Positions 1-50,044 of a DNA stretch of 50,044 nucleotides are shown here, piece after piece (the first letter of the stretch is position 1; each line of letters begins with the position of its first letter). The stretch comes from Alsobacter soli (GTDB lineage: Bacteria > Pseudomonadota > Alphaproteobacteria > Rhizobiales > Beijerinckiaceae). Made by a program: the position numbers and the translations under genes. Below the pieces are notes generated by a model, which was given only the letters and a program-made list of their open reading frames with translations, did not search any database and had not been told where the DNA came from. The stretch covers positions 1 to 50,044 of the forward strand of contig CAMCXA010000014.1 in the NCBI GenBank assembly GCA_945883115.1. Direction: 5' to 3'.

Positions 1-362
1 GGGTTCATCTCCGTTTCAATGAGCCGCCGGATGCCTTTCACCATCGGTATTGCCGCGAGCGTCGCGAGATCAGCCTCGACGGCCTTTCCCTTCTCCAGCG
101 GTGCATGCGCAATCGTCGCGCAGAGCCGCGGATCCTTTGCCGCCATCTCCGCAACAAACCGCGCTTCCTCGATATGCAGCCCCGGATCAACCGCCACTTC
201 CGCAAACACGATCCCGTCAACCTGCACCGCCCCCCGCGCGGCATCAAAATCCTTCACGAGATGCGTGCGGTTGAGCTTTGGAAGCCCCTTCATCCAGCCA
301 TAGCTGAGGCGCTCCACATCATAGAGATGCACATGGGAATCGATAATGGGGAAATTGGGCAT
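1..362 (-). CDS. Amidohydrolase family 2 (TIM-barrel lactonase-like), N-terminal part
   Basis: The first 120 residues of a metal-dependent hydrolase are visible; the rest lies beyond the left edge. The minus-strand ATG at 362 has GAGGAAG seven bases upstream. Residues 8-15 read DSHVHLYD, the HxH metal-binding start of the amidohydrolase-2 family (COG3618). That family includes L-fucono- and L-rhamnono-lactonases and 2-pyrone-4,6-dicarboxylate lactonase. The following text (GIVFAEVAVDPGLHIEEARF) is the usual second strand and helix of these barrels. The gene follows a PfkB kinase and a sugar isomerase on the same strand, which suggests a sugar-lactone hydrolysis step in a deoxysugar or similar pathway. 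That role is inference from family and neighbours; the substrate cannot be read from the sequence. Confidence 0.85.
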   Translation of the reverse strand, partial: MPNFPIIDSHVHLYDVERLSYGWMKGLPKLNRTHLVKDFDAARGAVQVDGIVFAEVAVDPGLHIEEARFVAEMAAKDPRLCATIAHAPLEKGKAVEADLATLAAIPMVKGIRRLIETEMN

Positions 363-474
363 GGCGTGCTTCCTCGAATGATCGAAATGTCGGACACTAG
401 ACTACTGCCCATCGCGCTCCGCATGCAAGAGGGGCAGGGCCAGCCTCACTTCCGCCAAAAACTGGCCGCCACCA

Positions 475-1398
475 TCATCCGATTCGCGCCTGAAGTGTCG
501 CCCGCGTCACCTCGCGCTGGGCCTCCTCCGTCATACTTACAAACGCTGCCGCGGCAGAGTTCGCCGCCCGGCACGCCTCCAACAGAGACTTGCCCTGCGC
601 GAGATCGGCGCACAGCATTCCCAAAAAACAATCCCCCGCGCCATGCGTCGAGATAACCGTCACACGATGCGGCGCGATCACAACAGGCTCGCCATCCCGT
701 GTCCGCACAACCAGCCCCTCGCCGCCGAGCGTGATCACCACATCCTTGCGCCCGCCGCCAAGCGCGGGCATCGCCCGGATCGCGCTTTCGGCATCCGTAA
801 CCGGCGCCCCGCTCAACATCTCCGCCTCGACGCGATTGACGACCAGAAGATCAACCAGATCGAGAAGCTCTCGCGCCATCCCCCGCGCCGGCGCGGCATT
901 CAGCACGACATATGCGCCTGCAGCTTTTGCCGCACGCGCCGCAGCGATATTGGCCGCTTCGGGAATTTCATGCTGCAGGATCAGGATCCGCGCACCGGCC
1001 AGCGCCTCCCACTGGCTTGCAATGGAAGCAGGATCAATCGCGAGATTAGAGCCCGACACGATCACCGCGCCATATTCGCCCGTCGCCTCGACAATCGCGA
1101 CGCTCATCCCCGATCCCGCCGTCTCGTCAACCGACACGCCGCTAATATCCACGCGGGCGGCAGTCAGATGATCAAGCAATCGGCGGCCGAAATCATCCTT
1201 GCCCACACGCCCGATCATCGCGGTCGAAGCCCCCATCCGCGCGGCCATCACCGCCTGGTTGCCTCCCTTGCCGCCGCATTTCATGCCCCACGCCGACCCC
1301 ACCGCCGTCTCGTCCCGCCGCGGCAAATGCGGCGACTGCACCATGATATCGAGGTGAAGACTGCCGCACACAATCACATCAAAGGCCTTAGGAGTCAT
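475..1398 (-). CDS. PfkB-family (ribokinase-like) sugar kinase
   Basis: A 307-residue cytosolic carbohydrate kinase that would transfer phosphate from ATP to a sugar or sugar acid. The N-terminal substrate-binding signature GGKGGNQA is at residues 42-48. The C-terminal signature is at about 250-256 as STHGAGD; the catalytic Asp of GAGD is kept (Asp256), while the usual D-T before GAGD is S-T-H. The ATG at 1398 is chosen over an upstream TTG at 1425 because the family's first beta strand (FDVIVCGSLHLD) begins right after it. It lies between a TIM-barrel sugar isomerase and an amidohydrolase in the same direction, 65 bases after the former, so the three probably form one catabolic operon. The sugar is not identifiable from sequence alone. 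Confidence 0.88.
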   Translation of the reverse strand: MTPKAFDVIVCGSLHLDIMVQSPHLPRRDETAVGSAWGMKCGGKGGNQAVMAARMGASTAMIGRVGKDDFGRRLLDHLTAARVDISGVSVDETAGSGMSVAIVEATGEYGAVIVSGSNLAIDPASIASQWEALAGARILILQHEIPEAANIAAARAAKAAGAYVVLNAAPARGMARELLDLVDLLVVNRVEAEMLSGAPVTDAESAIRAMPALGGGRKDVVITLGGEGLVVRTRDGEPVVIAPHRVTVISTHGAGDCFLGMLCADLAQGKSLLEACRAANSAAAAFVSMTEEAQREVTRATLQARIG

Positions 1399-1463
1399 AT
1401 CGCTTTTTTCCACATGCGCGTGCAATCAGTCTCAAATTCGGCGGGTCAACCGCACCATATCCG

Positions 1464-2453
1464 TCAAAGCCCGAAAAGCGCTGCCTGAACGATGGCCTGA
1501 CTTGTCACCGCATCCTGCTTCTGGATTGCCGCCGCCAATCGCGTGTCTCCGCGCAATTTATCGACAATCCGCCGCATCGCATTGACTGTGGAAATATTCG
1601 TCGCGCATTCCGCCACCGGATCAAGCCCTGTCGTGTCCGGAAACGTATCGAAATAGATCGCGCCGTCATACCCGATCCGGTCCAGTTCATAGAGCAGTTC
1701 AATTGTCTGGATCGGATGCACCGATCCCGCCATCAATCCGTCATCCCGCTTGCCATAGCCGTCATTGAGGTGAATGCCGAGCAGACGCGAATGACGCGCG
1801 ACAAGGCTCGCCGCATGCGCCGGCATCTCGTCGGCATAAAGCGCATGCGCGAAGTCGAGCGTCACGCCCAGATTGGGCCGGTCAATCTCCTTGATCGCCA
1901 GCAACGTCGTCGCCACGTCCGGCATCAGGCTGAACGAACGCGGCTCGTTCGGCTTGTATTCGATGCTGATATCGATCGCGGTGTTATGGTCCGCCACCTC
2001 ACGGATCGCCGCAATCGTCTGATCCCAGATGCGGCCATAATCAACCTGAAACGAATAATCAAATCCGTCCTGCCCCATCCAGAGCGTCATCAGCGACCCG
2101 CCCGCACGCGCCAGTGAATCAAGCCCGCGCTTGGTGATATCAATCGCAGCACGCCTCACCGTCTCGTCCGGATGCGTGAACGCCCCCAGCTTGAAGCCAG
2201 GATCGGTGTAATAGCGCATCGCATAGCCATTTAACCTGACATTCAGGCTCGAGAGCTTTTCCATAACCTCCGGCTCGGTCAGTCCCTCGAGATGATCCGG
2301 ATAATTCAGATCAACGGCATTCAAGCCCGACACGCTCGCGGCCCGATCAAGCACTTCAAGCGTGGTGATTTTGCCGTTATGGCCCTGCCAATACTGCTTT
2401 TCATTCACCCAAAACGAATTCAGGCGGGCAGCATATTCATAAGGCTTCATCAT
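1464..2453 (-). CDS. TIM-barrel sugar isomerase/epimerase (xylose isomerase-like)
   Basis: A 329-residue protein of the AP-endonuclease-2 / xylose isomerase-like barrel superfamily. Metal and substrate-binding strands are visible as IDISIEYKPNEPR (Glu), GVTLDFAHAL (Asp/His) and LGIHLNDGYGKRDD (His/Asp). The best general match by eye is the L-rhamnose isomerase / sugar isomerase group, but an exact substrate is inference. The start is set at ATG 2453 because GGAG lies six bases upstream; a TTG at 2465 would add four residues without a ribosome site. It is the first gene of the minus-strand cluster with the PfkB kinase and the amidohydrolase, and it faces the broken FucU mutarotase across about 215 bases. 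A 6-deoxysugar pathway (isomerase, kinase, mutarotase) fits this set. Confidence 0.82.
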   Translation of the reverse strand: MMKPYEYAARLNSFWVNEKQYWQGHNGKITTLEVLDRAASVSGLNAVDLNYPDHLEGLTEPEVMEKLSSLNVRLNGYAMRYYTDPGFKLGAFTHPDETVRRAAIDITKRGLDSLARAGGSLMTLWMGQDGFDYSFQVDYGRIWDQTIAAIREVADHNTAIDISIEYKPNEPRSFSLMPDVATTLLAIKEIDRPNLGVTLDFAHALYADEMPAHAASLVARHSRLLGIHLNDGYGKRDDGLMAGSVHPIQTIELLYELDRIGYDGAIYFDTFPDTTGLDPVAECATNISTVNAMRRIVDKLRGDTRLAAAIQKQDAVTSQAIVQAALFGL

Positions 2454-2668
2454 CAAAAACTCCAAAACGGCGATACGCGGCCACTGTCTTTAGCGCCGCT
2501 AGCTTTATGTACTCCCGCGGATTTGTAAAGTTAACGTGCCTTCTCGGCTTGCCCCGGTAAATCCGGCGCGAAATCATCAAGCATGTGGCTTGCTCAACCA
2601 CCCGATTGACCCGCACGCGATCCATAGAGATAGTGTACACGTCAAATTCACCAAAGGAGGGAACTTCC

Positions 2669-3118
2669 ATGCTCAAAAAGATTGACCCGTTGCTGAATGC
2701 GGATGTTTTATATGCCCTGCGCGCCATGGGACATGGCGACGATCTCGTCATTTGCGATACCAATTTCCCCGCGGACTCCGTTGCCCGCCAGACGGTCCTC
2801 GGCAAAGTTCTCCGGATCGACAACACAACAGCAGCCGAGGCCGCCCGCGCGATCCTGTAAGTCATGCCGCTCGATACCTTCGTCGACGAGCCTGCTTTGA
2901 GAATGGAAATCGTCGGCAATCCGCATGAAATCCCGAAAGTACAGGCCGAAGTGCAGCGCGAAATCGACCGCGCAGAAAAAACCCCGATGACACTCAGTTC
3001 CATTGAACGCTTCGCCTTTTACGAGCGCGCGAAAAAGGCCTATTGCGTGATCCAGACAGGAGAGAGGCGGTTTTACGGCTGCTTCATCTTCAAAAAAGGC
3101 GTTGTCCCGCCGAAATAG
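2669..3118 (+). pseudogene. fucU: FucU/RbsD-family sugar mutarotase interrupted by one in-frame TAA
   Basis: Read straight through, bases 2669-3118 encode a complete FucU-like pyranose mutarotase of normal length (E. coli FucU is 140 residues). A TAA at 2858-2860 stops translation after 63 residues. The frame continues without shift as V-M-P-L-D-T-F and ends with the family's hallmark [12 protein letters not shown] and GERRFYG...KKGV. The N-terminal half carries the conserved MGHGD. The ribosome site AAAGGAGG at 2653-2660 is strong. The usual YGN before the LKKG end is YGC here. An ATG at 2864, only four bases after the stop, could allow re-initiation of an 84-residue C-terminal piece. The likely causes are a recent nonsense mutation or a sequence error; recoding is less likely. 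Confidence 0.85.
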
Positions 3119-3146
3119 TAAGCCGCAACATTCGATTTACGTCAGT

Positions 3147-3180
3147 AAACCGTCCCGGTTTCGGGGCGGTTTTATTTTTT
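3147..3180 (+). terminator. Rho-independent terminator after the mutarotase gene
   Basis: Bases 3147-3157 (AAACCGTCCCG) pair with 3162-3172 (CGGGGCGGTTT) through an 11-bp stem with one G-U pair and a 4-base loop. A run of T with one A follows to 3180. It lies 29 bases after the mutarotase stop, as expected for the end of that transcript. Confidence 0.85.
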
Positions 3181-3310
3181 ACACCCGTCAAAGAAAAATT
3201 TAAACAAATTATATTCGCAATTATAGATATTAATGGTTTATTCATAATATAATTTACTTAATGATTTTCTAATGTATGCATATCTCCTGTATAGATTATG
3301 GAGATACTCA

Positions 3311-3565
3311 ATGAGTTTTTCATCTTATTTTAGAAAAAAATTAAGTAACGCTGTTAAAATTCAAGATAATAGCAATTTTATTGAAAAATATCGACAAATT
3401 GATCTGCATGGAAAAAGATCAATTCCCCTACGTCAATATCCGCTCACCCGCGATACGCGCCTTTCGGACCTCGCAGGGCGACAGGGAGACGACTATACCA
3501 CCCCGCGCCGTTATCGTCCCAACAGTGACGAGGTCTATTATGATGTCGACTGGTTCAAACGATGA
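3311..3565 (+). CDS. Small hypothetical protein, AT-rich 5' half
   Basis: An 84-residue basic protein with no family I recognise. The start MSFSSYFRKKLSN at 3311 is preceded by GGAG at 3300-3303, seven bases away, which favours it over an upstream ATG at 3272. The 5' third and the leader before it are very AT-rich, whereas the 3' half (from about 3425) has the GC-rich codons of the surrounding genome. No membrane segment or signal peptide is evident. The C-terminal half is polar with Arg, Asp and Tyr (RRYRPNSDEVYYDVDWFKR). It ends 21 bases before the convergent chromate transporter. It may be a lineage-specific gene; the good ribosome site is the main reason to call it real. Confidence 0.55.
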   Translation: MSFSSYFRKKLSNAVKIQDNSNFIEKYRQIDLHGKRSIPLRQYPLTRDTRLSDLAGRQGDDYTTPRRYRPNSDEVYYDVDWFKR

Positions 3566-3586
3566 GTCTTCAATCGAATCTGAGAC

Positions 3587-4933
3587 CTACGCCACGAACC
3601 TCAGAACTACCCCTGTAGCCGCCGCGATCAACAATGTTTGCCCCACACCCCGTTGCGCATAGAAAAGGCTAAAAGCCGCAAGAGCCGCGATCAGAACCGC
3701 CGTCGGATCAAGGCTCGAAAGGACAGGGATCTCAAGCTGATGCGCTCCCACGGCCAGCGTCTGCACATCTTTGAAAAAGACGTGCACAGCAAACCAGAGC
3801 GCCAGATTGGTAATCACGCCGACAATGGATGCCGTGATCGCCGCTAGCGCACTCGAAAACAACCGATGATCGAGTAATTTCTCCGCGAGCGGCGCGCCGA
3901 GAAAAACAAACGCAAAACAAGGCGCAAAAGTAACCCAAAGGGTCAGCACAGCTCCGGCCAGCCCGCCGGCCATTCCGTTCAACCCCGCCTCGGCACGGTA
4001 GCCCGCCAGAAAGCCTACAAATTGCAACACCAGAATGAGCGGCCCGGGCGTCGTTTCAGCCAGCCCCAACCCCGTCAGCATGTCACTCGGCGAAAGCCAC
4101 TGATATCCCTGCACAGCCTCCTGCGCGACATAAGCGAGAACCGCATAGGCCCCGCCAAACGTGACAACCGCCATTTTCGAAAAGAACCAGACAATATCCG
4201 CGTATAATCCACCAATCGGCAGCAAAACCACCAAGGGTATGGCCCAGACGATCAACGCCATTATTCCCGCGCGGCGCGCGCTCAAGGCTAAACGACCGAC
4301 GCGGGCAGGATCATTCACCAGCAGCTGATCGATCAACGCTTCGGGCGTATCGCTGTCACCCGTTCGATGGGCCAGTCTGAAATGGTCCACAAAGATCATT
4401 CCGGTGATCCCGGCAAAAACGATCACAAATGGAAAGGGCACCCCGAAGACAGCGAGCGCGACAAAGGACGACCCCGCAAGCACCCATCCCGCCCGCCCCC
4501 GCAACGCACGATGGGCAATTCGAAGCAACGCCTCCACAACAAGAACCAGCACGGCGCATTGCAGCCCGTAGAAAACCGCAGAGACGAAGGGGACTTCACC
4601 AAAAACCGCGAACAGCGCCGACAGGATCAGCATCAAAAAGGCACCCGGCAGAATAAACAGCAGCCCTGCCGCAAATCCACCCTTGGCGCCATACATCAAC
4701 CAGCCGAGATAGGTTGCCAATTGCTGGGCTTCCGGCCCCGGCAGGAACGAACAGAAATTCAGCGCATGCAGAAACCGGCGATTGCTGATCCAGCGCCGCT
4801 CATCGACAAATTCACGATGCATCAACGCGATCTGGCCCGCAGGGCCACCAAAAGACAAACATCCGATCCGCGCCCAGATGGTGATTGCATCCCGAAACGG
4901 CGGCAAGTTTGTCCCGGCCCGTTCATTCGCCAT
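3587..4933 (-). CDS. chrA: Chromate transporter, long-chain CHR family
   Basis: A 448-residue inner-membrane protein with two homologous halves, each starting with the CHR signature: LSFGGPAGQIALMH near residues 28-41 and VVTFGGAYAVLAYV in the second half. Each half also has a proline-glycine motif (FLPGPEAQQLATYLGW and ETTPGPLILVLQF). About ten to twelve hydrophobic segments can be counted. The family includes ChrA, which exports chromate. The length fits the two-domain form. An AGGGAG ribosome site lies nine bases before ATG 4933. There is no ChrB-like regulator beside it, so whether chromate is the real substrate here is open. It converges with the small hypothetical gene and diverges from the desaturase operon. 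Confidence 0.9.
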   Translation of the reverse strand: MANERAGTNLPPFRDAITIWARIGCLSFGGPAGQIALMHREFVDERRWISNRRFLHALNFCSFLPGPEAQQLATYLGWLMYGAKGGFAAGLLFILPGAFLMLILSALFAVFGEVPFVSAVFYGLQCAVLVLVVEALLRIAHRALRGRAGWVLAGSSFVALAVFGVPFPFVIVFAGITGMIFVDHFRLAHRTGDSDTPEALIDQLLVNDPARVGRLALSARRAGIMALIVWAIPLVVLLPIGGLYADIVWFFSKMAVVTFGGAYAVLAYVAQEAVQGYQWLSPSDMLTGLGLAETTPGPLILVLQFVGFLAGYRAEAGLNGMAGGLAGAVLTLWVTFAPCFAFVFLGAPLAEKLLDHRLFSSALAAITASIVGVITNLALWFAVHVFFKDVQTLAVGAHQLEIPVLSSLDPTAVLIAALAAFSLFYAQRGVGQTLLIAAATGVVLRFVA

Positions 4934-5074
4934 AATGCCAACTCCCTGTCACACGCAAAATCAACATGCCCGAAATCTGTGACAGTTCAGACATCGTCAG
5001 CCAATTCGAATATCCAGATCCCTGAAACCGGAATAAAACAAACACGCGACAAACACATTTGAAAAATGGTTGGA

Positions 5075-5106
5075 AATACGCAATAAATATGCTCCAGACG
5101 CGTATT
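5075..5106. promoter_or_regulatory. Inverted repeat upstream of the MocDEF-like operon
   Basis: AATACGC at 5075-5081 is matched by GCGTATT at 5100-5106, 18 bases apart, within the otherwise empty 212-base spacer between chrA and the desaturase gene. It lies about 40-70 bases before the ATG at 5146, the usual place for an operator. No regulator is encoded beside it, so this is a weak call. Confidence 0.3.
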
Positions 5107-5145
5107 CCTGTTTTCTACACTATGGCATTATTTTGAGGACGTCCC

Positions 5146-6216
5146 ATGACAGCGACACAACACCCTCGTGATTACAGCCTCACTGGCCCATTGAACGCGC
5201 AAGCGGTTGAGGCGGGGCTCGCCAATGCAGAATGGTACAAATCGGCCATTTCGCGCGCGCGGATGAAGGAGCTCATGAAACGCAGCGACGGCCCCGCCAC
5301 GCGCGACACAATCCTCTGGATCGGCCTGATGATCATCACCGCAGCGCTGGGGGCCTATTTCTGGGGCACGCTCTGGTGCATCCCGTTCTTTTTTGTTTAC
5401 GGCATTCTCTACGGTTCGGGCGGTGACAGCCGTTGGCACGAATGCGGCCACGGCACGGCCTTCAAAACGCAATGGAAGAACGATGTCGTCTACCAGATTG
5501 CCTGCTTCATGATGATCCGGAACCCGGTTGTCTGGCGCTGGAGCCATTCACGCCATCACACCGATACCATCATTGTGGGCCGCGATCCGGAAATCATCAC
5601 GATGCGTCCGCCGGAACTGATCAAGCTTGGCTTGAATTTTTTCGGCATTCTTGATGTTCCGCAATCCCTGCTTGCCATGCTGCGCTATGCCGCAGGTATT
5701 TTGAACGACGCCGAGAAAAGTTTCATTCCCGAGGCGGAACAGGCGAAAGCATTCAACGTCGCCCGAATCTGGACATTGATTTACGCGGCAACAATCGTGG
5801 CCTGTTTCTGGATGGGGTCGATTCTGCCCCTGATGATCATCGGCCTGCCACGCATGTATGGCGCCTGGCATCATCTGATGACCGGCCTCACGCAGCATAT
5901 CGGCCTTGCCGAAGATGTGCTCGATCACCGGTTGAACTGTCGCACCGTTTATATGAACCCCTTCAGCCGGTTCGTGTACTGGAACATGAACTACCACGTC
6001 GAACATCATATGTTCCCGATGGTGCCGTATCACGCCTTGCCGGAGCTTCACAAAGAGATGCTGACGGATTGCCCGAGACCCTATTCGGGCCTGTGGGAAA
6101 CCTTCGCCGAAATCCTTCCGACATTGGCGCGCCAGATACGCGATCCGGAATATTTCGTCCGTCGTCAATTGCCCCCAACGGCACGTCCGACACTCTCGCC
6201 AATGGCCGCTGAATAA
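5146..6216 (+). CDS. mocD: Membrane fatty-acid-desaturase/hydroxylase family oxygenase (MocD-like)
   Basis: A 356-residue membrane di-iron enzyme. The three histidine boxes are HECGH (98-102), HSRHH (134-138) and HVEHH (284-288). Hydrophobic segments lie at about residues 55-92 and 208-235. Alone the fold suggests desaturation or hydroxylation. Together with the next two genes, a Rieske ferredoxin and an FAD ferredoxin reductase, it matches the MocD-MocE-MocF arrangement known from rhizopine (3-O-methyl-scyllo-inosamine) catabolism, where the trio carries out O-demethylation. None of the other moc genes is in the window, so the substrate could well be another methyl ether or a lipid. The start at 5146 has a GAGGACG site upstream. 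The gene ends 11 bases before the ferredoxin gene. Confidence 0.75.
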   Translation: MTATQHPRDYSLTGPLNAQAVEAGLANAEWYKSAISRARMKELMKRSDGPATRDTILWIGLMIITAALGAYFWGTLWCIPFFFVYGILYGSGGDSRWHECGHGTAFKTQWKNDVVYQIACFMMIRNPVVWRWSHSRHHTDTIIVGRDPEIITMRPPELIKLGLNFFGILDVPQSLLAMLRYAAGILNDAEKSFIPEAEQAKAFNVARIWTLIYAATIVACFWMGSILPLMIIGLPRMYGAWHHLMTGLTQHIGLAEDVLDHRLNCRTVYMNPFSRFVYWNMNYHVEHHMFPMVPYHALPELHKEMLTDCPRPYSGLWETFAEILPTLARQIRDPEYFVRRQLPPTARPTLSPMAAE

Positions 6217-6227
6217 GGATCGAATGA

Positions 6228-6539
6228 ATGCCACAGTGGATTAAGGCCTGCGCCGCCGATAATATCGATGACGAGGACGTCATGCGTTTCGATCATGATG
6301 GCCAAACCTACGCGCTCTACCGGTTCAACGACGAATTCTTCGCCACGGACGGCCTTTGCACCCACGAGAAAGTCCATCTTGCCGATGGACTCGTGATGGA
6401 GCACATCATCGAATGCCCGAAGCATAATGGCAGGTTTGACTACCGCACGGGTGCCGCCAAAGGTGCGCCCGTCTGCGTAAATCTAAAGACCCACAAGGTA
6501 AAGGTCGAAGGCGGGGATCTCTATCTCGAAGTGCCGTGA
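6228..6539 (+). CDS. mocE: Rieske-type [2Fe-2S] ferredoxin (MocE-like)
   Basis: A 103-residue soluble electron carrier. The Rieske ligands are seen as CTH (Cys44, His46) and CPKH (Cys63, His66), with the usual spacing of about 17 residues between them. It would pass electrons from the reductase encoded next to the di-iron oxygenase encoded before it. The sequence LCTHEKVHLADGLV followed by IIECPKHNGRFDYRTG is typical of the MocE ferredoxin group. The ATG at 6228 is used because the ATG at 6224 runs into a stop after six codons. The gene lies 11 bases after the oxygenase and 15 before the reductase, so the three are one transcription unit. Confidence 0.88.
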   Translation: MPQWIKACAADNIDDEDVMRFDHDGQTYALYRFNDEFFATDGLCTHEKVHLADGLVMEHIIECPKHNGRFDYRTGAAKGAPVCVNLKTHKVKVEGGDLYLEVP

Positions 6540-6554
6540 ACGGGATAGCAGATC

Positions 6555-7769
6555 GTGAATAGTCTGATCATCGGCGCCGGCGAAACCGGCGTTCGCGCCG
6601 CCCTCAAACTCCGTGAAGACGGCTATGCCGGCACTATCACGCTGGTAAATGGCGAGGCGCACACGCCCTATGAGCGCCCGCCGCTCTCGAAACCGACTGG
6701 CGAGCCTATCACGCTGAAACCGGTCTCTGGCGCGGATCAGCTTGCCGCCCACAACATCACGCTTCTCACCGGAGAGCGAGCGCATCTGATCAACCGGACT
6801 GCAAAACGTGTTGAATTTGAGAGTGGCTTGGCCACCCCCTATGATCGCCTTCTGATTGCAACGGGTGCCACGCCGCGCGCCCTTACCGTGAACGGCTTGG
6901 CTATACCGTCCGCCTTAACGCTCAGAACCTATGACGACGCCATCGCCATCGAAGCCCGGATGCTCCCAGGTGCGCGGTTCGTGATCATTGGCGGCGGCTT
7001 TATCGGGCTGGAACTCGCCGCCATGGCACGCGCCAAGGGCGTCGACGTCACCGTCATCGAAACCCAGCCCCGCTTGCTCGCCCGCGCCGTACCGGCAGAG
7101 ATCGCCACCCGCCTCGAACAGCGCCATCGCGATTCCGGCGTCACCTTCCATCTCGGTGCGGCCATCACATCGATCACGCCCGACCATGTCATCACTCTGG
7201 CAAACGGTGAAACCCTTCGCGCCGACACACTCATCGCGGGAATCGGCTCGATCCCGGCAACATCCCTCGCGGAACAAGCAGGTTTGCTGATTGATAACGG
7301 GATTGCGGTTGATGCCACGCTCGCGACAAGTGATCCGGATATCTTCGCCGCAGGCGATTGCTGTTCCTTCCCGCACCCCGTTTACGGCAACAAGCGCATC
7401 CGCATCGAATCCTGGCGCGCCGCCCAACAACAGGGCTATCACGCCGCACGCGCTATGATGGGATCGACAGAGCCCTTCTCCGCCGTGCCATGGTTCTGGA
7501 CGGATCAATACGACCTCTCGGTCCAAATCGCAGGTCTGCCAAGCGAAGGCGTAACCCATGTCAGGCGCGAGACGGAGGACGGCTCGTTACTTCTGTTCCA
7601 TCTCGCTACCGATAACCGCCTGATTGCCGCCAGCGGCATCGGACTCGGCAATGCGGTCGCCAGAGACATCCGCCTCTCGGAAATGCTGATCGACCGCCGG
7701 GCATTGCTGTCACCCGACGATCTCGCCAATCCTGCAATCCGCCTGAAAGCCCTGCTCGCCGCGCACTAG
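6555..7769 (+). CDS. mocF: FAD-dependent ferredoxin reductase (MocF-like)
   Basis: A 404-residue NAD(P)H-dependent flavoprotein of the pyridine nucleotide-disulfide oxidoreductase type. The FAD dinucleotide motif (IIGAGETG) is at residues 5-12, a second GGGFIG motif for NAD(P)H at 146-151, and the FAD-contacting DIFAAGD at about 262-268. It has no redox-active CxxxxC pair, as expected for reductases serving Rieske ferredoxins. The start is a GTG at 6555, right where the FAD motif must begin. Its place directly after the ferredoxin gene implies that it completes the electron chain from NAD(P)H to the MocD-like oxygenase. Confidence 0.85.
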   Translation: MNSLIIGAGETGVRAALKLREDGYAGTITLVNGEAHTPYERPPLSKPTGEPITLKPVSGADQLAAHNITLLTGERAHLINRTAKRVEFESGLATPYDRLLIATGATPRALTVNGLAIPSALTLRTYDDAIAIEARMLPGARFVIIGGGFIGLELAAMARAKGVDVTVIETQPRLLARAVPAEIATRLEQRHRDSGVTFHLGAAITSITPDHVITLANGETLRADTLIAGIGSIPATSLAEQAGLLIDNGIAVDATLATSDPDIFAAGDCCSFPHPVYGNKRIRIESWRAAQQQGYHAARAMMGSTEPFSAVPWFWTDQYDLSVQIAGLPSEGVTHVRRETEDGSLLLFHLATDNRLIAASGIGLGNAVARDIRLSEMLIDRRALLSPDDLANPAIRLKALLAAH

Positions 7770-7787
7770 GCTTTGCCGTCGAACTGC

Positions 7788-8582
7788 TTAATCGTGCAGG
7801 TGCTTCAGGAATGATTTGAATTCCGCATCATCAATCGGCACGAGATGCTTTTCTTCCGGATAGGCCCCGCTATCGACATCGGCGGCGAATTCCTTGAACG
7901 CCGCAATCCGCTCCTGCTGCAACCGGTCATATTCCGCCCGGAAATTGCGATACACCTTCGCATGGCGCGGCTGATGAACCCGCGTATATCCCAGCACGTC
8001 CTCGGAGAAGAGATATTGCGCGTCACCCCCCGTCCCCGCACCCATCGACAGCATGATCAGCGACGTCCGCTTCGAGATTTCCGCCGTCACCCGTGCCGGC
8101 ACAACCTCAATCTCGGCACCCACCGCGCCCGCCGCTTCCAGCGCCTTCACCTGATGATAGACCATCATCGCGCTCTCGGCCGTCTTGCCGACTGCCTTGA
8201 ACCCGCCGGTCCACGTCACTTTCGACGGGATCAGTCCAACATGCCCGATCACCGGAATACCTTCCGCCGCAAGCCGCGAGATCGTATCGAGACTCGCCGC
8301 GCAATACACCGCATCCCCGCCGATCTTGATCGCGCGATGCGCCGCCCGCAAATAATCCTCATAGGTGCACAGATCGCCATAAAGCAGACCAATCTGCACA
8401 AAGCAGCTTCCCGACGCCTCGCGCATTTCCGGTGTCCAGATCGGATCAATAATCGACAACACATCGATCCCTGCCGCACAGGCCGCCGCCGCCTCGTCCG
8501 GTGTTTCGACAAAGAGCATCTTGAGCTGCCGCTTGCCCTTGAGAGCCCGCAAATCCGCTACTGTTGGCCGTTTGCTTTTCAT
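7788..8582 (-). CDS. Diverged PanB-like (ketopantoate hydroxymethyltransferase family) protein
   Basis: A 264-residue protein that follows the PanB barrel along its length: GIPVIGHVGLIPSKV near residue 120 and EVVPARVTAEISKRTSL with SMGAGTGGDAQ near 170-195 match the family core. Several active-site positions are changed. The GDSLG loop of PanB reads IDPIW, and the AVKLEGG segment that supplies the substrate Lys and the metal-binding Glu reads AVYCAAS. It is therefore probably not a standard 3-methyl-2-oxobutanoate hydroxymethyltransferase but a related aldolase-like or phosphoenolpyruvate-mutase-like enzyme. There is no panC nearby. It converges with the reductase gene and lies 66 bases downstream of the Mrp gene on the same strand. 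Confidence 0.75.
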   Translation of the reverse strand: MKSKRPTVADLRALKGKRQLKMLFVETPDEAAAACAAGIDVLSIIDPIWTPEMREASGSCFVQIGLLYGDLCTYEDYLRAAHRAIKIGGDAVYCAASLDTISRLAAEGIPVIGHVGLIPSKVTWTGGFKAVGKTAESAMMVYHQVKALEAAGAVGAEIEVVPARVTAEISKRTSLIMLSMGAGTGGDAQYLFSEDVLGYTRVHQPRHAKVYRNFRAEYDRLQQERIAAFKEFAADVDSGAYPEEKHLVPIDDAEFKSFLKHLHD

Positions 8583-8648
8583 GATCTTCCCCCTTTTGAC
8601 GTTGTGGCTTGAAACCGCGCTAACCTATCGAAGAGCCTACATGTCCCC

Positions 8649-9749
8649 TCACTCGATCACAATACGCGGCATGGTGCGAGGCGCTGCGCCCCCTTCCAAC
8701 CTTGCCTTGATCTGCTCGGCAATGCCGCGATAAAGCTTTGCATGCGGGCCATCCGGATCGGTAGCCACCACCGGCAATCCCGCATCCGATTTCTCGCGGA
8801 TCTCCATGTGCAGCGGAATTTCGCCGAGAAACGGCACGCCGAGCCGCTCCGCCTCGTGCCGCGCCCCGCCATGCCCGAAAATATCCGAGCGCGTCCCGCA
8901 TTCCGGGCACAGAAAATAACTCATATTCTCGATCACACCCAAAATCGGCACTTCCACCCGTTTGAACATCGCCACGCCGCGCCGCGCATCGATCAGCGCC
9001 AGATCCTGCGGCGTCGAGACGATAATGGCCCCCGCGAGCGGCACGGATTGCGCCATGGTCAGCTGCGCGTCGCCCGTTCCCGGCGGCATATCGACCACCA
9101 GCACATCCAGCGTGCCCCAATCCACTTCGCGCATCATTTGCTGCAACGCCGACATCACCATCGGCCCGCGCCAGATCATCGGCGCTTCTTCCTCGATCAG
9201 AAACCCGATCGACATCACCTTCACGCCATACCCCTCCAGCGGGATCATGATCTTGCCATCCCGCACCTGCGGCTTGCCCGAAAGCCCGAACAGTTTCGGC
9301 AGTGACGGCCCGTAAATATCCGCATCCAGAATACCGACTGTCAGGCCCGTATCCTTCAGCGCCAGCGCCAGATTGGCCGCCGTCGTGGATTTCCCGACAC
9401 CGCCCTTGCCCGATGCCACGGCGATAATATGCTTGATCCCGGGCACCATTGCGCGCGCCGTTGCAGCCGCCGCTTTCGGCCCCGGCGCAGGTGCCGATCC
9501 CTGTGGCCGTTCCGCGGTCAGCGTCACAAGCGCCCCGCTCACCCCCGGCACACCCTTCACCTGATCTTCAACCGCCTGGCGCAATGGCTCGATTGCCTTG
9601 GCGTTTTGCGGTTCGGCAATGAGTGACACATAGACTTTCTCGCCTTGAATCGCGACCCCGCCCAGCACGCCGGATCTGAGAAAGGGTGTCGTCCCGTCGG
9701 GCCCCTTCAGGCTTGCAAGCGCGTTTCTGATGTCGAGTTCGGTGGCCAT
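8649..9749 (-). CDS. mrp: Mrp/ApbC-family iron-sulfur carrier ATPase
   Basis: A 366-residue cytosolic P-loop protein involved in iron-sulfur cluster transfer. An N-terminal MIP18 (DUF59) domain spans about residues 1-80, followed by an Ala/Pro linker. The deviant Walker A GKGGVGKST is at 114-122. The Walker B region is VLVVDMPPGTGDAQL, and the cluster-binding CxxC is CPEC at 281-284. The start is ATG 9749, with AGGAG seven bases before it; the frame stays open for 79 more codons upstream, but that text is not conserved. It is divergent from the beta-hydroxyacid dehydrogenase across 154 bases. Confidence 0.93.
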   Translation of the reverse strand: MATELDIRNALASLKGPDGTTPFLRSGVLGGVAIQGEKVYVSLIAEPQNAKAIEPLRQAVEDQVKGVPGVSGALVTLTAERPQGSAPAPGPKAAAATARAMVPGIKHIIAVASGKGGVGKSTTAANLALALKDTGLTVGILDADIYGPSLPKLFGLSGKPQVRDGKIMIPLEGYGVKVMSIGFLIEEEAPMIWRGPMVMSALQQMMREVDWGTLDVLVVDMPPGTGDAQLTMAQSVPLAGAIIVSTPQDLALIDARRGVAMFKRVEVPILGVIENMSYFLCPECGTRSDIFGHGGARHEAERLGVPFLGEIPLHMEIREKSDAGLPVVATDPDGPHAKLYRGIAEQIKARLEGGAAPRTMPRIVIE

Positions 9750-9903
9750 GTCATTTCTCCTGCCCAAGCACAGGCTCTTATGTCTGCTCCGGCCTGCAAA
9801 CGTCAATGGCAGTGCTTTCCGGGCAGCTCTGTCCGGGATGCTTCCTCTTGCCCTCGCGCCGCCAACGCGGCATATCACGGGAAGAAAATAACAGGAGTTG
9901 AGC

Positions 9904-10773
9904 ATGGCAAAAGTTGCATTTCTGGGTTTGGGTGTCATGGGGTTCCCGATGGCGCGGCATCTCGCCGCCAAGGGACACACCGTCACGGTCTATAACCGCA
10001 CCACGGCCAAGGCCGAAGCGTGGGTCAAAGCCAATGGCGGCTCCTTCGCCACCACGCCCCGCACTGCCGCTTCCAGCCAGGACGTCGTCTTCGCCTGCGT
10101 CGGCAATGATGATGATCTGCGCTCCGTCACACTCGGCACGGACGGTGCCTTTGCCGGCATGGCAAAGGGCACGATCTTTGTCGATCACACCACCGCCTCC
10201 GCCGAAGTCGCCCGCGAGCTCTACGAGAAAGCCGCCGCACTCGGCATCGGCTTCATCGATGCGCCGGTCTCAGGCGGACAGGCCGGTGCGGAAAACGGCG
10301 TGCTCACCGTCATGTGCGGCGGCGATGCCGACATTTTCGCCAAGGTGGAGCCGCTGATCATGAGCTTCGCCCGCGCTTGCAAATTGCTTGGCCCTGCGGG
10401 TTCCGGCCAGCTCACAAAAATGGTCAACCAGATCTGCATTGCAGGCCTCGTTCAGGGCCTTGCCGAAGGCGTCGCTTTCGCCAAAAAGGCCGGCCTTGAT
10501 GTCGAGGCCGTTATCGAAACCATCTCGAAGGGCGCCGCCCAAAGCTGGCAGATGGAAAACCGCTACAAAACCATGAATGTCAGCAAATTCGATTTCGGCT
10601 TCGCTGTCGACTGGATGCGCAAGGATCTCGGCATCTGCATCGCCGAATCCCGCCGCAACGGCGCGCATCTTCCCGTCACAGCCCTTGTCGATCAGTTTTA
10701 CGGCGAAGTGCAGGGCATGGGCGGCGGCCGGTGGGATACGTCCAGCCTGCTCGCCCGCCTCGAACGGAAATAA
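9904..10773 (+). CDS. 3-hydroxyisobutyrate dehydrogenase-family NAD(P)-dependent dehydrogenase
   Basis: A 289-residue enzyme of the beta-hydroxyacid dehydrogenase family, whose members include 3-hydroxyisobutyrate dehydrogenase and tartronate semialdehyde reductase (GarR/GlxR). The Rossmann motif GLGVMGFPMA is at residues 8-17 and the substrate loop DAPVSGGQAGAENG at 119-132. The catalytic Lys172 lies in GQLTKMVNQ. ATG 9904 is preceded by CAGGAG six bases away. The exact substrate is not clear; the motif set is shared by the whole family. It is transcribed alone, divergent from mrp and convergent with glyS. Confidence 0.88.
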   Translation: MAKVAFLGLGVMGFPMARHLAAKGHTVTVYNRTTAKAEAWVKANGGSFATTPRTAASSQDVVFACVGNDDDLRSVTLGTDGAFAGMAKGTIFVDHTTASAEVARELYEKAAALGIGFIDAPVSGGQAGAENGVLTVMCGGDADIFAKVEPLIMSFARACKLLGPAGSGQLTKMVNQICIAGLVQGLAEGVAFAKKAGLDVEAVIETISKGAAQSWQMENRYKTMNVSKFDFGFAVDWMRKDLGICIAESRRNGAHLPVTALVDQFYGEVQGMGGGRWDTSSLLARLERK

Positions 10774-10781
10774 TCCGCACC

Positions 10782-12845
10782 TTACCCCGCAATCGCGGAG
10801 AAATCGGCCACAGCCCGCGTCGCCTCGCGGAACGACGCCAAAAGCCGCAAGCGGTTGGCGCGGAGCTCCGCATCGTCCGCATTGACGAGGATTTTGTCGA
10901 AGAACGCATCCACCGCGGGGCGGAGTTGCGCCAAGGCCTTCATGGCCCCCGCGAAATCCTCTTTCTCGACATGCTCCCGCGCATGGCGTGTCGCAACTTC
11001 AAGCACCTCCGCCAGCACCTTCTCCTCCGACTCGCCCTTGGCTTTGATCAGGTGCAGGTCAATAGCCTCGTTATAGCTCTTCCCGTCCTTCTTCTCTTCC
11101 GCCTTCAGAATATTCGCCGCGCGGCGAAACCCTGCGAGAAGGTTTGTGCCGTCATCCGTTGCGAGAAACGCATCAAGCGCCTCGACGCGTTTGACGATCA
11201 TCAGAAGATCATCCTGCTGGCCGGAAGCCAGCACGGCATCGATGAGATCATGCCGCTGGCCTTGATCGCGCAGATAGACTTTCAGGCGGTCATGGAAGAA
11301 GGCGAGGAGGCTTTGGTCGATATGATGCCGTGCGAGAGGAAGTCGCAATTCATTGTCCAAAATCAACCGCACCACACCCAGCGCCGCGCGTCTCAGCGCA
11401 TACGGATCTTTCGACCCCGTCGGCTTCTCGTCAATCGCCCAGAATCCCACCAGCGTATCGAGCTTGTCCGCCAACGCCACCGCGATCGACACCGCATCCT
11501 TCGGCACCACATCGCTCGGGCCTTGCGGCTTGTAATGTTCTTCCAACGCCGCCGCCACGCTCGCATCCTCGCCTTGTCGTGTCGCGTAATACCGGCCCAT
11601 CAGGCCCTGCACTTCGGGGAATTCGCCGACCATTTCCGACACGAGATCAGCCTTGCATAGAAGCGCCGCGCGCGCCGTCTTGGTCACATCCGCCTTCACA
11701 ACAGGCGCAAGTTCTTTTGCCAAAGCAACAATCCGCTCCACCCGCTCATGCTGCGTGCCGAGTTTCGCATGGAACGTGATGCTCTTGAGTTTTTCCAACC
11801 GGTCTTCCAGCTTCACCTTCAAATCGGTTTCCCAGAAGAATTTGGCATCCGACAGCCGCGCCCGCACCACGCGTTCATTGCCGCCGATAATGGTGGCACC
11901 ATCGTCGCTCGCAATCATGTTCGAGGTGAGCAGAAATTTGTTCGCGAGCTTCGTCTCGCCCGCTTTGCGCAACACAAAGCATTTCTGGTTTGCGCGGATC
12001 GTGGCGCGGATCACTTCCGGCGGAATATCAAGAAACCGCTCTTCAAACGACCCCATCAACACCACAGGCCATTCGACAAGCCCTGCGACTTCCTCGAGCA
12101 AACCATCATCTTCGACAAGCTCCAGACCTTGCGCGAAAGCGAGGTGGCGGGCGTCATTGGCGATGATTTCCTTGCGGCGATCCGTCGAAAGCACAACTTT
12201 GGCTTTTTGAAGCGCCGCCACATAATCGTCAAACCGCCTGATATGGATCGGCGCCGGTGCGAGAAAGCGGTGGCCATAGGTGGTATCGCCCGAATGCAGC
12301 CCGTCAACATCGAAATGGATCACTTCCGGCGTCTCCGTCTCCGAGCCGAATGTGCAGAGGATCGAATGCAGCGGACGCACCCAGCGCAGCGCACCCGCTT
12401 CTGCCGAAGCCTTGCCCCAGCGCATCGATTTCGGCCATGGGAAGGCGCGGATGATACCCGGCATAATGTCGGCAATCACCGCCGCTGTCTCCCGTCCCTT
12501 GCTCTCGACAATGGCGATATAGAAATCACCCTTTTTCGGATCGGACTGGACCGTGGCCTGCGAAATATCCGTCAGCCCCGCACCCTTCAAAAAGCCGTCA
12601 ATCGCCTGTTGCGGCGCGCCGACCCGCGGGCCTTTCTTTTCTTCCTTCACATCCGGTTGATGCGCTGGCAAACCCACAATATGCAGCGCCAAACGACGCG
12701 GCGTGGCAAAGGCTTGCGCGCCCTCATAGAGACACCCGCGCTCGACAAGCGCATTCGTCACCAGCGACTTGAGGTCATCCGCCGCACGACGCTGCATACG
12801 GGCGGGAATTTCCTCGGAGAAAAGTTCAAGCAGAAGATCGGGCAT
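10782..12845 (-). CDS. glyS: Glycyl-tRNA synthetase beta subunit
   Basis: A 687-residue subunit of the bacterial alpha2beta2 glycyl-tRNA synthetase. It starts with the family hallmark [18 protein letters not shown] and has the beta-subunit body (HD-like middle domain, C-terminal anticodon-binding helices ending [20 protein letters not shown]). The start is ATG 12845; ten in-frame codons upstream belong to the end of the Fic gene. Its first 20 bases overlap the 3' end of the fic gene, which separates it from glyQ. In most relatives glyQ and glyS are close neighbours, so the intervening CDGSH and fic genes look inserted. The overlap suggests that its translation is coupled to that of fic. Confidence 0.96.
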
Positions 12846-14007
12846 TCGATGGTTTTCCAGAAATAAGATCAATGATATCGCGGGCGGCGAACAGGCGGGG
12901 GTTCGCCTTGTCCGGTATTTCGTTCAGAATATTTTCGGCAACAAGCGTTTCAACTGTTTTTCTCGCTGCATGATAGGTTACGCCGAGGCGCTCTTTTATC
13001 GTTGGAATACTGACAACGGGAAGTTCAAACAGATAGTCGACCACCGCCAAAAGATTATTGGACCGATAGTCACGCTGGAGCCTTTCACGATACCCCGTTT
13101 GCAGGGAGAGAATCTGCTCGGTGAGCGTGATCGTATTACGTGCTGAATCGCGCATGACATTCAGGAAAAACACGATCCAGCCTTCCCAGTCACCATTGCG
13201 CGACACCGCATACATCCGGTCAATATACTCATCCTTGCGTTCCTCAAACACGGGAGAAAGATAGAGGAGGGGTTGGATCAGCTTTTTTTGCATGAATAGA
13301 TGCAAAATAATCAGCATGCGGCCAACGCGACCGTTACCGTCTGCGAACGGGTGGATGGTTTCAAACTGGTAATGAATCAACGCAGAATCGATCAATGCGT
13401 CGATACCGTGATCCTCCTCATGCAAATAGCGTTCGAGCGCGTCGAGGCATTCAACCGTTTGTTGCGGTGGAGGCGGAACAAAGCGCGCGTTTTCAATACC
13501 CTTGCCATGGGTGCCGATAAAGTTTTGATGTTGTTTGAATTCCCCCGCACGAATGGCAGATCCTCTTCCGCGCCCGACATCATCAAGCAAGGTCCGGTGC
13601 GCGTCGCGCAAGGTGCGCAGAGACAACGGAAGCGTCGAGAGGCTCGCAATGGCATCCGCCAACGCACGGCTATAATTCATCACTTCGCGGGTATCAGGCG
13701 TTGCTGTCCCTTCACCACCCGCCTCGGCAAGAAGCAAGGCGTCAACAGTCGTGTAAGTGCCTTCCATGCTTGATGAACTGATCACTTCGCGGCGTTGCAG
13801 AGGGCTAATCAGCAGATAGGGATTTCTGACTGTCCGCCCGATACCGTTCAATTCACCGATTGCCGCCGCAGCTTCACTGAGTGGCCGCGCGAGACGTGCG
13901 TAATCGAACCCGTGAGGCGGCAAAGCATTGGGCACAAACGCCCACTGCCCCATCTCGGTCGGGACAAGCGTTCCTGTCGGCGAATCGATGAAATCAGCAT
14001 GTTGCAT
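12826..14007 (-). CDS. Fic-domain protein with N-terminal inhibitory motif and C-terminal winged helix
   Basis: A 393-residue Fic protein, a family that usually attaches AMP to target proteins. The catalytic signature [12 protein letters not shown] is at residues 219-230 and fits HxFx(D/E)GNGRxxR exactly. The inhibitory helix motif (S/T)xxxE(G/N) is seen as SSSMEG at 78-83, before the Fic core, so this is a class II, self-inhibited enzyme. The last 80 residues ([20 protein letters not shown]) look like a winged-helix DNA-binding domain, as in Fic proteins that may act on their own promoter. AGGAG lies nine bases before ATG 14007. The stop codon lies inside the start of glyS. A paired operator-like repeat precedes it. 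Confidence 0.93.
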
Positions 14008-14033
14008 GTAAGTACACTCCTCACCTTATCAAT

Positions 14034-14089
14034 TGTACCAAACTGCCAATTTTTACAATCTAAAAGTTCAGAAGTGGAGTTTGGTACAC
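14034..14089 (-). promoter_or_regulatory. Paired inverted repeat operator in the fic promoter
   Basis: TGTACCAAACT at 14034-14044 is repeated exactly in inverted form as AGTTTGGTACA at 14079-14089, with 34 AT-rich bases between. The pair lies 27-82 bases upstream of the fic start in the 114-base spacer after the CDGSH gene. A perfect 11-bp match on both sides is unlikely to be chance. The Fic protein's own winged-helix end is the obvious candidate to bind it. Confidence 0.65.
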
Positions 14090-14121
14090 TGAGGTGAAGA
14101 CGCATCGAAACAAGTCGCCCC

Positions 14122-14361
14122 TCACAGCGCCTTGTGCGAGCCGTCGCAGAGCGGGCTGTTCTTTGTGTGCTTGCATGAGCAGAAAAACGCCCTTTTATCG
14201 GCCTCCGCGGTCCACGCCATCGGCGTGAAGTCCGATCCCTTGTGCGATCCATCACAGAAGGGCTGGTTCTTCGATTGGCCACACGAGCACCAATAATAGG
14301 TCTCGCCAGCCTTCACCTCGACGGGAAGCGGTGCCTTGCCTGCAATATGGGGAGCTGTCAT
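14122..14361 (-). CDS. Dual-CDGSH iron-sulfur protein
   Basis: A 79-residue protein with two CDGSH [2Fe-2S] motifs. The first is CSC...CDGSH at 25-40 (Cys25, Cys27, Cys36, His40) and the second CSC...CDGSH at 61-76 (Cys61, Cys63, Cys72, His76). Each has the three-Cys, one-His ligand set of the mitoNEET family. The tandem form is common in bacteria and probably binds two clusters. No membrane segment is present. The start is ATG 14361, with AGGAG just upstream; the longer frame overlaps the end of glyQ and lacks conservation. It lies between glyQ and fic, in the same direction. Its biological role is not known to me. Confidence 0.9.
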   Translation of the reverse strand: MTAPHIAGKAPLPVEVKAGETYYWCSCGQSKNQPFCDGSHKGSDFTPMAWTAEADKRAFFCSCKHTKNSPLCDGSHKAL

Positions 14362-14429
14362 CGGTATCTCCTGTTCATCTTGAGCCAAAACCAGATAATT
14401 TCTGGCCGTTTCTAAAAATTCCGCCGGGG

Positions 14430-15356
14430 TTACGCCCCTCCACCTTCCGTATGAAGCCACGCATCCCCGCACGCCTTAGCGAGTTCGCGCACCCGGAAAA
14501 TATAGCTCTGGCGTTCCGTCACCGAGATCACGCCGCGGGCATCGAGCAGATTGAACAAATGGCTCGCCTTGATGCACTGGTCATAGGCGGGCAGCGCCAT
14601 CAAATGCCGCCCCTCGCCACGATCCCCGAACGCAAGCAACGCCTTGCACTCGGCTTCCGCATCCTTGAAATGCTGCGCCAGCACATCCGTATTCGCCGCC
14701 TCGAAATTATGCCGCGAATATTCCTGCTCGGCTTGCAGAAAAACATCGCCATAGCTGATCTTGTCATCGCCTTCGCGGCCGTTGAAATTCAGATCATAGA
14801 CATTCTCGACGCCCTGCACATACATGGCCAGGCGTTCGAGCCCATACGTCAATTCGCCCGCCACCGGCGCGCATTCAAAGCCTGCGACCTGCTGGAAATA
14901 GGTGAACTGGCTCACCTCCATCCCGTCGCACCAGCACTCCCAGCCCAGCCCCCACGCACCGAGCGTCGGGCTCTCCCAGTCATCCTCGACAAACCTGATA
15001 TCATGCACCTTCGGATCGACCCCGATCGCATAGAGCGACCTGAGATACAGATCCTGCAAATCCGGCGGTGATGGCTTCATGATCACCTGATATTGGTAAT
15101 AATGCTGCAGCCGGTTCGGGTTTTCGCCATAGCGCCCGTCTTTCGGCCGCCGCGATGGCTGCACATAGGCTGCTTTCCAATGTTTCGGCCCGAGCGCCCG
15201 CAGTGTTGTCGCCGGATGAAACGTACCCGCGCCCACTTCCATGTCGTACGGTTGCAAAATCACGCATCCCTGCGCCGCCCAGAACTGGTGCAAGGTCAGG
15301 ATCAGGTCTTGGAATGAACGGGTCGGCGCGAGGCCGTTGGAACCAGTGTTTTGCAT
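14430..15356 (-). CDS. glyQ: Glycyl-tRNA synthetase alpha subunit
   Basis: A 308-residue catalytic subunit of the heterotetrameric glycyl-tRNA synthetase. The family opening [19 protein letters not shown] is followed by [20 protein letters not shown] and [19 protein letters not shown], which hold the class II motif 2 region, and later by [15 protein letters not shown] (motif 3 region). The length is normal. It is 68 bases downstream of ispE on the same strand and 68 bases before the CDGSH gene. glyS, its partner, starts about 1.6 kb further on. Confidence 0.97.
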
Positions 15357-15424
15357 CGTCTCGTCTGCTCTTCTGTCGTTTGTTGCGCCGCACCGTAGAA
15401 GCGCGCCTTGAACGGGTCAAGGGA

Positions 15425-16300
15425 TCACCCGATCACTGTCGGCTTCACCCACCACTCCGGTTGCGCCGCCCTGATCCGCCGCGCCGCATCCGCCGCCGCC
15501 ACGCAATCATCGAACACACCGAACACCGTCGCGCCCGAACCCGTCATGCGGATCAACCGGCACCCGCGATGCCCGCTCAGCACGTCAATCGCATCCCCGA
15601 TCTCGGGAACCAGCTCGATTGCCGCCTGCTGCATATCGTTGCGTCCCTCGTTCAGCAGCGCCAACACCGCCGCACGGGACATGTCTTCCGCCGGTTGGGA
15701 ATGTTGCCGCGCCTTGACGCGCTCTCCCGCCTCAAGCCCGATCGCGGCAAAAACCGCCGGCGTCGACGCCGCCTTGCCCGGGTTCACCAGCACCGCGTGA
15801 AGCCTCGGAAATTTCAGCGGCACATCCAGCCTCTCGCCGATCCCGCGCATCATCCGCGCCCGCCGGTCAAGACATACCGGCACATCGGCGCCCGTCGCCA
15901 GCGCCACCTCGCGGAAGATCGGCTCGTCCATCGACAGACCATTCAGCCGCGCGAGCAACCGGAGTGCCGCCGCCGCATCTGCCGATCCGCCGCCAAGCCC
16001 CGCCGCCACCGGCAAGCGCTTCACCAGATGAAACGCCCCTGTCCTCAGCCCCGGCCGCGCCGCCTGCAACGCCCGCGCCGCCCGCAAGACGTGATTATGC
16101 TCGACAGGCCCCGCCTCCGCCGCACGCGGGCCGGAAACAAATAGCGACAACTCCGCACTTTCCGTCAGCGATACTTCATCCCCGATCCCTGCAAACGCCA
16201 CTAGGCTCGCGAGCTCATGATAGCCATCCATACGGCGGCTCTCAATATGCAATGTCAGATTGATCTTTGCAGGCGCCCGCGCCGTCCCGACCCACACCAT
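15425..16300 (-). CDS. ispE: 4-diphosphocytidyl-2-C-methyl-D-erythritol kinase
   Basis: A 291-residue GHMP-family kinase that phosphorylates 4-diphosphocytidyl-2-C-methyl-D-erythritol in the non-mevalonate isoprenoid pathway. The substrate end APAKINLTLHI is at residues 9-19, with DGYHEL at 25-30. The ATP-binding GHMP motif PVAAGLGGGSADAAAA is at 97-112. The C-terminal MTGSGATVFGVF is the third motif. It starts eight bases after the TPR gene on the same strand, so the two are probably transcribed together. Confidence 0.96.
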   Translation of the reverse strand: MVWVGTARAPAKINLTLHIESRRMDGYHELASLVAFAGIGDEVSLTESAELSLFVSGPRAAEAGPVEHNHVLRAARALQAARPGLRTGAFHLVKRLPVAAGLGGGSADAAAALRLLARLNGLSMDEPIFREVALATGADVPVCLDRRARMMRGIGERLDVPLKFPRLHAVLVNPGKAASTPAVFAAIGLEAGERVKARQHSQPAEDMSRAAVLALLNEGRNDMQQAAIELVPEIGDAIDVLSGHRGCRLIRMTGSGATVFGVFDDCVAAADAARRIRAAQPEWWVKPTVIG

Positions 16301-16308
16301 CAGGCTGC

Positions 16309-18042
16309 TCAGCCGCCGCTCGCCGACGTCGTATCGTCAGGGAGGCCCTTTTCGATCTTATCGAGAATTTTTTGCAAATCCTCCGGCTCCGGCTTCAGAT
16401 CGCGCGCATGGTTCCACTGGAAGCCCGCCTCCAGCTTCCGCCCCAACCGCCAATACACATCTCCCAGATGATCATTGATCACCGGATCGGACGGCTTCAG
16501 CGACACCGCCTTTTCCATATACTCCAGCGATTCCTCATATTTCCCGAGCCGGTAATAGGCCCAGCCGACACTGTCGACAATATACCCGTCCTTCGGCCGT
16601 AACTCGACGGCGCGCTTGAGCATTTTGAAGCCTTCTTCCAGATTGATCCCCTGATCAATCCACGAATAGCCGAGATAATTCAACACGAGGGGCTGATCCG
16701 GCCAAAGCTCCAGTGCTTTCCGGAAATCGGCCTCCGCCTTGGGCCATTGCTTGGTGCGCTCATAGCTAATGCCACGCGCGTAAAACAGGCTCCAATGGCT
16801 TGAATCCGCCTGCCCGATCAACGCAATCGCGTCCGAATAGGCCTTGCCCGCCGCCTCGAATTCCTTCCGCGAGCGATACACATTGCCCAACGCCGAATAC
16901 GCATCCAGGCCCCGCGCATGGCTGATAAGACTGTTCAGCTGTTTGACCGAGTCTTCCGAGCGGCCAAGTTGCTCCAGATTAAGTGCTACCTGCAATTCCG
17001 AATTGTACCGGAACGAGGAATTGATCGGCACCAGATCATACACCTCGTTTGCCGACCCCAACTGCCCCATGCGCTCATAGACCTCGCCAAGCATCATGAT
17101 CGCCATTGCATTTGTCGGATCAAGCCAGAGAGACAACCGCAAATAGATCAACGACGCCAATTCGTCGCCTTCACCATTGCCCGCCGCACCGAGACTATAC
17201 AGCACTTCCGCTGCACCCGACGCCGCCGTATCCACAGGCGGTTCAAGTGCCTTGCCCTCTTCGAGCGCCTTGATCTGGTCAAGAACCAGCGGATGGCGCG
17301 GCATCAATTTCTTGAAATCGGCATAGACCTTCTTCGCCTGGTCGCGATTGCCGCGCTGCGCCAGATAGCGTCCATAAAGGTCCGTCACCCGCAGCGTATT
17401 GCTGCCGGTCGCGTAAGCCTGCGACAGCATCACATCGGATATCTCGTGTCGTCCCGAAATATTTGCGATCAACCCGCCATGCAAATTGCGGAAGACGCTG
17501 AATGTTTCCTCGCCCTTCAAACGATCGATCGTTTCCATCGCACGCCGGAATTCCTTCGAACCCACCAAGGTCCAGGCCGAAAGCAACGTGGCGGTCAGAT
17601 CAGCCGCCCGCCCCCGCCCGCCCTTGTTCAGATAGGTCCGCGCCTGCGCATATTGCCGCGTCTTGATCCCGCGAACGCCAAGCGCCAGACGCGCGATCTC
17701 GTTACCCGGTTCCTGCTTCGCGATCCGCTCGGCCAGCTTCAGTGCATCGGTCATCTGCCCTTCCGCAAGCAGTGTCACAAAGGTCCGCTCGATCAACTCG
17801 CCGCTTTTCGGGTCTTCTTTCAAGGCCTCTGCGTAATAAAAAGCCGCCACCGCCGTGTCCTTTGAAAGCCCCGCCACAAGCCCTGCCAGATAATTGCCGG
17901 AGAGCGACTCGGCGCTATCATCTTGCGGCACCGTGTTGGCGCTTGCTACGTTCGTGGTTGAAGCACTGGTCGCGAAAGACAAAACCGCCGCAACGAATAC
18001 AAGGCGGGAAAATTCCAACATGCGGGCATAAAAAAGGGTCAC
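16309..18042 (-). CDS. Exported TPR-repeat protein
   Basis: A 577-residue protein made mostly of tetratricopeptide repeats. Clear units include ALGNVYRSRKEFEAAGKAY, AEADFRKALELWPDQPLVL and VGWAYYRLGKYEESLEYMEK in the C-terminal half. The N-terminus has a hydrophobic stretch (LVFVAAVLSFATSAS) followed by a likely signal peptidase site near AS-A, so it probably acts in the periplasm or is membrane-tethered. A GTG start at 18042 has GGGAAG upstream; ATG 18021 is possible but lacks a ribosome site. It sits between ispE and the ETF-ubiquinone oxidoreductase gene. TPR proteins at this place are common in related genomes; I infer a scaffolding role only. Confidence 0.85.
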   Translation of the reverse strand: MTLFYARMLEFSRLVFVAAVLSFATSASTTNVASANTVPQDDSAESLSGNYLAGLVAGLSKDTAVAAFYYAEALKEDPKSGELIERTFVTLLAEGQMTDALKLAERIAKQEPGNEIARLALGVRGIKTRQYAQARTYLNKGGRGRAADLTATLLSAWTLVGSKEFRRAMETIDRLKGEETFSVFRNLHGGLIANISGRHEISDVMLSQAYATGSNTLRVTDLYGRYLAQRGNRDQAKKVYADFKKLMPRHPLVLDQIKALEEGKALEPPVDTAASGAAEVLYSLGAAGNGEGDELASLIYLRLSLWLDPTNAMAIMMLGEVYERMGQLGSANEVYDLVPINSSFRYNSELQVALNLEQLGRSEDSVKQLNSLISHARGLDAYSALGNVYRSRKEFEAAGKAYSDAIALIGQADSSHWSLFYARGISYERTKQWPKAEADFRKALELWPDQPLVLNYLGYSWIDQGINLEEGFKMLKRAVELRPKDGYIVDSVGWAYYRLGKYEESLEYMEKAVSLKPSDPVINDHLGDVYWRLGRKLEAGFQWNHARDLKPEPEDLQKILDKIEKGLPDDTTSASGG

Positions 18043-18154
18043 TCAGTCATCTTCCCATTCATTCGGGCGCGCTGGACACGCATGATACAGCATCAAGTTC
18101 GATAAGCCATTACTGCAGATTACCAAATTCTGAATCGGAAAGAATAAGTTTTCG

Positions 18155-19834
18155 TTACATATTTGGATAATTCGGTCCGCCGCTCCCCTCGGGCGTCACC
18201 CAAGTGATGTTTTGGGATGGATCCTTGATATCGCAGGTCTTGCAGTGCACGCAATTCTGCGCATTGATCACAAAGCGCGGATCCGTTTTTGCAACCTCAT
18301 CGGCATAAACCACCTCGTAAACCCCTGCCGGGCAATAGAGCCGCGCCGGTTCTCCGTAAAGCGGCAGGTTTTTCGCAACTGGCACACTCGGATCTGACAG
18401 TTTGAGGTGAACGGGCTGATCTTCCTCGTGCTGCGTCGCAGCTAAAAACACTGACGACAATTTATCGAACGAAACCACCCCGTCCGGCTTCGGATACGTG
18501 ATCGGCGTCACCTCGGCCAACGGCTTCAACGTCGCATGGTCGGCCTTGGTATGCTTGAGCGTCCCAAACGGCGAAAACCCGAACAGATCATTGCACCACA
18601 TATCAAGCCCGCCCAGTCCGATGCCGATATACGTGCCGAACCGCGACCAGAGCGGCTTCACATTGCGAACCTTTTTCAAATCTTTGCCAATTGGCGAACC
18701 GCGCCATGCCGCCTCATACGCAACAAGTTCGTCATTACCGCGACCGGCCGCCAGCGCATCCCCAACCGCGTCCGCCGCCATGATCCCGGAAAGCACCGCA
18801 TTGTGCGAGCCCTTGATCCGCGCGACATTCACAAATCCAGCCGCACACCCGAGCAGCGCACCGCCGGGGAAACAAAGCTTCGGCACGGATTGCCAACCAC
18901 CCTCGGTAATGGCGCGCGCGCCATAAGAGATCCGCTTGCCACCCTCGAACGTCTCGCGCATCATCGGATGCGTTTTGAACCGCTGGAACTCGTCAAACGG
19001 CGACAAGGTCGGGTTCGTATAGTTGAGATGCACCACAAAGCCGACAGAAACCAGCCCGTCTTCCAGATGATACAGGAACGATCCGCCGCCCGTTGAACCA
19101 TCAAGCGGCCATCCGAATGAATGCTGCACAAGCCCCGGCTGATGCTTGTCGGGCGCGACTTGCCAAAGTTCCTTGATCCCGATTCCGAATTTCTGCGGAT
19201 CACTCTCGGCATCAAGCGCATACCTTTTGATCAGTTGCTTCGAGAGACTTCCCCGCGCACCCTCGCTGAACAGCGTATATTTGGCCCGCAACTCCATCCC
19301 GCGTGTGAAACCATCCTTGGCTTCGCCCGTTTTGGAAATACCCATATCGCCGGTCGCAACGCCGACAACCTCGCCGGCATCCCCGTAAAGCACTTCCGAT
19401 GCCGCAAACCCCGGATAAATTTCAACGCCCAACGCCTCGGCCCGTCCCGCAAGCCAGCGGCACACATTGCCGAGCGACACGATATAATTGCCATGATTGG
19501 ACATCAGCTTCGGCATCAGAAAATTCGGTAGCCTGATCCCACCCGCTGGCCCGAGCATATAAAATCGGTCATCCGTCACTTCGGTCTTGATCGGAACCTC
19601 CGGATCGGAACGCCAATCTGGAATCAAACGGTCCAGCCCGATCGGATCGATCACTGCACCGGACAATATATGCGCCCCGACTTCGGATCCCTTCTCGACC
19701 ACAACAACCGAGCAATCCGGATTGATCTGTTTCAGCCTAATCGCGGCGGAAAGCCCTGCCGGCCCCGCACCAACAATCACAACATCGAATTCCATGCCTT
19801 CGCGCGGGGTGGCCAGTGCCTCGCTGATATTCAT
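18155..19834 (-). CDS. Electron transfer flavoprotein-ubiquinone oxidoreductase
   Basis: A 559-residue membrane-associated flavoprotein that passes electrons from acyl-CoA and related dehydrogenases, via electron transfer flavoprotein, to ubiquinone. The FAD motif DVVIVGAGPAGLSAAIRL is near residue 17. The [4Fe-4S] ligands lie in the C-terminal part: Cys of LYCPAGVY, then NCVHCKTCDIKDP, which give the usual four cysteines. The end TPEGSGGPNYPNM is the family's conserved terminus. The start at 19834 has AGAGGA about eight bases upstream and is preferred to an upstream start at 19906. It diverges from the uracil-DNA glycosylase gene. Confidence 0.96.
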   Translation of the reverse strand: MNISEALATPREGMEFDVVIVGAGPAGLSAAIRLKQINPDCSVVVVEKGSEVGAHILSGAVIDPIGLDRLIPDWRSDPEVPIKTEVTDDRFYMLGPAGGIRLPNFLMPKLMSNHGNYIVSLGNVCRWLAGRAEALGVEIYPGFAASEVLYGDAGEVVGVATGDMGISKTGEAKDGFTRGMELRAKYTLFSEGARGSLSKQLIKRYALDAESDPQKFGIGIKELWQVAPDKHQPGLVQHSFGWPLDGSTGGGSFLYHLEDGLVSVGFVVHLNYTNPTLSPFDEFQRFKTHPMMRETFEGGKRISYGARAITEGGWQSVPKLCFPGGALLGCAAGFVNVARIKGSHNAVLSGIMAADAVGDALAAGRGNDELVAYEAAWRGSPIGKDLKKVRNVKPLWSRFGTYIGIGLGGLDMWCNDLFGFSPFGTLKHTKADHATLKPLAEVTPITYPKPDGVVSFDKLSSVFLAATQHEEDQPVHLKLSDPSVPVAKNLPLYGEPARLYCPAGVYEVVYADEVAKTDPRFVINAQNCVHCKTCDIKDPSQNITWVTPEGSGGPNYPNM

Positions 19835-19979
19835 ACTCGGTCCTCTTGCTGAAGAGTCGTGGGGATTTTTCCCAATCTCTATGACAAGAGTTTGGCCGTG
19901 CTGCAACTGATCGTGTTATAAGTCAGTCGGTACACCCGTCCGTGCCAGTCCGAAACGCCGATAGAGTTGCAGAACCGCG

Positions 19980-20828
19980 ATGGATCACGCTCTCAACACC
20001 GATGCGGACGCCGCCGATCTCTTGCGGTGGTACAGGCTTGCCGGTGTCGACGCGATCCTCGATGAAGAACCGCATGATCGTTTCGCCGAGCAACCCATCG
20101 TCGAAAGGCCGCCCGCACCGCGTGAAGCGTCCTCCGCCCTGCGACCTTCCGTCGCTCCCGCGCACGACACCGTAACATCACAGCAGCGCGGCACCGACCA
20201 AACCGCCCCGTTACGCCCTGAAGAGGCGGTGCTCTCTGCCCGGCGCCTTGCCGCTGACGCCACGATGCTCGCAGAACTCCGCACCGCGCTCGAAATCTTT
20301 TCCGATTGCGCCTTGAGCAAGACGGCCAAAAATCCCGTTGTTTCGAACGGACCGGTCGGCGCGCGTCTGATGATCATCGGCGACGTTCCCGATGCTGACG
20401 AGGATCGCACGGGTGAAGCATTTTCAGGCGAGGCGGGCGATTTGCTTGACAAGATGCTCGCTGCCATCGGCCTCAAGCGCAAGGATATCGCCCTGACCCC
20501 TGCCATTCCATGGCGACCACCAGGCAATAGGGCGCTTTCACCACATGAAATCACCCTGTGCGACCCGTTCCTCAAGCGGCAGATTGCGCTGATTCAACCC
20601 GGAATGGTCGTCTGCATGAGCAGTCTGGCGGCGCGTTTGACATTAGGCCGCACCGAGCAACTACTGAGAATACGCGGAAAATGGTTCGAGTGTTCGACAG
20701 GCGAGGCAACAGTTCCTGCCCTTGTCAGCCTGCATCCGGCGATGCTGCTACGCCAACCCTTGCAGAAGCGCTACGCTTGGCAGGATCTCAAAGAAATCAG
20801 GGCCCGCCTTGGCAGGCAGACCCCGTAA
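19980..20828 (+). CDS. Uracil-DNA glycosylase, family 4-like, with an incomplete cluster-ligand set
   Basis: A 282-residue DNA repair enzyme of the uracil-DNA glycosylase superfamily. The core is collinear with family 4 from about residue 105: MIIGDVPDADEDRTGEAF corresponds to GEAPG-x-x-ED, WRPPGNRALSPHE to the CRPP-x-NR motif, and LHPAMLLR to the HPA motif (252-254). Family 4 enzymes hold a [4Fe-4S] cluster with four cysteines. Here Cys110 and Cys194 are kept, but the second and third are Ser113 and Trp178. The catalytic GEAPG is GDVPD. About 100 N-terminal residues are low-complexity linker. It may lack the cluster or have altered activity. It converges with atpF. Confidence 0.85.
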   Translation: MDHALNTDADAADLLRWYRLAGVDAILDEEPHDRFAEQPIVERPPAPREASSALRPSVAPAHDTVTSQQRGTDQTAPLRPEEAVLSARRLAADATMLAELRTALEIFSDCALSKTAKNPVVSNGPVGARLMIIGDVPDADEDRTGEAFSGEAGDLLDKMLAAIGLKRKDIALTPAIPWRPPGNRALSPHEITLCDPFLKRQIALIQPGMVVCMSSLAARLTLGRTEQLLRIRGKWFECSTGEATVPALVSLHPAMLLRQPLQKRYAWQDLKEIRARLGRQTP

Positions 20829-20853
20829 ATCATACTCCGTGAAAATCTCGTGA

Positions 20854-21339
20854 TCAGCGCAAATTGGCAGCGACATCCTTGAGGCCGGAGGTGACGATCG
20901 CATCGCCCTTGCTGCCCTTGAGTTCACTTTGCAACACGATCTCGGCTGCCTTTACTGCCGCATCCACTGCAGCACCGCGCACTTCCGCCAACGCGGTAGC
21001 TTCGGCCTGCGCAATGCGTTGCTCGGCCATCGCGCGACGACGCACCATGAACGCATCGAATTCGGCCTGCACAGACTGCGTGTAATGTTCTGCTTCCGTC
21101 CGGGCCATTGCCACAATCGAGTCGGCTTCCGATTCAGCGGCTTTGAACTTGTTCTGATAATCCGAAAGCACCCGTTGCGCTTCCACACGGAGCGCCTTTG
21201 CTTCCTCGAGTTCCTTACGGATCTGTTCGGAGCGATCATCGAGACTGCGGATCAGCGTCCCGAACGCACCGGCGCGATAGAGGATGCCGATAAAAACGAC
21301 AAACGCCACAGCAACCCAAAAGCTTGCATCAAAAGACAT
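20854..21339 (-). CDS. atpF: ATP synthase F0 subunit b
   Basis: A 161-residue subunit of the F0 sector stalk. An N-terminal membrane helix (FWVAVAFVVFIGILYRAGAF, residues 7-26) is followed by a long charged helix rich in Ala, Glu and Gln, as in all b subunits. It is the last gene of the F0 cluster and starts eight bases after its paralogue b'. Alphaproteobacteria with two b-type genes usually have b' first and b second, which sets the naming here. The F1 genes are not in this window. Confidence 0.93.
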   Translation of the reverse strand: MSFDASFWVAVAFVVFIGILYRAGAFGTLIRSLDDRSEQIRKELEEAKALRVEAQRVLSDYQNKFKAAESEADSIVAMARTEAEHYTQSVQAEFDAFMVRRRAMAEQRIAQAEATALAEVRGAAVDAAVKAAEIVLQSELKGSKGDAIVTSGLKDVAANLR

Positions 21340-21347
21340 GGCGCGCC

Positions 21348-21893
21348 TCAGTAATGGTTGATCTTTTCGACCGCCGCGACAATCGCGGCTTTCGGTGGTG
21401 CCTTGCCGGTAAACCGGGCGACAATGTCATGAGCGGCTTCAATGGCCATTTCACGGACATTTTCCATCGCACGCGCTTTGCTATCGGCAATTGTATGCTC
21501 TTCCGACGTGAGATTGGCCGCAATCTCCTCGTCAAACGCCTTCCGCTTTTCCATGATCTGGGCATTCAGACGATCACGCGTCTGCGCTCCGATCTCTTCG
21601 GCATGGGCATGGGCATCAGCAAGTGCTTTCTCGAAGGAGGCAATCGCTATTCCGGTCTCGTTTTTCAGCCTTTCGGCTTCGGCGAGGTCGGTTTCACGCG
21701 CCAGCCGTCTGGCTTCCAGAATTCCAGCCACCCGTGGCAGGGCGATCCGTGACATCAGCAGATAGAGAACGCCGAAGACAATGACGAGCCAGATCAGCTG
21801 GGGACCGAAAGTCGAGGAATCGAATGGCGGAAACGGCGCCTTCGCATGCTGATCATGCCCGACTTCAGTGGAGGTCGTCGCAGATTGCGTCAT
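21348..21893 (-). CDS. ATP synthase F0 subunit b'
   Basis: A 181-residue second b-type stalk subunit. After a polar N-terminus of about 25 residues (a typical b' extension) a membrane helix is seen at about 31-50 (FGPQLIWLVIVFGVLYLLMS), then a long amphipathic charged helix. b and b' form a heterodimer in the peripheral stalk of alphaproteobacterial ATP synthase. A GAGGG site lies five bases before ATG 21893. It follows atpE after a 115-base spacer containing two hairpins. Confidence 0.93.
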   Translation of the reverse strand: MTQSATTSTEVGHDQHAKAPFPPFDSSTFGPQLIWLVIVFGVLYLLMSRIALPRVAGILEARRLARETDLAEAERLKNETGIAIASFEKALADAHAHAEEIGAQTRDRLNAQIMEKRKAFDEEIAANLTSEEHTIADSKARAMENVREMAIEAAHDIVARFTGKAPPKAAIVAAVEKINHY

Positions 21894-21938
21894 GTTTCCC
21901 TCGATAGGATTGAGAAAGGCCAGATCGGAACCGGAAAA

Positions 21939-22000
21939 CCCGCCCTGTTAAGGGGGCGGGAAAATCGGCAAATTACCCGGCGTCGCAACGCTCGGCCGGG
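21939..22000 (-). promoter_or_regulatory. Two hairpins in the atpE-atpF' intercistronic spacer
   Basis: In the 115-base spacer, CCCGCCC at 21939-21945 pairs with GGGCGGG at 21954-21960, and CCCGGC at 21976-21981 pairs with GCCGGG at 21995-22000. On the transcribed (minus) strand the second hairpin comes first, eight bases after the atpE stop, with no U-run after it. Such structures commonly stabilise the abundant atpE message or partly end transcription so that c-subunit exceeds b subunits. That role is inference. Confidence 0.5.
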
Positions 22001-22008
22001 CTTTTGAA

Positions 22009-22236
22009 TTAGATCACGAACAGCAGAAGGATCGCGACAAGGAACGCGAAAATGCCGAGACCTTCAGCAAGTGCCGCGCCGATGAACGCGCGACCGAACT
22101 GGCCGTCCGATGCCGATGGATTGCGCAGCGCTCCCGACAGGAAGTTGCCGAAAATCACGCCAACGCCAATTGCGGCGATGCCCATGCCGATAGCCGCGAG
22201 ACCGGCGCCGATGTATTTTGCAGAGACGGGATCCAT
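22009..22236 (-). CDS. atpE: ATP synthase F0 subunit c
   Basis: A 75-residue proteolipid that forms the rotor ring. It has two hydrophobic helices joined by the polar loop [12 protein letters not shown]. The second helix carries the proton-binding acid as [13 protein letters not shown] (Glu). The first helix has the glycine-rich packing pattern [21 protein letters not shown]. It is 56 bases after atpB on the same strand. Confidence 0.97.
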
Positions 22237-22292
22237 GAGAGTGCTCCTGTTGGGTAGATGGATCTAGAGGGAAAGAAAACCGGCCATTGAAA

Positions 22293-23039
22293 TCAGTGCC
22301 CGGGATGGATGGCGTCGTTAAGATAGACGCAAGTGAGAATAGCAAAGACATACGCCTGAAGCCCGGCGACCAGTAATTCCAGTGCCGTCAGTGCCACGGT
22401 CATGGCAAACGGCAACGGCGCCAGAATGATTGCCCATGTGCCCGTGCCAAGCAACATCGCCACAAACCCGCCGAACACTTTCAGCGTGATGTGGCCTGCC
22501 AGCATATTGGCAAACAGACGGACCGACAGGCTGATCGGCCGCGACACGAACGAGATCACTTCGATCATCACCAGCAATGGCAGAAGAAACGGGGATACGC
22601 CCGACGGCACAAACAGATTGAGAAAATGAAAGCCGTGCCGCACGAAGCCGTAGATCAAAACAGTCGAAATCACGAGCGCCGCAAGCGCGAAAGTGACGAT
22701 GATATGGCTTGTAACCGTAAACGTATAAGGGATCAGGCCGACCAGATTTGAAATCAGCACGAACATGAACAACGAGAACACAAGCGGGAAAAACTTCATC
22801 CCCTCCTGCCCGGCCGAACCGCGCACCGTCGACGCCACAAACTCGTACGCAACCTCACCGAGCGACTGCAATCGCCCGGGAACCAGCGCGCGCTGCGAAG
22901 TGCCGACAATCATGATGAAGCTGATAATGGCCAAAACCACGACCATGAACAACGACGAATTCGTCACCTCGATCGGGCCAACATGGAATGCGGGCGCAAT
23001 GATAAACTGATGGATCGGATCAATTCCGTTCGCCGCCAC
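22293..23039 (-). CDS. atpB: ATP synthase F0 subunit a
   Basis: A 248-residue membrane protein that forms the proton half-channels next to the c ring. The essential Arg is in the conserved [16 protein letters not shown], and further channel residues are in [19 protein letters not shown]. Five to six hydrophobic segments are visible. It follows the AtpI gene by 96 bases and precedes atpE. The length is normal for alphaproteobacteria. Confidence 0.97.
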
Positions 23040-23135
23040 GTCAAGCCCCCACCGCCAGAACCAAAGACCGCCGAACCACTCGGCGACCCACTCTCGAAAT
23101 TCCCCGGAACAAACCCGTTCCGCATATCCGCCATA

Positions 23136-23477
23136 CTATCGTATGACCGTCTTCTTTAGTGCCGCCCGCACCATGTTCCAGAACCCGGCAGCAATGCCCA
23201 AACCCAGAAACACGATCAGAAACCACGGCTTCGTTCCAAGCCACTGATCAAGCTGCCATCCGATGAAGGCACCGACCAGCACGCCCGCAACAAGCTCGCT
23301 CAGAATGCGGAAACCAAGAGCAATCGCCCTGCTGGTCTCGCCGGCAGAACCCTGATCATCCTGGGATGACCCTGCCCCGCCACTTTCCGAGAGCTTCTTC
23401 TCGATAGCGCCCGATATCTTCTCGAACCGCTCGCGAAGCGCGCGGTCCTGATCCGAATCATTGTTGACCCCAACCAT
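23136..23477 (-). CDS. atpI: AtpI/AtpZ-family ATP synthase accessory protein
   Basis: A 113-residue small membrane protein that leads the F0 cluster. The first 60 residues are charged and polar. Two hydrophobic segments follow (LVAGVLVGAFIGWQLDQW and FLIVFLGLGIAAGFWNMV) joined by LGTKP, which is the pattern of the AtpI/AtpZ family thought to help c-ring assembly or ion balance. ATG 23477 has GGAG seven bases upstream and is preferred over 23510. A strong sigma-70-like promoter lies about 110 bases before the start. Confidence 0.88.
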   Translation of the reverse strand: MVGVNNDSDQDRALRERFEKISGAIEKKLSESGGAGSSQDDQGSAGETSRAIALGFRILSELVAGVLVGAFIGWQLDQWLGTKPWFLIVFLGLGIAAGFWNMVRAALKKTVIR

Positions 23478-23589
23478 TAGCTTGCTCCAATCCAAGCGGA
23501 AAGACCGCATTTAAAAGCGTCAAACCCGACACTCTGAACCGGAGCGCGATAAGGAAAGCAGAGGTCAAGCCCGCCCCTCAAGCGGGCGT

Positions 23590-23618
23590 AACATAGTTTT
23601 TGCCATGATGGGTGTCAA
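23590..23618 (-). promoter_or_regulatory. Sigma-70-type promoter of the F0 ATP synthase operon
   Basis: On the minus strand a perfect TTGACA (-35, at 23618 down to 23613) is followed after exactly 17 bases by TATGTT (-10, at 23595 down to 23590). It lies in the 246-base gap between the smc stop and the AtpI start. Transcription would begin near 23583, giving a leader of about 105 bases. Confidence 0.7.
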
Positions 23619-23723
23619 GCGAGGTTAAAAATCATTTAACCTATTGAAAATCATCGTTAATTCACCGATCTGCTTATTCGTCGCACCCAAACCCTCGCAT
23701 CTATCCCGAACATTCCGTCAAGA

Positions 23724-26700
23724 TCACGATGCTTCAAGGAACTGTTCCGCCGTCTGCAAGTCCACCGAAACCAGCTGGCTCACCCCCCGTTCCGCCATCG
23801 TCACACCGAACAAACGGTCCATACGCGACATGGTCAGCGGGTTGTGCGTGATCACGATAAACCGCGTATCGGTCGCCTGCGCCATATCGGTCAGAAGCGC
23901 GCAATAGCGTTCGACATTCGCGTCATCGAGCGGCGCATCCACCTCGTCCAGCACGCAAATCGGCGATGGATTCGTCAGAAACACTGCAAAAATCAGCGCA
24001 ATCGCTGTCAAAGCCTGCTCTCCGCCCGAAAGCAGCGTCAGCACAGTCGGCTTCTTCCCCGGCGGCCGCGCGATGATTTCGAGCCCCGCCTCGAGTGGAT
24101 CATCCGATTCGATCAGCTCCAATTGCGCCGTCCCGCCGCCAAACAACGACACGAACAATTTCTCGAAATGGCCCTGCACCGTCGAAAACGCCGCCAGAAG
24201 CCGCTCGCGCCCCTCCCGGTTCAGCGAGCCGATCCCCGCTCTTAACCGCCGGATCGCCGAATCAAGATCATTCCGTTCCGCCGCCAATTCGTCACGCCGC
24301 GCCTCGACTTCCCGCAATTCGTCGTCAGCCTGCAGATTCACCGCCCCGAGCCGCTCGCGATCCTGCTTCAGCCGCTCGAGCTGCCGCTCTGCCGTCTCGC
24401 CTTCCTCTGCTTCGACACTCGTCTCGGCTGCGAGCTTTTTCGCGAGATCCGCCGGCGTCATGTCCAGCGCATCGCGGATCATATTCAATATCTCGCCCTG
24501 TTGCGACACCGCCGCCTCGAGCCGGAGATCGCTTCTGAGTTTCTGCTCGCGCGCCTCGCCGAGCACGCCGCTCGCCGCCCGCAACCCGCGTTCAATGTCG
24601 CCGAGCGCCACTTCCGCCACGGCCAACCGGTCGGAGGCAAGCGCCCGCTCCCTCTCCGCCGCGCTGATCGCATCAAGCAACAGCCTGCGCTTTTCCAAAA
24701 ACAGCGCCGGCGCTTCCGCGAGTTGCGCCTGCTCCGCCGTCACATCCGCGAGCCGCCGCTGCACTTCGGCCATCTGCCCCGCCGCGCGATGCCGCCGCTC
24801 TTCCCAGGATTTCACCTCGTCGCTGATCGCCTGCCTGCGCCGCGCCCGCTCTGTCCCCTCCCGGATCAGCGTCTGCACCATAGCGCGCGCTTCCGCCGCC
24901 GAAGCGCGTTCAGCATTTGCCACCAGCTGCGCCTGCTGCAAGGCTTCCTGCAGGTCCGACTGCTCGGCGAGTTCCGCAAGCTCCGCCAAAGCACCATCGC
25001 GCCGCAATGTTAGTTCGGCACGCCCCGCCTCCGCTGCAATCCGCGCCTCTGAAAGCGCAAACCGCCGCGCCGCACTCTCGCTGAAACTCTTCTCGCGAAC
25101 CGCCAGAACACTCCGCTTTTGCTCGAGATCACGCTGCCCCGCCCGCGCGGCCTCCAGCGCGACGCGCTCCGCCTCCGCCGCCTGCCGGACGCGCGCGGTT
25201 GCCTCCGCCAATGCCTGCCGGGCCGCATCAGCAGCAGTACGCGCCAAAGCCGCATCACGTGCGAGATCCGCCATGCGGTTGCGTTCCGCAAGTCGCCGCG
25301 CGGCGGGTGTCGGTGCTTCCGCAGCCGAGACAAACCCATCCCACCGCCAAACATCGCCTTCGCACGTCACGAGTTCCTGCCCGGGCTTCAGCACCCCCTG
25401 CAAGGCCGCACCCTGCGCCCGCTCCACAATGCCGATCTGGGCCAACCGCCGCAGCAAAGGCTCTGGTGCCGTCACCACCTCCAGCATTGGCTGCACGCCC
25501 TCGGGCAGGGATGCCGCATCCTCCCCTGAGAGAACCGTCCAATGCGCCGGCGCTTCGGGATCATCCGACACTTCGAGATCCTCGCCAAGTGCCGCCCCGA
25601 GCGCGATCTCGTATCCCTTCTGCACCGAAACCTGCTCGATCAGTCCCGGACCATGCGCGCTCGTTCCCGGTGCCAGCAATTTCGCCAGCGTTCTCAATTC
25701 CGTCTCGAGCCGCTGCGCCGCGCGCTCCGCCTCGTCATGCTTTGTCCTGAGTCCCGCCTCGTTTGTCCGCGCCGTCTCATGCGCCGCCCGCATCCGCTCG
25801 GCCGCTTCATCGCCGAGCCTCACCGTCGCCATCGCCTCGTCGACCGAACCCTTCAACCGCTCCAGTTCGGTCGCAATATCGGCTTCCACCGGCAAGGCAG
25901 CACTTTCGCGCTCGATCCGCGCGAGTTCCTGCTCGATACGCCCCAATCGCCCCGTTTCGTCCTGAATGAGCCGCTCGAGTGCCGCGCGCCGCGCCGTACG
26001 CTCCGCCATCTGCGCTTGCGCCGTGCCAAGTGCCGCCTCGGCAATCGCCATGGCCGCCTCGCGCGCCTCAAGCCTGCCTCTCGCCTCCGCCTCGTGCGCC
26101 GCGCCCTGTTCGACAGCGAGAGCGAGCGTCGCCTCTTCCTCGGCCCGCGCCTGGATAGCCGCCCGCGCATCCTCCACCAAGGCCGTTTCCCGTGCGAAAT
26201 CGCCACCGAGCTCCTGCGCCCGCCGCGCCAGTTCGGCAACGCGCTGCTCGACGCGCTTTTCCTCGCTATCGAGCGCATTCCGCTCCAGCACCATCCTTTG
26301 CACCGCCGCAGCCGATGCCACCGCCGCGTCCCGCAAAGCCGGTATCGCCTCGGCCGCTTCCGCCTGTTGCCGGATCAGAACCGACTCATTCAGCGTCCGT
26401 GTGGCAACCTCGGCATCATTCCGCATCACCTCGTCGCGCAACGCGGCAACGGATTTTTCCGCGTCATTCCATTGCCTGAGCAGAATCATCGCCTCGATGC
26501 GCCTAATTTCTGCCGAAAGCGCCCGATAACGCTGCGACTGGCGCGATTGCCGCTTCAACCCGTCGGCACGCTGCTCGATCTCACGCAAAATATCATCAAT
26601 CCGCGACAGGTTCGTTTCAGCCGCCTTCAGCCGCAATTCCGCTTCCTGCCGCCGCCCGTGCAGCCCCGCAATCCCGGCCGCATCCTCCAGAATGCGCCGC

Positions 26701-27179
26701 CGCGCCTGTGGCTTGGCCGCGATAATCTCGCCGATCTGCCCCTGCCGCACCATGGCAGGCGAGCGCGCGCCTGTTGCTGCATCCGCAAACAATAATTGCA
26801 CGTCCCGCGCGCGCACCTCGCGGCCATTCACGCGATAGACCGACCCGCCATCCCGCTTGATCCGGCGGGCGACATCGAGATCATCCACATCATTGAACGC
26901 ATTCGGTGCCGTGCGGTCGCGATTGTCGATCTGCAACGCCACTTCGGCCACTTCGCGCGGCGGGCGGCCCGAAGAGCCTGCAAAAATCACGTCATCCATG
27001 CCGGAGGCGCGCAGGCTCTTATAGGAGCTCTCGCCCATCACCCAGCGGATGGCCTCGACAAGGTTGGATTTGCCGCACCCGTTCGGCCCGACCACGCCCG
27101 TCAGGCCCGGTTCGATCAGGAATTCTACAGGATCGACAAAGGACTTGAACCCCGCAATTTTGAGACGGGTCAGCTTCAT
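23724..27179 (-). CDS. smc: Chromosome segregation ATPase SMC
   Basis: A 1151-residue structural maintenance of chromosomes protein. The N-terminal Walker A GPNGCGKSN is at residues 31-39. Two long coiled-coil arms flank a hinge near 500-630. The C-terminal ABC signature LSGGEQ is at about 1050-1055 and the Walker B VLDEVDAPLDD at about 1076-1086. It forms a ring that compacts and orients the chromosome, usually with ScpA and ScpB. GGGAGG lies six bases before ATG 27179. It follows the DsbA-like gene by 30 bases. Long frames on the opposite strand inside it are shadows. Confidence 0.97.
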   Translation of the reverse strand: MKLTRLKIAGFKSFVDPVEFLIEPGLTGVVGPNGCGKSNLVEAIRWVMGESSYKSLRASGMDDVIFAGSSGRPPREVAEVALQIDNRDRTAPNAFNDVDDLDVARRIKRDGGSVYRVNGREVRARDVQLLFADAATGARSPAMVRQGQIGEIIAAKPQARRRILEDAAGIAGLHGRRQEAELRLKAAETNLSRIDDILREIEQRADGLKRQSRQSQRYRALSAEIRRIEAMILLRQWNDAEKSVAALRDEVMRNDAEVATRTLNESVLIRQQAEAAEAIPALRDAAVASAAAVQRMVLERNALDSEEKRVEQRVAELARRAQELGGDFARETALVEDARAAIQARAEEEATLALAVEQGAAHEAEARGRLEAREAAMAIAEAALGTAQAQMAERTARRAALERLIQDETGRLGRIEQELARIERESAALPVEADIATELERLKGSVDEAMATVRLGDEAAERMRAAHETARTNEAGLRTKHDEAERAAQRLETELRTLAKLLAPGTSAHGPGLIEQVSVQKGYEIALGAALGEDLEVSDDPEAPAHWTVLSGEDAASLPEGVQPMLEVVTAPEPLLRRLAQIGIVERAQGAALQGVLKPGQELVTCEGDVWRWDGFVSAAEAPTPAARRLAERNRMADLARDAALARTAADAARQALAEATARVRQAAEAERVALEAARAGQRDLEQKRSVLAVREKSFSESAARRFALSEARIAAEAGRAELTLRRDGALAELAELAEQSDLQEALQQAQLVANAERASAAEARAMVQTLIREGTERARRRQAISDEVKSWEERRHRAAGQMAEVQRRLADVTAEQAQLAEAPALFLEKRRLLLDAISAAERERALASDRLAVAEVALGDIERGLRAASGVLGEAREQKLRSDLRLEAAVSQQGEILNMIRDALDMTPADLAKKLAAETSVEAEEGETAERQLERLKQDRERLGAVNLQADDELREVEARRDELAAERNDLDSAIRRLRAGIGSLNREGRERLLAAFSTVQGHFEKLFVSLFGGGTAQLELIESDDPLEAGLEIIARPPGKKPTVLTLLSGGEQALTAIALIFAVFLTNPSPICVLDEVDAPLDDANVERYCALLTDMAQATDTRFIVITHNPLTMSRMDRLFGVTMAERGVSQLVSVDLQTAEQFLEAS

Positions 27180-27209
27180 GCCCGCCTCCCCAAGGGATGC
27201 AGGATGCCC

Positions 27210-27845
27210 TTAACCTCCGAGAAGCGGAGTAAGGATTTTGTCCATGTCCTCAATGCTGATCGACCCGCTGCGCTTTTCGCCATTGATGAAAAAAGTTGGC
27301 GTCGAATCGACACCGAAAACCTTGGCCCCACGTTCCTTTACAAAATTCACGCCGTCATAAATGGCCTTGTTTTTCAAGCAGGCTTCAAAAGATTCCTGTG
27401 TGAAACCCGCCTGCCGCACAACCGAAAGAAGTGCCTCGGTCGGCTTATCGCTGCCGGTCCACGCCTTCTGCTGGGCAAACAACAGGTCCACCATCGCGTA
27501 ATATTTGTCATTCCCCTTGCACCGCGCGAGCATGAAGGCAGCAGTTGCAAGCGGATCAAACGGGAATTCCCTGAGCGTGAAGCGCACCTTGCCCGTGTCG
27601 ATATATTTTTCTTTCACCAGCGGAAAAATCTTGGTGCTGAAATTCGCGCAATGCGAACAGGTCATCGACGCATATTCGATGATCGTCACCTTCGCATCCG
27701 GCGATCCCATAAACACATCGCCAAGCGGGCCCTCAACCGCCAGATCTTCCATTTTCATGGTTTCGGCATGAGCCATGCCCAGACCAACCGGCAACAAGGC
27801 CCCCGAAAGCGCCATCAGGCGCAAGAGCGAACGACGATCAACCAT
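27210..27845 (-). CDS. Exported DsbA-like thiol:disulfide oxidoreductase
   Basis: A 211-residue thioredoxin-fold protein. An N-terminal signal (DRRSLLRLMALSGALLPVGL) ends at a likely cleavage site AHA-E after residue 27; the RR pair with following Leu makes Tat export possible but not certain. The active site is CSHC at 63-66. The later FGVDSTPTFFINGEKRSG holds the cis-proline loop (TP). It probably forms or shuffles disulfides in the periplasm. AAGGAG lies eight bases before ATG 27845. It stands between the DUF721 gene and smc, a common order in related genomes. Confidence 0.92.
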   Translation of the reverse strand: MVDRRSLLRLMALSGALLPVGLGMAHAETMKMEDLAVEGPLGDVFMGSPDAKVTIIEYASMTCSHCANFSTKIFPLVKEKYIDTGKVRFTLREFPFDPLATAAFMLARCKGNDKYYAMVDLLFAQQKAWTGSDKPTEALLSVVRQAGFTQESFEACLKNKAIYDGVNFVKERGAKVFGVDSTPTFFINGEKRSGSISIEDMDKILTPLLGG

Positions 27846-27923
27846 TCCAAAACTCCTTCATTCATTCCCGAATTCATCAATATTTTTAGCAAATTCCGTC
27901 ACACCAACGGAATCCTATTCGTT

Positions 27924-28412
27924 TCAACCCGTTTTCGCCGTTCCGATAATCCCCGCACCAAGCCGGATCAAAGCCTCCCGCAGCCCGGAATCCTCGATCA
28001 CACCCACACGGTCAACGGCCTTCTCCGTCGCTGCCGTCAAATCAATCGGCGCTCGCCGCTTCGGTCTCGAAAGCACCGGGCCCTGCTGCAATACCACTTT
28101 TCCGATACACCGCCAGCCATAACGCGCATTGACCCGCTCGATGATCACCGGAACGAGATGCTGCACATCAAGTGCAAACGCGCTTTCAACCCTGAGCATC
28201 AAGGTGGCCGGTTCCTGTGCATCGTCTGGCCCGGCATGACGGTTGGTCGGAAATTTGATCCGGATCGGCACGCAGGACTCGGCGAGTTTGTCGCCGACAA
28301 TATCCGCCCAACCAAGCACCAGATCCGTCGAGGCAAACCCCTGCTTTGACAGCACGGGGCCGATGCATTCCTCGGTGAATTCCGATAAGGGTCGTGGCTG
28401 GTGATATTTCAT
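27924..28412 (-). CDS. DUF721 (DciA-like) protein
   Basis: A 162-residue protein. The N-terminal 100 residues match the DUF721 pattern: an opening helix (LSEFTEECIGPVLSKQGF), the motif LVLGWADIVGDKLAESCVPI, and TLMLRVESAFALDVQHLVPVI. DUF721 proteins include DciA, which helps load the replicative helicase DnaB in many bacteria; whether this alphaproteobacterial form does so is inference. The C-terminal 60 residues are less conserved. It is divergent from mutY with only 43 bases between, so the two promoters must overlap. Confidence 0.85.
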   Translation of the reverse strand: MKYHQPRPLSEFTEECIGPVLSKQGFASTDLVLGWADIVGDKLAESCVPIRIKFPTNRHAGPDDAQEPATLMLRVESAFALDVQHLVPVIIERVNARYGWRCIGKVVLQQGPVLSRPKRRAPIDLTAATEKAVDRVGVIEDSGLREALIRLGAGIIGTAKTG

Positions 28413-28455
28413 GCCTAAAATAGTCTGTCCGTCGCTCTAAAGAAACCTGAGAACA

Positions 28456-29535
28456 ATGGTAGCCCGAGAACCCTCTGCTGAAAAGGCATCGGCCATCGCA
28501 AAAACCGCCGCACCCGCTTTGCTCCGTTGGTATGACGCAAACCGCCGCCATCTGCCATGGCGAAGCGACGGCACGACAAAGCCGGACCCTTACCGCGTCT
28601 GGCTCTCGGAAATCATGCTGCAGCAAACCACAGTGCGCACAGTCATCCCCTATTATGGCGCTTTCACGACGCGCTTCCCCACCCTGAAGCATCTGGCCGA
28701 GGCCCCGCTCGAAAGCGTGCTCCAATCATGGGCGGGCCTCGGCTATTATTCGCGCGGACGAAATCTGCACGCCTGCGCCATCCGCGTCCTCAACGATTTC
28801 GGCGGCGTTTTCTCCGCTGACGAAGCAGTGCTTCGCACCTTGCCCGGCATCGGCCCCTACACCGCAGCCGCTATCGCCGCCATCGCCTTCAACCAGCGCG
28901 CCATCGTCATTGACGGCAATGTCGAGCGCGTTCTCTCCCGTCTCTTTTGCGTCGAGGAGCCACTCCCGAAAGCAAAACCGCTCTTTCACACCCTTGCCGA
29001 CACGATCACCCCGTCAAAACGCCCCGGCGATTTTGCGCAAGCCATGATGGATCTCGGAGCAACAATCTGCACACCCCGTTCACCCTCGTGCGATCTGTGT
29101 CCGCTTGCTTCCCTCTGCACCGCGCGGCAGGCAGGAACGATGGAACGCTATCCTTTGAAAGCGCCCAAGGCGAAACAGGTCAACCGCTTCGGCGCCGCCT
29201 TCCTTGCCACACGGCCCGATGGCGCGGTGCTCCTCCGCACCCGACCTGAAAAGGGCCTGCTCGGCGGCATGACGGAAGTGCCGTCAACCGATTTCACGCT
29301 TGAGTCCAAACCCGCCGACCACGCCCGGTCCGCACCGCTGGCCGCCAACTGGCAAAAACATCCCGTTCCCGTCGAACACGTCTTCACCCATTTCCGCCTC
29401 GCCCTGACCGTCTATGCCGCGTCTGTCCCCTTGGAAACGGCAGCACCACCGGGAATGCGCTGGACAGAACGCGCGCACCTCCAGCACGAAGCCTTGCCGA
29501 CTTTATTTCGGAAAGTGCTGGCTCATCAGCGCTGA
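28456..29535 (+). CDS. mutY: Adenine DNA glycosylase
   Basis: A 359-residue base-excision enzyme that removes adenine mispaired with 8-oxoguanine. The catalytic Glu52 is in SEIMLQQT, the helix-hairpin-helix LPGIGPYTA at 129-137, and the catalytic Asp153 in VIDGNVERVL. The [4Fe-4S] ligands are Cys205, Cys212, Cys215 and Cys221 with the exact C-x6-C-x2-C-x5-C spacing. The C-terminal 120 residues form the Nudix-like domain that reads 8-oxoguanine (FLATRPDGAVLLRTRP; EVPSTDF). It is divergent from the DUF721 gene. Confidence 0.97.
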   Translation: MVAREPSAEKASAIAKTAAPALLRWYDANRRHLPWRSDGTTKPDPYRVWLSEIMLQQTTVRTVIPYYGAFTTRFPTLKHLAEAPLESVLQSWAGLGYYSRGRNLHACAIRVLNDFGGVFSADEAVLRTLPGIGPYTAAAIAAIAFNQRAIVIDGNVERVLSRLFCVEEPLPKAKPLFHTLADTITPSKRPGDFAQAMMDLGATICTPRSPSCDLCPLASLCTARQAGTMERYPLKAPKAKQVNRFGAAFLATRPDGAVLLRTRPEKGLLGGMTEVPSTDFTLESKPADHARSAPLAANWQKHPVPVEHVFTHFRLALTVYAASVPLETAAPPGMRWTERAHLQHEALPTLFRKVLAHQR

Positions 29536-29677
29536 TACTGCGCCGAAACGACGCGCTTTAAGGCAGGAAACCTGATTTGACAGGCTAAAATCTTTATATT
29601 TGGTCCGATTTTCCTCTCACGAAACAAATTTTATTCAGTTGGCACATTTCCGACTGGAAATCTGGTGAGACTGCCGA

Positions 29678-29706
29678 TATAATGCTTTTGCTCTAAGTGA
29701 GCATTA
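29678..29706 (+). promoter_or_regulatory. NAD operon promoter -10 box overlapped by a palindromic operator
   Basis: A consensus -10 hexamer TATAAT lies at 29678-29683. It overlaps the left arm of an inverted repeat, TAATGC (29680-29685) and GCATTA (29701-29706), separated by 15 bases. The nadA start is 60 bases downstream. A repressor bound here would block the promoter, as expected for an NAD-responsive regulator. The NadQ family is a candidate in alphaproteobacteria, but I cannot confirm its motif from memory. Confidence 0.55.
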
Positions 29707-29765
29707 ATACATGAATATCGGCGCTACTCCGCATCACGGATCAGGCGCGGAAGAGGGAACAGGTC

Positions 29766-30845
29766 ATGGTCACCATGCAGACTGCAGAAAGCAGCAGCAA
29801 GTCCGCAGGCTTATCGCCGCGCCTGCACGCGCTTGGCCGCATCGAGCGTCCTTCCTTGCTCTGGACACCCGAAGTCGAACGCGCCACGGCATCGATCTAT
29901 GAGCGCGTCCGCGATGTCATTCCCCCCGTCGAGTGGCCGTTCCACGCGCCCTATATCAAAGCCATCAACGAGTTGAAGCGCGAGCGCAACGCCGTCATCC
30001 TCGCCCATAATTACCAGACGCCTGAAATCTTCCACGGCGTCGCCGATATTGTCGGCGACTCGCTGCAACTCGCCCGCAAGGCCACCGAAGTCGAGGCCGA
30101 CATTATCGTGCAATGCGGCGTGCACTTCATGGCCGAAACGTCAAAACTCCTGAACCCCGAAAAAACCATCCTGATCCCCGATAGCCGCGCCGGATGCTCG
30201 CTGGCCGCCTCCATCACGGGTGCCGATGTCCGCCTTCTGAAGCAGCGTTATCCCGGCGTTCCGGTCGTCACCTATGTCAATTCCTCGGCTGACGTGAAAG
30301 CTGAGACAGATGTCTGCTGCACCTCGTCCAACGCCGTCCAAATCGTCGAAAGCCTCGGCGTTGATCGCGTCATCTTCCTGCCCGACGAATATCTCGGCAA
30401 ATATGTCGCCACCCAGACAAAGGTGAAGCTCATCCTCTGGAAGGGTCATTGCGAAGTGCATGAGCGCTTCACCGGCGAGGAACTGCGCGCCTATCGCGAG
30501 GCCGACCCGACTGTCCAGATCATCGCCCATCCGGAATGCCCGCCCGACGTGCTGGCCGAGGCCGATTTCACAGGGTCTACCGCCCACATGATCGACTGGG
30601 TCAAAACCCGCAAGCCCGCCCGCGTCGTCATGGTCACGGAATGCTCCATGGCCTCCAACGTCTCGGCGGAAGTGCCGGATGTGGAATTCGTCAAGCCCTG
30701 CAATCTCTGCCCGCACATGAAGCGCATCACGCTGCCGAAAATTCTCGACAGCCTCCTGAACCTCACAGAGGAAGTCACGATCGATCCAGCCATTGCCGGC
30801 CGCGCCCGCGCCTCGGTCGAGCGTATGATCGCGTTGGGGCGTTAA
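29766..30845 (+). CDS. nadA: Quinolinate synthase
   Basis: A 359-residue [4Fe-4S] enzyme that condenses iminoaspartate with dihydroxyacetone phosphate to quinolinate in de novo NAD synthesis. The core begins with [20 protein letters not shown]. Cluster ligands are Cys117 ([10 protein letters not shown]), Cys258 (HPECPPDV) and a Cys in [13 protein letters not shown] (312 or 315). GAGGG eight bases before ATG 29766 supports this start. It is the first gene of a tight nadA-nadB-nadC operon behind an operator-like palindrome. Confidence 0.97.
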
Positions 30846-30852
30846 CCGCATC

Positions 30853-32382
30853 ATGACAAAACCCGTCCTGATCGTCGGCGGCGGGTTGGCAGGTCTGTTC
30901 TGCGCCCTCAAACTCAGCCCGCGTCCAGTCACAATTCTCGCTGCCGCCCCCCTTGGCGCAGGCGCGTCCTCCGCCTGGGCGCAAGGCGGCATTGCCGCGG
31001 CGATTGCCGAAGGTGACACGCCCGAAAAACACACCGCCGATACGATTGCCGCCGGCGCCGGTCTCGTCGATGCCGAAATGGCGCTCGGCATGGCCCGCGA
31101 AGCCGGCGACCGCGTGCGCGATCTCCTCTTCTACGGCGTCCCGTTCGACAAGGACCTCGAAGGCCAGCTCGTCCAATCCCGCGAGGCCGCCCATTCCGAA
31201 CGCCGCATCGTCCGCGTCCGCGGCGATATGGCCGGCAAGGCGATCATGGAAGCGCTCGTCGACGCCGTCCGCCGCACCCCGTCCATCACCGTCCATGAAT
31301 CCGAATCCGCCGAGAAACTGCACCTCACCGCCGGCCGCGTCACCGGCGTCATTTCGCGCGGGCCCACCGGCAAAGCGCGCCTGTTCTCCGGCGACCAGAT
31401 CGTGCTGGCCACCGGCGGCATCGGCCATCTCTACGCAGTCACCACCAATCCCGTGCAATCCAGCGGCATCGGCATCAGCATGGCGGCGGAAGCGGGGGCC
31501 GTGATTGCGGATGCGGAATTCGTCCAGTTTCACCCCACCGCCATCGCCATTGGCCGCGATCCCGCGCCTCTCGCCACCGAGGCCCTGCGCGGCGAAGGCG
31601 CGATCATGGTCAACAAAGCCGGCAAGCGCTTCATGCAGGTCCTCCACCCCGATGCCGAACTCGCCCCGCGCGATATCGTCGCCCGCGCCGTCTTCGCCGA
31701 ACTTCAAGCCGGGCGCGGCGCATTTCTCGATTGCCGCACCGCTATCGGCGCGCGCTTCGCCGATGCATTCCCCACCGTCGATGCCGCCTGCAGCTCCGCC
31801 GGCATCAATCCCGCAACCGATCTCATCCCGATCGCCCCCGCCGAGCACTACCATATGGGCGGCGTGCTCACCGATAAAGCCGGCCGCACCACGCTCCCTG
31901 GCCTGTGGGCGGTTGGCGAAGTCGCCTCCACCGGCGTCCATGGCGCAAACCGCCTCGCCTCCAATTCCCTGCTCGAAGCCATCGTCTTCGCCGCCCGCAT
32001 CGCCGAAGTCATCCCCGCTCCGCTCCACAGCGCGCCCCCTGTCGCATTTGCCGCGGGCCCCGAAATCCTGCCCGATCCCGAAACCCTCGACATGCTGCGC
32101 CAGACCATGGCCGACCATGTCGGCGTCATCCGCACCAGCCTCGGCCTCAAAACCGCGATCTGGACCCTCGCCGACATCGAAGCCACCGCCGCATCTCCCC
32201 ATCTCGCCGCCATGGCGCGCGCCGCCCTGTTCATTGCCGCCGCCGCCTATGACCGAGAAGAGAGCCGCGGCGGTCATTTCCGCTCGGATTTCCCGGGCCC
32301 CGTCCCCACCCTTGCCCATCGGTCGCGCCTGACGGTCACGGAACTCCGCACCATCGTCAACGCCGTCCTTGCCGGAGCCTGA
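30853..32382 (+). CDS. nadB: L-aspartate oxidase
   Basis: A 509-residue flavoprotein that oxidises L-aspartate to iminoaspartate for NadA. The FAD motif is near the N-terminus ([17 protein letters not shown]). The family's [13 protein letters not shown], the flavin-pocket [17 protein letters not shown] and [19 protein letters not shown] with [19 protein letters not shown] are all present. It begins eight bases after nadA and ends two bases before nadC. The large frame on the opposite strand is an artefact of GC-rich codons. Confidence 0.97.
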
Positions 32383-32384
32383 TC

Positions 32385-33227
32385 ATGCTCAATCCCCTCC
32401 TCGTCGAAGACGCCGTCCGCGCCGCCCTCCTCGAAGATCTCGGCCGCGCCGGCGACATCACCACCAACGCCACCATTCCCGCGATGAAACAGGCCCGCGC
32501 CGTCATTGCCGCGCGCCAGCCGGGCATTGTCGCGGGGCTTGATCTCGCCAAAGCCGCCTTCCGCCTGCTCGATCCCGCCCTGAGTTTTGAAACTCGCATC
32601 GCGGATGGCGCAGCCATCACCCCCGGCGCGATCCTTGCGACCATTGAAGGCCCCGCCCGCGCCCTCCTCTCCGCCGAGCGCGTCGCGTTGAATTTCCTCG
32701 GTCGCCTTTCCGGCATCGCCACGCTGACATCGCGCTATGTCGCAGCCGTCGCCCACACCAAAGCCCGCATCGTCTGCACCCGTAAAACGACGCCCGGCCT
32801 CCGCACCTTCGAGAAATATGCCGTCTTATGCGGCGGCGGCTTCAACCACCGCTTCGGCCTCGATGACGCTATCTTGATCAAAGATAACCACATCGCGGTC
32901 GCAGGTGGCATCATCCCCGCCCTTCGCGCCGTAAAAGCCGCCATCGGCCATCTCGTGAAAATCGAAATCGAGGTCGACACGCTCGACCAGCTCGACGAGG
33001 TCCTCACCGAGGGCGCCGATGTCGTCCTGCTCGACAATATGACACCCGCCCGGCTCCGCGAAGCCGTCGCCCGCGTCAAGGGCCGCCTCCTCACCGAAGC
33101 CTCCGGCGGCGTCACTCTCGAAACCGTTGCAGCCATAGCCGAAAGCGGCGTCGACATGATCTCGGTCGGCGCACTCACCCACTCGGCCCAAGTGCTGGAT
33201 GTGGGTTTGGATATTCAGATTAACTGA
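32385..33227 (+). CDS. nadC: Nicotinate-nucleotide pyrophosphorylase (quinolinate phosphoribosyltransferase)
   Basis: A 280-residue enzyme that converts quinolinate and PRPP to nicotinate mononucleotide, the step after NadA. Family marks are [49 protein letters not shown], and the barrel strands [20 protein letters not shown] and [11 protein letters not shown]. The sequence is of normal length. It begins two bases after nadB, so translation is coupled. It converges with ppdK 26 bases away. Confidence 0.97.
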
Positions 33228-33253
33228 CAGAGACTCACCGCACCGCCTCAAGC

Positions 33254-35932
33254 CTAAGCGCTGCTCGCCACCTTCGCGCCGATCGCGGCCTGTGCCGCCG
33301 CAAGTCGGGCAATCGGCACGCGATAGGGCGAGCACGAGACATAATCCAGCCCCGCCCGCTCGCAAAACGCAATCGAGGCCGGGTCGCCGCCATGCTCGCC
33401 GCAAATCCCGAGCTTCAAATCGGGCCGCGTTTTCCGCCCCCGCTCCGCCGCCATCATCACCAATTCGCCGACACCTTCCTGATCCAGCGTCACAAAGGGA
33501 TCGGAAGGCAAAATGCCGCCTGCCGTATAAATCCCCAGAAATGACGCCGCATCATCGCGGCTGATCCCGAGTGTCGTCTGCGTCAGGTCATTCGTCCCGA
33601 ACGAGAAAAACTCCGCCGATTCCGCAATCTCGCCCGCCCGTAACGCCGCCCGCGGCAATTCGATCATGGTGCCGATCTGGTAGTGCAGCGTTGTGCCCGT
33701 CTCCGCTTCCACAGCCTTCGCCATCGCCACAATCCGCGCCTTCACATGGTCGAGTTCCGCCTTGGTCATCACCAGCGGCACCATGATTTCGGGTGTCACG
33801 GCTTTTCCTGAAACACGCGCTGCTTCCACAGCCGCTTCAAAAATCGCCCGTGCCTGCATCTCGGCAATTTCGGGATACGCGACTGCAAGTCGGCACCCGC
33901 GGAAGCCGAGCATCGGGTTGAATTCGTGCAATTCCAGCGCCCGCGCCCGCAACCGGTCAGGGTCAGCCCCCATCGCAGCCGCCACTTCGGCCAATTCCGC
34001 GTCTGAATGCGGCAAAAATTCATGCAAGGGCGGGTCAAGCAACCGGATTGTCACCGGCAGTCCGTGCATGATCGTGAACAATTCGACAAAATCCTGCCGC
34101 TGCATCGGCAGCAATTTCGCCAGCGCCGCACGTCGGCCTTGCGTGTCATCCGCAAGAATCATTTCCCGCACCGCCACAATCCGCTCGCCCTCGAAGAACA
34201 TATGCTCCGTCCGGCACAGCCCGATGCCTTCCGCTCCGAAATGCCGCGCCGTCTTCGCATCCAGAGGCGTTTCGGCATTCGTCCGCACTTTCATGCGCCG
34301 CACGCCATCCGCCCACCCCATCAAGGTTGCGAATTCACCGGAGAGTTCCGGTTCCAGCATGTTCACCTCGCCCAGAATTACCTGTCCGGTCGAGCCGTCA
34401 ATCGTAATCCTGTCGCCGCGCTTCAACGTCACGCCACCCGCCGTCACGGTGCCCTTCGCATAATCCACGCGCAAAAGCCCCGCGCCCGAAACGCATGGCT
34501 TGCCCATGCCGCGTGCCACCACCGCCGCATGCGAGGTCATCCCGCCGCGTGTCGTCAGAATACCTTCCGCCGCGTGCATGCCGTGAATATCCTCGGGCGA
34601 GGTTTCGATCCGCACGAGAATAACCTTGCGCCCGTCGGCCTTGGCCGCTTCCGCCTCTTCCGAATCCAGCACGATCTCACCCGACGCAGCACCTGGCGAT
34701 GCCGGCAAGCCCGAAGCGATCACCCGCCGCTCCGCCTTCGGGTCGATGGTCGGGTGCAATAATTGGTCAAGCGAAGAGGGTTCGATCCGCCCGATCGCTT
34801 CTTCCTGTGTGAGCACGCCTTCGGCTGCCAGTTCCACCGCGATACGCAGCGCGGCCTTCGCCGTCCGCTTGCCATTGCGGGTCTGCAACATCCACAATTT
34901 ACCGCGTTCGATTGTGAACTCCACATCCTGAATGTCGCGATAATGCTTTTCCAACAAGGCACAAATCCGGATAAACTCCGCATAGGCCTCGGGCATCACA
35001 CGTTCGAGAGAGGGCCTGTCGGATCCGGCAGCGATCCGTGCCGCTTCCGAAATATCCTGTGGCGTCCGGATACCGGCCACAACATCCTCGCCCTGCGCAT
35101 TGATCAGAAACTCGCCATAAAGTTCCTTCGCCCCGGTCGATGGATTCCGCGTAAACGCCACGCCGGTTGCCGATGTCTCGCCGAGATTGCCGAACACCAT
35201 GGCCTGCACATTCACCGCGGTTCCCCAGCTTGCCGGAATACCATGCAACTCGCGATATTTATTCGCCCGCGCATTCATCCACGAGCCGAACACGGCGCCA
35301 ATCGCGCCCCAGAGCTGCTCTGTCACATCCTGCGGGAAGGGTCGTCCCAATTCCTGCTGCACAACGCTCTGGTAATCCGCAACAACGCGCTGCCAATCCT
35401 CGGCCGAAAGATCGGTATCAAGCGAAAATCCTTTCCGGTCCTTCAGCGTCTCGAGAATATCCTCGAAATGATGATGATCAACACCAAGCACCACATCCGA
35501 ATACATTTGGATGAACCGGCGATAGGAATCCCAAGCAAACCGCGCATCACCCGAATTCCGCGCCAATGCCGCGACGGTCACATCGTTCAACCCGAGATTC
35601 AGAACCGTATCCATCATGCCCGGCATCGAAGCCCGCGCGCCCGACCTGACAGAGACAAGCAGCGGTTCTTGCGAATCACCAAACTTCTTTCCCGTCAGCG
35701 TGCCGACATGCGCCAGCGCCGCATCGACAGCAGCCGTCAGATCAGCAGGATAAGTCTGGCCATGATCATAAAAATAGGTGCAAACTTCAGTGGAAATCGT
35801 AAATCCGGGCGGCACTGGCAATCCGAGATTGCTCATTTCAGCCAGATTGGCCCCCTTGCCACCGAGCAGATTCTTCATCGAAGCGTCGCCGCCGGCGCCG
35901 CCATCCCCGAATCTGTACACCCATTGAGCCAT
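33254..35932 (-). CDS. ppdK: Pyruvate, phosphate dikinase
   Basis: An 892-residue enzyme that interconverts pyruvate, ATP and phosphate with phosphoenolpyruvate, AMP and pyrophosphate. The N-terminal ATP-grasp domain starts with LLGGKGANLAEM. The swivelling His is in GGMTSHAAVVARGMGKPC, and the C-terminal barrel ends with GICGEHGGDPASIAFC and DYVSCSPYRVPIARL, which holds the catalytic Cys. GGAG six bases upstream selects ATG 35932 over 35944. It provides gluconeogenic phosphoenolpyruvate. A serine/threonine regulatory protein is not in the window. It is downstream of the two permease genes, after a 150-base spacer. Confidence 0.96.
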   Translation of the reverse strand: MAQWVYRFGDGGAGGDASMKNLLGGKGANLAEMSNLGLPVPPGFTISTEVCTYFYDHGQTYPADLTAAVDAALAHVGTLTGKKFGDSQEPLLVSVRSGARASMPGMMDTVLNLGLNDVTVAALARNSGDARFAWDSYRRFIQMYSDVVLGVDHHHFEDILETLKDRKGFSLDTDLSAEDWQRVVADYQSVVQQELGRPFPQDVTEQLWGAIGAVFGSWMNARANKYRELHGIPASWGTAVNVQAMVFGNLGETSATGVAFTRNPSTGAKELYGEFLINAQGEDVVAGIRTPQDISEAARIAAGSDRPSLERVMPEAYAEFIRICALLEKHYRDIQDVEFTIERGKLWMLQTRNGKRTAKAALRIAVELAAEGVLTQEEAIGRIEPSSLDQLLHPTIDPKAERRVIASGLPASPGAASGEIVLDSEEAEAAKADGRKVILVRIETSPEDIHGMHAAEGILTTRGGMTSHAAVVARGMGKPCVSGAGLLRVDYAKGTVTAGGVTLKRGDRITIDGSTGQVILGEVNMLEPELSGEFATLMGWADGVRRMKVRTNAETPLDAKTARHFGAEGIGLCRTEHMFFEGERIVAVREMILADDTQGRRAALAKLLPMQRQDFVELFTIMHGLPVTIRLLDPPLHEFLPHSDAELAEVAAAMGADPDRLRARALELHEFNPMLGFRGCRLAVAYPEIAEMQARAIFEAAVEAARVSGKAVTPEIMVPLVMTKAELDHVKARIVAMAKAVEAETGTTLHYQIGTMIELPRAALRAGEIAESAEFFSFGTNDLTQTTLGISRDDAASFLGIYTAGGILPSDPFVTLDQEGVGELVMMAAERGRKTRPDLKLGICGEHGGDPASIAFCERAGLDYVSCSPYRVPIARLAAAQAAIGAKVASSA

Positions 35933-36082
35933 CAGGATCTCCATTTCGCAGTTGCGAGATGAACGCTTCCTTGGCCCATCTCCCCTCCAAAAGCAATCCC
36001 GCAGCTTGAGCTACGCGAATGAATATGACTCAACACGTTGAAAGTGTGGATGTTCCGCTTCTGGAAAAAGAAAATTCGCTTG

Positions 36083-36934
36083 TTAACGCCTGAACAGAGC
36101 GTCAAACCCCCGCCGCTCTCCCGTCAAGTCATTTCGCCCGCTCATCGCCGAGCCCAAAAGGTTCAATCCGAGCACGAAAAGAAGGATCGCCAATCCCGGA
36201 ACAAGCGCTAGGCGCGGTGCAACCGCAATAAATGTTTGGGCCTCGCTCAGCATCCGGCCCCAACTCGGCAAAGGCGGCTGAACGCCCAGCCCGATATAGG
36301 ACAACGCCGCCTCGGCAATCAGCGCCAGCGACATTTGCACGGTCAATTGAACGATCAGCAAACTGCCTATATTCGGCAGCACATGCCGCAACGAGATCAC
36401 AAGGTCACGGCGTCCTGCAATCCGCGACGCCATAATGAAATCTTTGGTCCAGATTGGTAGCGCCGCACCATGCGTCACACGCGCAAAAACCGGAATATTG
36501 AAAATCCCGATCGCCAGAATGGCATTCATCATTCCCGGCCCAAGCGTCGCCTGCAACAAAATGGCCGTCAGCAAAGCCGGAAACGCAAACAGAAAGTCGC
36601 TGCCATTCAGGACCAACCGTCTGAGCCAGCCATCCCGCGCCGCAGCAATAAGCCCGAGTGGCACACCAATCCCCGCGCCAAGTGCCACGGCCGCACACGC
36701 AACAACAATCGAGATAACCCCGCCGCGCATCACCATTGAAAGCGTATCACGCCCGAAATGATCGGTTCCGAGCCAATGGGCGAACGATATTGGCTTCAAT
36801 TTCTCCGCAATCACGATCATCGCCGGATCATAGGGCGTCCAGAACAGTGAAACGAGCGCTGTCGCAAGAAGAAGCCCCACAAGTCCCGCTCCGATCCTGA
36901 ACCCGATAGGCGATGTGTTGAAAGCGGAGGCCAT
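36083..36934 (-). CDS. Peptide/nickel-type ABC transporter permease, DppC-like
   Basis: A 283-residue inner-membrane permease. The N-terminal membrane helix (LVGLLLATALVSLFWTPYDP) is followed by a loop with LGTDHFGRDTLSMVMRGG, typical of the DppC/OppC family. The cytoplasmic EAA loop is seen as MASRIAGRRDLVISLRHVLP. Six hydrophobic stretches can be counted. It starts one base after the DppB-like gene stops, so the two are coupled. No binding protein or ATPase gene is adjacent, so the substrate cannot be inferred. The gene ends 150 bases before the ppdK start. Confidence 0.9.
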   Translation of the reverse strand: MASAFNTSPIGFRIGAGLVGLLLATALVSLFWTPYDPAMIVIAEKLKPISFAHWLGTDHFGRDTLSMVMRGGVISIVVACAAVALGAGIGVPLGLIAAARDGWLRRLVLNGSDFLFAFPALLTAILLQATLGPGMMNAILAIGIFNIPVFARVTHGAALPIWTKDFIMASRIAGRRDLVISLRHVLPNIGSLLIVQLTVQMSLALIAEAALSYIGLGVQPPLPSWGRMLSEAQTFIAVAPRLALVPGLAILLFVLGLNLLGSAMSGRNDLTGERRGFDALFRR

Positions 36935-36935
36935 A

Positions 36936-37883
36936 TCAGTTCCGCTTCCTCAATCGGGGATCCACCGCGAGATAGATCAGCTCAAGCGCAAGATTGATCA
37001 GCATGATCGTACCGACAAGCAAAAGAACGATACTCATCACCACAACCCGGTCACGTTGCTGGATCGCCTGAAAAATCAACCGACCCAGCCCCGGCAGGGC
37101 AAAGACATTCTCGATGATGATGGCCCCTGCAAGCAGAAAGGCCAGCTGCAACCCCATAATCGTCAAAACGGGGATCATCGCATTGCGCAATGCGTGCCGT
37201 CTGATCGCCTGCCCGTGGCTCAATCCCTTGGCCCGCGCCGTTCGCATGTAATCCTCATGCAAGGTCTCGATCAGCGAAGCACGAACGATGCGCGCCAGAA
37301 TGGCCGCTTGCGGCAATGCAAGCGCAACCGTCGGGAGCACCAGCGAGGACATTGCCGCAAAACCGCCCTGCGCCCATCCGGGAAAGCCGCCTGCCGGAAA
37401 AATCCTTAAGTTCACGGCAAAGACCAACACAAGCACCATCGCAAACCAGAAATTTGGCACCGCAATGCCGATCTGCGTCAAACCCATCAGCGCATGATCG
37501 ATCAAACTATTTCGGCGCAACGCTGCAAATATCCCGAGAGACAACCCAGTTCCCACGGCGAACGCCAAAGCCGCAAGCGCCAGAGGAACACTGACAACCA
37601 ACCTCTCGGCAACAAGTGTCGAGACAGACAAGGAATAGGTTCGGCTCGTACCAAGATCACCCTGAACGAAGCCTGCAACCCAATCGGCATAACGCTGCGT
37701 GACAGGCTGATCGAGCCCCATCTCGTGCCGGAGCGCCGCAAGTGTGTCCGGACGCGCTTCTGTGCCGAGGATCATCTGCGCCGAATCCCCCGGCAGCACC
37801 TCGACCGCCGTAAAGATGACAAGGCTTGCCAGCAGCAGCGCGGCCAGAAATCCTCCGATGCGTCGGGCAACTTGCTGAGCCAT
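36936..37883 (-). CDS. Peptide/nickel-type ABC transporter permease, DppB-like
   Basis: A 315-residue inner-membrane permease of the DppB/OppB group. It has the N-terminal helix (GGFLAALLLASLVIFTAVEV) with the family's LPGDSAQMILG loop after it, and the EAA loop RTARAKGLSHGQAIRRHALR. About six membrane segments are visible. It forms the channel with the DppC-like protein encoded next. The expected periplasmic binding protein and the two ATPases are missing on both sides, so the pair is an orphan in this window. Confidence 0.9.
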   Translation of the reverse strand: MAQQVARRIGGFLAALLLASLVIFTAVEVLPGDSAQMILGTEARPDTLAALRHEMGLDQPVTQRYADWVAGFVQGDLGTSRTYSLSVSTLVAERLVVSVPLALAALAFAVGTGLSLGIFAALRRNSLIDHALMGLTQIGIAVPNFWFAMVLVLVFAVNLRIFPAGGFPGWAQGGFAAMSSLVLPTVALALPQAAILARIVRASLIETLHEDYMRTARAKGLSHGQAIRRHALRNAMIPVLTIMGLQLAFLLAGAIIIENVFALPGLGRLIFQAIQQRDRVVVMSIVLLLVGTIMLINLALELIYLAVDPRLRKRN

Positions 37884-37957
37884 GTGTCGTCAGGCACCGA
37901 AACAGGAATTACGGAACGTCCCGGCCCTGAGGAGCCGCAACGAAAACCGGCAATATC

Positions 37958-38416
37958 TTACCAGCCCTCGACGCTTTTCGCATAATTTCGGATGATTGTC
38001 TTGAGTCCGGGCTCAAGAACATTCTCTTCGGCATCATCAACGTCAAAAACCTGTACCTTGCGGATATCCCGCTCTTTGAAGTCCTGCAATTGCGCCTCGA
38101 CCCGGAGCGGGAACACCCTCACCTTGGCAAGCTCCCAATGCCCCGTCCGACGCTTCCAGAAATCATAGACCCCGAGTGCTTCCTTGCCCACTTTGCCGAT
38201 CAGTCCACCTTCTTCCATTGCCTCGCGAGCCGCCGCTTCGTGCGGTTGAAGCCCCTTGATCGGATTCCCCTTCGGAATCGTCCAGCGCCCCGAGTCCCGA
38301 GTTGTGATCAGCACGATACGGACAGGCTTGCCGCGCTCAATCAGCACGGGCAACACCGCCACCTGCTCGAGCTGGCTTTCCGGAACGGAGGGTAATGTGT
38401 CGCTAAAACTACTCAT
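37958..38416 (-). CDS. Nudix hydrolase, DIPP-like
   Basis: A 152-residue pyrophosphohydrolase. The Nudix box covers GNPIKGLQPHEAAAREAMEE near residues 50-69. Its REAMEEGG core keeps the metal-binding glutamates, while the first Glu of the textbook box is Leu. This pattern (PKGNPIKGL-x-PHEAA) is common in the group related to diphosphoinositol- and dinucleotide-polyphosphate hydrolases. The N-terminal strand VAVLPVLIERG fits. It is probably a house-cleaning or signalling-nucleotide enzyme. It diverges from the response regulator across a 391-base spacer. Confidence 0.88.
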   Translation of the reverse strand: MSSFSDTLPSVPESQLEQVAVLPVLIERGKPVRIVLITTRDSGRWTIPKGNPIKGLQPHEAAAREAMEEGGLIGKVGKEALGVYDFWKRRTGHWELAKVRVFPLRVEAQLQDFKERDIRKVQVFDVDDAEENVLEPGLKTIIRNYAKSVEGW

Positions 38417-38497
38417 GATTGAAATCGACCGTAAGTGCGCGCATTCGTCAATAGTTTTTCGCTAGCAAGTCATTACGATAAAAATAGGGCAGGCCAT

Positions 38498-38692
38498 TGG
38501 AACAACCTTTGGACATTTCCAATTCGGATTGGAAATGCCGACAACGCGGCAATGTCCAACTCCAACGCTACCAATAAATCTCTCCAACGTTGGACAGGTT
38601 GTACCGGTTCCAGTGTTAAATACGACTGGAAATGTGTTCCAAATAAACTGGACACGTGACCAGTTGATTCGTTCGAAAACTGTTCCGTTCCA
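38498..38692. promoter_or_regulatory. Dense array of TGGA/TCCA half-sites upstream of the response regulator
   Basis: Within 195 bases there are six TGGA and seven TCCA tetramers. They build nested palindromes: CATTTCCAAT at 38514-38523 with ATTGGAAATG at 38528-38537; TTGGACATT at 38509-38517 with AATGTCCAA at 38551-38559; CCAACGTTGG at 38584-38593; and a 20-base near-palindrome around CACGTG at 38646-38665. No gene lies in the 391-base gap (38417-38807). This looks like a multi-site operator for the gene at 38808 or, less likely, for the Nudix gene. Confidence 0.6.
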
Positions 38693-38807
38693 ATTGTGCC
38701 CGTTTCCCTCGCATCACGCCCTTTTAGGCCACAGTTTTTTCCTACCCAATTCAAAAACTCGCAGTATAATTCCGCCGTAATCACGTCAAAAAGAATTCGG
38801 GTGGAAC

Positions 38808-39464
38808 ATGAAAAATCCGGGCAATACAGCGCTGCGCGTCCTGATTGCCGACGACCATCCTTTATTCAGATCTGCGATAAAATCAGCACTTTTCAGCCTA
38901 AATCACCAGACTGAATTCGTTGAAGCCGGATTTTTTGACGAATTATGTGAAAAACTTGATCAAGAACAAGACATCGACCTCATCCTCCTCGACCTCAAAA
39001 TCCCCGGCGTCATAGACTTTTCCGGCCTGTTCTACATTCGGACGAACTTCCCCCACTTTCCCGTGGTCATCATCTCGGGCAACGACGACCCGGCAACAAT
39101 CCGCACAGCCCTGAACATTGGCGCATCCGGTTTCATCCCCAAATCAGCCGACCCCGAAACCCTCGAAAAAGCACTAAAATCAGTCCTAGAAGGCCAATCC
39201 TGGGCCCCCGACAGCGCCCTTGTCTCGGAATTTTCTGGCAATAAAAATAGTGAAATAATCAATAAAATCAAAATGTTAACGCCCCAACAAATGCGCGTTT
39301 TGATGAAGCTCTCACAAGGCCTCCTCAACAAGCAAATCGCGTATGAACTCGGCGTCTCGGAGGCGACAATCAAGGCCCATGTCTCTGCCATTCTAAAAAA
39401 GCTGGATGTCGACAGCCGCACCCACGCCGCCATCCTGCTGACCAAGATTTCCGAGGTCGTTTAA
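38808..39464 (+). CDS. NarL/FixJ-type response regulator, orphan
   Basis: A 218-residue two-component regulator. The receiver domain (residues 9-125) has the acidic pair Asp15-Asp16 (IADDHP), the phospho-acceptor Asp62 (LILLDLKIPG), Ser90 (VIISGND) and Lys112 (GFIPKSA). The LuxR-type helix-turn-helix is at about 157-210 (LTPQQMRVLMKLSQGLLNKQ, then GVSEATIKAHVSAILKKL). No histidine kinase is encoded within the window, so its signal partner is unknown. The long upstream spacer is filled with TGGA/TCCA half-sites that it may bind itself. Base composition is more AT-rich than the genes to its left. Confidence 0.93.
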   Translation: MKNPGNTALRVLIADDHPLFRSAIKSALFSLNHQTEFVEAGFFDELCEKLDQEQDIDLILLDLKIPGVIDFSGLFYIRTNFPHFPVVIISGNDDPATIRTALNIGASGFIPKSADPETLEKALKSVLEGQSWAPDSALVSEFSGNKNSEIINKIKMLTPQQMRVLMKLSQGLLNKQIAYELGVSEATIKAHVSAILKKLDVDSRTHAAILLTKISEVV

Positions 39465-39585
39465 ACTTAAATTCGCTATTTTTTAGGAATTTTATGTCTT
39501 TTTAACAGAAAAGCCCTCACTTATCACACATTTTTAGACCTTTTCCGTCCCGCCGTGTTATCCAAGTTCCATCATTGGAGCGCCC

Positions 39586-40677
39586 ATGCGAACCCTTCTT
39601 GATCTCGGCCAGTCCATCCTGAAGCGCATCGATCCCGAACGGGCACATACTCTCGCTATACAAGGACTTGAAATTACTTCTCCTTTTCTTACTCAATCCT
39701 CCAGTGATCCTTGTCTGAGCGTCAACGCCTTCGGACTGTCATTCCCCAATCCGCTCGGTCTAGCTGCGGGTTTCGACAAGAATGGCCAAGTGCCAGACGC
39801 TATGCTTCGCTTGGGGTTCGGCTTTGCCGAGGTCGGAACCGTCACACCAAAACCTCAGGTAGGAAACCCGAAGCCCCGCCTGTTCCGCCTTCCTGCCGAT
39901 GAGGCCGTCATCAACCGGTTCGGGTTCAACGGCGAGGGCGCCGCAAGCGTCTTAAAACGGCTTGAGGAACGGGCGCATCGCCAGGGTATTGTTGGCGTAA
40001 ACATTGGCGCCAACAAGGACTCCAAGGACAGAATCGCGGATTATGTCTCGGGAATCACGACTTTTGCCCCCGTTGCAAGCTATTTCGCCGTAAATGTATC
40101 GTCTCCGAACACACCCGGACTTCGCGATCTTCAATACGGCGCAGAGTTTGACAAACTGGTCGCACATGTTCTCGATGCACGTGATCAGCAAATAGCAAGA
40201 ACAGGTCGTAAGCCCGTTCTGTTCAAAATTTCGCCGGATTTAACGCTGGCAGAACTCGATGACATTATCCGGATAGCCCGCACCAGGCGCGTTGACGGCC
40301 TGATTGTCTCAAACACTACCGTTTCTCGCCCATCAACGCTTGAAAGCGGGAAGGTGACCCACGAAATAGGCGGCCTGTCCGGAAAACCATTATTTGATCA
40401 CTCGACTTGGATGTTGGCAGAAACATTTTTGCGCGTTGAAAAACAGTTTCCGCTGATTGGCGTCGGCGGAGTCAGTTCCGCGGAAACAGCAATTGCAAAG
40501 ATCGAAGCGGGAGCCACTCTGATTCAACTGTATTCCGCGTTGACATATACGGGTATTAATCTCGTCAATGAGATTAAAAGGGGTCTATCTGAGTATTTAT
40601 GGATTAATTCTCAACCATCTCATGAAATATTAATCGGTAGAACGGCGCATAAATGGCAAGGTCGGTTCGCCAAGTGA
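39586..40677 (+). CDS. pyrD: Dihydroorotate dehydrogenase, class 2 (quinone)
   Basis: A 363-residue membrane-associated flavoprotein that oxidises dihydroorotate to orotate in pyrimidine synthesis. The N-terminal amphipathic helix domain (LLDLGQSILKRIDPERAHTL) marks the quinone-linked class 2. Core motifs are NPLGLAAGFDKNG, FGFAEVGTVTPKPQ, the catalytic-Ser strand FAVNVSSPNTPGLRDLQ, and GVGGVSSAETAIAKI. TTGGAG lies seven bases before ATG 39586. It follows the response regulator by 121 bases and may have its own promoter. Its codon choice is noticeably less C-rich than that of the first 38 kb. Confidence 0.97.
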   Translation: MRTLLDLGQSILKRIDPERAHTLAIQGLEITSPFLTQSSSDPCLSVNAFGLSFPNPLGLAAGFDKNGQVPDAMLRLGFGFAEVGTVTPKPQVGNPKPRLFRLPADEAVINRFGFNGEGAASVLKRLEERAHRQGIVGVNIGANKDSKDRIADYVSGITTFAPVASYFAVNVSSPNTPGLRDLQYGAEFDKLVAHVLDARDQQIARTGRKPVLFKISPDLTLAELDDIIRIARTRRVDGLIVSNTTVSRPSTLESGKVTHEIGGLSGKPLFDHSTWMLAETFLRVEKQFPLIGVGGVSSAETAIAKIEAGATLIQLYSALTYTGINLVNEIKRGLSEYLWINSQPSHEILIGRTAHKWQGRFAK

Positions 40678-40748
40678 CAGATGCATTGTAATTTATTTTT
40701 TGTTATAAAATCTTTGTGATTCGTTTTTACTTGTAGAGTAGCACGCGT

Positions 40749-41042
40749 ATGCAGTCTGATCAGTCAGCCTATATTTCGGCCATGGCATCGACTTATACTA
40801 CAGAAATGCCGGGCGAGATGCTCGGCCAATTACCCCCGATGAACGGGATTCGTTGGGGAATTCGTCGCAAGTCCCAGTTGATTGACGCGATTCGTCACGG
40901 ACAGCTGACATTTGACGAAGCGCGAGTACGATATCGTCTGTCCGTTGAAGAACTCACGAGCTGGCAAGCATTTTTTGACAAACATGGCCAGCGTGGTCTT
41001 CGCACGACATTGACCCAGCAGTACCGATATCTGAGACGCTAG
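40749..41042 (+). CDS. DUF1153/SciP-like small DNA-binding regulator
   Basis: A 97-residue protein. From residue 27 it aligns with the DUF1153 family, whose best-known member SciP of Caulobacter inhibits CtrA at its promoters. The conserved run includes RWGIRRKSQLIDAIRHG, LTFDEARVRYRLSVEELTSW and FDKHGQRGLRTTLTQQYR, with the helix-turn-helix in the middle. The first 25 residues are unlike SciP. Whether it controls CtrA or is a paralogue cannot be decided here, as no CtrA gene is in the window. The ribosome site is weak; an in-frame ATG at 40782 is an alternative start. Confidence 0.8.
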   Translation: MQSDQSAYISAMASTYTTEMPGEMLGQLPPMNGIRWGIRRKSQLIDAIRHGQLTFDEARVRYRLSVEELTSWQAFFDKHGQRGLRTTLTQQYRYLRR

Positions 41043-41137
41043 TTCTCCTGATAAAATATATCACAATACGAGAAGATATTTGACCAGCTATGCCTTATTT
41101 GGCAGGATATTTTTATTGATTTTCAGGGACCTTAACG

Positions 41138-41683
41138 ATGAACCATCCAGCGGCAAGTAGCGCGCCGATCGGGATACTAACCATATCGGATCGTGCGAGC
41201 AGAGGCGAATATGAAGACAAGGGTGGCCCTGGCATTGAGGCGGCACTTACCGAAATACTGATATCCCCCTGGTATGCCATCCGCCGCATTGTACCTGATG
41301 AGAAATCTGCAATTGAGATGGCGTTGGCAGAACTAGCGGAGGTCGAGCATTGCTCGCTCATACTTACAACGGGTGGAACCGGACCTGCACCCAGAGACGT
41401 GACCCCCGAGGCAACCGAACGCGTATGCGACAAGATGTTGCCAGGCTTTGGAGAGTTGATGCGAACTGCAAGCCTGCGGGAAGTTCCAACGGCCATATTA
41501 TCCCGCCAAACGGCAGGAATTCGTGGCAAAAGCCTTATTGTCAATCTTCCCGGCAAGCCATCCGCAATTCGTACATGTTTGGATGCAGTCTTCCCGGCTA
41601 TTCCGTATTGCCTCGATTTGATTGGTGGCTCTTGGTTGGAAACTGATCCTCTTCATTGCAAGTCATTTCGCCCAAAACAATAA
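41138..41683 (+). CDS. mog: Molybdopterin adenylyltransferase
   Basis: A 181-residue enzyme of the MogA/MoaB family, which adenylates molybdopterin before molybdenum insertion. The start GILTISDRASRGEYEDKGGP and the nucleotide-binding motif LILTTGGTGPAPRDVTPEAT are clear, and the C-terminal NLPGKPSAIRTCLDAVFPAI matches the family. It is Mog-like by length and C-terminus. AGGGA lies eight bases before ATG 41138. It is alone; no other molybdenum cofactor gene is in the window. Confidence 0.93.
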   Translation: MNHPAASSAPIGILTISDRASRGEYEDKGGPGIEAALTEILISPWYAIRRIVPDEKSAIEMALAELAEVEHCSLILTTGGTGPAPRDVTPEATERVCDKMLPGFGELMRTASLREVPTAILSRQTAGIRGKSLIVNLPGKPSAIRTCLDAVFPAIPYCLDLIGGSWLETDPLHCKSFRPKQ

Positions 41684-41705
41684 ACCTCTGAATAAATTGA
41701 TTTTC

Positions 41706-41734
41706 TTGACATATTGCACTGCATCATTTAAAAA
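41706..41734 (+). promoter_or_regulatory. Sigma-70-type promoter of the DEAD-box helicase gene
   Basis: A perfect TTGACA (41706-41711) is followed after 17 bases by TAAAAA (41729-41734, four of six matches to consensus). Transcription would start near 41741, which leaves a leader of about 260 bases before the helicase start at 42003. Confidence 0.55.
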
Positions 41735-41781
41735 CTCTTTACAGCGTCGGTTTTCGGCACACAGGATTGCGTGAAAATTAG

Positions 41782-41973
41782 CCCCGTAATTAATCGTTCG
41801 AGAATTGATTACGCGGTAAAATATCCTGCCGACCGCCAGGGCATTGAGCCCTAGACTTCCTAAGACTTCCCAGACACGCGGGGCGTCCACTGTCGATCAA
41901 AAGTCAAATAGACTTTTCTGATCGCCGGACGAGTCCGACTCCGTCTTACCGCTGCAATGCACTGCATTGCGGC
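41782..41973 (+). other. Structured 5' leader of the helicase gene (four hairpins)
   Basis: Four stem-loops follow one another. Stem 1 is CGTAATTAAT (41785-41794) with ATTGATTACG (41804-41813). Stem 2 is AGGGC (41838-41842) with GCCCT (41848-41852). Stem 3 is AAAAGTC (41899-41905) with GACTTTT (41911-41917). Stem 4 is GCTGCAATGC (41951-41960) with GCATTGCGGC (41964-41973), with one G-U pair, ending about 30 bases before the start codon. This gap of 319 bases has no credible gene. Long folded leaders are typical of cold-induced RNA helicase genes; the role here is inference. Confidence 0.55.
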
Positions 41974-42002
41974 TATTTTGACTATTGAAAGAGATGTTCT
42001 TA

Positions 42003-43409
42003 GTGACCCAATTTACAGAAATCGGCCTTATTCCTCCCCTTCTTCGCGTTCTTGCGGAAGAGAATTACACAACGCCAACGCCCGTCCAATCGCAATCAAT
42101 TCCTCCGCTCCTGACAGGCCGCGATCTTCTCGGCGTTGCTCAAACGGGCACAGGAAAAACAGCGGCTTTTGCGCTGCCAATCCTTCAGCGCTTGCATACC
42201 CATGGTCGCCCCACACCGCGCCGGTCATGCCGGACGCTCGTTTTGAGCCCAACACGCGAGCTTGCAAGTCAAATTCGCGAGAGCTTTAAAACTTACGGCC
42301 GTTATCTGCCTTTCACATCCACATCGATTTTCGGTGGTGTACCTATTGGACGCCAGATCAGAGATATCGGGAAGGGTTTTGATATTATTGTTGCCACTCC
42401 GGGTCGCCTACTTGATCTCATCAATCAGCGCGCCCTAACACTTGAAGCAGTTGAGATTTTAGTATTGGACGAAGCCGATCAAATGCTCGACATGGGCTTT
42501 ATTCACGATATCCGAAAAATTGTCGGAATGATTTCAGTTAAGCGCCAAACAATGCTCTTCTCGGCAACTATGCCACGTGAAATTGGCGAATTGGCGGAAA
42601 AATTTCTACGTGATCCTGTGAAGGTCGAAGTAACGCCCGTTGCAACGACAGCTGAGCGGGTTGATCAGCGGGTCATATTTGTTGATACCTCTCGGAAACA
42701 ACAGCTTCTCCACGTCGTGCTAGCGGACAAAACAATTGAACGTGCACTTGTTTTCACAAGGACAAAGCATGGCGCAGATAAGGTCGTTAGGCGCCTTGAT
42801 GATGCTGGAATTTCCGCGTCAGCCATCCACGGAAACAAGAGCCAGGCCCAACGCGAGCGTGCGCTAGCGGATTTCAAGCAAGGCCGCGCAAGGCTTCTTG
42901 TTGCAACTGACATTGCGGCACGCGGAATTGATGTTGATGCAATCACGCATGTTATAAATTTCGAATTGCCGAACGTCCCGGAAAGCTATGTGCATCGGAT
43001 TGGCCGAACTGCACGAGCAGGGGCGGAGGGAATCGCGATTTCATTTTGTGATCGTGAGGAGCGCTCGTACCTTCGATCGATCGAACGCGTTACACGTCAA
43101 AAACTAACAGTTATTGAGAGCCCCCTCGGAGAGGGCACGGGAATGCCGTTTCCTGCCGAGGATGAGTCATCTAACAAGCCGCCGTCGAGGCATAAGCCGC
43201 AAGGTCGCCCACAACAGAACCGGAGCGGTTCAGTGAAGCCTGGCAATCATGCGCGAAGTGGCCGCCTTGATGCAAAGGCAGACGGATCAGGGGCGGCACG
43301 GACAGAACAAAAAGACGGGAAACGTTGGCAGTCTGGCACACGCGATCCGATGGCCGATCAGCGGCACCCGGCCCGTAGCACTGAAAACAACCGGCGATTT
43401 GGTCGATAG
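42003..43409 (+). CDS. rhlE: DEAD-box RNA helicase, RhlE-like
   Basis: A 468-residue RNA helicase. The Q motif region ([14 protein letters not shown]), Walker [22 protein letters not shown] ([13 protein letters not shown]), SAT (FSATMP), RGIDVD and [10 protein letters not shown] are all present in order. The last 90 residues form a basic, low-complexity tail (many Arg, Gly, Gln, Ser), common in RhlE and likely to bind RNA. The start is uncertain: GTG 42003 gives the usual TQF opening and has an AAAGAGA site eight bases away; ATG 41994 lies too close to that site. A 260-base folded leader precedes it. Confidence 0.92.
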
Positions 43410-43414
43410 CCCCC

Positions 43415-43448
43415 GTTTGAGCGGCATATTTATCTATGCCGCTCAAAC
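43415..43448. terminator. Perfect 14-bp hairpin between convergent rhlE and ugd
   Basis: GTTTGAGCGGCATA (43415-43428) pairs without mismatch with TATGCCGCTCAAAC (43435-43448) around a 6-base loop. It starts six bases after the rhlE stop and is followed by AT-rich bases on both sides. Such a stem would stop transcription from both genes. The following T-run is imperfect. Confidence 0.75.
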
Positions 43449-43501
43449 AATTTCAAATCAGTTTGAAGAATTTTATTTTGAAATATAAAATTATTTTTAT
43501 A

Positions 43502-44803
43502 CTATCTTCCAATACTAAAATATTTAAAACCTTGATCAAAAATTTCCTTAGGTCTGTATATGTTCCTTAGATCTACGATCACCGGCAGTTGCATTAGCTT
43601 TTTAATTCTATTCAGGTCAAGCGCTCGAAACTCATCCCACTCGGTCACGATCACCAACACTTCGGCACCGCGGACACATGAATACGCATCATCCGCTAGC
43701 TCGATATTTGGTAGTAATTTCTTCGCAGAAGGCATTGCCTGCGGATCATAAGCAAAAATACGAGCTCCCGCGCTCGATAGGCCGTTGATAATTTCCAGCG
43801 CAGGTGCTTCGCGCAGGTCATCTGTATTGGGCTTGAATGCAAGGCCTAATATAGCAATTTTCTTATTTTGGACGCTTCCTCCGCATGCTTGAATGACTCT
43901 TTCGGTCATTTTCACCTTTCGGGCGTCATTAACTGACATAACGGTTTCTATGATCCGCAGTGGAGCACCAGCATCTTGGGCAGTTTTTACAAGTGCCTGA
44001 GTATCCTTCGGAAAACACGAACCTCCAAAACCTGGGCCAGGATGGAGAAATTTCGATCCGATCCGATTGTCGAGGCCGATGCCGCGGGCTATTTGTTGGA
44101 CGTCGGCGTTTATTTTTTCACAGAGGTCTGCGATTTCGTTTATGAAAGTAATTTTTAAGGCGAGGAAAGCATTTGCTGCGTATTTGATCATCTCGGATGA
44201 GCGGCGATCAGTAAAGACGATCGGGGGCTCGTTCAGGGTGAGGGGGCGATAGATTTCGTACATCACGTCGCGGGCGCGTTGATCCAATGTGCCAATGACG
44301 ATGCGATCCGGGCGTTTGAAATCGCCGATTGCGGCGCCTTCCCGAAGAAATTCGGGGTTCGAGACAACGGCGAACTCTACTCCGGACCGAGCCGCGCGAA
44401 CGATCCGCTCGACTTCGTCACCCGTTCCGACGGGAACGGTCGATTTCGTCACAATAATGGCTTCCGGATGGGCAAAAGCGGCGATTTCCTTGGCTGCCGC
44501 GTAGACAAAAGATAAATCCGCATGCCCGTCGCCACGGCGCGAAGGTGTACCGACGGCGATGAAAATGGCCTCCGCGTCACGTGCTGCTTCCGCAAGGTCG
44601 GTGGAGAAACGAAGCCTGCCTTCTTTGACGTTTTTTGCGACTAGAAGGTCCAGACCCGGCTCATAAATCGGCATTTCGCCGCGCTCAAGCTCCGAAATCC
44701 GCAGCGGATCATGATCAACGCAGGTTACTCTATGTCCGAAATCGGCAAAACATGCGCCAGAGACGAGCCCGACATAGCCGGCGCCGACCATCGTGATTTT
44801 CAT
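43502..44803 (-). CDS. ugd: UDP-glucose 6-dehydrogenase
   Basis: A 433-residue enzyme that oxidises UDP-glucose to UDP-glucuronate for surface polysaccharides. The NAD motif MVGAGYVGLVSGA is at residues 5-17, Lys207 is in KYAANAFLALK, and the catalytic Cys263 is in GFGGSCFPKD. AGGAAAAG precedes ATG 44803; an upstream in-frame start at 45016 would overlap the asparaginase gene. Base composition changes sharply inside the gene: the 3' half is AT-rich and the 5' half GC-rich. It is divergent from the asparaginase gene and convergent with rhlE. Confidence 0.96.
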   Translation of the reverse strand: MKITMVGAGYVGLVSGACFADFGHRVTCVDHDPLRISELERGEMPIYEPGLDLLVAKNVKEGRLRFSTDLAEAARDAEAIFIAVGTPSRRGDGHADLSFVYAAAKEIAAFAHPEAIIVTKSTVPVGTGDEVERIVRAARSGVEFAVVSNPEFLREGAAIGDFKRPDRIVIGTLDQRARDVMYEIYRPLTLNEPPIVFTDRRSSEMIKYAANAFLALKITFINEIADLCEKINADVQQIARGIGLDNRIGSKFLHPGPGFGGSCFPKDTQALVKTAQDAGAPLRIIETVMSVNDARKVKMTERVIQACGGSVQNKKIAILGLAFKPNTDDLREAPALEIINGLSSAGARIFAYDPQAMPSAKKLLPNIELADDAYSCVRGAEVLVIVTEWDEFRALDLNRIKKLMQLPVIVDLRNIYRPKEIFDQGFKYFSIGR

Positions 44804-44959
44804 GATCTTTTCCTGTCTCCGCGTGGTTTCGTCTCCTTGCTGGGTCAGCGCAAGCGAGAGGTCAAGCGGAAAGTCGCGAATTCGGGCGAGAAATCCCGCT
44901 GGCGATCTCAGGCCAGTTCTGGCATGGGAGACATCAGACGATATTGAACGAGGCCAAAA

Positions 44960-45973
44960 GTGACAAATCCGGTAACTGTAGCAGTTTTGCGTGGTGAAGC
45001 CGTCGAATCCCGCCATAGAGGGGCCATTTCGATTGTAGATGCCGCTGGCAAGACCGTTTTTTCGCTCGGTGACGTCGAAAAGCCGATTTTTCCGCGCTCC
45101 GCGATCAAAGCGTTGCAGGCGCTTCCTCTCGTCGAGAGCGGCATTGCGGACCGATTTGGGCTGACGGCGCAGGAGATTTCGCTGGCCTGTTCATCGCATT
45201 CCGGCGAACCAATTCATGTGGAAACGGCACTTTCCATGCTGAAAAAAGCGGGAAAAGACGCTGATTGCCTCGAATGTGGGGCGCATTGGCCGGTTTCGGG
45301 CAAAGCGGAGCGGGAGTTGGCAGCTTCAGGCGAAAAGCCGTCGGCGCTCCACAATAATTGCTCGGGGAAGCATTCAGGTTTTATCTGCCTTTCCTGCGGC
45401 CTTGACGAGGATCCGAAGGGATATATCGGGGCAAATCACCGTGTTCAGCGCGAAATTCGGGCTGCTGGCGAGGAAATGACCGGATTTACCTATCTGGACG
45501 CGTTTGCAGGCATTGATGGCTGCTCGATCCCGACCTATGCGGTGCCATTGAAGGCCCTGGCGCTTGGCTTTGCACGGTTCGGGACGGGGTATGGCCTCGA
45601 CAAGAAGCGGGCAGAGGCAGCGCAGCGCATCCGCGAAGCTGTCGCACAGTATCCGCTGCTTGTTGCAGGGACAGGCCGGTTCGATACCGATGTTATGAAC
45701 CTCTTCGGGGCAAGACTTTTTATGAAAACGGGCGCGGAAGGCGTGTATTGCGCAACAATGCCTGAGCAAGGCCTTGGTATTGCGGTCAAATGTGACGATG
45801 GAGAGGGGCGTGCAGCGCAAGTTATACTTGGCGCTATTGTCCAACACTTCCTGCCAATGTCTGAAACCGAGCATGATAGCTTTGCGAAACTTGCCGAACC
45901 TGTGTTGCGCAACTGGAACGGAATCGAGGTTGGGAGGCTCAGATCGGTGCTCGACTTCACCAAGACTAGTTAA
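44960..45973 (+). CDS. L-asparaginase, Rhizobium-type (ReAV-like)
   Basis: A 337-residue enzyme that hydrolyses asparagine to aspartate and ammonia. It belongs to the Rhizobium etli type (COG4448), unrelated to the E. coli enzymes. All residues reported for the active site of the R. etli enzyme are present one position earlier: Ser47 and Lys50 (RSAIK), Ser79 (CSSHSGEP), Cys134 and Lys137 (NNCSGKHSG), Asp186 and Cys188 (GIDGCSIP). Cys134, Lys137 and Cys188 are the zinc ligands in that family. The start is a GTG at 44960 with GAGG six bases before. It is divergent from ugd across about 156 bases. Confidence 0.93.
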   Translation: MTNPVTVAVLRGEAVESRHRGAISIVDAAGKTVFSLGDVEKPIFPRSAIKALQALPLVESGIADRFGLTAQEISLACSSHSGEPIHVETALSMLKKAGKDADCLECGAHWPVSGKAERELAASGEKPSALHNNCSGKHSGFICLSCGLDEDPKGYIGANHRVQREIRAAGEEMTGFTYLDAFAGIDGCSIPTYAVPLKALALGFARFGTGYGLDKKRAEAAQRIREAVAQYPLLVAGTGRFDTDVMNLFGARLFMKTGAEGVYCATMPEQGLGIAVKCDDGEGRAAQVILGAIVQHFLPMSETEHDSFAKLAEPVLRNWNGIEVGRLRSVLDFTKTS

Positions 45974-46103
45974 CGGGTTTATATTGTCCTAATTCGGTCA
46001 TGATTTCCGGCTACCGCATAAATACTTTGTGTGTCGCTTTGGCACTCAGGAATATACTCCTTTAATCTTCACATTCGAATCTGAAAGTCCTGTGTTTACT
46101 GTC

Positions 46104-47234
46104 ATGACTCATGTCCAACACCGCGTTTTTCCATGGAACTTAAAAATAAAAGTCCTTTGTTTATCGATGCTTGTTTTCACGGGATGCTCCACTCTACCAG
46201 ATGTTTCACCGGTAAAGTCGGGTGTTGGAGGTCCAGCTAAAACGACCAGCACGCTTGTTCCGCTGTTTATCGTGTCGACCCGCAAGGCGGAGACCGAGCG
46301 GGCCCAGAGCAGCGACCTCGCGAGGGATACGCGGTTTCTTGTGAGCTCCGTCAGCATCCCGCCGGGCCATCAACCGGGCGTGATCGAGCAGCCCTCGTTC
46401 GGGAGCCCGAACAAGGCGTCCCATTTCGTATTTGCCGGCCAGCGTGATCTCGACGAGCAGTCCTTCAAGTCCGAGATTGCGATGCAGATCTCCGGGCGCG
46501 TCGGCGTGAACCGCGATGTGCTGGTGTATGTGCACGGCTTTAATACGGGCTATGACGAGGCGCGGTTCCGGCTTGCGCAGATTGTGGAAGATTCGGATTT
46601 CACCGGCATCCCGGTTTTGTTCACATGGCCCTCGCGCAACAAGGTGCTTGCGTATGGCGCCGACAAGGAGAGCGCGACGGCCTCGCGCGACGCGCTCGAG
46701 CAGGCGTTGACTGATTTGAGCGAAACGGCGGGGATTGGCAGGATTCATATTCTCGCGCATTCGATGGGCACATGGCTGACCATGGAGGCGATGCGCCAGC
46801 GCGCCATGGCCGGACAAGCAAACCTCAACGGGAAGATCGGCGAGATTATGCTCGCGGCACCCGATATTGATCTCGATGTGTTCCGCTCGCAGCTTGCCCG
46901 CGTCGGCAAGGTGACGCGCATCTCGCTCTTCGCCTCGACGGATGACAGAGCCTTGTCGCTCTCGAGCGTTCTGGCGGGAGACCGGCAGCGGCTGGGCGCG
47001 CTTGACCTGACCAATCCGAAGCACCGCGAGGAGATTACGAGCCTTGGCGTGCGGGTGTATGATCTGACAGGTAGCGATGTGCCGGACTTCTTCAAACACG
47101 GCACTTTCGCGGAAGCGCCCTCCGTCGTCCGCGCCATCGGGATGCAACTCGCCGAATCCCCGCTCGCGGAACAACAGCCGCAAGCCTATATCGACCAAAA
47201 CACCGGCTCATCCCCCGCGCTTATAGTGCAGTAG
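46104..47234 (+). CDS. DUF900-type alpha/beta hydrolase, probable lipoprotein
   Basis: A 376-residue hydrolase of the alpha/beta fold. The N-terminus has a basic and hydrophobic signal followed by a lipobox-like LVFTGC (Cys28), so it is probably anchored to the outer or inner membrane. The oxyanion loop VYVHGFNTGYDEAR is at 142-155, the nucleophile Ser220 is in LAHSMGT, and the acid Asp is probably in the VRVYDLTGSDVPD region. The substrate is unknown. ATG 46104 is chosen because the signal starts there; the frame stays open 25 codons upstream. The first 140 bases are AT-rich and the rest GC-rich. Confidence 0.85.
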   Translation: MTHVQHRVFPWNLKIKVLCLSMLVFTGCSTLPDVSPVKSGVGGPAKTTSTLVPLFIVSTRKAETERAQSSDLARDTRFLVSSVSIPPGHQPGVIEQPSFGSPNKASHFVFAGQRDLDEQSFKSEIAMQISGRVGVNRDVLVYVHGFNTGYDEARFRLAQIVEDSDFTGIPVLFTWPSRNKVLAYGADKESATASRDALEQALTDLSETAGIGRIHILAHSMGTWLTMEAMRQRAMAGQANLNGKIGEIMLAAPDIDLDVFRSQLARVGKVTRISLFASTDDRALSLSSVLAGDRQRLGALDLTNPKHREEITSLGVRVYDLTGSDVPDFFKHGTFAEAPSVVRAIGMQLAESPLAEQQPQAYIDQNTGSSPALIVQ

Positions 47235-47406
47235 GGGGAGGGCGTCGGAGTTTTTTGTTTTTCAGCTCGAGCGACTGGCGCGCAGATCGAACAATGGCTC
47301 AACAAGGCTGTTGAACGTAACCAATTTTTGGTAGGGACTTTTGATCTTTTTTTCTAAAAAACACACTATAAACAGATTACTATCCTGAAATTTTCTCCGT
47401 TGTTTG

Positions 47407-47432
47407 TTAGAAATATCTATTATATTTTCTAA
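47407..47432 (+). promoter_or_regulatory. Inverted repeat before the AbiEi-like gene
   Basis: TTAGAAATAT (47407-47416) faces ATATTTTCTAA (47422-47432), a palindrome with one extra T. It lies 15 bases before the start codon, within an AT-rich promoter region. AbiEi antitoxins are known to bind inverted repeats before their own genes, so this is a likely autoregulation site. Confidence 0.45.
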
Positions 47433-47447
47433 TACTCGGAGTTAAAA

Positions 47448-48056
47448 ATGATAGCGATTGCAGACAAGATCATCAAGCGCGTCCGCGGAAAAGGACGAGG
47501 CTGGGCGTTTACACCCAAGGATTTTCTCGACCTTGGCGCTCGCGGATCTATTGATGTGGCGCTCGGCCGTCTGGTCCAGCATGGTCATATTCGTCGACTG
47601 GGCCGCGGTCTTTACGACTATCCCAAAATCAACGCCCGGTTAGGCGCGCTGACGCCCGATATCGACCTGATTGCGCAGGCGATTGCGACACAGGGCGGAG
47701 ATCGAATCGCCAGAAGCGGGGCGCAAGCGGCGAACCGGATGGGCCTTTCCACTCAGGTTCCGGCGAAAATTAATTTTGCGACCAGTGGCAGGTCCCGCAT
47801 CAAAAAAGTTGCCGGAAGGACAATCTCGCTCACACGCTCGCGGGTGCCGATTTTGGACACGACCTCCCCGAATGCCAATGCCGTCCTCCAGCTTCTTTCT
47901 CATCTCGGCAAAGCAGAGATCAATGATGATCTGATCAAAAAATGTGCTGCCGGACTCGCGCCGCACGATCTCAAAGCACTGAAAAAGGCGCAAGCCGCAA
48001 TGCCGGGATGGCTGAGTGATGCGGTGTTCAGAATATGTTCGAGCCAGCATGGATGA
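47448..48056 (+). CDS. AbiEi-like (DUF6088) antitoxin-family protein
   Basis: A 202-residue protein with an N-terminal winged-helix region (IDVALGRLVQHGHIRRLGRG followed by LYDYP) and the C-terminal domain of DUF6088 proteins (RIARSGAQAANRMGLSTQVP). These belong with AbiEi, the antitoxin of AbiE-type type IV toxin-antitoxin systems, where it acts as a transcriptional repressor. A nucleotidyltransferase toxin (AbiEii) normally overlaps its end. Here only a 22-codon frame remains at that place. CGGAG is seven bases before ATG 47448. The gene is followed by a DNA methyltransferase. Confidence 0.85.
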   Translation: MIAIADKIIKRVRGKGRGWAFTPKDFLDLGARGSIDVALGRLVQHGHIRRLGRGLYDYPKINARLGALTPDIDLIAQAIATQGGDRIARSGAQAANRMGLSTQVPAKINFATSGRSRIKKVAGRTISLTRSRVPILDTTSPNANAVLQLLSHLGKAEINDDLIKKCAAGLAPHDLKALKKAQAAMPGWLSDAVFRICSSQHG

Positions 48057-48117
48057 TTTTTTTGGCGGATCTATTTATCTTGAAATTCCATCCGCGACTA
48101 AATCATCACAGGTATGA
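48049..48117 (+). pseudogene. Short overlapping frame where an AbiEii toxin gene is expected
   Basis: An ATG at 48049 overlaps the last eight bases of the antitoxin gene, exactly as an AbiEii toxin gene would. It encodes only MDDFFGGSIYLEIPS and a few more residues before TGA at 48115-48117. The opening MDDFF resembles the start of such toxins, but the remainder does not. The next 140 bases contain no frame of note. It may be the remnant of a lost toxin or a chance ORF. Confidence 0.3.
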
Positions 48118-48257
48118 CCACTTGCAAAGGAAGGGCTTGCTAAAACCACTCACCAGCCTAATAATTTCTTATTTGCGACTCATGTTGAGAGGCAACTGAA
48201 AACTTTTCAACGTTTTTAAATTCATTAGTCTAGCCAAAGGAACTGAAGGTGTTTCAG

Positions 48258-49580
48258 ATGAGACCAGTCGGAATTGACCTTTTCGCTGGCGCAGGTGGAA
48301 TGAGCCCGGGCTTCGAACAAGCAGGGGTCGATGTTGTTGCCGCTGTCGAAATTGATCCAATTCATTGTGCTGCTCACAAGTTCAATTTCCCTGACTGCGC
48401 AATAATCCCGCTTTCAATTCAGAAAGTAAGTGGGGCGGATATTCGAAAGATAGCCGGGATAGGAAATCAACCGATCGATGTGGTCTTCGGTGGGCCTCCG
48501 TGCCAAGGTTTTTCAATGATTGGGCAACGTTCAATGGACGATCCCAGAAACGAACTGGTCCTCGATTTTGTTCGAATAGTCCGTGAACTCGACACGAAAA
48601 TGTTTGTATTTGAGAACGTGAAGGGTCTTACCGTCGGCAAACAAAAGAAATTTTTACTAGAAATCATTGAAGCATTTGATGAGGCCGGCTACTTGGTCCA
48701 TAATAAATGGCAGGTTCTTGACGCTGCAAATTTTGGAGTTCCGCAGCACCGTGAACGATTGATCCTATTTGGAGCAAAAAAAAGGCATAAATTACCTGAA
48801 TATCCAAATCCCACGGTTTTGCCTGCTGATTCAAAAAAAAATGATGCGATTCTTCCGCGTGGCCCAACCTGTAAAGAAGCTCTTGGCGATCTTTCTGATG
48901 CTGACGAATTCACTACACTAAGCCATTTGGACAGCGTTGAGGCAAAGTTCGGGAAGTTGTCCGCTTATTCAGCAGAAATGCGATTACAAAGAGCCGACGA
49001 TTGGCATTTTGGTTACAAGCGTTTTTGGGACCCCAATATACTCACATCGAGTATGAGAACGGAACATACCGAGATTTCGCAACGGAGATTTGCCGAGACA
49101 AGACTTGGCTCCGTAGAGCCTATTTCTCGGTTTTTTAAACTTCATCCAGATGGATTATCTAACACGCTGCGCGCGGGCACCGACGGAAGTCGTGGAGCTT
49201 TTACGTCACCCCGTCCGATCCACTACAGGTTTAATCGCTGCATAACGGTACGAGAAATGGCGCGTTTGCACGGATTCCCAGATTGGTTTCGCTTTCATAT
49301 TACGAAATGGCATGGGGCGCGCCAAATTGGAAACGCTGTACCGCCGCCGCTTGCACGTGTTGTAGCAACTCAGGTTCTTAAGGCGCTGGGCATACAGCCA
49401 ACTCGGCCAAATCGTATTGTTAAGCTCGGCGACCCAAATCTACTGTCTGTGAACATGTCAGAAGCCGCCACCTACTTTAACATCGCAAAGCCAAATAATA
49501 CGCGCAATTGCAGAAGTGGAAACAAAAAGCGGAAACAAAATGAAACTGAGGCTGCCCGAATAACAACTATGGGGGTATAG
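48258..49580 (+). CDS. DNA (cytosine-5) methyltransferase of a type II restriction-modification system
   Basis: A 440-residue C5 methyltransferase. Motif I DLFAGAGGMSPGFE is at residues 7-20, the catalytic Cys82 in GGPPCQGFS (motif IV), ENVKG (motif VI) at 119-123, QHRERL (motif VIII) follows, and motif X QIGNAVPPPLARVV is near the end. The region between motif VIII and the end holds the target-recognition domain. A tail of about 60 residues after motif X is basic and non-conserved. ATG 48258 has GAAGG eight bases upstream and is preferred over GTG 48249. The gene is AT-rich compared with the chromosome and is followed directly by a truncated gene. Confidence 0.95.
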   Translation: MRPVGIDLFAGAGGMSPGFEQAGVDVVAAVEIDPIHCAAHKFNFPDCAIIPLSIQKVSGADIRKIAGIGNQPIDVVFGGPPCQGFSMIGQRSMDDPRNELVLDFVRIVRELDTKMFVFENVKGLTVGKQKKFLLEIIEAFDEAGYLVHNKWQVLDAANFGVPQHRERLILFGAKKRHKLPEYPNPTVLPADSKKNDAILPRGPTCKEALGDLSDADEFTTLSHLDSVEAKFGKLSAYSAEMRLQRADDWHFGYKRFWDPNILTSSMRTEHTEISQRRFAETRLGSVEPISRFFKLHPDGLSNTLRAGTDGSRGAFTSPRPIHYRFNRCITVREMARLHGFPDWFRFHITKWHGARQIGNAVPPPLARVVATQVLKALGIQPTRPNRIVKLGDPNLLSVNMSEAATYFNIAKPNNTRNCRSGNKKRKQNETEAARITTMGV

Positions 49581-49943
49581 ATGGCTTCTGCTGAAAATAG
49601 CAACGAAAGTCGATATCGGCGCCTCATTGAAAAGGTTTTTTTTCAAAAATACGTTGATGGAGTAGAAAGAATAGAATGGAATCGCGGTGATCTTGAGGTT
49701 GCTGCGAATTTATTAGGAATGGTTACTCCAAAAAACCTTGGCGATATTATCTATTCAGTCCGCTACCGAACAACCATGCCTCAGTCTATCATTGAAAAGC
49801 AACCTGAAGGCTTCGAATGGATTATTGAAGGCGCAGGACGTTCTCGCTATGCATTTTGCCTCGTTCGCTCTAATCGAATTTTGCCTAATCCAAATCTAGG
49901 CTCAGGACCCGTTAAAGGGATTCACAAACAGTCGATTATCTGA
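49581..49943 (+). pseudogene. Probable restriction endonuclease gene, cut by an IS element
   Basis: The ATG follows the methyltransferase stop with no gap, the usual layout of a cognate restriction enzyme. The readable part (about 106 residues to Leu of RILPNPNL) begins MASAENSNESRYRRL and includes VDGVERIEWNRGDLEVAANL and TPKNLGDIIYSVRYRTTMP. I recall homologues that continue after NPNL, but the text here switches to GSGPVKGIHKQSII and stops at 49943. The switch falls at CTAG (49896-49899), where an IS5-family end begins. The enzyme is therefore very likely non-functional. The family name is from memory and not certain. Confidence 0.65.
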
Positions 49944-50044
49944 TTCACTTCCGTATCTGGGAGGGCATCGAGATGGGTGATTTGATTTGGCTTTCGGACG
50001 CGCAGATGCGTCGAATTGAACCTTATTTTCCTTTATCGCATGGG
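49899..50044 (+). mobile_element. IS5-family insertion sequence, left end
   Basis: From about base 49899 the sequence reads GGCTCAGGACCCGTTAAAGG, the probable left terminal repeat, then a ribosome site GGGAGG at 49960-49965 and a transposase start at 49973. The element continues beyond the window. The preceding CTAG (49896-49899) is a plausible target, since IS5 elements favour YTAR or TA sites. The right end and the target duplication are not visible here. Confidence 0.75.
49973..50044 (+). CDS. IS5-family transposase, N-terminal part
   Basis: Twenty-four codons are visible and run off the right edge. They read MGDLIWLSDAQMRRIEPYFP and then LSHG. This is the recognisable N-terminal domain of IS5-family transposases of the IS427/IS1031 groups, in which WLSD-x-QM-x-RIEPYFP-x-SHG is strongly conserved. 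GGGAGG lies eight bases before the ATG. It would cut and paste its own element using a DDE catalytic core that lies outside the window. Confidence 0.85.
   Translation, partial: MGDLIWLSDAQMRRIEPYFPLSHG

Follow-up and report, generated by a model that had tools for sequence, protein, structure and literature searches.

A lineage-specific 12-bp palindrome with clustered TGGA/TCCA half-sites in an Alsobacter soli genome: candidate sites of a dimeric DNA-binding protein

The stretch of Alsobacter soli DNA analysed here (the window, 50,044 nucleotides) contains a dense cluster of the words TGGA and TCCA between the divergent genes of a NUDIX-domain protein and a response regulator. This raises the question of what the words are, and whether they belong to the regulator encoded next to them. 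The locus has the following features.

37958-38416, minus strand: gene of a NUDIX-domain protein, the divergent neighbour (PF00293, 9.2e-12)
38492-38700: outermost pairing of the predicted fold, closing the cluster (GGCCATTGGAAC region with GTTCCAATTGTGCC region)
38498-38692, no strand assigned: TGGA/TCCA cluster with 13 half-sites
38514-38537, no strand assigned: inverted repeat of 24 bases, CATTTCCAATTCGGATTGGAAATG (TCCA-N8-TGGA)
38583-38594, no strand assigned: TCCAACGTTGGA, a perfect palindrome of 12 bp with 13 exact copies in the genome, this one included
38627-38641, no strand assigned: opposed half-sites TGGAAATGTGTTCCA
38646-38665, no strand assigned: near-palindrome of 20 bases with one mismatch, AACTGGACACGTGACCAGTT, round CACGTG
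38808-39464, plus strand: response regulator whose HTH is of the LuxR/NarL type (among NCBIfam models ErdR is nearest, with a score under its cut-off)
39586-40677, plus strand: dihydroorotate dehydrogenase gene, next after the regulator (PF01180)

TGGA occurs six times in the cluster (38498, 38510, 38530, 38591, 38627 and 38649) and TCCA seven times (38518, 38555, 38561, 38583, 38609, 38638 and 38689). A recount returned the numbers of the preliminary description, and both the stem-loop of 24 bases and the near-palindrome of 20 bases at CACGTG are present as it described them. The enrichment is far above chance. At the window's own rate, 1.25 TGGA/TCCA are expected per 195 bases (Poisson P ~9e-10 for 13). 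The 391-base intergenic region, dinucleotide-shuffled 2000 times, never reached 13 (maximum 8), and with the whole 50 kb shuffled 60 times, no 195 bases held more than 9. Frames of 74-103 amino acids spanning the cluster were taken as spurious. The palindrome TCCAACGTTGGA at 38583-38594 was absent from the preliminary description and proved to be the most informative part of the locus.

We analyzed the predicted folding of the cluster by comparison with shuffled sequences. The region 38490-38700 folded more stably than its dinucleotide shuffles on both strands (z -4.7 on the plus and -4.2 on the minus strand). For a 220-base segment, z values of -3.1 and -3.5 against dinucleotide shuffles shrank to -1.2 and -0.6 in a control in which the TGGA/TCCA words were kept in place and the remaining bases permuted. 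In three other clusters (C4, C11 and C1b), one strand or both still reached z values of -3 or lower in this word-keeping control, so some clusters contain real hairpins in addition to the half-site words. C4 (L115:2430-2600), located 3' of a class I (W/Y) tRNA synthetase gene, has word-fixed z values of -5.5 and -6.3 and includes a 43-base inverted repeat.

To place the cluster in its genome, we used a sample of 1,198,044 bases in 61 stretches (60 plus the window) at spaced positions along the contigs, the second and third batches being chosen after some clusters were known. Within the first 20 sampled stretches and the window (450,044 bases), the window cluster was the sole place with at least 8 TGGA/TCCA per 200 bp. 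In the whole sample it had the highest density of RYTGGA (11 in 200 bp), followed by places with 8, 7 and 6; two of these three (C1 and C4) were already known from pattern searches before the sampling.

Across the 2.6-Mb genome, TCCAACGTTGGA occurs 13 times in 11 separate loci, compared to 0.14 copies expected from base composition and none of the reversed control. Forms with one mismatch were found at just five further places, three of them inside known clusters (reversed control, 2). Among 40 relatives, five carry one copy and 35 carry none; two of the 11 congeners included in this set have a single copy. Since the reversed control is also present in 8 of the 40 relatives, with one or two copies, the single copies of TCCAACGTTGGA there are at chance level. 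The preliminary description had proposed looking for similar sites elsewhere in the genome and for conservation in relatives. The former exist, as 13 palindromes and further clusters, and speak for function, whereas conservation is lacking, the congeners having no such cluster. Note that MurG of this genome is only 57-61% identical to that of the congeners. The genome is thus divergent from them, and absence of the motif there is no proof of recent origin. The motif is lineage-specific but not established as recent. A string search of the literature did not return the TCCAACGTTGGA 12-mer, only its 10-base core CCAACGTTGG in works unrelated by title; other wordings of the motif escape such a search.

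The palindrome is surrounded by additional half-sites. The 13 copies are accompanied by 44 RYTGGA half-sites at distances of up to 150 bases, compared to 5.9 expected (35 without the window locus), and 10 of the 11 palindrome loci have at least one extra half-site within 150 bases on either side. Around the copies in the five relatives, 3 half-sites were found and 2.6 were expected. A pattern of two YTGGAMA within 30 bases gave 27 matches in the whole genome (reversed pattern, 8), where several matches can share one cluster and the window cluster alone gives 4. Nine of the 17 loci fetched from pattern matches have 7-10 TGGA/TCCA in 200 bp and eight have fewer than 7. TCCAACGTTGGA is present in 4 of the 10 dense clusters reached by the half-site pattern, the window included. 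Altogether, ~20 clusters or palindrome loci have been found so far, in a list that is non-exhaustive.

The half-site consensus from 165 sites in 17 clusters, RYTGGAMAT, differs from 2493 background TGGA sites. Among inverted spacings TCCA-N4-TGGA is favoured, with 17 cases in 20 clusters, although the sets used for alignment, consensus, spacing and folding were chosen partly by the palindrome, which biases the spacing counts. In the sample minus the window, the N4 spacing occurs 23 times, the average of 41 spacings being 11.2, and N32 is commoner at 26. Same-strand half-sites in 19 clusters showed weak 10.5-bp phasing (P 0.008, uncorrected, with 13 periods tested; P 0.015 in clusters marked non-coding), and no such phasing was seen in the window cluster alone.

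The number of clusters alone is unexceptional. Among control words of the same RY-N4 form and similar frequency (n=108), TGCA formed 7 clusters in the sample (5 of them wholly coding), compared to 4 for TGGA; AATT and AAAT formed 4 each. The looser pattern TCCAA-N(0-6)-TTGGA is likewise unexceptional, with 29 matches here, 6-26 in seven congeners and up to 36 elsewhere in the order. YTGGACAC occurs 88 times on both strands here and 25-58 times in seven congeners, its reversed control reaching 74 in this genome. The commonest 12-bp palindrome in the sample is GCCTGATCAGGC with 5 copies (4 coding), compared to 4 for TCCAACGTTGGA. What is exceptional is the exact palindrome, the density in the window and the intergenic position.

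Judged from open frames and coding scores, 11 of the 13 palindromes are intergenic, in a genome of which 14.7% of the sampled DNA is intergenic (P 4e-8). The two coding copies lie in murG (glycosyltransferase 28 protein) and near the end of dut (dUTPase). In this count, low-scoring frames that contain the C5 palindrome and one of the C11 pair were taken as spurious. The automatic coding mask assigned 84% of the C1 cluster as coding. When the C1, C5 and C11 cases are all counted as coding, 8 of 13 remain intergenic (P 1.4e-4). Neighbours of the clusters include release factor 3, a DEAD-box helicase, an AlgH-like protein, ribonuclease RNB, an AAA ATPase, an ABC transporter ATPase and an EngA-type GTPase, as well as, recognised by eye, peroxiredoxin, CysK, lactate dehydrogenase and a tRNA near C57. 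No common theme was seen among the flanking genes, and their orientations are mixed.

One further cluster, free of the palindrome, lies in the tail of the SRP54 (Ffh) gene. In alignments of MurG (10 congener rows) and Ffh (6 rows), the motif-rich stretch replaces a linker or tail of nearly equal length, with 3 extra codons in MurG. In both genes the motif was therefore gained mainly through substitutions and not by a 200-base block being inserted.

Two observations concern the placement of individual clusters. C59 (L191:1371-2312) extends from where the dUTPase gene ends to where a regulator gene of the Rrf2 family begins and is, among the clusters inspected, the only other one directly ahead of a regulator gene; a literature search for a CymR-like motif for this Rrf2 gene was without result. 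Seven clusters lie within ~2 kb of a contig end (C6 at both ends, C10, C13, C25, C30 and C67), perhaps caused by assembly breaks at nearby repeats.

The explanation we favour, at a probability of roughly 0.5, is that the ~20 clusters and palindrome loci are sites of a single putative dimeric DNA-binding protein of this lineage. In this view TCCAACGTTGGA would be the complete site, comprising two inverted TTGGA half-sites two bases apart. The satellite RYTGGAMAT half-sites, in both orientations, would let several dimers bind cooperatively, and binding at the window locus may block or modulate the promoter region shared by the divergent NUDIX and regulator genes. The palindrome recurs, is accompanied by satellite half-sites and lies largely in intergenic DNA, as expected for a multi-site operator. 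The preliminary description had proposed either an operator of the regulator encoded next or an RNA structure. Of the two, protein binding has the stronger support, from the two orientations, the TCCA-N4-TGGA preference and the weak phasing, whereas the assignment to the next-door regulator is not supported. The motif itself, its copy number and clustering, its lack in the relatives covered by the search and its positions, largely between genes but in part within them, are observed. From these observations we infer binding, dimerisation, cooperativity and any effect on transcription.

Several results count against this explanation. Two palindromes are coding, the phasing is weak and the N32 spacing is commoner than N4. 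The flanking genes lack a common theme, and this would be unusual for a regulon. No cognate protein was found in a search that covered the LacI family. Should the explanation hold, clusters over promoters, gene ends and coding linkers would illustrate the speed at which a binding-site layer appears or is replaced. The exact 12-mer is a ready bait, and a single pull-down could name the protein.

As the main alternative, the clusters may descend from short palindromic repeat elements in the style of REP or the Rickettsia palindromic element, inserted or expanded in the lineage and then diverged to palindromic words. We consider this possible but unlikely. It would be consistent with the length of the NUDIX-regulator gap, the distance between the first residues of both proteins (with values of reversed loci converted by hand). 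A divergent NUDIX neighbour is present at 7 of 10 congener orthologue loci and was not found at the other three. The gap is 391 bp here and 154-262 bp in the seven congener loci with both genes placed, suggesting additional DNA here of roughly the length of one cluster, in a comparison that is rough as the congener NUDIX proteins seemingly have a longer N-terminus (by eye). No large extra length is found in MurG or Ffh, where the motif stretch takes the place of existing sequence, which argues against insertion in these two genes.

Alignments between clusters are also divided. C13 and C25 have 169 bp in common at 77% identity, and C6, C30 and C57 adjoin a REP-like repeat, which we take to be a common alphaproteobacterial one. 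The folding of C4, C11 and C1b beyond the half-site words would likewise fit repeat elements. Taken together, however, the clusters lack a shared alignable sequence. Long alignments among the 17 were confined to C13/C25 and, through or beside the REP-like sequence, to C6, C30 and C57; C30 and C59 align weakly (70% over 82 bases), and all other cross-cluster pieces are at most 45 bases long. DNA searches returned no copy of the window cluster from its own genome (next best match 18 bases, E 0.04) or from 24 relatives (best E 0.09 over 25 bases), and we therefore rejected it as a mobile element. No matches to it were found in phages, and a plasmid search returned only a 22-base chance match inside zwf in five Pantoea records. 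The flanks of the 13 palindromes have no common sequence (by eye). A repeat family of this kind would have to spread words without any conserved body.

As to the aligned pieces themselves, the 169 bp shared by C13 (L108:1629-1797) and C25 (L111:4815-4983) include ACTGGTATTACCAGT, and one frame is alike in both (by eye); this may be an old duplicated or coding piece. The REP-like repeat sits near L109 2010-2090, L110 1680-1710 and L190 1800-1900, directly beside the three clusters. Integron attC sites were considered as a candidate, because GTTGGAC fits their consensus GTTRRRY, and were then set aside.

The scarcity of copies with a single mismatch bears on the nature of the putative protein. 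Ordinary operators usually show more intermediate forms, and 13 exact copies with only 5 one-mismatch copies therefore speak against an ordinary operator. This keeps alive the idea, to which we give only a small chance, that TCCAACGTTGGA and its satellites are recognised by a chromosome-organising or silencing protein specific to this lineage, almost intolerant of mismatches and comparable to those acting at parS, matS or SlmA sites. Such sites would have been drawn by point changes into gene borders and protein linkers, and dense clusters like that of the window would be nucleation centres. The genome is in 104 contigs, unplaced relative to origin and terminus.

A multi-site operator by which the regulator at 38808 controls itself appears similarly improbable. 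It would explain why the densest cluster found lies directly upstream of a NarL-type regulator gene, and the arrangement TGTCCAA-CG-TTGGACA would match the NarL layout. NarL sites consist of two 7-base elements, inverted and two bases apart (PMC9314961). TCCA-N4-TGGA is preferred in the clusters, but the invariant part of the 13 copies is the 12-mer, and the bases outside it, the flanks of a 7-2-7 site, vary. The same palindrome and half-sites also occur beside or inside unrelated genes.

The orthologues of the regulator provide a more direct comparison. An orthologue is present in 10 of 11 congeners (E 1e-40 or better). In all ten orthologues examined, 45-46 of 57 HTH residues are identical, including 14 of 16 in the segment expected to hold the recognition helix. 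The 435 bp upstream of these orthologues contain 1-4 TGGA/TCCA, with at most 4 in 195 bases, compared to 14 in 480 and 13 in 195 bases in this genome, and each congener genome has no or one copy of TCCAACGTTGGA. A similar DNA reading should keep the same site, so an HTH conserved without the sites disfavours an operator of the neighbouring gene. The link to the regulator encoded next, proposed in the preliminary description, is thus not supported, in view both of the dispersal of the palindrome among unrelated genes and of congeners that combine a near-identical HTH with absence of the cluster. In the two congener loci inspected (L127 and L131; by eye), the dihydroorotate dehydrogenase gene lies 3' of the regulator and points towards it; in the window it runs in the same direction as the regulator.

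The regulator scored 218.4 bits against the ErdR model, far short of the cut-off of 390. We also considered a target of the CrbR/ErdR type. The CrbR target, the ACTU motif, is an imperfect inverted repeat of another sequence, for example TACTACCATCGTCGAAT (PMC5715377), and an alphaproteobacterial relative, RpuR, is said to require an imperfect direct repeat (PMC9100948). With a matrix built from six examples in the literature, the best match in the intergenic region 38417-38807 reached 4.6 bits, compared to 17.5-26.1 bits for the examples themselves, and a target of this type was rejected for this region. The best ACTU-like sequence of the window, TTATACTATCTTCCAAT at 43497-43513 (16 bits), lies between two gene ends, away from the regulator.

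A function-free local build-up of short inverted words by mutation, for example by template switching, would account for words that occur in either orientation, both between genes and in stretches of MurG and Ffh under low constraint. We regard it as decidedly improbable, as local processes would not be expected to produce an identical 12-mer at 11 separate loci. A structured RNA or 5' leader, the other proposal of the preliminary description, is very improbable despite the low z values against dinucleotide shuffles, given that the fold of the window cluster is accounted for by its half-site words and does not exceed base and word composition (z -1.2), that both strands fold about equally, that z stays above -3 on both strands in 13 of 16 other clusters, and that no Rfam family reached its gathering score in the window.

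The putative sites of a dimeric DNA-binding protein can be compared with several known systems. The CrbR/ErdR target ACTU is alike in being an inverted repeat and the target of the named family nearest to the regulator, and unlike in sequence. NarL/FixJ-type operators have short half-sites in inverted pairs two bases apart, and the gene adjacent to the cluster codes for a regulator of this family. However, the NarL consensus differs in sequence from the TCCAACGTTGGA motif, only the inner 12 bases of which are constant, and the sites described here are dispersed and absent from congeners. Operators of the LacI family, often with a CG centre (AACGTT core), resemble TCCAACGTTGGA as even palindromes with a central CG; the only LacI-family gene found in the genome has no such site nearby, and a binder of this family was rejected. 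REP/BIME and Rickettsia palindromic elements are dispersed, mostly intergenic palindromes peculiar to a lineage and sometimes located inside genes. The present sites share these properties, being dispersed, mostly intergenic, restricted to one lineage and in part genic, but differ in that the window cluster is without copies and MurG and Ffh contain no large insertion. The sites of parS, matS, SlmA and Noc, finally, are dispersed chromosome-organising sites. While the window motif differs from them by its satellite half-sites and its absence from congeners, it is alike in being a strict short palindrome with at least a dozen copies, some of them inside genes and others between them.
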